Shown here piece by piece: positions 1 through 39,002 of a stretch of 39,002 nucleotides of DNA. Source of the stretch: an uncultured Spartobacteria bacterium (lineage in GTDB: Bacteria; Verrucomicrobiota; Verrucomicrobiia; Chthoniobacterales; Chthoniobacteraceae); contig CAIWVL010000135.1 of NCBI GenBank assembly GCA_903916085.1, positions 1-39,002 on the forward strand, read 5' to 3'. Position 1 is the stretch's first letter, and every line of letters starts with the position of its first letter. A model generated the notes under the pieces. It saw only the letters and a program-made list of their open reading frames with translations, did not search any database and was not told the origin of the DNA. A program made the translations under genes and the position numbers.

Positions 1-99
1 GAAACTCAAAGAGCAAAGCGGCTTAAGTTGAGGGTCCGGTGCGAGACGGGATTCGGCATCGACCTCGGGAAAAACGGCGCGTATTTGTCTCCGTTCAAC

Positions 100-888
100 A
101 TGAAATTCCCCTCACAACTTCTGGCCGTTGCCGCCCTGTGCAGCGCGACCTCAATTTTCGCACAAACCCCTGCCCCGCAGGCACCCACAGCTCCCGCTAC
201 TGCTGCTCCCACCGCACCCGTGGCAGCGCTTCCGCCGCAGGCTCCCGACGTGGCCGCGCCCAAGATGGACGCGAAAACGGGCGAAGTGCATGTCGGTTTC
301 CTGAACGCGCACAACAACTTCGTGAAGATCGCCAAGGAAAACCAGGCACAGCTCCTTTTCTTGGGGGACTCCATTACCGCCGGTTGGGCCGGCAAGCAGG
401 ACATTTGGAAGGCCGCTTTTGAGGCCTACAAGCCTGCCAACTTTGGCATCGGTGGCGACCGCACCCAACACGTGCTCTGGCGCATCACCAACGGCGAACT
501 CGACGGCTTCACGCCAAAGGCGCTGGTATTGATGATTGGCACAAACAACTCGGGCAGCGATACGGCCGAGGGCATTGCCGCCGGAGTGACCAAGATCGTG
601 GAAACCATCCACCAGAAAACGCCGGCAACCAAAGTCCTTCTGCTCGCGGTGTTTCCCCGTGGCGAAAAGCCCTCTCCCTTGCGCGAGAAGCTCAAAGAAG
701 TGAACGCCAGCATCGCCAAGTTGGATAACCAGAAGACCGTGTTCTTCCTAGACATCGGCGACAAGTTCCTAGAACCCGACGGCACACTCACCAAGGAAGT
801 CATGCCCGACTTCCTGCACCTCTCCCCCAAGGGCTACCAGATCTGGGCAGACGCCATCGCCCCTTCCCTGACGAAACTGATGCAGTAA
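100..888 (+). CDS. Secreted SGNH/GDSL-family hydrolase
   Basis: Predicted exported esterase or lipase-like hydrolase of the SGNH/GDSL superfamily (PAF-acetylhydrolase-like), 262 aa; the substrate cannot be told. The start at 100 is chosen over an in-frame upstream start at 28 because it begins a clean Sec signal peptide (MKFPSQLLAVAALCSATSIF, then AQ). A low-complexity Pro/Ala linker follows (about residues 24-55). The catalytic blocks are visible: GDS with nucleophile Ser91 in FLGDSITAGW, a block II-like GIGGDR, the oxyanion-type motif MIGTNNSG, and Asp237/His240 in DFLHLSPKGY near the C-terminus. Length fits the family. It is followed by a strong hairpin terminator, so it is probably monocistronic. 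Family assignment is firm; specificity is unknown. Confidence 0.88.
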   Translation: MKFPSQLLAVAALCSATSIFAQTPAPQAPTAPATAAPTAPVAALPPQAPDVAAPKMDAKTGEVHVGFLNAHNNFVKIAKENQAQLLFLGDSITAGWAGKQDIWKAAFEAYKPANFGIGGDRTQHVLWRITNGELDGFTPKALVLMIGTNNSGSDTAEGIAAGVTKIVETIHQKTPATKVLLLAVFPRGEKPSPLREKLKEVNASIAKLDNQKTVFFLDIGDKFLEPDGTLTKEVMPDFLHLSPKGYQIWADAIAPSLTKLMQ

Positions 889-923
889 ACGGCAGTCGCT
901 CGAAACTCACCGACTGCACCTCC

Positions 924-957
924 AGCCCGGCGCCCGCAAGCGCCGGGCTTTGCATTT
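924..957 (+). terminator. Rho-independent terminator after the GDSL gene
   Basis: A perfect 9-bp GC-rich stem (AGCCCGGCG at 924-932, CGCCGGGCT at 941-949) with an 8-nt loop is followed by TTGCATTTT. It lies 35 bp after the GDSL stop codon and separates that gene from the small lipoprotein gene. Confidence 0.8.
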
Positions 958-999
958 TCCCGATTAGACTTTCACTCCACAAATGTCTATAAGGCGCGG

Positions 1000-1179
1000 A
1001 TGAAAGCCTTCCTTGCACTCGCCGCTGCGCTTGCCGTAGCCATCGGTCTTAGCGCCTGTGAATCGGACATTCCTTCCCATTCGCCCGGTATTGGCGAAAA
1101 GTTTCAACGCGGCATCCGCGGTCAGGGCACACTCTACATTCCTGTCCCCGATCAAGATAGCTACCAGTCGGTGCATTAG
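1000..1179 (+). CDS. Small predicted lipoprotein (59 aa)
   Basis: A 59-aa reading frame too short for ordinary ORF lists. It has a canonical lipoprotein signal: Met-Lys, a hydrophobic stretch (AFLALAAALAVAIG), and the lipobox LSAC with Cys20 as lipidation site. The mature part is only 39 residues, hydrophilic, containing GEKFQRGIRGQGTLYIPVPD. It sits between a strong terminator and guaA, 24 bp upstream of the guaA start and on the same strand, so the two could be cotranscribed. No family is recognised and no function is proposed. The lipobox and open frame are seen directly; membrane anchoring is inferred. Confidence 0.7.
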   Translation: MKAFLALAAALAVAIGLSACESDIPSHSPGIGEKFQRGIRGQGTLYIPVPDQDSYQSVH

Positions 1180-1203
1180 TTTTTCATTCCGTCCACTTCG
1201 TCC

Positions 1204-2793
1204 ATGTCTACCCCGTCCGCCCCTTCCGTTCACAGCCGTCTGCTGATTCTCGACTTTGGCTCACAATACACCCAGGTGATTGCCCGCCGTATCCGCGAGT
1301 GCAAAGTGTACTCGCAGATTGTCCAGTTCGACATTTCCGCCGAGGAGATTCGCAAAATCGCGCCCAAAGGCATCATCCTTTCAGGCGGCCCTTCCAGTGT
1401 TTACGGAGAGAAGGCACCACAACCGGATCCAGAGCTGTTCAAACTAGGGATTCCCGTGTTGGGGATCTGCTACGGGATGCAGTTGATGGGCCATCATCTC
1501 GGCGGAAAAGTGGAGCACTCTGAGCGGCGCGAATACGGCATGGGGCAGCTCGAAGTCGTTGAGAAGTGCGCCCTTTTTAAAGGGCTGGGTGATACGCTCG
1601 ACATCTGGAACTCCCACGGCGACAAGCTCACCAAACTGCCCTCCGGATTTCGCACTGTAGCCAAAACTGGGAACAGCCCGTACGCCGCGATTGAGCATCC
1701 CAAGAAGAAGTTTTTCGGGCTACAATTCCACCCGGAAGTGGTGCACACACCCAAGGGTCGTGAGATTTTGTCCAACTTCTTGTTCGCAGTCTGCGATTTC
1801 GCTCAAGACTGGACCATGGGCTCTTTCATTGAAGAGACATGCCAAAACATCCGGGAACAAGTGGGTGAAGACCACGTCATCTTGGGACTTAGCGGCGGGG
1901 TGGATTCCAGCGTCGCAGCGGCCCTCATTCACCGGGCGATCGGCGACCAGCTCACTTGCGTGTTCGTAAACAACGGCCTTCTGCGAGCCAACGAAGAGGA
2001 AGCCGTCCGCAAGCTTTTCGGGGATAACTTCCAGATGAAGCTCAAGGTGGTGAACGCCTCCGCGCAGTTCCTCAAAAAGCTCAAGAAAGTGACGGATCCA
2101 GAGAAGAAACGACGCATCATCGGACGGGAATTCATCACCGTCTTTGAGGAAGCCGTAGAAAAACTTTCCAAGGGTGGCGGCAAAGGTGCCAAAGCGAAGT
2201 TCAAGTTCCTGGCACAGGGCACGCTTTATCCTGATGTCATTGAGAGCGTGGCAATTGCAGGAAACCCGGCCGCGCTCATCAAGAGCCATCACAACGTGGG
2301 CGGTTTGCCCAAGAACATGAAATTCAAGCTGGTGGAACCTCTGCGGGAACTCTTCAAAGATGAAGTCCGCGAAGTGGGTGCGCAGCTTGGCTTACCCAAG
2401 GAAGTAGTTCAGCGCCAACCATTCCCCGGACCCGGTCTGGCAGTGCGTATTCTGGGCGACATTACCAAGGAACGTCTATCTGTGCTTCGGGAGGCGGATG
2501 CCATTGTTGTCGCCGAGATGAAGGCCTCCGAATGGTATTACAAAGTGTGGCAGAGCTTCGCCGTGTTACTCCCGGTACGTTCCGTGGGCGTAATGGGCGA
2601 CGAGCGCACTTACGAAAACACGGTGGCCCTGCGTATTGTCGAGAGTCAGGACGGCATGACAGCCGACTGGGTGAAGTTGCCGTACGAGTTACTGGCGCGC
2701 ATTTCCACGCGTATCATTAACGAAGTAAAGGGCGTCAACCGAGTCGTGTACGACATTTCATCGAAGCCGCCGGCGACGATTGAGTGGGAGTAG
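1204..2793 (+). CDS. guaA: GMP synthase (glutamine-hydrolysing)
   Basis: Converts XMP to GMP using ATP and glutamine ammonia, the last step of de novo guanine nucleotide synthesis; cytoplasmic, 529 aa, normal family length. The N-terminal class I amidotransferase domain has the catalytic triad Cys89 (GICYGMQ), His176 and Glu178 (FHPEV). The ATP-pyrophosphatase domain starts near residue 205 with the PP-loop LSGGVDSS (229-236). The C-terminal dimerisation domain ends with the typical [15 protein letters not shown] Lys/Gly-rich stretch around [14 protein letters not shown] lengthens the region just before the conserved [10 protein letters not shown]. Start is the ATG at 1204. The identification is certain. 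Confidence 0.97.
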
Positions 2794-3350
2794 GCGGCAC
2801 ATTAGGCAGTACGGTGGAAACCAACGTATTGCGAAAGTTTCTCTTTGGATGTGGCCTTTGAGAATTACCCAGTCCTCAGAAGCCCCCGCGAGGGGGACAA
2901 GAAATTAGCCGGTGGTGATAGGAGCGAAGCGACTTGAACCACCGGTAACGACCAAACAAATGTCTGCGCGCCGAAGGTGCGCAAGAAAACTTTCACACGG
3001 CAAGGACGACGTTTGCGTTCCTGATGTTTCATGCGCTCCATTCCATCCGGTATTCCGGTGGTTCCAGTCGCTTCGCTCCTATCACCACCGGCTAACCTCT
3101 TCCGAGCCTCCGGTTCGGCTGCCGTCTTGGACATTCTAGCGATCCACCATTTATCGATGTACCACCTACTCGATTACAACGACGAGACCGCCTTTGCGGA
3201 CTTTAAGAGCGCCTAAAAAAAGGCACCCTCACGCGGAGATGCGGAGAACGCGGAGCTTTTATAAAACCTGATTTCGAAGGTTATTCCGTAATTTCTCCGC
3301 GCTCTCTGCGCCTCCGCGTGAGCCCTCTTTTTGAGTTAATTTAGGCGCTC
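2794..3350. other. Gene-free accessory stretch holding two palindromic repeats
   Basis: No supported gene is seen between guaA and the truncated nucleotidyltransferase. The stretch holds a 39-bp inverted repeat pair (2907-3093) and most of a 150-bp palindromic element (3204-3353). Short open frames across the inverted repeat, about 60-90 aa on both strands, are best explained by the GC-rich palindrome rather than by coding. Confidence 0.6.
2907..3093. repeat. Long inverted repeat (39-bp arms, possible MITE-like element)
   Basis: The left arm (2907-2945) and right arm (3055-3093) are reverse complements over 39 bp with one mismatch (T versus G at 2935). Each arm begins with AGCCGGTGGTGATAGGAGCG. 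The 109-bp centre contains a smaller inverted repeat around GTCTGCGCGCCGAAGGTGCGC. The near-perfect arms suggest a recently active or structurally selected element. No target-site duplication was identified. It could be a non-autonomous mobile element or a dispersed repeat. Confidence 0.75.
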
Positions 3351-3353
3351 TTA
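3204..3353. repeat. 150-bp palindromic element with perfect 14-bp terminal inverted repeats (copy 1)
   Basis: The ends are exact inverted repeats: TAAGAGCGCCTAAA at 3204-3217 and TTTAGGCGCTCTTA at 3340-3353. Inside lie imperfect 28-bp arms (3228-3255 and 3295-3322, 24 of 28 paired) of the CGCGGAG/CTCCGCG type, around an AT-rich centre. A second, diverged copy lies at 22106-22230. The right terminal repeat supplies the stop codon of the truncated nucleotidyltransferase on the minus strand. This looks like a MITE-like dispersed palindrome. Confidence 0.8.
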
Positions 3354-3590
3354 GCTCTCAAACGGCGGAACCGCAATGACCTCGGCTTTTAACTCCCGAA
3401 GCGCCCCGCGTAATCTGTCCAAGTTTTCTGAGTCCGCTAAAATGGCAAAGTCGGAATCTCTACTGAACTCGGCCGCTCCGTAGAACACGCACGCCTGTCC
3501 GCCCATGAGCAGACAACGGACGTTGTATAGTGCCATCGAAGAAAGGACTTTGAGTATCGGGTTCGGGATCAAGTGAGCCTCCAAGAGCAA
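3351..3590 (-). pseudogene. Truncated nucleotidyltransferase-fold protein (DUF6036/AbiEii-like)
   Basis: 79 residues showing the N-terminal half of a minimal nucleotidyltransferase: the GG motif in LLMGGQACVFYGAAEF, followed by SRDSDFAIL, the D-x-D-like metal site. Family members run to about 150-200 aa. This one stops just after EVIAVPPFES, and the stop codon lies inside the terminal repeat of the 150-bp palindromic element. The simplest reading is that the element's insertion cut off the C-terminal half; no continuation was found on its far side. The start is uncertain (3590, or the internal Met in SSMALYNV). It overlaps the upstream partner gene by 131 bp. Family recognition is from motifs only. 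Confidence 0.6.
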
Positions 3591-3711
3591 GATACGTTTG
3601 CCAAAGACTAGAACTCTCCTCCCAGCGTTCCAAGGGAGTTAACCGATACCATGCAGCCCATTCCTCGCCAACAAGGTCTTCAGGACTGATCGCCCGGTTT
3701 ACGTTTGGCAT
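3460..3711 (-). CDS. Small partner protein upstream of the truncated nucleotidyltransferase
   Basis: 83 aa, beginning MPNVNRAISPEDLVGEEWAA. It contains WYRLTPLERWEESSSLWQTY and then GGSLDPEPDTQSPFFD, a pattern I associate with short proteins encoded just upstream of DUF6036-type nucleotidyltransferases (from memory, not a search). The long overlap with the downstream gene (3460-3590) is unusual, since the same DNA encodes the nucleotidyltransferase GG motif. Either both frames are used or the true end of this gene has been altered. A toxin-antitoxin-like role for such pairs is inference. Confidence 0.5.
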   Translation of the reverse strand: MPNVNRAISPEDLVGEEWAAWYRLTPLERWEESSSLWQTYLALGGSLDPEPDTQSPFFDGTIQRPLSAHGRTGVRVLRSGRVQ

Positions 3712-3720
3712 GATTAAAAT

Positions 3721-3947
3721 CTATTGCAGGTAAGAAACTAAAGCACGAAGCTTTTTTAAGTCTTCCGAGGAGGATAGCCCCGTCGTGCTTTGCATTCTGG
3801 ATTTCTGAATACGCGTAGTGAAGATCGACCCATCTGCACAACGCTATGAGCGGGGAGTTTCAGGAAAACAATGTGGCGACTGAGAGAAAGCGTCGCCTTC
3901 AGCGAATATAAGGACGTAAAGGAGGCGACCTCTACGAACTTCGTCAC
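3721..3947 (-). pseudogene. Possible frameshifted small gene upstream of the nucleotidyltransferase pair
   Basis: On the minus strand a frame opening with GTG at 3947 (MTKFVEVASFTSLYSLKAT, then LSRHIVFLKLPAHSVVQM) gives way near 3835 to a second frame reading ADGSIFTTRIQKSRMQ, TTGLSSSEDLKK and LRALVSYLQ, ending at 3721. Each half looks protein-like, and the junction VVQ/ADGSIF could be healed by a single-base change. It ends 10 bp before the partner gene's start codon. No family is recognised. This may be coincidence, because a 63-aa frame without any shift also exists (3756-3947). Confidence 0.25.
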
Positions 3948-3981
3948 TTACTTAACCAAGCTCATTTAGGGAACCACAGCA

Positions 3982-4320
3982 ATGAACGAAAAAGATTACT
4001 CAAGCGACTACACGGAAAAATCCTTTTGGGACAAGGCGACCAACGTCGCCAAGAGCGCCGGTCGGGGACTCATAGAGCAATCCCTCACGATGTATTACGC
4101 CGTTCAGGACAAGGACACCCCCATGTGGGCCAGGACAGTTTTGATTGGGGCTTTGGGCTATTTCATCTGTCCCATTGATGCCATTCCAGATGCCATCCCC
4201 ATCGTGGGCTACGCTGACGATGCCGGTGCCATTGCGGCCGCCCTTGGTATGGTCGCGGTCCACATCAAGCCCGAGCACAAAGAGAGCGCGAAGGCAAAAG
4301 CCGACGTCTGGTTTTCTTAA
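3982..4320 (+). CDS. YkvA-like DUF1232 membrane protein
   Basis: 112 aa, matching the DUF1232/YkvA family of small proteins of unknown biochemical role. The diagnostic segment is ALGYFICPIDAIPDAIPIVG followed by YADDAGAIAAALG: a hydrophobic helix with the P-x-D-x-x-P-D motif typical of the family. The N-terminus (about 45 residues) is polar, and the C-terminal tail is Lys-rich. The ATG at 3982 is the only sensible start. It is flanked by a gene-poor accessory patch upstream and a weak hairpin downstream, so it is probably transcribed alone. Confidence 0.8.
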   Translation: MNEKDYSSDYTEKSFWDKATNVAKSAGRGLIEQSLTMYYAVQDKDTPMWARTVLIGALGYFICPIDAIPDAIPIVGYADDAGAIAAALGMVAVHIKPEHKESAKAKADVWFS

Positions 4321-4375
4321 TAGTAAAAGCGCAACCTCCAAGTTTCGGCGGGGGACGGTTTAGGGGCTGTTTTTG

Positions 4376-4404
4376 AGGGTTGGCTTTCAACCCTTCTTAC
4401 AACA
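4376..4404 (+). terminator. Possible weak terminator after the YkvA-like gene
   Basis: A perfect 7-bp stem (AGGGTTG at 4376-4382, CAACCCT at 4388-4394) with a 5-nt loop is followed by TCTTACAACACCATTTT. The U-tract is broken, so termination is uncertain. Confidence 0.35.
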
Positions 4405-4477
4405 CCATTTTGAGGCTTAAACACTGGCCCGAATTTTGGGGCTCAGCGTCTACGTTTCGCTTCCTAATTCCCCCACC

Positions 4478-7400
4478 ATGAAGCAGTCCTCCCCCGCCTA
4501 CGCATCGCTCCTGCTCGCTTTGGCGTCCTCAACGGCCGCAGCAGCAGTCCCTCCATTAGGAAAAGTAGAGTTTAACCGCGATGTTCGGCCCATCCTCTCC
4601 GACAACTGCTTCTACTGTCACGGGCCCGACCAGAATCACAGGAAAGCAAAACTCCGTCTCGATGAACGGGAGCAGGCCATCGAGAAAAAGGCGATTGTCC
4701 CGGGTAAAATCGATGAAAGCGAATTGCTGAAACGCCTCGTCGCATCCGATCCCGACGAGCTCATGCCGCCGCCGGATTCCAATAAAAAGCTGACCCCAGA
4801 CCAAAAGGAGACGCTCAAACGTTGGATCCAACAAGGCGCGGAATACCAGGCCCACTGGTCCTACGTCCCTCCACATACAGAACCGCTTCCCGCCAACGCG
4901 CATCCCATCGACGCCTTGGTCCAAAAACGGCTCGCCACGCTCCACGTTAACCCCTCGCCCGAGGCGGACCGACGGACACTCATCCGCCGCCTCTACTTCG
5001 ACCTCCTTGGACTTCCGCCCTCGCCCGAAGAGGTTGTCCACTTCCTCAACGATTCCGCCCCGGACGCCTATGCGCGCCTAGTCGAACACGTCCTCGCCAG
5101 CCCGCACTATGGCGAACGCATGGCGCAAGGCTGGCTCGATGTCGTCCGCTTTGCAGATACGATCGGGTATCACAGCGACACCCCGCGTAACGTCTGGCCC
5201 TATCGCGACTGGGTCATCAATGCGTTCAACTCCAACAAACCCTTCGACCGGTTTACCATTGAACAAATCGCGGGCGATCTCCTTCCCGACGCCACCCCAG
5301 ACACACGCGTCGCCTCCGCTTTTAACCGACTCATCCTTTCCACCGAGGAGGGAGGCGCACAACCCAAAGACTACGAACTACGCATGCTCACCGACCGCGT
5401 CCGTGCGATCGGGGCGGCCTGGCTCGGGCAAACCACGGGATGCGCCCAATGCCACGACCACAAATTTGATCCCTTCACCGCCCGCGACTTCTATTCTCTG
5501 GGCGCCTTCTTCGCCGACATCAAAGAACCAATCATCGGCAAACGCGAAGAGGGCATGCTGCTCCCTTCCCCGCAGGAAACTGAGAGACTCGCGGCATTTG
5601 CTGAGCGCGAAAAAAACATGCGCGCCGACTTGGAAGCCGACTCGCCGGAGCGCCGCGAACAACAAAAGCGCTGGGAACAAAGCCTCTCTAGCGGCCCCGT
5701 GGATGTTGCCTGGAGTCGACTGCAACCCATCAAACTCTACGGCGATCGCGGTTCAAAATTCACACAGAATGAAGAGGGCGTGATCTCCGTAGCCGTCGAG
5801 GGCAATGCCGCTTCCGACACTTATTTTGTCACGGTCAAAACGCCGCCGGGCCTGACCACTGGCCTCAAATTGGAGGCGATCTCAGCGGACACCCTTCCTC
5901 AAAAAGGACCGGGCCGTTCCCAGAACGGCACCTTCATACTCAACCAGTTCTCCGTCAAAGACGGTGACAAAACGCTCAAGATTGCCGAGGCCACCGCTAC
6001 CCATGAGCAAAAAGGGTTTTCGGCTAAGCTCGCCGTTGATCCCAAGTCCGCCAACGATCCCAAAAAAGGTTGGGCAACGCTTGGCAATGAACTCCGGGAT
6101 GCGGCGCTTTACGTGGAACTCGAAAAACCGATAGAAGGCGAACGCACCCTTACGATCGTCTTGCGCCAAGTCGCCGGGGACAACCAGACCTTAGGCAAGT
6201 TCCGGCTCTCTGCCACAACTGCGCCCACTCCAGTGCGAGCGCCCGGAGTGCAATTCCCGCCGGAAATCCTCAAGACCATCGCGCTCCCCGAGGAAAAACG
6301 CTCGGCCGGTCAGCAGGCGACTCTAGCCAAACATTTCCGCGCCGTCGCACCCGAGTTCGCGCCCACTCGAACTGCGCTCGCAGACACCCTCACGGCAAAG
6401 GCCGAGTTCGAAAAATCCCTCACTCATTGCCTCGTCTCCGTCAGCGCTGAAACCAAACGCACCGTCCGCATCTTCCCGCGTGGGAATTTCTTAGATGAAT
6501 CTGGCGAAGTCGTGAAGGCCGCCCTGCCTCATTATTTACCGCAACCTAAATTTGAGTCCCGCGAACCCAACCGACTCGATCTCGCCCAGTGGCTTGTCTC
6601 CAAAGAAAACCCTCTGACTGCGCGCACCGTGATGAACCGCCTGTGGAAGCAGTTCTTCGGGATCGGCCTCAGCAAAGTGCTCGACGATTTGGGCGCCCAA
6701 GGCGAACCGCCTCCCAACGCAGCGCTGCTAGACTGGCTTGCCTGCGAGTTCATGGACTCCGGCTGGGACATGAAACACATGGTGCGCCGCATCGTCACTA
6801 GCGCCACCTACAAACAAGTCTCCAGCGCTTCTCCGCAACTCCTCAGCAATGACCCCGATAACCGCGAACTCGCGCGCCAAAGCGCGTTTCGCATTGATGC
6901 GGAACTCGTGAGAGACAACGCATTAAGCGTCGCTGGCCTGCTCGTTCCAAACGTCGGCGGCCCAAGCGCCAAACCCTACCAGCCCGAACGCTATTGGGAG
7001 AATCTCAACTTCCCCTCACGCGAATACGCCGCCGACAAAGGCGATAACCAATACCGGCGCGGCCTTTACACCTGGTGGCAACGCAGTTTTCTGCACCCCT
7101 CAATGCTTGCGTTCGACGCCCCCTCCCGCGAGGAATGCTGCGCCGAACGCACCCGTTCCAACATCCCCCAACAGGCACTCGTCCTCCTCAACGACCCCAC
7201 CTACGTTGAGGCTGCACGCGCCTTCGCCGCGAAAATCCTCTCCGAGAGCACGGGCTCGACCGAAGACCGCCTCCATTGGGCGTTCCAACGCGCCCTGCAG
7301 CGAAATGCGCGTCCCGAGGAACTCACCACGCTGCAGGCCCTGCTTCAAAAACATCTCACAGCTTACCGGGCCGACTTAAACTCTGCAGAAGCGTTGCTTC

Positions 7401-7510
7401 AAACAGGCCAAGCTCCCGCGCCAACAAACTTGGACAAACCTGAGTTGGCTGCCTGGATCCACGTCGCTCGCGTACTCCTAAACCTCCACGAAACCATCAC
7501 CCGCGCCTGA
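4478..7510 (+). CDS. PSCyt1-DUF1549-DUF1553 exported protein
   Basis: A 1010-aa exported protein of the large family typical of Planctomycetota and Verrucomicrobiota. The start at 4478 gives a signal peptide (MKQSSPAYASLLLALASSTA) that the upstream in-frame start does not. The PSCyt1 domain follows, with a heme-c motif C44-F-Y-C-H48 (NCFYCHGPDQ) and a basic, Asp-rich continuation. DUF1549 spans about residues 155-360 and includes a second CxxCH (C322-A-Q-C-H326 in CAQCHDHKFDPF). A middle beta-rich region, about 400-600, may bind carbohydrate or protein. DUF1553 runs from about 700 (RLDLAQWLVSKENPLTARTV) to 950. It lies 19 bp upstream of the DUF1501 gene, its usual partner. A role in breakdown of complex polysaccharide is often suggested for such pairs but unproven here. 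Confidence 0.92.
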   Translation: MKQSSPAYASLLLALASSTAAAAVPPLGKVEFNRDVRPILSDNCFYCHGPDQNHRKAKLRLDEREQAIEKKAIVPGKIDESELLKRLVASDPDELMPPPDSNKKLTPDQKETLKRWIQQGAEYQAHWSYVPPHTEPLPANAHPIDALVQKRLATLHVNPSPEADRRTLIRRLYFDLLGLPPSPEEVVHFLNDSAPDAYARLVEHVLASPHYGERMAQGWLDVVRFADTIGYHSDTPRNVWPYRDWVINAFNSNKPFDRFTIEQIAGDLLPDATPDTRVASAFNRLILSTEEGGAQPKDYELRMLTDRVRAIGAAWLGQTTGCAQCHDHKFDPFTARDFYSLGAFFADIKEPIIGKREEGMLLPSPQETERLAAFAEREKNMRADLEADSPERREQQKRWEQSLSSGPVDVAWSRLQPIKLYGDRGSKFTQNEEGVISVAVEGNAASDTYFVTVKTPPGLTTGLKLEAISADTLPQKGPGRSQNGTFILNQFSVKDGDKTLKIAEATATHEQKGFSAKLAVDPKSANDPKKGWATLGNELRDAALYVELEKPIEGERTLTIVLRQVAGDNQTLGKFRLSATTAPTPVRAPGVQFPPEILKTIALPEEKRSAGQQATLAKHFRAVAPEFAPTRTALADTLTAKAEFEKSLTHCLVSVSAETKRTVRIFPRGNFLDESGEVVKAALPHYLPQPKFESREPNRLDLAQWLVSKENPLTARTVMNRLWKQFFGIGLSKVLDDLGAQGEPPPNAALLDWLACEFMDSGWDMKHMVRRIVTSATYKQVSSASPQLLSNDPDNRELARQSAFRIDAELVRDNALSVAGLLVPNVGGPSAKPYQPERYWENLNFPSREYAADKGDNQYRRGLYTWWQRSFLHPSMLAFDAPSREECCAERTRSNIPQQALVLLNDPTYVEAARAFAAKILSESTGSTEDRLHWAFQRALQRNARPEELTTLQALLQKHLTAYRADLNSAEALLQTGQAPAPTNLDKPELAAWIHVARVLLNLHETITRA

Positions 7511-7529
7511 GTTCAGCCTGATTGCCCCC

Positions 7530-8948
7530 ATGACCTCCGCCTTCTCTTCCGCTTACAACAGACGCGCGTTCCTCGGCAAAACCTCTCAAGGATTAGGTGC
7601 CGTTGCGCTCGCTTCTCTCCTCACCCCTTCCCGCGTCAACGCCGCAGCAACCAAAGGCGTTCTCGGCACGCTGCCACTTCCACAAAAAGTGAAACGTGTC
7701 ATCTGGCTTTCGATGGCGGGCGGCCCCTCTCATCTCGAAACCTTCGACCCCAAGCCGAAGCTCGCTGAAATGCACGGCCAGCCCATGCCTGAAAGTTTCA
7801 CCAAAGGGCAACAGCTCGCACAGCTTCAGGGACAAAAGCTCACCTGCTTCGCGCCGCAGCATCCCTTTGAAAAGTTCGGCAAAAGCCAAACCGAAATCTG
7901 CGCCCTCTTTCCGCACATCGGTTCCGTCATGGATGAAATCTGCCTGATCCGCTCCATGACAACCGATGCGATCAACCACGATCCCGCCCACATGTTTATG
8001 AACACGGGCTCCCAGATCGCGGGCCGTCCCAGCATGGGCGCATGGGTCACGTATGGGCTTGGCAGCGAGGCGTCTGATTTACCGGGGTTTGTGGTCCTGA
8101 CTTCGTTGGGCAAAGGTGGCCAAAACCAACCGATCGCGGCTCGTCAATGGAGCAGCGGCTTTTTGCCAAGTCGTTATCAAGGGGTTCAACTTCGCTCTAA
8201 AGGGGATCCAGTGCTCTACCTCGGAACACCGCAGGGCATTTCTCTTGAGCAACAAGGCAGCGACATTGACGCCATCAATGCACTGAATCGCCACCATTCG
8301 CATTTGGTAAACGATCCGGAAATTGCAACGCGCATCGCCCAATATGAAATGGCCTTTCAGATGCAGGCCAGCGTTCCGGAACTCATGAACGTCACAGGCG
8401 AAACCGCCTCAACTCTGGAACTCTACGGATGCACTCCGGGCGATGGCTCGTTTGCCGCCAACTGCCTGCTCGCGCGTCGACTTGCAGAACGAGGTGTTCG
8501 CTTCATCCAACTCTACCATAAAGATTGGGATCATCATGGGGGCATCAAAGAAGGCGTAGCACTCAAGGCCCAGGAAATCGATCGCGCTTGTATGGCGCTA
8601 ATCACAGACCTCAAACAGCGCGGGATGCTCGAGAGCACCCTCATTGTGTGGGCCGGAGAATTCGGACGTACGCCCATGTCCCAAGGCGGCAGCGGCCGGG
8701 ATCACCATAACAAGGCTATGTCCGTGTGGATGGCGGGGGGCGGGGTGCGAGGCGGTCTCGTTTATGGGGCCACCGATGAACTCGGGTACGCCGCCGTGGA
8801 AAACGTCACGACCGTCCACGATCTACATGCGACGATGCTCCAGCAACTGGGCATTCAGCACGAATCGTTTACGGTCAAATTTCAAGGCCTCGATGCTAAA
8901 CTATCGGGCGTTGAAGGCGGCAAAGTTCTTAAAAATATACTGATTTGA
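7530..8948 (+). CDS. DUF1501 (sulfatase-like fold) protein with Tat signal
   Basis: 472 aa, with a twin-arginine signal peptide at the N-terminus (AYNRRAFLGKTSQGLGAVAL), so probably exported folded. The DUF1501 body, related to the alkaline phosphatase/sulfatase superfamily, shows WLSMAGGPSHLETFDPKPKL near the start, the central YHKDWDHHGGI, and the late WAGEFGRTPMSQGGSGRDHH plus NKAMSVWMAGGGVRGG, likely metal-binding positions. It begins 19 bp after the PSCyt1/DUF1549/DUF1553 gene, and the two almost certainly form an operon. Enzymatic activity is not established for the family. It is transcribed convergently with cysE. Confidence 0.92.
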   Translation: MTSAFSSAYNRRAFLGKTSQGLGAVALASLLTPSRVNAAATKGVLGTLPLPQKVKRVIWLSMAGGPSHLETFDPKPKLAEMHGQPMPESFTKGQQLAQLQGQKLTCFAPQHPFEKFGKSQTEICALFPHIGSVMDEICLIRSMTTDAINHDPAHMFMNTGSQIAGRPSMGAWVTYGLGSEASDLPGFVVLTSLGKGGQNQPIAARQWSSGFLPSRYQGVQLRSKGDPVLYLGTPQGISLEQQGSDIDAINALNRHHSHLVNDPEIATRIAQYEMAFQMQASVPELMNVTGETASTLELYGCTPGDGSFAANCLLARRLAERGVRFIQLYHKDWDHHGGIKEGVALKAQEIDRACMALITDLKQRGMLESTLIVWAGEFGRTPMSQGGSGRDHHNKAMSVWMAGGGVRGGLVYGATDELGYAAVENVTTVHDLHATMLQQLGIQHESFTVKFQGLDAKLSGVEGGKVLKNILI

Positions 8949-9043
8949 TTTATCAGCTAATGATGCGCTCACGCGCGCCAAGGCTATCCGCTCAGGCTCA
9001 CTTTAATTGGCGAGACATACAGCCTCCAAAGTCCAACAAATCA

Positions 9044-9973
9044 CTACAGTTGACAGGAATCACCGGGGCCAACTGCAAAAATTTCGCCCCTTGCTCCTTT
9101 GTTGCGAAGACTCAATTGCTTCTCTTCGTACACCACCAAGGAATCCGGCGGAACACTTTGCATTAAAAAGACATTGGCACCAATCGTCGAGTTTGCACCT
9201 ATCACCGTTTTGCCTCCTAAAATAGTTGAGTTGGGATAAATGGTGACGTTATCACACACATCAGGATGCCGTTTGCCGCCTTTAACTAAGTCGCCATTCT
9301 CGTCCTTCACAAAGCTCCGCGCCCCAAGCGTCACGCCGTGATAAATGCGTACATGATTTCCAATCGTACACGTTTCTCCAATAACCACACCCGTGCCGTG
9401 ATCTATGAAAAAGTGTGTCCCCAGACGCGCCCCGGGATGAATGTCGATACCGGTGCGGCTATGGGCCCATTCTGTCATCATTCGGGGAATAATCGGGGCA
9501 CCCGCAAGGTGAAGACGATGAGCCAAGCGCTGGATCGAAATAGCCTCGATACAGGGATAAGAAAGGATAATTTCTTCCCGACTTAACGCTGAGGGATCAC
9601 TCCCGAAAGCCGCCTCAATGTCGGTTTGTAACAGCGCGCGCACCGATGGCAATGCCCGGGTAAACTCCTTCATGATCGGCTCGGTTTTTCCCGTAGGCCG
9701 TTTTGGATCTCCAATACGCACACTCTTACGCACTTCTTCCTGAAGTCGGCGTACCACCCCAAAAAGCCGCTCAGCCGTTATTTGCGTAAGCGACGCTTCG
9801 GAAATCGCAGCGTCATCATGAAATCCTGGAAAAAGAAGCTGTAAGAGATCTTCGCAAATTTGCCCAACCGCCCTTTTGGAGGGCATGTTGTGGACATCGT
9901 TATGATTAAATCCACCGTGCTTTTGGTAGGACGCCAATAATTCGGCGAGATGCCAGTTTGGTAGACTATTCAT
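9044..9973 (-). CDS. cysE: Serine O-acetyltransferase
   Basis: Acetylates serine with acetyl-CoA to O-acetylserine, the substrate of CysK. 309 aa: an N-terminal helical domain (about 1-165), then a left-handed beta-helix of hexapeptide repeats (about 170-280) with DIHPGARLGTHFFIDHGTGV and IGNHVRIYHGVTLGARSF. His192 and His212 lie at the catalytic and substrate-binding positions, and an insertion follows (VKDENGDLVKGGKRHPD). The long N-terminal domain resembles the EpsC/SrpH-type serine acetyltransferases. Its last residue is Leu rather than the Ile by which many CysE tails dock into CysK. It is the last gene of the minus-strand sulfur cluster. The upstream sequence is pyrimidine-rich on the coding strand, with no Shine-Dalgarno. 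Confidence 0.9.
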   Translation of the reverse strand: MNSLPNWHLAELLASYQKHGGFNHNDVHNMPSKRAVGQICEDLLQLLFPGFHDDAAISEASLTQITAERLFGVVRRLQEEVRKSVRIGDPKRPTGKTEPIMKEFTRALPSVRALLQTDIEAAFGSDPSALSREEIILSYPCIEAISIQRLAHRLHLAGAPIIPRMMTEWAHSRTGIDIHPGARLGTHFFIDHGTGVVIGETCTIGNHVRIYHGVTLGARSFVKDENGDLVKGGKRHPDVCDNVTIYPNSTILGGKTVIGANSTIGANVFLMQSVPPDSLVVYEEKQLSLRNKGARGEIFAVGPGDSCQL

Positions 9974-10050
9974 TGAGGAAGGAGGAGGATAATCTATTAA
10001 AACTTACAAGGAACATACTCACTGCGGACATGTCAACTCCCAGCATTTTA

Positions 10051-10917
10051 TTACAGTTCGCCTCCATGACATAAGAATGTTCTGTAAGATCTTAAAATGT
10101 CTAATATGGCCAAAACCAATACCTGAATTTTTTCTTCAGAAGTAGCTTGAGCTGGGACTTCAATCTCAATCTCGAAGGGCCAAGGCTGCGTCTCGGGATA
10201 GGGACTAAGATGCCCAGCAAGAAAGCGCGCCTGGCGACCGGCTTCGTCCCTCGGGATAATCATGACGGGATCAGCTTCAACGGGCACGAGGGTTCGGAGG
10301 CGCCTCAGCGCGGGTGCGACCACGTCTTGAGCAATCACACTGCTGTTCACATGAGCGCGCAGGGAGTTGGTCTTCTCCGTGCTGCGTAGTGTGATAATCC
10401 CGTGAGGTGAAATCCGCTGAAATTCCGCGCGAAAAAACAACGCGTCATGGGCTTCGGCATCAAGCTTCCAGCGAAGTGCCAGTTCTCCGGGACTTAGTTC
10501 GCAAGGTGTCTTGTTGTCTTCAAATCCGCCTGGATGCACCAGAGGATAACCAAAAACTGCGTAATCCTGAGAGAGCGAGGGGCCCAGCGTCAGCAGCATA
10601 AGAAGCTTTACAACTGCAGAGATTGTTTCAGTGTGCCCAGGGTCGAGGCCTCCAAACAAACTCACCCGCATCGGGACACCTCCAGCACGTTTTCCCAATA
10701 CTAGAGATTTCGTTATTTCGTGACGCACGCCACCGATCGTGAGCGGGTAAACACTTGTAATTAGACTCGGATGTTGGAGTGCCCGGAGCGGCTCCAGCAG
10801 ACTGAACGCATTACGTTTAGAGCACACCCCATCAAGAGGCAAGTTCACACTATTTTGCGGCGTGCAATCAAATGGAGTGAGGGAAGATTCGACTTGGAGA
10901 TTCATAATTTTGAGCAC
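10051..10917 (-). CDS. M14-like (succinylglutamate desuccinylase/aspartoacylase type) pseudoenzyme
   Basis: 288 aa, starting at GTG 10917 or ATG 10905. It aligns by eye with the M14-like protein at 13728-14696. RVSLFGGLDPGHTE matches KVGIFAGIHGDEPA, and YPLVHPGGF matches YPVCNPGGY. HGIITLRSTE matches DGIIALHSDD, and the C-termini FEIEIEVPA and RSYRTFLCHGGEL match FELILESPA and EYRKFIAYGANL. The zinc ligands are lost: His127 becomes Asp92, Glu130 becomes His95, and His212 becomes Arg178. The catalytic-Glu position is kept (Glu253). It is therefore probably not a zinc peptidase; a regulatory, binding or chaperone-like role is possible but unknown. It lies between cysK and cysE and shows no signal peptide. 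Confidence 0.65.
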   Translation of the reverse strand: MLKIMNLQVESSLTPFDCTPQNSVNLPLDGVCSKRNAFSLLEPLRALQHPSLITSVYPLTIGGVRHEITKSLVLGKRAGGVPMRVSLFGGLDPGHTETISAVVKLLMLLTLGPSLSQDYAVFGYPLVHPGGFEDNKTPCELSPGELALRWKLDAEAHDALFFRAEFQRISPHGIITLRSTEKTNSLRAHVNSSVIAQDVVAPALRRLRTLVPVEADPVMIIPRDEAGRQARFLAGHLSPYPETQPWPFEIEIEVPAQATSEEKIQVLVLAILDILRSYRTFLCHGGEL

Positions 10918-11034
10918 GTTTCTTCTTCAATTTTAATTGCGCCTTTTGAGGACCTAAATCACTTGATTTTTCACACTGCTAGAATGCCCTGCCCAGTGTT
11001 AGTGGTAACCAAAGCTGATGAGCACTTCACGCCA

Positions 11035-11997
11035 TTAGGACTGCACCAACGCACGCGCATGATCAGCGAGCGCAGTGCTCAGATAACGTTCTCCAGTACT
11101 GCACCCTATGGTCACAATCAACTTTCCAGCGTACTCGGGGCGCGCGGCCAGTTGGAGTGCCGCCCATACGTTGGCTCCGGTGGAAATACCAGCAAGAATG
11201 CCTTCTTCTACAGCCAGTCTTTGAGCCGTTTCGATGGCGTCGTCATTACTGACAGTCAACACCTCATCGATGATCTCGAGATTCAAATTCTTGGGAACAA
11301 AGCCTGCGCCTGTGCCCTGGATTTTATGGGGGCCGGGTTTGAGCGGTTCACCTCGGAGCGTTTGTGTAATGACTGGCGATGCCGATGGTTCGATCGCGAT
11401 GGTCTTAAAGCCTTTTTTTCGAAACTTCAGAACCTCGCTTACGCCCGTCAGAGTGCCCCCGGTACCTACCGCAGACACGAGCACGTCCGCGAGTCCGTCG
11501 CTATCAGCCCAAATTTCTTCGGCCGTTGTTTTCCGATGCACCTCGGGATTGGCCGGATTGTTAAACTGCTGAGGCATCCAAGCGTTTACATCTTCAGCGA
11601 CAAGTTCGTCGGCTTTGGCAAGAGCGCCTTTCATTCCAAGGCTTGCAGGGGTCAGCACCAAGTCAGCACCAAGGAGAGAGAGAAGAATACGTCTCTCGAC
11701 ACTCATGCTTTCTGGCATGGTAAGCGTCAACTTATAGCCGCGCGAGGCTGCGACAAACGCAAGGGCGATGCCCGTGTTGCCCGAAGTGGGCTCGATAATC
11801 CGTGTCCCTGGCCCGATACGTCCCGCGTTCTCAGCCGCCTCAATCATCGCCAACCCAATTCGGTCTTTAACGCTTCCCAAGGGATTAAAGAACTCAGATT
11901 TAAGAGCGATAGTCGCGGGTAACCCAGCGCCGATGCGAGAGAGTTTAATCAAGGGCGTGCGACCGACAGTTTGAGTGATATTTTTGAAAATGGCCAT
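11035..11997 (-). CDS. cysK: Cysteine synthase A (O-acetylserine sulfhydrylase)
   Basis: PLP enzyme making cysteine from O-acetylserine and sulfide. 320 aa from the ATG at 11997 ([20 protein letters not shown]), the standard start; the open frame extends 49 codons further upstream but that part is not family-like. The PLP lysine is Lys44 in NPLGSVKDR, the substrate loop is TSGNTG (71-76), and the phosphate-binding loop is GTGGTLTG (178-185). Length matches the family. It lies 118 bp upstream of the M14-like pseudoenzyme gene and follows the porin gene, from which a hairpin terminator separates it, so cysK probably has its own promoter. Confidence 0.95.
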
Positions 11998-12098
11998 GTT
12001 AGTGCGTCGTGGGTTATAAATTTGAGAGGTATTCAATAAATGATTGGGACTAGACACTTGGTTACATATAAAAGACGTTACAGAACGGTCGCTCGGGT

Positions 12099-12133
12099 AA
12101 AACCGGGAGCCCTCCATCTCCGAGGACCCCCGG
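12099..12133 (-). terminator. Rho-independent terminator between the porin gene and cysK
   Basis: On the minus strand an 11-bp stem with two G-U pairs (arms at 12123-12133 and 12103-12113) is followed directly by TTTTA (12098-12102). It lies 27 bp after the porin stop codon and splits the sulfur cluster into at least two transcripts, or attenuates read-through into cysK. Confidence 0.6.
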
Positions 12134-12159
12134 CTGCTACACACACCAAATTTTTCGAA

Positions 12160-13599
12160 CTAGAACTTCACCGTAACGTCAGCCTGCAAAATCTGAACGT
12201 TGTTGCGGTCCGCCAAGGTTTTGAGCCCTGTGGTGGTAGTGTTCTGGCCGTTCGGGGCGGCTAGGGTGGTTGTGTCCAGTTGATTGCGGAGATTAAACGC
12301 ATTCTGGTAGGCCAGGCTCAGAACGACCGATTGAGACAGATTGTAATTGACGCCTACCTTGAAGCCCTTGGTGTTGAGCTTGGACTCAGCGAAGTCCGAG
12401 TCATTCAAGTTGGGATCTACTGCAGTTAGACCAGTCTGGCGGTAATTAGCCAAGAAGGAGAAATCCCCCTTCTTTTTGTTTTCGCCCACCACAACACCAA
12501 GCAACCAGGCGTAGTCGTCATTGCTCTTGTGGCCCGTTGTCGCGTTTCCGTTACGGTTTAGCCCGTACACCTCATACGCACGTGCTGCTCCGTCTAGGTT
12601 GTAGGAGAAGTCCCACACGAACTTCGTTTTGAGCCCACCGATCCTCGTGGAGAAGTCGCCTGGGAGCAAAAGAAGCTGCAGCCCGCGCGTGCCATTGTCT
12701 GCTCCGAAAGAAGCGCCATTTGCTTCCGCGGAGTACGCAGAGGTGGAAGCAGCAACGTTGGACGTGCTGGCGGCGTTGTAGGTCAAGAATCCCGGAGCGA
12801 CGGTCAGCTTGTGGCTGTCATCGAACTTGAATCCCACCTGGGCTTGGACCTGGAACAATAGGGCGTCAGTCGCCTTGTCTGTGCCATTTGTGGTCCGTAG
12901 GTACCCCTCGTTATTGTCTGCGAGGACGAACTGACCAGCCGTGAAGCTGAGTTCCCAAGGGCCAACCCATCCGAGGAGCTTATGGAGCTCAAACTTTTCA
13001 GACAAGCCCGTGGGATTGATGTCTGCATCCCACACCAGCCCCTGATCGTTTGTGTAGAACGGGTTGGGCTGCTTGCCTAAGACGCCAGTCAGGCCCTTGA
13101 TAGGTTCCCAACCGAGGAACGCCTTACTGATGTACACGGGGAACTTCCCAAATCCAGCCCCCTGCCCGGTTGATCCGACCGTCTGGTTATCGGAGTCGGA
13201 AGTCTGGCCTGTAGAAAGCTGGAAGCCTCCGAAGAACTGGTCGGTGAGCTTGAAGTCGGCTCCAAGGCGCAGGCGAATGCGCTCCCTCTGCAGTGAGCGC
13301 TTGGCATCGGTGGCGCCGCCCGCTTGTGCCTGGGACTCTTGCCACTGGTAGCGGAACCGAGCGTCGCCATTGACCTTGATCTCCTGGAAAGCGCTGTCTA
13401 GCTTGATTTTACCGGCGGTGGTCTTAGCGTAATCCCCCGCCAATTTGGCGCGAATCTGTTCGGCTTTGGATTCCTTAAGAACGCCTTCTTGAACGAGAGC
13501 ATCTAGGAGAGCGCCGTTGTCCTGCGCGAGGACGGAGACGCTCAGGGGGCCTGCCGCGAGGGCAAGTAAAGGAAGTAGGGTGTTTGCTGACTTCTTCAT
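12160..13599 (-). CDS. Predicted outer-membrane porin
   Basis: 479 aa from the ATG at 13599, chosen because it begins a Sec signal peptide (MKKSANTLLPLLALAAGPLS, cleaved after VLAQ). The next segment (LLDALVQEGVLKESKAEQIR) resembles the short helical periplasmic segment of putative porins in Verrucomicrobiota. From about residue 70 the protein alternates aromatic and polar residues as in beta-barrels (DARFRYQWQES, LGADFKLTDQFFGGFQLSTG) and ends with a Phe-terminal strand (VQILQADVTVKF), the usual outer-membrane assembly signal. Its position between the M14-like gene and cysK suggests entry of a sulfur compound or sulfate, which is inference. A 7-bp palindrome lies 30-49 bp upstream of the start. 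Confidence 0.8.
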   Translation of the reverse strand: MKKSANTLLPLLALAAGPLSVSVLAQDNGALLDALVQEGVLKESKAEQIRAKLAGDYAKTTAGKIKLDSAFQEIKVNGDARFRYQWQESQAQAGGATDAKRSLQRERIRLRLGADFKLTDQFFGGFQLSTGQTSDSDNQTVGSTGQGAGFGKFPVYISKAFLGWEPIKGLTGVLGKQPNPFYTNDQGLVWDADINPTGLSEKFELHKLLGWVGPWELSFTAGQFVLADNNEGYLRTTNGTDKATDALLFQVQAQVGFKFDDSHKLTVAPGFLTYNAASTSNVAASTSAYSAEANGASFGADNGTRGLQLLLLPGDFSTRIGGLKTKFVWDFSYNLDGAARAYEVYGLNRNGNATTGHKSNDDYAWLLGVVVGENKKKGDFSFLANYRQTGLTAVDPNLNDSDFAESKLNTKGFKVGVNYNLSQSVVLSLAYQNAFNLRNQLDTTTLAAPNGQNTTTTGLKTLADRNNVQILQADVTVKF

Positions 13600-13628
13600 G
13601 ATATGCTTACGTGTGCTATTGCATTTAC

Positions 13629-13648
13629 TGCATTGAATAGACAATGCA
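13629..13648 (-). promoter_or_regulatory. Perfect palindrome upstream of the porin gene
   Basis: TGCATTG-N6-CAATGCA, exact 7-bp arms, lies 30 to 49 bp upstream of the porin start codon, with further half-site-like ATTGCATT and TGCAGTAAATGCA sequence beside it. It could be an operator or a short hairpin in the leader. It does not match the palindrome in the sbp promoter, so a shared regulator is not supported. Confidence 0.4.
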
Positions 13649-13727
13649 TCAGCCCTGGAGCTCCAGAGCAACTGCTGTCTTGGGGTTTTGTCCCGGCGCG
13701 AATGCGACGGGATCAAAGTGAGCGCGG

Positions 13728-14696
13728 CTACAGGTTGGCCCCGTATGCGATAAACTTCCTGTACTCAGAGAGAACCGAGGCAAGGGCCAGGCTAAATGCC
13801 CGGCGTTGCTCCACCAAGGGAGAAACAGCTGGACTCTCCAGAATGAGCTCAAAAGGCTGCGGCTTCTGCTCCCGATGAGCGCTCAGAATACCGTCATAAC
13901 TGTCGTAAATCATGCCATTAACAGCATGAAACCCGTCAATCACAGGCCGGACATCGCGAGCTTGAGCGACTTCAGCCGCTTTGAGCGCAGGCTCCAACAA
14001 CTGCCGCGCCAGTACGTCGCCCCGCGCAAATCCATAAAATCCAGGAGAAGTATCGTCGGAATGCAGTGCAATAATTCCGTCAAACTGGCGCGCCTGAATT
14101 TCTCGCTCCAACACCCGGACTTCCTGCTCCTGCGAGCCGCGCCAAAACTCCCGATTCAAATCCTTTCCGGAAGGCGAATGCCTCGTACCGGCAAGGTATC
14201 CGCCAGGGTTGCAAACGGGATACAACCAAAGCTCGAAATCGCGGCCTATTTCCGGCGTTTCATCAAGCTCCCGGATAAAGTCCATCAAACCAAGAATACC
14301 TGCCGGTTCATCGCCATGAATACCGGCAAAGATGCCTACTTTGATGCGGTCTTTCACCACGCTGGTACGCTGAAAGTGAAATCGTGGTAGCCACACCGTC
14401 TCGCCTGCAATCTCCCAAATAGACACGGCATCAGCGCGCAAGCAGTTGGACTTGGCGGCCTGTAGATACAACGGCTGCAGGAGCTCACGCAACGCGGGAC
14501 GATGCTGCCGAGACAATTGCTCCAGCACTTGCGCCGCCGCGCGCTGCACCGAGGCACTGACCCGCGGACTCAGCAACTTTTCGGAAGCAGGCTTTACGCC
14601 CACCACAGCCGCACCCGCCCTGGACGACATCATGCCACGGTCCCCAGACTGGGCAGACCGAGCGGCACGAGGCGTCCGTAGAGGCGTGGTTTTCAT
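13728..14696 (-). CDS. M14-type zinc carboxypeptidase/deacylase (succinylglutamate desuccinylase/aspartoacylase-like)
   Basis: 322 aa. A catalytic domain from about residue 75 has the M14-like zinc site His127-x-x-Glu130 (FAGIHGDEPAG) and His212 (IIALHSDD). It also has the substrate-binding DLNREFW (179-185) and Glu287 in FELILESPA as probable general base. All key residues are intact, so the enzyme should hydrolyse an amide bond: a C-terminal amino acid, or an N-acyl group as in AstE/aspartoacylase. About 70 Ala/Arg-rich residues precede the domain; no clear signal peptide is visible. It sits between the sulfate-binding protein (51 bp upstream) and the porin, with a degenerate paralog two genes further on. 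The substrate is unknown; release of a sulfur-containing amino acid is a guess from context. Confidence 0.75.
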   Translation of the reverse strand: MKTTPLRTPRAARSAQSGDRGMMSSRAGAAVVGVKPASEKLLSPRVSASVQRAAAQVLEQLSRQHRPALRELLQPLYLQAAKSNCLRADAVSIWEIAGETVWLPRFHFQRTSVVKDRIKVGIFAGIHGDEPAGILGLMDFIRELDETPEIGRDFELWLYPVCNPGGYLAGTRHSPSGKDLNREFWRGSQEQEVRVLEREIQARQFDGIIALHSDDTSPGFYGFARGDVLARQLLEPALKAAEVAQARDVRPVIDGFHAVNGMIYDSYDGILSAHREQKPQPFELILESPAVSPLVEQRRAFSLALASVLSEYRKFIAYGANL

Positions 14697-14747
14697 ACTA
14701 TTTTGGGCAGCTATAGAGCAGTGTAGTATTTGGGAAATACAACTCAG

Positions 14748-15740
14748 TTAGGGCTTGTAAACTTGATCAAACGTACCGCCGTCGTTGAAGTGCACCCGCT
14801 GCGCCTTCGTCCAACCGCCAAATGCACCATCAATGGTCACCAATGAAATGTTTGGAAACGAAGCGTCATACTTAGCCTTGGCTTTTGCACTCCGAGGCCG
14901 GTAGTAATTTTTACCGATAATATCCTGCGCTTCATCACTATAGAGATACTTTAGGTAGGCCTCAGCAACGTCGCGTGTCTTTTTGGTATCCACGTTTTTG
15001 TCCACCACCGAAACGGACGCCTCAGCCAAAATACTCACGGAAGGCGCGACAATCTGGAACTTGTCGGCCCCGAATTCTTTGAGAGCGAGAAAGGCTTCAT
15101 TTTCCCAGGTGAGCAGCACATCACCAATTTCACGCTGCACAAATGTCGTCGTTGAACCGCGGGCACCGCTATCGAGCACAGGCACATTGCGGTAAAGCTG
15201 GGTCACGAAGTCCAATACCTTGGCCTGATCACCGCCGAAGGCCTTTTCTGCGTAGGCCCAAGCTGCCAGATAGTTCCAACGGGCACCCCCCGAGGTTTTG
15301 GGGTTGGGAGTGATGACCTTGAGGCCAGGCTTGATGAGATCATTCCAGTCCTTGATGCCCTTGGGATTCCCCTTGCGCACTAGGAAGACAATCGTGGAAG
15401 TATAAGGTGCACTGTTGTTTGGGAGACGGTCTGCCCAGTTTTCAGGAATGAGGTTGCCGTTGACGCGCAGCGCATCGACGTCGCCCGCGAGAGCAAAGGT
15501 CACCACGTCCGCTGGCAACCCATCAATCACGGCTCGCGCCTGTTTCCCGGACCCCCCATGGGACTGCTTGATGGACACCACTTCGCCTGTGGTCGCCTTC
15601 CAGTGTTTGGAAAATGCCGTGTTATATTCGAGATACAGCTCGCGGGTGGGATCGTAGGAGACATTGAGTAGTTCCCGAGCTCCGGAGGCAAACGAGGCAC
15701 TCAGAGCGACTAGAGAGAGTGTTAGAAGAGAAAGGCGCAT
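14748..15740 (-). CDS. sbp: Periplasmic sulfate-binding protein
   Basis: Substrate-binding component of a sulfate/thiosulfate ABC importer, 330 aa. There is a Sec signal peptide ([20 protein letters not shown]) and then the family start [20 protein letters not shown]. Family motifs include [71 protein letters not shown], and [20 protein letters not shown] followed by LTWENEA. No CysT, CysW or CysA permease/ATPase genes lie in the window, so the membrane part must be encoded elsewhere. It is the first gene of the minus-strand sulfur cluster, behind a good promoter. sbp and cysP are hard to separate; sulfate is more likely than thiosulfate. Confidence 0.9.
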
Positions 15741-15829
15741 GGGAGTTGTTGGGTTGAAAGTTGAGTGAGAGGCCGGGAAGCTTCGGAATGACGATCAATC
15801 CGAGCCATCGAGCATCTGGCACTGGCGAA

Positions 15830-15858
15830 TGAATACTGAATCAGTGGACATTCAGCAA
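15830..15858 (-). promoter_or_regulatory. Sigma70-like promoter for sbp
   Basis: On the minus strand, TTGCTG (-35, 15853-15858), a 17-bp spacer, then TATTCA (-10, 15830-15835). The expected start site is about 15823, leaving a leader of some 80 nt to the sbp ATG at 15740. Both boxes match 4 of 6 consensus positions and the spacing is optimal. Confidence 0.5.
15836..15855 (-). promoter_or_regulatory. Operator-like palindrome inside the sbp promoter spacer
   Basis: CTGAAT-N8-ATTCAG, perfect 6-bp arms, occupies the spacer between the -10 and -35 boxes and overlaps the -35. Its position would let a bound dimer block RNA polymerase, as expected for repression when sulfur is plentiful. The binding protein is unknown. 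Confidence 0.45.
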
Positions 15859-16018
15859 AGCATTTTCTTAAAAATTCCGCACCGCCCTCAACGTCCCAGT
15901 TGGCAGTCCGGCGAGAAATGACCGATGCAGGGCGGACCTCCTGAGCCCAACGGGGCTTCAGAAGCGAACCGATCCGGCACTTATCACCGAACCACCTACT
16001 GGCCAACCTCTCGACTTC

Positions 16019-16771
16019 TTACAGTCCCGTGGGATGGTCAATGAACTCCCAAGGCACCCCGAACCGCTCCGAAAGATGTGCGGCAAGCGCCTTCACACCA
16101 AAGGTTTCAGTCGCGTAATGCCCGCCATAAACCAAGTTCACCTCGAGTTCCTCCGCCAACGTGTAACTCCAATGCGGCCCCTCACCGGTGATGAACGTAT
16201 CTACCCCTGCAGCAGCCGCGCGGGCCACCTCGGAGCCTGCGCCGCCGGTCACGACGCCAACACGTTTGGGATGCGCAGGCCCAGCGGCGCACACATGGAC
16301 GGGAGAACCGAGCGCACCCTTAAGGCGCTCCAAAAGTTCGTCGCGAGAATCGGTACATTTACCCACAAGGCCGGCGGGCTGGCCTTTCATCGGTAGAAAC
16401 GGCTCCAACTCGCTTAGCCCCAGTGCTTTTGCGAGAAGAACGTTATTTCCCACAACAGGATGCACATCCAGAGGCAAGTGGGCGCTGTACACGGCTAGAT
16501 TGCCGAGAACCGCGCCACGCACCTTGCGGTACATGGCACCGGTAAGTGGCGTGGTATTCCAGAACAAACCGTGATGGACGAGAAGCAGGTCGATCCGACG
16601 ATCGACAGCGGCGGCGAGGACGGCCTCACAGGCATCCACGGCGGCTCCGAGGCGCAAGACACTACCATTGTTCTCGACCTGCAACCCGTTGTAGGCCTGC
16701 GGGTAATCGTGAATAGCACCGAGGGCGAGGTAGTCGGTGAGGTAGGAAGTAATTTGCTGAAGCGGCACCAT
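16019..16771 (-). CDS. Nif3-like dinuclear metal centre hexameric protein
   Basis: 250 aa, the length of single-domain Nif3/YbgI/DUF34 proteins, whose biochemical role is still debated. The metal ligands are visible: His66-His67 in LLLVHHGLFW, His98 and Asp102 in YSAHLPLDVH, and His218 and Glu222 in GGHYATETFG. TGGAGSEVARAAAAGVDTFI and TGEGPHW are further family signatures. It starts at the ATG at 16771. It lies upstream of, and in the same direction as, the sulfur cluster, but 278 bp and a separate promoter intervene, so a functional link is not implied. Confidence 0.92.
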   Translation of the reverse strand: MVPLQQITSYLTDYLALGAIHDYPQAYNGLQVENNGSVLRLGAAVDACEAVLAAAVDRRIDLLLVHHGLFWNTTPLTGAMYRKVRGAVLGNLAVYSAHLPLDVHPVVGNNVLLAKALGLSELEPFLPMKGQPAGLVGKCTDSRDELLERLKGALGSPVHVCAAGPAHPKRVGVVTGGAGSEVARAAAAGVDTFITGEGPHWSYTLAEELEVNLVYGGHYATETFGVKALAAHLSERFGVPWEFIDHPTGL

Positions 16772-16831
16772 ACCATTAAGTATAGCACGCCCATAGCGCG
16801 TTCTACATCGCGGGCCGTCGGGGGCGAGAAT

Positions 16832-17218
16832 TCAAGCGCGGAGCCGGAGCCCCTCCACTCGATCAAAGTGTGAGTCTAGCGTTGCGAGCTGCCATCCGTG
16901 TTCGATCGCCTGCGCCGCGATCCAAACATCGTTTTCTGGAATGGGCGAACCGTCTTTCGCAAGGGCGCGCCTCACCCTAGCGTACACTCTGGAAGTTTGT
17001 GCCGTGAGATGGAGCAGCTCTACGTTCCCAAGAAAATCATCCAGCGCGGCCCTTTGGGCCGTCGGCCGTGAGGAGTTTTCAACACCAAACTCCAGTTCCC
17101 CTAACGCTATCAACGGCAACCACAACCGCTCTGTCTCCTCCATTAGCTCAAGAATGCCGTAGACGCCTCTGAACAACGCAACAACTGCGGAGGTGTCCAA
17201 GACCAGATCACGAATCAT
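16832..17218 (-). CDS. VapC-type PIN-domain toxin
   Basis: 128-aa PIN-domain ribonuclease, normal VapC length, starting at the ATG at 17218 (MIRDLVLDTSAVVALFRGVY). Its acidic residues are in place: Asp8 (LDTSA), Glu41 (ALGELEFGV), Asp97 (PENDVWIAA) and Asp115 (LATLDSHF). The start codon overlaps the end of the upstream small gene by 11 bp, the usual translational coupling of antitoxin and toxin. VapC proteins cut tRNA or rRNA when freed from antitoxin; the target here is unknown. The open frame extends 18 codons further upstream, but those belong to the antitoxin region. Confidence 0.88.
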   Translation of the reverse strand: MIRDLVLDTSAVVALFRGVYGILELMEETERLWLPLIALGELEFGVENSSRPTAQRAALDDFLGNVELLHLTAQTSRVYARVRRALAKDGSPIPENDVWIAAQAIEHGWQLATLDSHFDRVEGLRLRA

Positions 17219-17426
17219 GCGAATGTACCGGTTCGAAGTTGTCCGCAATGATGCGGGCGAGCTCTTCGACATCTGCCTCAGATAGATGCGCGGCGCTGCG
17301 CCTCAAAGTGGCACCTCGCACTCCCCCGGAATCATGCTTAAGCCGTTGCATCAAGGCGGCCGCAGCTTCCAATTTCGGAGCCGGAAGTGCCTTGAGCTCT
17401 TCGACTAGCATTTCAAGCGTGCTCAT
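17208..17426 (-). CDS. VapB-like antitoxin
   Basis: 72 aa, directly upstream of the PIN-domain gene and overlapping its start by 11 bp. It is Leu/Ala/Glu-rich and helical (MSTLEMLVEELKALPAPKLE, then AAAALMQRLKHDSG). The C-terminal half (LSEADVEELARIIADNFEPV) probably wraps the toxin. It does not show an obvious AbrB, RHH or Phd DNA-binding motif, so the antitoxin class is open; position and size make the assignment. Confidence 0.7.
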   Translation of the reverse strand: MSTLEMLVEELKALPAPKLEAAAALMQRLKHDSGGVRGATLRRSAAHLSEADVEELARIIADNFEPVHSHDS

Positions 17427-17615
17427 GGCGAGACGCTACTCGCACGGATAGGGGCGCGCAAGAGTTGGCATCCATGTTTTGGCCGGGCACCTCACATTCG
17501 ACAGCAGACCGTTGAATTTCCACCCATCCCCACCACGCCTCGTTGTACAACGTGATCGAGGTATTTCGAGATTGGCACCGTCCCGAAATTCGCCTCATCA
17601 AAAAAGCCCTCCAGA

Positions 17616-18977
17616 ATGAAATCAGCCCTTTCCCCCTCCACTGTTGCTCGCCTTTCATTGAGACGCTCATGGCGCGCAGCATCGCTTTGTCTGCCGCTGT
17701 TTTTTCCACAGCAATCGGCCGTGCACGCAGCTGACGCGACTGATCCTTTCGCGAAGTACCTTGATGGAAAGGCGCCGCAGATTCTTCGCGAAATTACGCC
17801 TGTGCCTGAGGACATTACAGTGCGCCGCGTGTTGTTTCGCATCCGCGACAAGAATGAAGCCTATGCCGTCATCGCCACGCCAAAGACGCCGGGCAAGCAT
17901 CCGGGCATTTTGATTTTGCACGGTTCCGGTGGCAATGCGGAGGAAGAGAAGGCAATGGCATGGGCGCAGCGCGGCTACATCGCAGTGGCACCGGACATGC
18001 CCGGCCTCTACAGTCCGCTCACGCGTGGCGAACTGCCGATGTCAAAAGGTTATGCCGACGGTCGTTACACGATGCAGCCGGATACGACCAAGAGCGTTAT
18101 TTTCGACGGCATGCTTGCCGCCATGAAGGCACTGGATCTGTTACGCGCGCAGCCCAACGTCGATACTGAGAACATCGGTGTCTGCGGCTTGTCGTGGGGC
18201 GGGACGATGGCGACGATGGTTTGCGGCCTTGCGGGGGACAAAGTGAAGGCCGGTTTTGCTATCTACGGCTGTGGTTTTTTTGACAAAGGCAACTGGCTCG
18301 GCGGCAAACCCGCCCCAAACGCCAAGTCCGGGAGCATTGCGCAAAACATGACCCCAGAAGAACGCGAGCGTTGGCTACAGGACCTTGATCCCGGTCGCCG
18401 CGCGCCAAACATGAAAGCCGCGTTTTTCCACGCCGCAGCCGCGAATGATTTCTTTGGCTGGCCTGAGGCAGCGCAAGCCACATTTGATGCGATACCCGGC
18501 GAGAAAAACCATGTGTATTCGCCGAACAGCAATCACAAGATCCTCGTCCCCGGGGGCACTGGCTTTGAAGGATTCAAGCCAGAGCCCGGAGCGAAGCAGC
18601 TCAGTGGCAGCCGCGCCAGCTGGCTCGCCATGGAGGTGCCTTACTTTGAGTACTACCTCAAAGGCCTTGGCAAACCCTTCCCAAAGGTTACCGCACAAAA
18701 GACGGCGGACGTGCACCTTGTACGCTTCAGCGTTCTTGCACCTATTCCATTGATCAAGGCAGAAGTCTATTGGGCAAAGGCATTTCCTGCCGGTGTTGAA
18801 AACGATCCTGAACTATTGCGTAAAGCCGAACTCGAGCGCGAATGGATCGCGGCACCTGCGACAAAAATAGGCGAATCGTACGAGACACAGTTGCCGCCCG
18901 AAGCCGCCGTATGGTTCGCGCTCGTCTCCGATGAACGGCCCGTAACGGTCTCGAGTGACCTAGTTCGACTCCCTTGA
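17616..18977 (+). CDS. Exported alpha/beta hydrolase (dienelactone hydrolase/acetyl-esterase-like)
   Basis: 453 aa. The alpha/beta-hydrolase core has the oxyanion segment ILILHGSGGNAEEE, nucleophile Ser193 in CGLSWGGTM, and likely acid and base at Asp278 (AANDFFGW) and His307 (PNSNHKIL). The C-terminal 100 residues form an extra beta-rich domain, as in carbohydrate- or antibiotic-ester hydrolases; substrate unknown. The N-terminus to about residue 38 (LCLPLFFPQQSAVHA, then AD) can serve as a signal peptide but is unusually Arg-rich. In the next frame MARSIALSAAVFSTAIGRA (from 17669) also reads as a signal peptide, so a one-base indel near 17720 is possible. Divergent from the VapBC-type pair. 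Confidence 0.8.
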   Translation: MKSALSPSTVARLSLRRSWRAASLCLPLFFPQQSAVHAADATDPFAKYLDGKAPQILREITPVPEDITVRRVLFRIRDKNEAYAVIATPKTPGKHPGILILHGSGGNAEEEKAMAWAQRGYIAVAPDMPGLYSPLTRGELPMSKGYADGRYTMQPDTTKSVIFDGMLAAMKALDLLRAQPNVDTENIGVCGLSWGGTMATMVCGLAGDKVKAGFAIYGCGFFDKGNWLGGKPAPNAKSGSIAQNMTPEERERWLQDLDPGRRAPNMKAAFFHAAAANDFFGWPEAAQATFDAIPGEKNHVYSPNSNHKILVPGGTGFEGFKPEPGAKQLSGSRASWLAMEVPYFEYYLKGLGKPFPKVTAQKTADVHLVRFSVLAPIPLIKAEVYWAKAFPAGVENDPELLRKAELEREWIAAPATKIGESYETQLPPEAAVWFALVSDERPVTVSSDLVRLP

Positions 18978-19116
18978 GAGACAGAGCCTCACTTGTCGGC
19001 CTAACGCATGCATCGTTAGCAAAAGATTAAAGAACCTAAAACGGCGGCGCTGTGCTCCGCCAAAATTGTGTCGGGTGAAAGCATTTGTGAAGACACCACA
19101 AGCAAGAACCGTGACA

Positions 19117-19932
19117 TCAGCGGAATGGCGGCTTCTTACGTCTCAAAAAATGTGCAAACGGATGCCACAGCTGGCCAAAATACCCCTTTGGAACCGGCTC
19201 GGTAGCACCAAAGTTCTGTGGCATCCGGTCGCGCGGCATGTAGTAAGTTCCGAAAAGAACATCCCAGAGAGGCAGCAGTCCCGCAAAGTTTTTGTCAATT
19301 GCTTCGGGATCCTTTGAATGATGCCATCGATGGAAAACAGGCGTCGCAATTAGGGAACGTAAAGGGCCAAAATCCCAATTAACATCAGCATGGAGGAAGA
19401 TTGCATAAAAGGTGAAGAAAACGGTAGTTCCAGCAGTGGTGTAAGGATCAAAGCCCAAGAGAAGAACGGGCACCGTCTGAGCGATCTTATCAACGACATC
19501 ATTAATTGGATGCACCCGTACGCTTGAGAGCCAGTCAAGATCCTGAGAACTATGGTGTACTGCATGAAAAGGCCACCATCCGCCGGTATGAAAGAGTCGG
19601 TGGATCCAGTAGCCAGAGAAGTCTACCAAGAGATAAATCTCCAAGGCCTGGAGCCAACGAGGCTGATTCAACACCGGGCCGCATCCGTGATACATTGAAG
19701 CTCGTACTTCTTCAGGTGTTGTTACATGAAAGGCAAACAGCACAATAAAAGGAACAACCAATAGAGCTTTCGTAAATAATTTAACGAAATTGGCTGTAAA
19801 AAAGTACACTGTATCAACCCCGACGCCGGACCGCAGGACGAAGGCCCTCCTTCGATTCCCAAGGATTCGTTCGCAGAGATAAAAGATCAGCCCTAAAGCC
19901 ATGAAAGCGATCAGCGTTTTTGTAAAATTCAC
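19117..19932 (-). CDS. Sterol desaturase/fatty acid hydroxylase superfamily membrane protein
   Basis: Integral membrane di-iron oxygenase family, 271 aa from the GTG at 19932 (VNFTKTLIAFMALGLIFYLC). The open frame runs further upstream to 20130, but that part overlaps the divergent isomerase gene and is not family-like. All three histidine boxes are present: HRLFH (111-115), HAVHH (123-127) and HRWHH (201-205), with an extra His181 in FLHADVNWDFGP. Hydrophobic segments lie at about 5-20, 42-70, 97-110 and 155-180. Members hydroxylate or desaturate lipids; the substrate here is unknown. Confidence 0.85.
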   Translation of the reverse strand: MNFTKTLIAFMALGLIFYLCERILGNRRRAFVLRSGVGVDTVYFFTANFVKLFTKALLVVPFIVLFAFHVTTPEEVRASMYHGCGPVLNQPRWLQALEIYLLVDFSGYWIHRLFHTGGWWPFHAVHHSSQDLDWLSSVRVHPINDVVDKIAQTVPVLLLGFDPYTTAGTTVFFTFYAIFLHADVNWDFGPLRSLIATPVFHRWHHSKDPEAIDKNFAGLLPLWDVLFGTYYMPRDRMPQNFGATEPVPKGYFGQLWHPFAHFLRRKKPPFR

Positions 19933-20078
19933 AATGATACGGCGTTGAGATTTTTGTGTGGATAAGTCAGCGTGCCAGATCGTCTGCTCATAAGCCACGC
20001 AATACAAACCGTGTTCTCCAACCGCCCGCTCAGCGTTTTCTTGCGGAGAACGCGGTGGCCCGTCTAGGCTTTTGGCCC

Positions 20079-21110
20079 ATGGCACATAGCGTCTATCATC
20101 CCTCCATCGAAGGCGCCCAGCATGGCGCAAAGTCCCTTGGCGAATTCCTCAAGTACGCCAAAGCTTCCGGCGCTGCGGGCGCGCAGCCGAGCAACTACAT
20201 GCTCCAGGAAGGCAACGGCTTCAAATCCGCCAAGGACATCGTTTCCACTTTTGCCGAGAACGGCCTCCGACTCGACGGCGTGTCCGGGCACTGCCCGATC
20301 TGGGTGCACACGACGGCGTGGACAGGTTCACCCACGATTCGTCCATTCATTCCTGAAGACATCGCCAAGAAATCCCCGGCTGAAATTGAAGCTTGGGCCG
20401 AGGGTTATGTGCTTCGGTTGCTGGATTTACTGGCAGAATTAAACGTCAAAATCTTCCCCATGTTTTGGGGCGTCGCATTCGGCTTTGAACTCGCAAGCGG
20501 TTATCCTTGGGGCTTTTGGGCAGGACCTGGTTACGACCTGATCAAGGAAGGTCAGGAGCGTTTTGTCACCAAGACAGCCAAGATCCGCAACCACGCCCGC
20601 TCGCTCGGGATCAAGCTTTGCCACGAAATTCATCCAGGCACGGCGGCGGCGACTGCGGACGAGTTTCTATCACTGGTGTCCATCTGCGATGGGGATGAGT
20701 CCCTGGCAGTGAACGCGGATCCTTCGCATTGCTGGGAAGGCGAATCCTTTGAAAGCCGGTTCCTCAAAGTTGGCGAACGCGTGTACGCCTGCCACATCAA
20801 GAACCACACAGTCCGCCCCGGACTGCCTGTACGCTCGATGGAACCAAACTGGTCCAAGCGTGCCATGCAGTTCACAGACTTAGCGACCGGCGACTTGAAC
20901 ATGCAGCGTTACGCTGAGTTGATGCTGCAAATCGGTTATCCCCACCGGTACTGCAAGCTCACAGGCGCGCAGTCAGCGCCGCTCGTCGTGGAAGCCGAAA
21001 GCGCTCACAAGGATCTCGACTACACAAGCGCCGACGGAATCCGGTATGTGCGCGACCACTTCGCATGGCCAGCAGCAGCAGGCTCGTTCGAAGACGGTAT
21101 GGGCGCGTAG
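20079..21110 (+). CDS. Sugar phosphate isomerase/epimerase-type TIM-barrel protein
   Basis: 343 aa from the ATG at 20079 (MAHSVYHPSIEGAQHGAKSL); upstream codons in the open frame look non-coding and antisense to the divergent membrane-protein gene. The fold is the xylose-isomerase-like (AP endonuclease 2) TIM barrel, with probable metal ligands Glu183 (LCHEIHPGT), Asp214 and His217 (NADPSHCW), and His239 (YACHIKNHT). Such proteins act on sugars or inositols; the reaction cannot be assigned. A long hairpin follows its stop codon, so it is probably a single-gene unit. Confidence 0.85.
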   Translation: MAHSVYHPSIEGAQHGAKSLGEFLKYAKASGAAGAQPSNYMLQEGNGFKSAKDIVSTFAENGLRLDGVSGHCPIWVHTTAWTGSPTIRPFIPEDIAKKSPAEIEAWAEGYVLRLLDLLAELNVKIFPMFWGVAFGFELASGYPWGFWAGPGYDLIKEGQERFVTKTAKIRNHARSLGIKLCHEIHPGTAAATADEFLSLVSICDGDESLAVNADPSHCWEGESFESRFLKVGERVYACHIKNHTVRPGLPVRSMEPNWSKRAMQFTDLATGDLNMQRYAELMLQIGYPHRYCKLTGAQSAPLVVEAESAHKDLDYTSADGIRYVRDHFAWPAAAGSFEDGMGA

Positions 21111-21137
21111 TGCCCTGAAGAGGCAAGATCGACAACA

Positions 21138-21183
21138 GTCCCGGAGGGCGTGCGTCGCACACCTCTGGGACCAAGTGCTTTTC
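21138..21183 (+). terminator. Hairpin terminator after the sugar isomerase-like gene
   Basis: A 10-bp stem with one G-U pair (GTCCCGGAGG at 21138-21147, CCTCTGGGAC at 21162-21171), with an inner GTGC/GCAC hairpin in the loop, is followed by CAAGTGCTTTT. It begins 28 bp after the stop codon. The U-run is short and delayed. Confidence 0.5.
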
Positions 21184-21228
21184 GCATTCACACCGCTTAC
21201 AACATGGGACAGCGTTGCTTAGTTGCCA

Positions 21229-21492
21229 ATGTTGCGTAAATTTGGAGGAGTGAATGACACTAGCCTCCAGGCCGATGCAGTGAGGGTGAAAGTGCTGCAA
21301 AAAATGTCGCCTGCACGCAGGTTTTCCATGGCCACGGGATGGAGTACCTCCATGCGAGAAATGATCCGGGCTGCCCTAAAAAAGCAGTTTAGCGAGAAAC
21401 CAGAAGGATTCCGGAACCGCCTCCTCGCCGAGCGCTGGCTAGGACCCGAGTTAGCTTCGAAAGTGTACGGCCCTCGCGATACTCATGGATGA
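21229..21492 (+). CDS. Small partner protein of the nucleotidyltransferase-like gene
   Basis: About 87 aa from the ATG at 21229; alternative starts are TTG 21223 and GTG 21250, and the GGAGG at 21244 sits only 1 nt before the GTG, too close to decide. Mostly helical: LQADAVRVKVLQKMSPARRF and MREMIRAALKKQFSEKPEGF, then LLAERWLGPELASKVYG. It overlaps the downstream gene by 8 bp, indicating translational coupling. I associate this pattern with short proteins paired with DUF6036/AbiEii-type nucleotidyltransferases, possibly antitoxins; that role is inference. Confidence 0.65.
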   Translation: MLRKFGGVNDTSLQADAVRVKVLQKMSPARRFSMATGWSTSMREMIRAALKKQFSEKPEGFRNRLLAERWLGPELASKVYGPRDTHG

Positions 21493-22063
21493 GAACCTGA
21501 CGGTCACCCTCACAATTGCAGGGATTCTGGACAACCTTGGCGTGCGTTGGTTTCTTGGAGGATCGCTTGCAAGCTCAGTCCATGGCATTCCCCGGGCAAC
21601 GCTCGATGCGGACATTATCGCGGATTTGAAGACCGTTCATGTGCAGCCTTTTGTAGCAATCCTAGGAGATGATTGGTACGTAGAGGAACAGTCAATCCGA
21701 CAAGCCATAAATGATCGTAGCTCCTTTAATTTGATCCACTTTGCAACCGCAATGAAGGTGGACGTATTTCTGCCAAAACTACGCCGTTTTGACGGCCGGC
21801 AGTTTAGCCGAGCGAAACGAACACCAATCGCGGAATGGAGTGAGGTCGAAATTCCGGTCTGTTCACCAGAGGACATCATTACAGCAAAACTTGAGTGGTA
21901 TCGCGCAGGAGGACAATCTTCCGAACGACAGTGGGGAGATATCGTTGGCGTGCTGAGGGTAAACGCAACGCAACTTGACTTCGAATATATGCACTCTAGC
22001 GCCATAGAACTTGGCGTAGTCGACCTACTAGCCAAGGCGTTGAGCCAAACTGGCTTGGATTAG
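21485..22063 (+). CDS. Nucleotidyltransferase-fold protein (DUF6036/AbiEii-like)
   Basis: 192 aa with the minimal nucleotidyltransferase layout: WFLGGSLASSVHGIPRATLD (GG-S motif and helix), then DADIIADL as the paired acidic residues on the next strand. A third acidic site lies in MKVDVFLPK, and SPEDIITAKLEWYRAGGQSS and ERQWGDIVGVL are typical of this group. The full-length form contrasts with the truncated relative at 3351-3590. It is coupled to the small gene upstream (8-bp overlap). It is annotated in many genomes as a possible toxin of abortive-infection type; whether it modifies nucleic acid or is inactive is unknown. A palindromic repeat copy begins 42 bp after its stop. Confidence 0.75.
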   Translation: MDENLTVTLTIAGILDNLGVRWFLGGSLASSVHGIPRATLDADIIADLKTVHVQPFVAILGDDWYVEEQSIRQAINDRSSFNLIHFATAMKVDVFLPKLRRFDGRQFSRAKRTPIAEWSEVEIPVCSPEDIITAKLEWYRAGGQSSERQWGDIVGVLRVNATQLDFEYMHSSAIELGVVDLLAKALSQTGLD

Positions 22064-22105
22064 GTCGCTTTAATGGTGGAAACCTCATTCCGCCGCCACC
22101 AGCAT

Positions 22106-22230
22106 AGACGTAGAGGCGGAGAACGCGGAGCTTTTATAAAAACTGACTTTAAAGGTTATGCAGTAATTCCTCCGCGCTCTCTGCGCCTCCGCGTGCCCTC
22201 TCTTTTTTAAGCTAATTTAGGCATTCTAAG
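22106..22230. repeat. Palindromic element, diverged copy 2
   Basis: Shares long stretches with the element at 3204-3353, including GCGGAGAACGCGGAGCTTTT and CTCCGCGCTCTCTGCGCCTC, and the tail CTAATTTAGGC. The right terminal repeat is degenerate (TTTAGGCATTCTA) and the left one is missing or replaced. As in copy 1 it lies directly beside a nucleotidyltransferase-like gene, here 42 bp downstream, in the opposite orientation relative to that gene. Confidence 0.75.
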
Positions 22231-22254
22231 TACTCCTCCCTCTCTTCAAAGGAG

Positions 22255-24018
22255 TTACATCCGCTCGGGCACTTCGATCCCCAGGAGCCCCAGCCCGGTC
22301 TTCAACATCCGGGCGGAAATCTCGCACAGTTCAAGCCGACTTGCCCGCTGCGCACCCTCGGACTTTAACACGGGGCACGCCTCGTAAAACGCATGGAACG
22401 TGTTCGCCAACTCATACAGATAATTGGCGAGCGTATTGGGCCGATGATCTTCCAGCACCATCGGAAGCACTTCACCAAATTCCAGAAGCCTTTTGCCCAG
22501 AGCAACCTCCGCTGGATGCTCTAGCAACAATGCAGCCCCCAGAATCCGCTCTGAACCGGCCTCAGCCAGCTTCCTGAAAATCGACTGAATCCGTACGTAC
22601 GCGTTCTGAAGATACGGTGCCGTGTTTCCCTGGAAACTCAGCATGCGATCCCACGAAAACGTGTAATCCCCCTGCCTGTGCGGGAGCAAATCTGCATACT
22701 TCACTGCGCCCAAACCGATTACACGGGCGATCTCGCGGCGCTCCGCTTCGGGGAGCGCTGGATTCCGTTCGCTCACCTGAGCAAAAGAGCGTTCTTCTGC
22801 CTCGTCGAGAAGATCCGCCAAGCGAACCGTTTCGCCGGAGCGCGTCTTAAACGGCTTGCCGTCATCTCCTAGAATAGAACCAAACCACACATGCGAAAGA
22901 CGTACGGACGCGGCAGCTTCCGGCATCCAACGCTGGAATACGGAGAACATCTGACGGAAATGCAACTGCTGGCGACCGTCAGTCACGTACACGATTTCAT
23001 CCGGATGCCACGTTTCGAGGCGGTACTGTAAAGTGGCGAGATCGGTAGTGGTGTAGTTCGCAGCGCCATCGCTTTTGAGAACAATGGCTGGGTTATCACG
23101 CCAACCGTCCTTGTCCTTGATGAGAAATGGATCCTGCTCCTGAGGCAGACTGCCATCCGTAAAGACGCACATGGCGCCATCGCTGGCGCGAGCGATCTGT
23201 CGCGCACGCAGTTCTTCCACAACGGGATGCAGCCGCTCGTTGTAAAAACTCTCACCGAGAGTGACGTCGAAACGCACGCCCAGCCGACCGTAGATGGTAT
23301 CAAACTGAGACTGCGAAAGGCGGATCATTTCCCGCCAGAGTCCGAGGTTTTCAGCATCCCCAGACTGGAGCTTAACCAACTCCTGTCGAGCGCTTTCCAG
23401 AACGGTGGCATCCTCCCGACAACGGGCGCTGACGTCCTTGTAAATGCGTTCCATCTCCAGGAGTGGATCGCGCTCCAATGCGGCCCGGTCGAGGACCGTC
23501 TTCCACCCTACAAGAAGCATCCCGAACTGCGTCCCCCAATCGCCGATGTGATTGTCACGCACTACTTTGTGTCCGATAAACTCGGCAATCTTCGCGAGGG
23601 AATCACCCAGAATCGTCGAGCGGATGTGGCCGACGTGCATGGGTTTAGCAACGTTCGGCGAAGAGAAGTCGATCACGATACACTTCGGACGCTCCGGCAC
23701 GGGCACGCCCAAATGCGCGTCCAAGCGTAGCATTTCCACTCGGGCCTGCACCCACTCGGGGCGGAGGCGAAAGTTAAGGAACCCAGCTCCTGCGATTTCC
23801 ACGGAGCTACAGATGTCGTCAACCTTCAGTCTATCAAGAATTTCCAGAGCAACAACGCGAGGATTTTGGCGGCGTTGTTTGGCGAGGAGCATAGCTGCGT
23901 TGGCCTGATAATCGCCAAAGCGTGAGTCAGAGGCGGACGTGATGCGCAGCGGGATATCTCCGGGGTCTTCGACGGCGGCACGTAGACGCTGCTCCAATAA
24001 TGCGGGAATGGTTTCCAT
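22255..24018 (-). CDS. argS: Arginyl-tRNA synthetase
   Basis: Class I aminoacyl-tRNA synthetase charging tRNA-Arg, 587 aa, normal length. Order: Arg-specific N-terminal additional domain (about 1-110), HIGH motif as His128-V-G-His131 in VAKPMHVGHIRSTILGD, and the KMSKS-equivalent region GKPFKTRSGETVRL, which lacks the canonical second Lys as in many ArgRS. The C-terminal DALR anticodon-binding domain contains YLYELANTFHAFYEACPVL and ends LGIEVPERM. It is the last gene in a run of minus-strand genes, 104 bp after the EIIA gene. Confidence 0.96.
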   Translation of the reverse strand: METIPALLEQRLRAAVEDPGDIPLRITSASDSRFGDYQANAAMLLAKQRRQNPRVVALEILDRLKVDDICSSVEIAGAGFLNFRLRPEWVQARVEMLRLDAHLGVPVPERPKCIVIDFSSPNVAKPMHVGHIRSTILGDSLAKIAEFIGHKVVRDNHIGDWGTQFGMLLVGWKTVLDRAALERDPLLEMERIYKDVSARCREDATVLESARQELVKLQSGDAENLGLWREMIRLSQSQFDTIYGRLGVRFDVTLGESFYNERLHPVVEELRARQIARASDGAMCVFTDGSLPQEQDPFLIKDKDGWRDNPAIVLKSDGAANYTTTDLATLQYRLETWHPDEIVYVTDGRQQLHFRQMFSVFQRWMPEAAASVRLSHVWFGSILGDDGKPFKTRSGETVRLADLLDEAEERSFAQVSERNPALPEAERREIARVIGLGAVKYADLLPHRQGDYTFSWDRMLSFQGNTAPYLQNAYVRIQSIFRKLAEAGSERILGAALLLEHPAEVALGKRLLEFGEVLPMVLEDHRPNTLANYLYELANTFHAFYEACPVLKSEGAQRASRLELCEISARMLKTGLGLLGIEVPERM

Positions 24019-24122
24019 GAAAAATCGCTAATTAAAAAAGACGCCGAGAGAAGAATTCGGGCACTGTTGAGTGCAGGCCGAATGTGGCGATCGTAGGAGG
24101 AATCGGGAGAGAAAGGGCAGCG

Positions 24123-24584
24123 TTAGCGGCCTGGAGCATCGAACACTTCGAGGATGTCCTGAGCAGCCTCAGCGGAAGCAAGACGCTCACGCACACTTCT
24201 GTCGTTGAGGAACTTGGCAATTGCAGCGAGGGTGCGTAGATGAATTTGGAATTGATCCTTGGGAACCACAAATAACACCACGAACCGTACTGGGGCGTGA
24301 TCGAGGGCACCGAACTCGATCCCATTTTTAGAGCGTCCAAAAGCGGCTACGACATTTGAAACCTTGTCGGAAGAAGCGTGGGGGATCGCGATCCCGAGAC
24401 CGATGCCGGTACTCATGGTGTGCTCACGCTCCTGCAAGGCGTCGAGCACATTACGTCGATCCTCAGGGGCGATGCGCTCTTGGGTTACCAACAAATCCAC
24501 TAGCTCAGTAATGGCCGACCAACGTTCTGTGGCCTGCATCTCGGGAATAATTTGCTCTGCCGAGAGTAGGGTGGCGAGGGTCAT
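24123..24584 (-). CDS. PTS EIIA (fructose/nitrogen type, PtsN-like)
   Basis: 153 aa, a single EIIA type 2 domain as in PtsN. The phosphorylated histidine is His69 in GLGIAIPHASSDKV, and EREHTMSTGIGLG leads into it. VRFVVLFVVPKDQFQIHL is the conserved strand after the active site. No EIIB, EIIC or HPr genes lie nearby, so a regulatory role (nitrogen-related PTS) is more likely than sugar uptake. It sits between a glycosyltransferase gene and argS on the same strand. Confidence 0.88.
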   Translation of the reverse strand: MTLATLLSAEQIIPEMQATERWSAITELVDLLVTQERIAPEDRRNVLDALQEREHTMSTGIGLGIAIPHASSDKVSNVVAAFGRSKNGIEFGALDHAPVRFVVLFVVPKDQFQIHLRTLAAIAKFLNDRSVRERLASAEAAQDILEVFDAPGR

Positions 24585-24661
24585 AGGGTGGCTCAGGACA
24601 ACGGTTAAGCTAGGCTTTGAAGATAGCCAGACATCCTACTCTTACAAGCCCTGAGTCAAAC

Positions 24662-25870
24662 CTAGCGCTCGGTCTGCAAGGGGTGACGCACTGCGTAGAG
24701 GCGCCCTTTCCAAAGCACACCGGGACCTCTGGAACGCCGCCAACTATTCATTCCAATCGCCAAGGCAAAACCATAAGCAAATGGATGCAAAATAACGCTC
24801 CACCACGAACCTCCAAGGCCTGCTGTGGCTAGGATTCGCATCGTTAGAATCACGCACACCTGTAGTACCGCCCAGTCTCTATACCTCTCAGGCCCAAGCA
24901 GAAACGCAAACGGCAGCAGGAGCAACACCAACTGAAGCAACCCCGCCGCCCAAAACCCAATCGCGAACCCCTCGAATGCAGCCCGCGCGTTTTTAGTGAA
25001 GCCTTCCCACACTTCCCTAGTGTTGCGATACATCCGGCAGCGTACGAATCTAGCTCCGTCGCAGTTCACCCACCACAGTCCCTCTCCCATACGCTCCGCT
25101 ACGGCACGCCCAAGTGCAACATCTTCAACTAGATGCTCGCGCAACGCCAAATGCCCGCCGATTGCTCGATAACCGGTTCGGGAGAAAAATAACACCTGCC
25201 CGTTGGCTGCACCTAAGCCACGCCGCCACGAAATAGGCACGCGCTGGCGCCAAAGAGGTTTCTTTCCAAGAAGATACACCAGCAGATGAGGATAAAACAG
25301 CAACCCGCAAAACGGCAACAGCGACACCACAAGCCGTTCAGCGAACGTCTCGGTAAGCTGCTCGGGCCAAGCGGAAACCAGCACTGCTTCCTGCTGCCGA
25401 GCCATTCCAAGAAGCGCCCGGAGCATCCCAGGCTGATGCTCCGTATCAGCATCCGTGAACAAGAGATACTCGCCATCAGCCACTTGAGAGAGCTGATGAC
25501 ATGCCCAGTTTTTTCCTACCCAGCGTTCTGGGAGTTCGGCTCCGCGTAACAAGCCGCCGTTGCCCTCGGTCAGTCCTAACGAACGCACAATCGCAGCTGT
25601 GGAGTCGGTGGAATGATCATCGAGCACATGGACACTGAAGTTTGGGTAATCCTGCGTCAGGAGCGAGCGCACGCACCGCTCGATGTTCAACGCCTCGTTG
25701 CGAGCGGGAACCAGCACAGAAATCCGAGGCGATACCGCGCCGGACGGTTGGTGCAACAGAGGGGCGCGCAGTCTGGGCATCACAGCGAGATGCACAGCGA
25801 GCTGAAACAAGGCAACCAACAGAAGCGCGAGCACTACCCCGTGAAATAGGGTGATAAGAAAGGGCGGCAT
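24662..25870 (-). CDS. Membrane glycosyltransferase family 2
   Basis: 402 aa. The GT-A core has ISVLVPARNEALNIERCVRS, DDHSTDST, the metal-binding TDADTEH, and VEDVALGRAVA. A TM helix lies at about 5-30, and three or four hydrophobic segments lie after residue 300 (FWAAGLLQLVLLLLPFAFLL, and WWSVILHPFAYGFALAIG). The pattern resembles CrtQ/HpnB-like transferases that work on membrane lipids such as carotenoids or hopanoids. It follows dxs and an ABC ATPase on the same strand with only a 21-bp gap, which fits an isoprenoid-lipid substrate; this link is inference. Confidence 0.82.
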   Translation of the reverse strand: MPPFLITLFHGVVLALLLVALFQLAVHLAVMPRLRAPLLHQPSGAVSPRISVLVPARNEALNIERCVRSLLTQDYPNFSVHVLDDHSTDSTAAIVRSLGLTEGNGGLLRGAELPERWVGKNWACHQLSQVADGEYLLFTDADTEHQPGMLRALLGMARQQEAVLVSAWPEQLTETFAERLVVSLLPFCGLLFYPHLLVYLLGKKPLWRQRVPISWRRGLGAANGQVLFFSRTGYRAIGGHLALREHLVEDVALGRAVAERMGEGLWWVNCDGARFVRCRMYRNTREVWEGFTKNARAAFEGFAIGFWAAGLLQLVLLLLPFAFLLGPERYRDWAVLQVCVILTMRILATAGLGGSWWSVILHPFAYGFALAIGMNSWRRSRGPGVLWKGRLYAVRHPLQTER

Positions 25871-25891
25871 AGGTAAGTACGATTCAAGCTG

Positions 25892-26875
25892 CTAGTGCTG
25901 AACCGTATCAAACAACTGCCGGATAACCTCTTCCACTGACGGCTCAGTCACAGCGAGATCGCTCACGGGCCAAGCTGCCAGCGCTTCCCGACACACATCC
26001 GCCACGCGGCTTCGCGCCACGCGCAGACGCACGCTCAGCGGCGTCTGTTCGAGGACTTCACCCATTTCCACAAAGCGCGCGTCTACTTCCCGCGAAAACG
26101 TTAGGAGCAATACCTTGTGGGCCGAAAACCGGTCCACCACTGAGGAAAGCGGTCCGTCGAAAAATAGTTTACCGTGGTCAATGATGATGACCCTGTGGCA
26201 AAGCTCCTCAATGTCACCCATGTAATGGCTAGTGAGCAATGTGGTTACGCCAGAAGCTTTGTTATGACGCTTCAAAAACTCGCGGACCCGCTTTTGCGAC
26301 GTGACATCCAGCCCAATGGTGGGTTCGTCCAAGAACAACACGCGGGGTGAATGTAACAGCGCTGCAATGAGTTCCATCTTCATGCGCTCACCCAAGGAAA
26401 GCTCGCGGACCATAACATCCAGTTTATCCCTGCAATCGAGCAAGACGGTAAGCTCCTCCACGACCGCCTCAAACTTTTTGCGCTCAATGCCATAGATCAC
26501 CCGGTTCAGCTCCAGGGATTCGCGGGCGGGCAAGTCCCACCACAACGCGTTTTTCTGTCCCATGAGCAAGGCGAACTGGCGCTTCATCGCATCCTTGCGG
26601 TCCCAAGGCGTGAAGCCGAGGACATTGGCCTCGCCACCAGTGGGCTGCACGAGGCCGGAAAGCATCTTAAGCATCGTTGTTTTTCCGGCACCATTGGGCC
26701 CCAGAAAGCCGACGAACTCGCCCTCTTGAATACTAAAACTCACGCCGTCCACCGCACGCATTTCGGTGTACTCGCGATGAAATAATCCACGCAATGCCCC
26801 ACCCAAACCGGGCTGCTTCTTGTACGTGCGGAAGGCTTTAGTCAATCCGCGGACGTCAATAGTGGGGCCATTCAC
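25892..26875 (-). CDS. ABC-2-type transporter ATP-binding protein
   Basis: 327 aa ATPase with Walker A GPNGAGKTT (59-67), Q-loop LLMGQKN, signature LSLGE (159-163), Walker B LFLDEP with Asp183-Glu184, and H-loop His217 in TSHYMGDIEE. The insertion near residues 20-40 and the C-terminal extension after 240 match the COG4586 type, which is normally encoded beside two ABC-2 permeases. Here no permease gene follows: the next gene, 21 bp downstream, is a glycosyltransferase, and dxs is 36 bp upstream. The membrane partner must lie elsewhere, or the gene has been separated from it. Confidence 0.9.
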   Translation of the reverse strand: MNGPTIDVRGLTKAFRTYKKQPGLGGALRGLFHREYTEMRAVDGVSFSIQEGEFVGFLGPNGAGKTTMLKMLSGLVQPTGGEANVLGFTPWDRKDAMKRQFALLMGQKNALWWDLPARESLELNRVIYGIERKKFEAVVEELTVLLDCRDKLDVMVRELSLGERMKMELIAALLHSPRVLFLDEPTIGLDVTSQKRVREFLKRHNKASGVTTLLTSHYMGDIEELCHRVIIIDHGKLFFDGPLSSVVDRFSAHKVLLLTFSREVDARFVEMGEVLEQTPLSVRLRVARSRVADVCREALAAWPVSDLAVTEPSVEEVIRQLFDTVQH

Positions 26876-26911
26876 GTTATGTTAAGAGTGAGGGCTCTAC
26901 CATTTTCCGCA

Positions 26912-28846
26912 CTAAGCCAAAGCGGCGGGCGGGCGCGTGGGCACAGAGGGCAGAACGCCATCAAGCAGGGCCAGAATTCGCTCCACAGCGGCCTCGGCGG
27001 TGACGCCGTGCTTCTTACGAAGAATGTCCACCGCCCCATGTTCGACGAACTGGTCGGGCCATCCAATGCGTACCACAGGAACATGAATCCCCTCTTCAGA
27101 AAGGTGCTCCATCACGGAACTGCCGTAGCCGTTTACAACCACGTGATCTTCAAAGGTGCAAATGACATCTGCAGAGCGGGCGTAGAACTCCAGGGTGCCA
27201 GTGTCTAAAGGCTTAATCCAGCGCGGGTTAATGACTGCACTCGAAATTCCCCGAGCTTCCAAAATGACCGCAGCTTCCTCCGCCATTGCGCACAGGTTTC
27301 CCAATCCAAACAGCGCGACACGCACCGGTTGCGCCCCCCCGTGACGTACCACCTCGGACTTGCTGATTTCCAAGAGACGTGGCTGCTCTGCGGGCACTGC
27401 ACCTGTACCAACACCACGCGGATACCGGATGGCGATGGGTCCATTGTAATGGTTCATCGTCCAAAGCATGTCCACAAACTCAGCCTCATCGCGAGGAGTG
27501 CAGAACACGAGGTTCGGCACATGGCGCAGATAACCGATGTCGAAAAGCCCGTGGTGCGTGGGGCCGTCGTCCCCAGAAAGGCCGCCGCGATCCATACACA
27601 ACGCCACGTTGAGCTTCTGGAGCGCGATGTCGTGCATGATCATGTCGAAAGCACGCTGCATGAAGGTCGAATAGATCGCGAGGAAGGGTTTGAAACCCTG
27701 CGTGGCGAGACCACAAGCAAACAGCGCGGCATGCTCCTCAGCGATGCCAACGTCGAAATAACGCTTCGGATGCGCCGCCGCAAACGCCGCAAGGCCGGTA
27801 CCCGTAGGCATGGCCGCCGTAATTGCCACGAGCCGGTTGTTTTGCTCCGCAAACTTCGCGAGCGTATGCCCCAGCAGCTCGGAAAAAGTAGCCGTAGCCA
27901 TGGGTTTTGTAGCCCCCGTCTTAGGCTCGAACTTGCCGAGGCCGTGAAACTTATCGGGCTTCTCTAAAGCTGGAGCATAGCCCCGCCCCTTCTGGGTGAG
28001 AATGTGCAAAATCACGGGTTCGTTCTGAGTTTTCAGGAACTCAAAAGTCCGCACCAAAAGAGGAATGTCGTGCCCATCGATGGGCCCGTAATAGCGGAAG
28101 CCAAACTCCTCAAAAATCACGCTGGGCAGGATGAGGTTTTTCACCCCCGCTTCCACGCGGTGCGCAAAATCCAGCGCAGACTGGCCCCCAATCATCTTCA
28201 CAAAGTTCGACGCCTTTTCGTGTAGATGCGCGTAGGCGGGATTGGTGGCGATTTTGTTGAGATAAGCCGCAATGGCCCCCACATTCTTGGCAATGGACCA
28301 TTCGTTATCGTTGAGAACAACAATGAGACGTTTGGTTTGTTCGGCAACGTTGTTCAGTGCCTCGTAACTAACACCACAAGTAAAGGCAGCATCGCCCGCC
28401 ACACACACGACGTGCTCGTCTCCTCCGCGCAGGTCGCGCCCTACGGCCATGCCAAGCGATGCGGAAAGGGCAGTGCCGGCGTGGCCCGCGCCATAACAGT
28501 CGTGCTCACTTTCGGAACGCAAAAGGAAGCCGTTTAGGCCCTCGTACTGACGGATCGTATCGAAGCGTTCACGCCTGCCCGTAAGCAACTTATGCACGTA
28601 ACCCTGATGCGATACATCGAACACAAACTTATCCGTCGGCGTGGAGAAAACGCGATGCAACGCGATGGTCAACTCCACGACACCGAGGTTCGGTCCGAGG
28701 TGCCCCCCTACTGAGGTCGGGTTATCCTCTGAAAGCACGCGCACAAGCTCATCGCGTACCTCCTGGGCCAGATCAAAGAGATCCCGCTCCCGCAACTTTT
28801 TAACATCAGCAGGCGTGTTGATGGACGGTAGAAACTTGGTGGACAT
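26912..28846 (-). CDS. dxs: 1-deoxy-D-xylulose-5-phosphate synthase
   Basis: Thiamine-diphosphate enzyme condensing pyruvate and glyceraldehyde-3-phosphate, the entry step of the MEP isoprenoid pathway; 644 aa, normal length. Key features are His80 (DVSHQGYVHKLLTGRR), the ThDP/Mg site G151-D-A with LNDNEWSI, and the transketolase pyrimidine-binding part with catalytic Glu371/372 in VGIAEEHAALFACGL. DRGGLSGDDGPTHHGLFD also belongs to this part. The C-terminal transketolase domain begins near residue 510. It lies next to xseB, a common neighbour, and heads a likely operon with the ABC ATPase and glycosyltransferase. Confidence 0.97.
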   Translation of the reverse strand: MSTKFLPSINTPADVKKLRERDLFDLAQEVRDELVRVLSEDNPTSVGGHLGPNLGVVELTIALHRVFSTPTDKFVFDVSHQGYVHKLLTGRRERFDTIRQYEGLNGFLLRSESEHDCYGAGHAGTALSASLGMAVGRDLRGGDEHVVCVAGDAAFTCGVSYEALNNVAEQTKRLIVVLNDNEWSIAKNVGAIAAYLNKIATNPAYAHLHEKASNFVKMIGGQSALDFAHRVEAGVKNLILPSVIFEEFGFRYYGPIDGHDIPLLVRTFEFLKTQNEPVILHILTQKGRGYAPALEKPDKFHGLGKFEPKTGATKPMATATFSELLGHTLAKFAEQNNRLVAITAAMPTGTGLAAFAAAHPKRYFDVGIAEEHAALFACGLATQGFKPFLAIYSTFMQRAFDMIMHDIALQKLNVALCMDRGGLSGDDGPTHHGLFDIGYLRHVPNLVFCTPRDEAEFVDMLWTMNHYNGPIAIRYPRGVGTGAVPAEQPRLLEISKSEVVRHGGAQPVRVALFGLGNLCAMAEEAAVILEARGISSAVINPRWIKPLDTGTLEFYARSADVICTFEDHVVVNGYGSSVMEHLSEEGIHVPVVRIGWPDQFVEHGAVDILRKKHGVTAEAAVERILALLDGVLPSVPTRPPAALA

Positions 28847-28984
28847 GGAAATTATGGGGAGTCCTGCAGGAGCAGGGACGGAATAGGAATTGCGAATGAG
28901 GGCGCGACAAACAGCTTACACAGCTCTGGTTAAGCGACTTTTAGGTTACAGCACACTGCTTGAACTCAGGCACGGTCACTCAAA

Positions 28985-29314
28985 CTAAAACAGGCTCACC
29001 TCGTCGGGCGGAGTCTTTTTGGCGGCACTAGCACGTGAGGTCGGCACGTGCGCGGTCTCTGGCGAAGCGGCTGCCGCCGGGTCAAACGCGGCGAGGTCAG
29101 CGCCACCCGAAGCGTTACGGGTGATAATTTCGATACGCTTTTCCGCAGTGTTAAGTCTTTCCTGACAGACTTTTACAAGCCGAGTGCCTTCTTCGTAACG
29201 CCCCAAGAGTTCCTCCAAAGGAAGTTTGTCTCCCTCCATTTCCTCCACGATTTGCTCAAGGCGTTCCAACGCGGATTCGAAGGTCGGTTCAGGTTTAGAG
29301 GTCAGTTTGGCCAT
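28985..29314 (-). CDS. xseB: Exodeoxyribonuclease VII small subunit
   Basis: Small subunit of ExoVII, which degrades single-stranded DNA together with XseA. 109 aa. The conserved coiled region is FESALERLEQIVEEMEGDKL, PLEELLGRYEEGTRLVKVCQ and ERLNTAEKRIEII. A longer than usual C-terminal tail (about 35 residues, Ala/Thr-rich) ends with DEVSLF. xseA is not in the window. It lies 138 bp upstream of dxs on the same strand, the classic xseB-dxs neighbourhood. Confidence 0.92.
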   Translation of the reverse strand: MAKLTSKPEPTFESALERLEQIVEEMEGDKLPLEELLGRYEEGTRLVKVCQERLNTAEKRIEIITRNASGGADLAAFDPAAAASPETAHVPTSRASAAKKTPPDEVSLF

Positions 29315-29748
29315 GGGACGATCTCAGACCTTACGCGTTGCATGAAGTGAGCTCAACCCCGCGTTTACAGCAGGCCGAGGGCGGCGATTAACGCCCAAGA
29401 GAGGATTCAGTACAGCGCAGTTCTCTCTCCAGAAACGTGGAGTCCAATCAACCGCCACATGCTTAGAAGATCGGAGTAAAGTCGCTCCGTTGCTCCGCTG
29501 TCTCACCAGACTCAATAAGCGTGACAGAGACCACCCAATCCCCGTTCGGAGATTCACGCAAAAGCTTGCCAACCTGATATTTCAGCCCGAACTCTTAAAA
29601 GCTCCTGATCATTCCGATGGGGCACAACGACGGGGATTGGATCCGTTTCTTGATTCGTCAATGAATGGGTCATCGAGGCGCATTGTGCGGGGAAGTGCCG
29701 CGTTTGCGCCCCACTGCGCCAGCCTTCCCCAACCGCCGTTTCACCGAC
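29315..29748. other. 434-bp gap holding one decayed small gene
   Basis: No intact gene is supported between xseB and the receiver/DUF4388 gene. The only coding-like signal is the frameshifted minus-strand frame at 29463-29673. Longer frames here (29490-29837 plus, 29324-29572 minus) are Arg/Ser/Leu-rich and have no family features. No tRNA, repeat or clear terminator was seen. Confidence 0.5.
29463..29673 (-). pseudogene. Frameshifted small gene (about 69 aa if healed)
   Basis: On the minus strand, a frame from the ATG at 29673 (MTHSLTNQETDPIPVVVPHR, then NDQELL) continues in the next frame after skipping one base near 29595. It then reads EFGLKYQVGKLLRESPNGDW, VVSVTLIESGETAEQRSD, FTPIF and a TAA at 29463. 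The two halves join into a sensible soluble protein, while the unshifted frame ends after 39 codons. The slip point is next to a short T4/A2 run. It could be a real mutation, a sequencing error, or less likely programmed frameshifting. No family recognised. Confidence 0.45.
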
Positions 29749-30945
29749 CTACGCTCTCCGGCGTGCGGCCATTGCAGGTAGCGCTGCACCGGGAAGGCCC
29801 ATGCCACTCCAGTAATCCATCACGCCCAACGTCGTGAACCGGAACACCATGGCCTGTGCCTCCGCCAAATCCACGCCCGTACGCTTCGCGAGCGACAGGA
29901 GCGATTCTGCGCCATTCACTCCAGCCGCAAAACGCGATTCGCGCTCAGTGAGCCGCAGGCGCTGCACCATTTCAGTGCCGCGCCGCGTGTAAACAGGAGA
30001 ACCATTGGTGCCAATACGCAGCGGCAGAGGAAGTTGCTCCATCCGAATGTGGCGCAATGACACGAGCACCCAATTATCTGCATCGTCACCGGAGGCGGGG
30101 AACTTCGCAGCGAAATCAGGCAACGTATCCATGCGTTCAAATTCGAACGCGACGCGACCAATTGTCCAAAGCGCGGAGAACAGTCGGTGCCCGTGTTCGC
30201 GAATGAGCGGGACGACTTCCTCCTGTGGAAGCAATCCTTTGAGCCCCAGGTACAAAAACATGGGGCACCCCGAAACAGACTGTCCAAGTTGCGCTTCCAT
30301 GACCTGCCCGAGGCTGGCCTGATCAAGAATCGCGGGCGAGTCCCGACAATACAGCGGGTAGTTGCGCGTAGAAGCGAACACGAACCGCCCCTTGCTCACG
30401 TACAACTCAACGGGAGTACGACTCACAAAAAAACGGAGAACACCCGTAAGGCGGTCGCCGTGCGCCATTTGTAAGGCGGCCTGAATTTGAAAAAAGCCCG
30501 TGTGGCCACTGAATGCCGAGCGAGCCGGGTCGTGAAAATGCGGGTCCCCAGCGTGGCGCTCCACCTTTGGAGCTGCAACCATACGGGCAAGCAGTTCGGC
30601 CCAAGCATCCCGGCCGACGGGTTTGGGAAGCACCTTTCGAACATTCGAAAAACGATCCTCCAGCGCATCAGCCTGACCAGAATTATTAGCAATGCAGACG
30701 GGGATGCCTGCAGTCATCGGATCGCTGAGGAGTCGAAGACAGACAGCCTCAGCGCTCAGATCAGGGAGCGAATCGGAAAGGAAAATCAGTTCGGGTTGCG
30801 CGGCCTGCAGACGTTCGAAGGCGTCCACGCCGCGTTGGGCATACAGCACATCTACCGGCGCCCCAGGGTATTGCTGCGCAAGAACCTTCTCCGCCAGCTC
30901 GGCAGAGACTGGCGAATCGTCGATAACGAGTACTTTCTGAAACAT
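29749..30945 (-). CDS. Receiver-like domain fused to a DUF4388-type domain
   Basis: 398 aa. Residues 1-120 form a response-regulator receiver: the acidic pair Asp9-Asp10 (VLVIDDSPVS) and Lys108 (KVLPKPV). The phosphoacceptor position in PELIFLSDSLPD is Ser57, not Asp; Asp58 is one residue late, so this may be a pseudo-receiver. From about residue 145 (SAFSGHTGFFQIQAALQMAH) a DUF4388/PatA-N-like domain follows, with GVLRFFVSRTPVELYVSKGR. The C-terminal 90 residues are helical. Such proteins are linked to motility or polarity control in other phyla; function here is unknown. Divergently transcribed from gltX. Confidence 0.75.
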   Translation of the reverse strand: MFQKVLVIDDSPVSAELAEKVLAQQYPGAPVDVLYAQRGVDAFERLQAAQPELIFLSDSLPDLSAEAVCLRLLSDPMTAGIPVCIANNSGQADALEDRFSNVRKVLPKPVGRDAWAELLARMVAAPKVERHAGDPHFHDPARSAFSGHTGFFQIQAALQMAHGDRLTGVLRFFVSRTPVELYVSKGRFVFASTRNYPLYCRDSPAILDQASLGQVMEAQLGQSVSGCPMFLYLGLKGLLPQEEVVPLIREHGHRLFSALWTIGRVAFEFERMDTLPDFAAKFPASGDDADNWVLVSLRHIRMEQLPLPLRIGTNGSPVYTRRGTEMVQRLRLTERESRFAAGVNGAESLLSLAKRTGVDLAEAQAMVFRFTTLGVMDYWSGMGLPGAALPAMAARRRA

Positions 30946-31139
30946 GACCGGGGTGGGCGACCGGCGGGAATTAGCCCACGGCGCGAGTCACTACACTAAA
31001 CCCCGATGCCACAGGGTCAAGGTTGCTCCACCCGTGCGTTAGATTGCTTTGCACTTAAGACTTCGCAGTGGGCTCAGGTTTACACCGCGTTTTTGCTCGC
31101 CCCACCGGCGTAGGGTTTGCACTTTTGCTTTCCCTTTAT

Positions 31140-32471
31140 ATGAATCCCGAAATCCGCGTCCGCTTCGCCCCATCCCCCACTGGTTACCTGCATGTGGGCG
31201 GTGCCCGGACAGCCCTTTTCAACTGGCTTTACGCCCGCCATCACGGAGGAAAGTTCGTACTCCGCATTGAAGACACCGACAAGGCGAGGAACACCCAGGA
31301 AGCGGTACAAGTGATTCTGGACGGCCTGCGCTGGCTCGGGCTCGACTGGGACGAGGGCCCCGAAGTGGGCGGCGCACACGGCCCCTACTTTCAGTCCCAG
31401 CGCGAAGACATCTACGAGACCTACTTCCAAAAACTCCTCGCCTCCGGTCACTTGTACGAGGACGGCGGAGCTTGGCGGTTTCGCTCCCTGCGCGAGATCG
31501 TGGTCGTAGATGACATCGTTTGTGGGCGCATCGAGTTCGACTTGTCCAACCCAGAAACGCATCCCGACATGACAATTCGGAGGCCGGATGGTTCGTGGAT
31601 TTTCCACTTCGTGAATGTTGTGGATGACATCGAAATGGGCATCACCCACGTGATCCGTGGGGAGGATCACCTTTCAAACACGCCCAAACATCTGGAGCTT
31701 TTCAAGGCGCTCGGTTGCCAGCCGCCCTCCTACGCGCACATCCCGCTGATCCTTAACAAGGACGGCTCAAAGATGAGCAAGCGCGATGCAGGCGCGAGCA
31801 TCACTGGCTACATCGAAGCTGGGTACACGCCCGGGGCCCTGCGCAATTACCTTTCGCTGCTCGGTTGGTCGCCCAAGGACAACCGCGAACTCCTGGAGTT
31901 GGAAGAGACAGTGAACCTGTTCGACCTCAGCAAAGTGAACCGCAAAAACGCGCACTTTGATTTAGACAAGTGCCTCTGGTTAAACACACAGCATCTGACC
32001 AAGCTGCCCTTGGAGCGCTTCCGCGAAATGTGCCTGCCTTTCATTAAAAAAGCTGGCATCGCCTTCGGCCAACCTGAAGCCCTCGATCCAGTGCTCGCGA
32101 TCGTCCGTGAAAAAGTAAAACTCTGCTCCGAGATCCCCGCCTGGATTTCCTACTTCTTCACGGAAGATTACACCTTCGATCCGGAGGCCGCCCGCAAAGC
32201 TTTCGCCTCTCCCGTCGTCCTTGAGCGCCTCACAGCCCTCGTCGCCGCCTTTGACTCCGTCCCCGAATGGAGCGCAGCCTCCGCCGAGGCCGCGCTTAAG
32301 CACACGGCTGCGGAACTCGGCGCGAAACCCAACGAACTCCTCCTGCCAACCCGCGTCTCCGTTTCGGGACGCCCCTCGGGACCCAACTTGTTCCCCATGC
32401 TCGAAATCCTAGGGCAGAAGCGCACCGTAGCCCGTTTACGGAACGCAATCACGACGCACGCACAGGCTTAA
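31140..32471 (+). CDS. gltX: Glutamyl-tRNA synthetase
   Basis: Class I synthetase charging tRNA-Glu, 443 aa from the ATG at 31140 (MNPEIRVRFAPSPTGYLHVG); 24 upstream codons in the open frame are not family-like. The HIGH-type motif is His18-V-G-G in SPTGYLHVGGART, and KMSKS appears as K211-M-S-K214 (DGSKMSKRDAG). Family motifs VIRGEDHLSNTPKHL and FVNVVDDIEMGITH are present. It is somewhat shorter than the usual 470 or so, mainly in the C-terminal anticodon-binding part. aroE starts 2 bp after its stop codon, so the two are cotranscribed. Confidence 0.95.
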   Translation: MNPEIRVRFAPSPTGYLHVGGARTALFNWLYARHHGGKFVLRIEDTDKARNTQEAVQVILDGLRWLGLDWDEGPEVGGAHGPYFQSQREDIYETYFQKLLASGHLYEDGGAWRFRSLREIVVVDDIVCGRIEFDLSNPETHPDMTIRRPDGSWIFHFVNVVDDIEMGITHVIRGEDHLSNTPKHLELFKALGCQPPSYAHIPLILNKDGSKMSKRDAGASITGYIEAGYTPGALRNYLSLLGWSPKDNRELLELEETVNLFDLSKVNRKNAHFDLDKCLWLNTQHLTKLPLERFREMCLPFIKKAGIAFGQPEALDPVLAIVREKVKLCSEIPAWISYFFTEDYTFDPEAARKAFASPVVLERLTALVAAFDSVPEWSAASAEAALKHTAAELGAKPNELLLPTRVSVSGRPSGPNLFPMLEILGQKRTVARLRNAITTHAQA

Positions 32472-32473
32472 CT

Positions 32474-33391
32474 GTGAGTACACCAGCCCACGTTTTCACC
32501 TTGGCAGATGCCCGTGCTTGGAACGGGCATTCGCCCCTCCAGCTTGCAGTGCTAGGCGATCCCGTGGCGCACTCGGCCTCACCTCCGATGCACATGGCGG
32601 CGTTAAAGGCGTGCGGCCTCACGCAGGTGTACGGTCGCTTGCACATCCGTCCGGAGGAACTTGCTGAAGCCATTGCTCTTCTGAAGTTTAACAACTTCAT
32701 AGGAGTCAATCTTACCATCCCCCACAAAACCGCAGTGCTGCCCCTGCTCGACGTCATTCATCCGCACGCCAAGCTGATGGGAGCGGTGAATACCCTCGCC
32801 TTCGATGAAGGCTCTCTCACGGGATTCAACACCGATGGCACCGGACTCGTGCGCGCCATTGCCCAAGATTTCGACGCGTCTCTGGGCAACCTTCGCGTGC
32901 TCATTCTGGGCGCGGGCGGCGGAGCAGGACGAGCAATCGCCCTGCAATGTGCGCTAGAGGGATGTCGTCAAATCGTGCTGGTGAACCGAACGTTAGACAA
33001 AGTCGAAGCACTCGCCGCAGAAATCCGCCAACTAATCCCATCTGAAAAACCTGCCCCACAGGTATTTGCAGTGAGCCTCACAGACCCGAACCTTGCGGAT
33101 TACGTGGCGGCGACCGACCTGATTTTGCAATGCAGTTCGTTAGGGATGAATCCAGAGGATCCCTCCCCGCTCAATCGTTCGCTTCTTCGACGCGACCATT
33201 GCGTGTACGACACCATTTACAGCAGCCGTACCCAGCTAATTAGAGATGCAGAAGGGGTCGGGGCTCGCACTGCAAACGGACTTTCGATGTTGCTACATCA
33301 AGGCGCGCTGGCATTTGAGATTTGGTTTCAAAGGGAGGCTCCCGTGGACTTAATGCAGGCGGCCCTGCTCCAGTACCGGGCGGCCAAATAA
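32474..33391 (+). CDS. aroE: Shikimate dehydrogenase
   Basis: Reduces 3-dehydroshikimate to shikimate with NADPH in aromatic amino acid synthesis. 305 aa, using a GTG start at 32474, 2 bp after the gltX stop. The substrate-binding domain has LGDPVAHSASPPMHMAAL, catalytic Lys85 in NLTIPHKTAVLP, Asn106 (VNTLAF) and Asp121 (FNTDGTGLVRAI). The NADP domain has the glycine-rich loop LGAGGGAGRAIALQ (145-158). Length is slightly above the usual 270-290 because of about 20 extra N-terminal residues. Confidence 0.95.
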   Translation: MSTPAHVFTLADARAWNGHSPLQLAVLGDPVAHSASPPMHMAALKACGLTQVYGRLHIRPEELAEAIALLKFNNFIGVNLTIPHKTAVLPLLDVIHPHAKLMGAVNTLAFDEGSLTGFNTDGTGLVRAIAQDFDASLGNLRVLILGAGGGAGRAIALQCALEGCRQIVLVNRTLDKVEALAAEIRQLIPSEKPAPQVFAVSLTDPNLADYVAATDLILQCSSLGMNPEDPSPLNRSLLRRDHCVYDTIYSSRTQLIRDAEGVGARTANGLSMLLHQGALAFEIWFQREAPVDLMQAALLQYRAAK

Positions 33392-33439
33392 CCGGGCTCA
33401 CTTTCGCACTCTTTCAGGCACCATTAATCTCCTCAAGTC

Positions 33440-34897
33440 ATGTCTCCGTTGCTGCTTTCCCTCGATCTCGGAACCTCCTCCAGCCGTGCCGCTCTTTTTG
33501 ACGAAACAGGTGCCCGCATTGTTGAGTCCACTGCCCAGCGTAGCTATCCCCTGCTCACCACGCCCGATGGCGGGGCAGAACTTGAGCCCGCTGTGCTACT
33601 TGGCGCAATCCGGGGGTGCATCGCCCAAACCCTGGCTTTCGCTCGGGAATGCCCCGAACTGCGCGGACGCCCCATTGCAGGAGTGGGCGTTTCGTGTTTT
33701 TGGCACAGCCTTATCGGCACCGATGCAGCCGGAGCACCTCTAACCCACATTATCACCTGGGCAGATTCACGCTGCCGCCCCGAGGCCGCACAACTGCGCG
33801 AGACCTTTTCCGAAGCCGAAGTCCACGCTCGGACTGGATGTATGCTGAGGAGTTCCTTTTGGCCCGCTAAATTGCTATGGCTGAATGAGAAACACCCCGC
33901 AGCCTTCAAAGCAGCAAAGCACTGGATGTCCCCCGCAGAATGGCTCCAGCAACAGCTCATTGGCCGCGCAGGATGCGCTCTGGCGATGGCCACGGGCACC
34001 GGTTTATTCAACCCCACCACGCTCCAGTGGGACGCCCCTTTGCTCGCGCACTGCGGCGTGGACGCATCTCAATTCTTGCCGCTCTCAGATGCGCCTGTTG
34101 CGATTGAAGGCGCTCTAGCGCAACAGTTTCCTGAACTTGCTGGTGTCCCGTGGTTTCCCGCGATCGGCGACGGAGCAGCTTCCAACCTGGGCTCCGGTTG
34201 TACCGCGCCGGGGCTTGCCGCCATTAACGTGGGGACGAGCGCCGCGCTCAGAATCATGCAAGCGGGAACGCAAGCCCAAGCGCCGACCGGTCTGTTCTGC
34301 TACCGGGTCGATGCCCAACGCTACCTCGTAGGCGGAGCAATCAGCAACGCGGGCAATCTGCGAGCCTGGTGCTTGAGGGAACTCCAACTCGGCTCGCCCG
34401 AGGCACTTGAAGCCGCCCTAGCCGCTCGTCCCGGCCCCGACCACGGACTCACCGTCCTACCCTTTTGGACGGCGGAACGCGCGCCCACCTGGAACGAGGA
34501 ACTTCAGGGGAGCATCCAGGGCATCACCCAGTCCACCACAGCACTGGATCTTTTCCAGGCGATCACGGAAGCCACCTATCAGCGCATCGCGCAGATAGGC
34601 GACCAACTCGTGTCCCACATTGGAGAGACGCCCAAGTTCTTTGTATCGGGCGGGATCCAGCACTCGGCTACAGCGCTGCAACGCTTGGCCGACATTCTCG
34701 ACCAACCGCTATACGCAAACCCCGAGCCCGAGGCCTCCATTCGCGGCGCCGCAGTCTACGCGATGGAAAAGTTGGGACTCCCTGTAGCCCCGCTCGCGAC
34801 GACTGATCCCCTGCTTCCCCGAAAAGACATTGCACAGCGCTACCGTGAAGCTCGCGCAGCTCAGGCGAAGATGGAAAGTGTGATCAAAGGCGCGTGA
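33440..34897 (+). CDS. FGGY-family sugar kinase (gluconokinase/xylulokinase-like)
   Basis: 485-aa carbohydrate kinase of the FGGY family. The N-terminal ATPase motif is LSLDLGTSSSRAALFDETGA. GVSCFWHSLIGTDAAGAPL and ITWADSRC form the substrate region, FPAIGDGAASNLGSGCT the central phosphate-binding loop, NVGTSAALRIM follows, and FVSGGIQHS the adenosine motif. The ITWADSR and F-W-H pattern resembles gluconate kinases more than xylulose kinases, but the sugar is not certain. It follows aroE by 48 bp and precedes the AlbA_2 gene by 15 bp, suggesting one transcript. Confidence 0.88.
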   Translation: MSPLLLSLDLGTSSSRAALFDETGARIVESTAQRSYPLLTTPDGGAELEPAVLLGAIRGCIAQTLAFARECPELRGRPIAGVGVSCFWHSLIGTDAAGAPLTHIITWADSRCRPEAAQLRETFSEAEVHARTGCMLRSSFWPAKLLWLNEKHPAAFKAAKHWMSPAEWLQQQLIGRAGCALAMATGTGLFNPTTLQWDAPLLAHCGVDASQFLPLSDAPVAIEGALAQQFPELAGVPWFPAIGDGAASNLGSGCTAPGLAAINVGTSAALRIMQAGTQAQAPTGLFCYRVDAQRYLVGGAISNAGNLRAWCLRELQLGSPEALEAALAARPGPDHGLTVLPFWTAERAPTWNEELQGSIQGITQSTTALDLFQAITEATYQRIAQIGDQLVSHIGETPKFFVSGGIQHSATALQRLADILDQPLYANPEPEASIRGAAVYAMEKLGLPVAPLATTDPLLPRKDIAQRYREARAAQAKMESVIKGA

Positions 34898-34912
34898 GGA
34901 TAAGTCCGCCAC

Positions 34913-36322
34913 ATGGATGAATCCGCCAGTTTGAAAGAAGACCAGAACACGGAGTGGAAACAAATGTGGCGCGACGAATATCTGCGCTGGATCTGCGGGT
35001 TCGCCAACGCGCAAGGGGGCACACTTGAAATTGGGAAAAACGATCAGGGGCAGGTCGTGGGGTTGCCGGATGCGTCTCGACTGCTCGTCGAGATTCCCAA
35101 CAAAGTGCGGGATATTCTTGGGATCGTCGTCGACGTGAACCTTCACTCCCAGGGTGAACTCGACTGGCTAGAGATTGTTGTGGAGCCGTATCCGAGTCCG
35201 ATTAGTTACCGGGGTGAGTACCATTACCGGAGCGGAAGTACCAAACAGGAACTCAAGGGAGCGGCGTTGCAGAAGTTCATGCTCCGGACGTTAGGGCGCA
35301 ATTGGGACGATGTACCGTTGCCTGGCTTCCGAGTGGAGGATTGCAAGGTTCAGACGATTCAACAGTTTAAGGATAAAGGGATTAAATTCGGGAGACTGGA
35401 TCCGAGCGTTGCTGGGGAGAGCTTGGATGGACTCCTCGAGAAGCTGCAACTCACCGAAGGCGCGTCATTGAAGCGAGCCGCAGCGTTGTTGTTCAGCGCA
35501 GACCCGGAACGCTGGTTCACTGGAGCGTATCTCAAAGTCGGTTTTTTCGTGAACAATCACGATTTGCGTTATCAGGATTTGGTGCGGGGGAATTTATTTG
35601 AGCAAGTGGATTCAGTGCTTGAGCTCGTTTACCTTAAGTATCTGAAGGCTTCGATTCGTTACGAAAAATTGCAGCGAATCGAGAGTTACCCTTTTCCAGA
35701 GGCTGGGCTGCGGGAGGCGTTGTTAAATGCAGTGGTTCACAAGGACTATGGGACCGGCATTCCGATCCAGATCAGCGTTTATGAGGATCACCTTGTGGTG
35801 TGGAATCCGGGCGAATTACCGGAGAAGTGGACGTTGGACAGGTTGTTAGAAAAGCACCCGTCGAAGCCGTACAATCCGCTGATTGCGAACGCGTTTTTCT
35901 TGTCTGGTCACATTGAGTCGTGGGGGCGTGGCATTGAAAAAATCGCCTCTGCCTGTGCTAGTCACGGAATTGCAGCTCCGGAGTTTGACTCAGGAATGTC
36001 GGGTTTGATGCTCACGTTCCGTGCTTCGGAGACTTATCTCGCCCTCATTCGCGGGACAACGGACAAACCGCTCGAACCAAAAGTTTCGGAGAAAACTGTG
36101 GAGAAAACTGTGGAGAAAACTGTGGAGAAAACTGTGGAGAAAACTAGGGACAAAATCCTTGGGATTATTTCTCAACAGCCATCGATCACCTCTGAAGAGC
36201 TCGTTGCGCGGTTGGGGCTCACTCGTCGAGGTGTGGAGTGGCAGATCAATCGACTAAAGGTCGCCGGACAAATTCGTCGAGTTGGCCCAGACAAAGGTGG
36301 TCACTGGGAGATTACAAGCTAA
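34913..36322 (+). CDS. AlbA_2/Schlafen-type putative transcriptional regulator with HATPase_c_4 domain
   Basis: 469 aa. The N-terminal AlbA_2 (Schlafen AAA_4-like) domain shows TEWKQMWRDEYLRWICGFAN, AQGGTLEIGKNDQG and YHYRSGSTKQEL. A GHKL-like HATPase_c_4 domain follows near 265-350 (GLREALLNAVVHKDYGTGIP, DHLVVWNPGELP, SGHIESWGRGIEKI). The C-terminus (about 415-469) is a winged helix (ITSEELVARLGLTRRGVEWQ). A linker of EKTV repeats (393-412), coded by a 12-bp tandem repeat, joins the last two. Such proteins are usually called RecG-like or putative regulators; some occur in defence contexts. It begins 15 bp after the sugar kinase gene, so it may regulate that operon. Confidence 0.85.
   Translation: MDESASLKEDQNTEWKQMWRDEYLRWICGFANAQGGTLEIGKNDQGQVVGLPDASRLLVEIPNKVRDILGIVVDVNLHSQGELDWLEIVVEPYPSPISYRGEYHYRSGSTKQELKGAALQKFMLRTLGRNWDDVPLPGFRVEDCKVQTIQQFKDKGIKFGRLDPSVAGESLDGLLEKLQLTEGASLKRAAALLFSADPERWFTGAYLKVGFFVNNHDLRYQDLVRGNLFEQVDSVLELVYLKYLKASIRYEKLQRIESYPFPEAGLREALLNAVVHKDYGTGIPIQISVYEDHLVVWNPGELPEKWTLDRLLEKHPSKPYNPLIANAFFLSGHIESWGRGIEKIASACASHGIAAPEFDSGMSGLMLTFRASETYLALIRGTTDKPLEPKVSEKTVEKTVEKTVEKTVEKTRDKILGIISQQPSITSEELVARLGLTRRGVEWQINRLKVAGQIRRVGPDKGGHWEITS
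36089..36148 (+). repeat. 12-bp in-frame minisatellite (four perfect units plus one variant)
   Basis: GAGAAAACTGTG is repeated four times perfectly (36089-36136), followed by GAGAAAACTAGG (36137-36148). Each unit encodes Glu-Lys-Thr-Val. Because the unit is 12 bp, slippage would change linker length without breaking the frame. Confidence 0.95.
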
Positions 36323-36614
36323 GCAAGTTGCCCAGCAATCAGCCGTGCCGTCTGAAAAATCCGACCAAACCGCACGAAGTTCTAACTCTTGAGCCAAATC
36401 GTACATTGCCTAAGGGTCTGCGGAGATAGGGGGGCCACAATCGCGTTGATGTTATCGAGCACTAAGCGAAAGCGAAGTTAACCTCCGAGCCTAGAGAGCG
36501 ACCAGGACCCCGATGGAACCATGTCAAGTGCTACCCAACGCACGAATAGCAGCGGATCGTTCCTCTATTGCCGTTTTCAGGTTTAATGGTATTAGGTCCC
36601 CTTTATTCGGCTGG
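36323..36614. other. Gene-poor gap (292 bp)
   Basis: No intact gene is seen. On the minus strand a frame from about 36460 reads VLDNINAIVAPLSPQTLRQC, then TIWLKS, a TAG, and in the same frame NFVRFGRIFQTARLIAGQLA before a stop at about 36322. The single internal stop hints at a small decayed gene, but no family is recognised and chance is possible. Confidence 0.2.
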
Positions 36615-37397
36615 TCATTTGGCGACCGCAGAGGGATTCGTGAGTTCAAACCAAGAATGCGCAGTCGCACATTCAAATGGTTCGTCTCTGAGACGAAAAC
36701 TCGTCACAGTAAATTTGCCTTGCTGATCCACCACCGCGTCCAATTCGGAATCCAACTGAGCCTCCTTTGGATAGGATTCCAGTACTTTAGGATTTGAAGT
36801 TAGTTCGGCGTGAATTTTCAAGGGCAAGGAGACCGGCTCGCCTTTCACATTTTCTTCCGGCCCGCCTCTTACCTTGTCTCCCTCCGCCCGTACATTTACT
36901 GCAAACCCGTCGGGGAATGCTGCACCATTGCCCTTGTTCCTGCTCTTTGCCGTTGCATATTTCTTGGGGACAGCCTTTCGCGTTCGGACGAGTATTGCGT
37001 GTTGAGCGAGTTCCAGCAAATTGCGCTGCCACTTCACGCTGCCATCCTCGATGCTTAAAATTGTTACGGCATCCGGACTAAACCTACCCTCTACCTCCCA
37101 CAATAACAACGAGCCATCAGGTGACCAGCGCGACGGAAGAACGCCGCCGCGGTTTTGCCGACTCCACCCTGTAAAGGAGGAGCTTATTGTTGCAATTATA
37201 CGCCCGGTTCTAAGGTCTATGAGACTGTTTGCGATGTCCCCCGATTGCTGATCCCCGCCAAGAATTGGCACGGTGACGCCGTAGTGGTGATCAGGTGAAT
37301 AAGTTTTGGAGGGAACCAGGTAGCCTTTGGGGATGTCGTCGGCTGACGCGAATCCAAATGTGGACAGAATTATGGAGAGCATTATTCTGAACTGCAT
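36615..37397 (-). CDS. Secreted protein of unknown function
   Basis: 260 aa from the ATG at 37397, which starts a signal peptide (MQFRIMLSIILSTFGFASAD); ATG 37382 would also serve. The longer open frame up to 37541 is excluded because it reads through the antitoxin remnant in another frame. The mature part contains YLVPSKTYSPDHHYGVTVPI, DLRTGRIIATISSSFTG, and SRWSPDGSLLLWEVEGRFSP followed by DAVTILSIEDGSVKW, a beta-propeller-like WSPDG repeat as in TolB/WD40-type proteins, though only one or two blades. No family is named. The stop of the antitoxin remnant lies 28 bp upstream. Confidence 0.65.
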   Translation of the reverse strand: MQFRIMLSIILSTFGFASADDIPKGYLVPSKTYSPDHHYGVTVPILGGDQQSGDIANSLIDLRTGRIIATISSSFTGWSRQNRGGVLPSRWSPDGSLLLWEVEGRFSPDAVTILSIEDGSVKWQRNLLELAQHAILVRTRKAVPKKYATAKSRNKGNGAAFPDGFAVNVRAEGDKVRGGPEENVKGEPVSLPLKIHAELTSNPKVLESYPKEAQLDSELDAVVDQQGKFTVTSFRLRDEPFECATAHSWFELTNPSAVAK

Positions 37398-37425
37398 ACA
37401 GTAGAGACCGATTCGGATGCCCACG

Positions 37426-37590
37426 TTAATTAGGAAAGAGGGTTTCTTGGATGCTTCTCCAATCGTCCACTGAAACCAGAACTGCATTGGCGCGTTTTCC
37501 AGTGATTTGGATTGGGTCGTGGGAGGCAGCCGCGAGATCAAGTAATTCGTAGAGTCTCAATCTGGCTTGCGTAACGGGAATCAAAGCCAT
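37426..37590 (-). CDS. Orphan, probably C-terminally truncated Phd/YefM-type antitoxin
   Basis: A 54-aa frame too short for ordinary ORF lists. It matches the Phd/YefM antitoxin pattern: MALIPVTQARLRLYELLDLA, then ASHDPIQITGKRANAVLVSV, and DDWRSIQETLFPN. Family members typically continue ETLYLLSIPG..., some 10-20 residues more. In the next frame LINVGIRIG follows ETLF, so a small indel near 37430 probably cut the C-terminus, the part that neutralises the toxin. No RelE/YoeB- or Doc-type toxin gene lies downstream; the next gene encodes a secreted protein. It is thus an orphan, either decaying or kept as a DNA-binding repressor. Confidence 0.7.
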   Translation of the reverse strand: MALIPVTQARLRLYELLDLAAASHDPIQITGKRANAVLVSVDDWRSIQETLFPN

Positions 37591-37855
37591 ACCAAAACGT
37601 CCGTTAGTCCGTACGTTGCATCAACGCTTGATTTCAGAGTGGTCGCGCACTGAGGAAGCGTATGACAGACACGAGGCCCAGGTAGCACGATCGCCCATAC
37701 GTCAATCGACGATTCTTCCTGAACCCAAAAGATTCCCAGGACGTCCGTGGTTGAGCAGCAGCGACACGACCGGAACACGCGTAAATCGACGGACGCACGC
37801 TGAACGCGGGGCCAGCCGACGGACACCACCATGAATCTACCCCAGTAAGAAGCCC
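37591..37855. other. Gap between mnmA and the orphan antitoxin (265 bp)
   Basis: No supported gene. Open frames on both strands (37581-37913 minus, 37616-37834 plus) have Arg/Ser/Cys-rich compositions without family features and overlap each other. The antitoxin promoter is expected here on the minus strand, but no convincing boxes were identified. Confidence 0.4.
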
Positions 37856-38983
37856 TTACCGCAGGCTGCGGCCTATCCAACCGCCGCCCAGCACCGCATC
37901 CTCGAGATAACAAACGGCGGCTTGGCCAGGGGTCACCGCGCGCTGCGGCGCGTGAAGGCGTACGCGTGCTTTCCCGTCGGCCTCAGGGTAAACTGTGGCT
38001 GCTGCGCCGGGGTGCGCGTACCGGATTTTCACGATGCACTCGAAAGAAGTGCCCACGGCAGCAGAATTCGTGTTCCAGTGGCAATGATCCATCTCGAAAG
38101 CGTCCACCACCAGGTCTTCTGCTTCACCCACAACGACACTCCGAGTCTCGGGATCAATGTCGATGACGTACATCGGGCGCGGAGAACCGCCAGGTAACCC
38201 TTTCCGCTGGCCGATCGTGTACATCTCAATGCCTTCATGCTCGGCAAGGCGATTCCCGAGCTTGTCAAAAATGCCACCGGGTTGGAACTGATCGGTTCCT
38301 AAATGCCCCTTCAAGAATGCCTTGTAGTCATTCCCTGGAACAAAACAAATTTCCTGACTATCCACTTTATCTGCGACCTTGAGGCCCAGCTTTCGAGCGA
38401 TGGCGCGAATTTCGCTTTTCTCCATACCACCCAAAGGGAACAACGAACGGCTGAGCTGTTCTTGGCGCAGGCTAAACAAAAAGTAACTCTGATCCTTACG
38501 CGGGTCGCGTCCCTTGCGGAGGACGGAGCGTTCTGGAAGATGATCCACGATTGCGTAATGACCCGTGGCGATGTAATCGGCACCGATCGCCTTAGCCTTC
38601 GCCCAAAGGTTGCCAAACTTCACCTTTTCATTACACATCACACAAGGATTGGGCGTGCGCCCCGACTTGTATTCGGCCGTAAAGTAGTCGATCACCTGCT
38701 TCTCAAAGGCCTCTGCCTCGTCTACTACGTAATGCGCAATCCCGAGAGAATGAGCGACTCCACGGGCGTCGGCGATAGCTTGCGGTCCGCAACATTTGTC
38801 TTCGGCACGAGACATGCAGTCTTGCGGCCATACCTTCATCGTTACACCCACCACCTCGTACCCCTGTTCCTTCAAAAGCCATACAGCCACAGAGGAATCT
38901 ACGCCCCCGCTCATTCCTACCAAAACGCGCGAGCGCTGAGCGGAAACTTGAGCCTTGTCTTCTAAATTGAGTGAGGAGGTCAT
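37856..38983 (-). CDS. mnmA: tRNA-specific 2-thiouridylase
   Basis: Adds sulfur to C2 of U34 in tRNA for Lys, Glu and Gln, receiving it from a sulfur relay. 375 aa, normal length. The PP-loop is SGGVDS (25-30), the nucleophile Cys114 is in TPNPCVMCNEKVKFG, and the second catalytic Cys213 is in DSQEICFVPGNDY. RKDQSYFLFSL and YTIGQRKGL are further signatures, and a C-terminal beta-barrel follows. Start is the ATG at 38983 near the window edge; the first 18 residues are not conserved. Confidence 0.96.
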   Translation of the reverse strand: MTSSLNLEDKAQVSAQRSRVLVGMSGGVDSSVAVWLLKEQGYEVVGVTMKVWPQDCMSRAEDKCCGPQAIADARGVAHSLGIAHYVVDEAEAFEKQVIDYFTAEYKSGRTPNPCVMCNEKVKFGNLWAKAKAIGADYIATGHYAIVDHLPERSVLRKGRDPRKDQSYFLFSLRQEQLSRSLFPLGGMEKSEIRAIARKLGLKVADKVDSQEICFVPGNDYKAFLKGHLGTDQFQPGGIFDKLGNRLAEHEGIEMYTIGQRKGLPGGSPRPMYVIDIDPETRSVVVGEAEDLVVDAFEMDHCHWNTNSAAVGTSFECIVKIRYAHPGAAATVYPEADGKARVRLHAPQRAVTPGQAAVCYLEDAVLGGGWIGRSLR

Positions 38984-39002
38984 GATAGGTGCAGGGTGAA
39001 GC

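Follow-up and report, generated by a model that had tools for sequence, protein, structure and literature searches.

A zinc-less paralogue of an AstE/AspA-type deacylase in Chthoniobacteraceae is very probably a conserved pseudoenzyme

Has a carboxypeptidase-like protein without its zinc ligands simply been broken, or has it been kept for a task other than catalysis? The question is raised by P1, a gene set among cysteine genes in a 39,002 bp stretch of DNA from an uncultured Spartobacteria bacterium (contig CAIWVL010000135.1; the whole stretch is referred to here as the window), which also encodes P2, a paralogue with an intact zinc site (Table 1). The strand, length and reading frame of P1 agreed with the initial annotation. 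In our view, held with considerable confidence, the P1 protein represents a conserved pseudoenzyme. As an old paralogue of a cysteine-cluster zinc deacylase (P2 type), it has retained the fold but not the zinc site. Relatives in several genera also lack the zinc-holding residues, so that P1 is probably a long-kept, non-catalytic protein and not one broken gene.

Table 1. Coordinates of P1, its active-site codons and neighbouring features in the window.
Feature	Position	Strand	Remarks
CysE/EpsC-type serine O-acetyltransferase, downstream neighbour of P1	9044..9973	-	TIGR01172 E 3e-45, under equivalog cut-off
P1, zinc-less AstE/AspA-M14-like protein, very probable pseudoenzyme	10051..10917	-	288 aa; GTG start at 10917, stop at 10051
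E253 codon of P1, at general-base Glu E287 of P2	10159..10161	-	Glu in window copy only
R178 codon of P1, at zinc ligand H212 of P2	10384..10386	-	Arg in 5/5 orthologues
H95 codon of P1, at zinc ligand E130 of P2	10633..10635	-	H/A/L/N/S across five copies
D92 codon of P1, at zinc ligand H127 of P2	10642..10644	-	Asp/Glu in 5/5 orthologues
CysK, cysteine synthase A, upstream neighbour of P1	11035..12144	-	TIGR01139 427 bits; true start probably near 12000
Putative porin (Porin_5), between CysK and P2	12160..13716	-	
P2, paralogue with intact zinc site (HGDE, DLNREFW, LHSDD, ESP)	13728..14696	-	Pfam AstE_AspA_cat 6e-12
Sulfate ABC-transporter substrate-binding protein, upstream of P2	14748..15740	-	

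The kinship of the two proteins was evident from their alignment. BLASTP matched residues 83-288 of P1 with residues 118-322 of P2 (24% identity and 44% positives over 206 aa, one gap, E 3e-17), bearing out an earlier by-eye comparison that had extended to the C-terminal tail. A profile of the active family matched P1 at 3.2e-31, P1 not being among its rows. No AstE_AspA or M14 match to P1 was found in Pfam at E≤1, and an AlkA_N hit (E 0.044) was ignored as lying below the family cut-off. P2 (322 aa) also matched Peptidase_M14, and its best named relative was the N-acetyl-ornithine deacetylase model NF052223 of NCBIfam, with a score below the cut-off of that model. A third weak match in the same genome (G000:C108, E 0.005) was dropped, its ORF resembling FliP by eye.

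The zinc ligands H127, E130 and H212 of P2 and its general base E287 showed no variation when 68 active relatives were aligned, nor in any of the 83 active sequences counted. They correspond in P1 to D92, H95, R178 and E253, exactly as the initial annotation had assigned them. The HxxE zinc motif was thus replaced by D92-x-x-H95 in the window copy and by D/E-x-x-(A/L/N/S) in the other orthologues, the third ligand His was absent throughout the P1 group, and the substrate-binding Asn-Arg pair of P2 (N181-R182, in the DLNREFW motif) was A147-L148 in P1 and variable in its orthologues. The catalytic Glu had been described as retained, which holds for the window copy but not for the other four orthologues (G032, G020, G026 and G028), in which the position is Phe in three and Tyr in one. 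Similarly, the proposed loss of all three zinc ligands applies to the canonical set and not strictly beyond it, since metal binding by Asp and His is possible in principle. Against metal at these sites are the Ala, Leu, Asn or Ser found at position 95 in the orthologues and the Arg found at position 178 in all five copies. Zinc catalysis has very likely been lost in P1.

Structure prediction was consistent with the proposal that the carboxypeptidase fold had been kept. The AlphaFold model of P1 had a pLDDT of 85.2 and a pTM of 0.82 (pLDDT 86.6 for P2), the alignments having been built from window and fetched-locus proteins, such that the one for P1 took in active relatives and may steer the model towards their fold. 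Compared with solved carboxypeptidases, the predicted P1 model scored a Z of about 20 across residues 32-283, with some 220-240 residues aligned, and the P2 model a Z of 24-27. The closest known systems include the putative Shewanella metallopeptidases 3b2y, 2qvp and 3ieh and REP34 of Francisella (4oko), which share the fold (Z 18-20 with the P1 model, 25-27 with that of P2) and are sequence relatives of P2; a profile search of solved structures with P1 returned no credible relative by sequence. P1 resembles the P2-type deacylases (Pfam AstE_AspA_cat, PF24827) in fold, order of elements, C-terminal tail and PFE(I/L) strand, but differs from them in lacking the canonical zinc ligands, the Asn-Arg pair and a Pfam match to their families.

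P1 was found in five Chthoniobacteraceae genomes, namely that of the window, G032, G020, G028 and the cultured Chthoniobacter flavus Ellin428 (G026; NZ_ABVL01000010.1), and none of the five copies had a canonical ligand; the family comparison thus established that the ligand loss is conserved in orthologues. Within the genus of the window only one of 12 genomes, that of the window itself, carried P1, several of the 12 being incomplete. A second family of the same order contributed eight genomes with more diverged zinc-less copies, in which the first ligand is Gln, Ser, Lys or Arg (G075 alone keeps His), the second is Asp in all, the third is Gln, Arg, Glu or Ala, and the catalytic Glu has become Cys, Arg or Ser. 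The loss is less uniform there than in the P1 group, yet no member has a complete zinc site. Scanning genome contigs with the P1 sequence alone gave no relative, while an alignment-based scan matched eight records, comprising C. flavus Ellin428, three other Chthoniobacter, Chthoniobacteraceae or Spartobacteria MAGs and four Verrucomicrobiota MAGs. The viral contigs scanned held no relative, and a phylum-wide search, at a cut-off of 1e-43 that would miss distant relatives, found no stronger one outside the class. We also noted that G074 carries an additional zinc-less copy of just 160 aa, cut or decayed (L113:2343-2822(-)), and a further degenerate second M14-like copy (L109, G043:C107:500-2700) in a genome that holds an active one as well.

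All zinc-less copies of the order formed one branch (support 100/100), which persisted when the columns of the catalytic motifs were removed and active copies were brought in from further orders of the class; long branches might nonetheless make a single origin look firmer than it is. R77, D118, A120, S192 and A196 were common to all 13 zinc-less copies, each occurring in fewer than 20% of active ones. The AU test rejected P1 as a recent duplicate of the P2 found in the window's own genus (p 7.5e-7) and as one derived from the P2 clade of the main family (p 0.006). Close pairs in the second family gave dN/dS values of about 0.08, 0.09, 0.19, 0.21, 0.22 and 0.44, indicating purifying selection. 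Together with the single branch and the ligand loss conserved among orthologues, these values argue against local decay.

Decay confined to the window genome, with P1 there losing its function, has some points in its favour. Within its group the window copy has the longest branch, departs further from the other members at H128, W150 and K151, and belongs to a gene absent from the 11 other genomes of its genus; the branch length and this restricted occurrence make relaxed constraint in the window copy possible. On the other side, the open frame is full length, the fold is confidently predicted, and four other species carry ligand replacements of the same kind. Codon positions 1, 2 and 3 differ between the window copy and that of G032 at 127, 106 and 185 sites, respectively, and with dS near saturation it is the third-position excess alone that speaks for constraint. 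Taken together we regard decay as very unlikely.

Further zinc-less lineages were seen in the class. Among the 21 lower-scoring class-level copies inspected, out of a larger set with a few dozen middle-scoring matches as well, six more lacked the ligands; family f37 accounted for five of them and G226 for the sixth. The tree joined the f37 zinc-less copies to P1 (99/97), but they lack D118, A120, S192 and A196, and their grouping with the active f37 copy was not rejected (AU p 0.071), which makes a separate origin the likelier one; a common origin with P1 is accordingly disfavoured. Zinc-less copies have thus probably arisen at least twice, with the G226 copy possibly representing a third origin. 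This copy (L166, G226:C17:16500-17700) is single, belongs to family f24 and reads GGLDHRE and RLETT at its motifs. In G288 an apparently independent zinc-less copy directly follows an active one, the gene order being porin, substrate-binding protein, CysK, active copy and zinc-less copy.

What P1 might do was considered from its gene neighbourhood. Of the 31 loci examined for active P2, 18 had a gene for CysK, CysE or a sulfate-binding protein close by. For the zinc-less loci of the order the count was 2 of 13 (the window and G032), these being the two genera in which P1 sits inside the cysK/P2 cluster. Both clusters, and the G288 copy placed behind a substrate-binding protein, CysK and an active copy, speak for some tie to cysteine. 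Our guess, from this neighbourhood and the sub-threshold match to the N-acetyl-ornithine deacetylase model, is that P2 is a deacylase for N-acetyl-serine or N-acetyl-cysteine; no functional study of a P2-type deacylase was found in the literature. For P1 itself, the initial annotation had proposed a sensor between CysK and CysE, and a sensor or binding partner of these enzymes in the window genome would suit the placement of P1 between the two genes, on the same strand and with gaps of about 117 and 77 bases, as well as the GC3 of 0.50 that P1 and CysE share as the lowest in the cluster. The cysK-P1-cysE order is real but not general, being seen in one genome only, and P1 has no cys gene nearby in G020, G026 or G028, three of the five P1 genomes. 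Such a role is therefore improbable. Directly upstream of P1 in G020 and G028 we observed a fusion gene whose product joins a GT20 part of the trehalose-phosphate synthase type to a PTS HPr domain (L034:6959-8794(+) and L036:9968-11980(-)). Three of the second-family genomes (L124:10475-13551(+), L110 and L117) have the zinc-less gene divergent to genes for a squalene-hopene cyclase and a radical-SAM protein (DUF3463).

An alternative that overlaps with the pseudoenzyme reading casts P1 as a subunit that joins P2 in hetero-oligomers and tunes it, as partner or inhibitor. Both genes are present in four of the five P1 genomes, one cluster holds both in the window and G032, and an active/zinc-less tandem occurs in G288. 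However, P1 and P2 are on different contigs in G020 and G026, and active P2 was not detected in G028, a MAG, nor in the eight second-family genomes, all drafts. A partner or inhibitor role, as first put forward, can therefore not be general, and we consider it a rather doubtful account of P1. All of the genomes would accommodate a free-standing role in ligand binding or regulation, while the P2-partner role fits four of the five P1 genomes and not the second family. A non-catalytic P1, the broader part of the original proposal, remains the best reading given the conserved ligand loss and the maintenance of the gene, whereas the specific partner and sensor roles did not hold as stated.

Under the pseudoenzyme reading, a zinc deacylase paralogue of the AstE/AspA-M14 fold would have kept its fold while losing the zinc site, the Asn-Arg pair and, in the majority of copies, the catalytic Glu as well. 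Among the P1 copies of Chthoniobacteraceae a conserved acidic residue (D92) and a conserved Arg (R178) stand at ligand positions, along with a newly conserved E251. From the alignment and the known arrangement of the two zinc-binding His residues in carboxypeptidases, we propose that D92, R178 and E251 would occupy the place of zinc, a salt-bridge cluster steadying the pocket instead of a metal. D/E92, R178, E249 and E251 are kept in all five members of the P1 group, and this conservation, with the capacity of D92 and H95 in the window copy to bind metal, might also suggest an enzyme with a metal-free or differently metallated mechanism acting through D92, R178 and E249/E251. We consider such an enzyme unlikely, since H95 is not conserved, the residue set is missing from the second family, and we know of no metal-free hydrolase in the carboxypeptidase (M14/AstE) fold. 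As the second family does not share the D92/R178/E251 set, the charge cluster cannot account for what the branch as a whole does. As a pseudoenzyme, P1 would act by binding and without hydrolysis, most likely as a cytosolic ligand- or protein-binding regulator; the link to cysteine or acyl-amino-acid metabolism is our tentative suggestion, for which we would claim somewhat less than an even chance.

Eukaryotic M14 pseudopeptidases (AEBP1/ACLP, CPXM1, CPXM2, CPD domain III and Ecm14) likewise combine a carboxypeptidase fold and lost catalytic residues with non-catalytic roles; all five keep H69, lose at most two zinc ligands and are mostly secreted (PMC11266112). P1, in contrast, is a bacterial protein in which no signal sequence is evident and none of the three canonical ligands remains. 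A literature search of partial coverage found no description of this zinc-less lineage. The M14-fold pseudoenzymes treated in PMC11266112 are thus eukaryotic with a partly kept zinc site, whereas the bacterial lineage has no canonical ligand. It is conceivable, though on balance doubtful, that the class has repeatedly made a zinc-less twin of its cysteine-cluster deacylase as a sulfur-amino-acid regulator, and that in one family the twin has replaced the active enzyme. The P1 case also draws attention to the P2 deacylase itself, encoded so often beside sulfate-uptake and cysteine genes, and the presence of a zinc-less copy together with its zinc-bearing paralogue in one cultured species provides a tractable case of enzyme-fold reuse.
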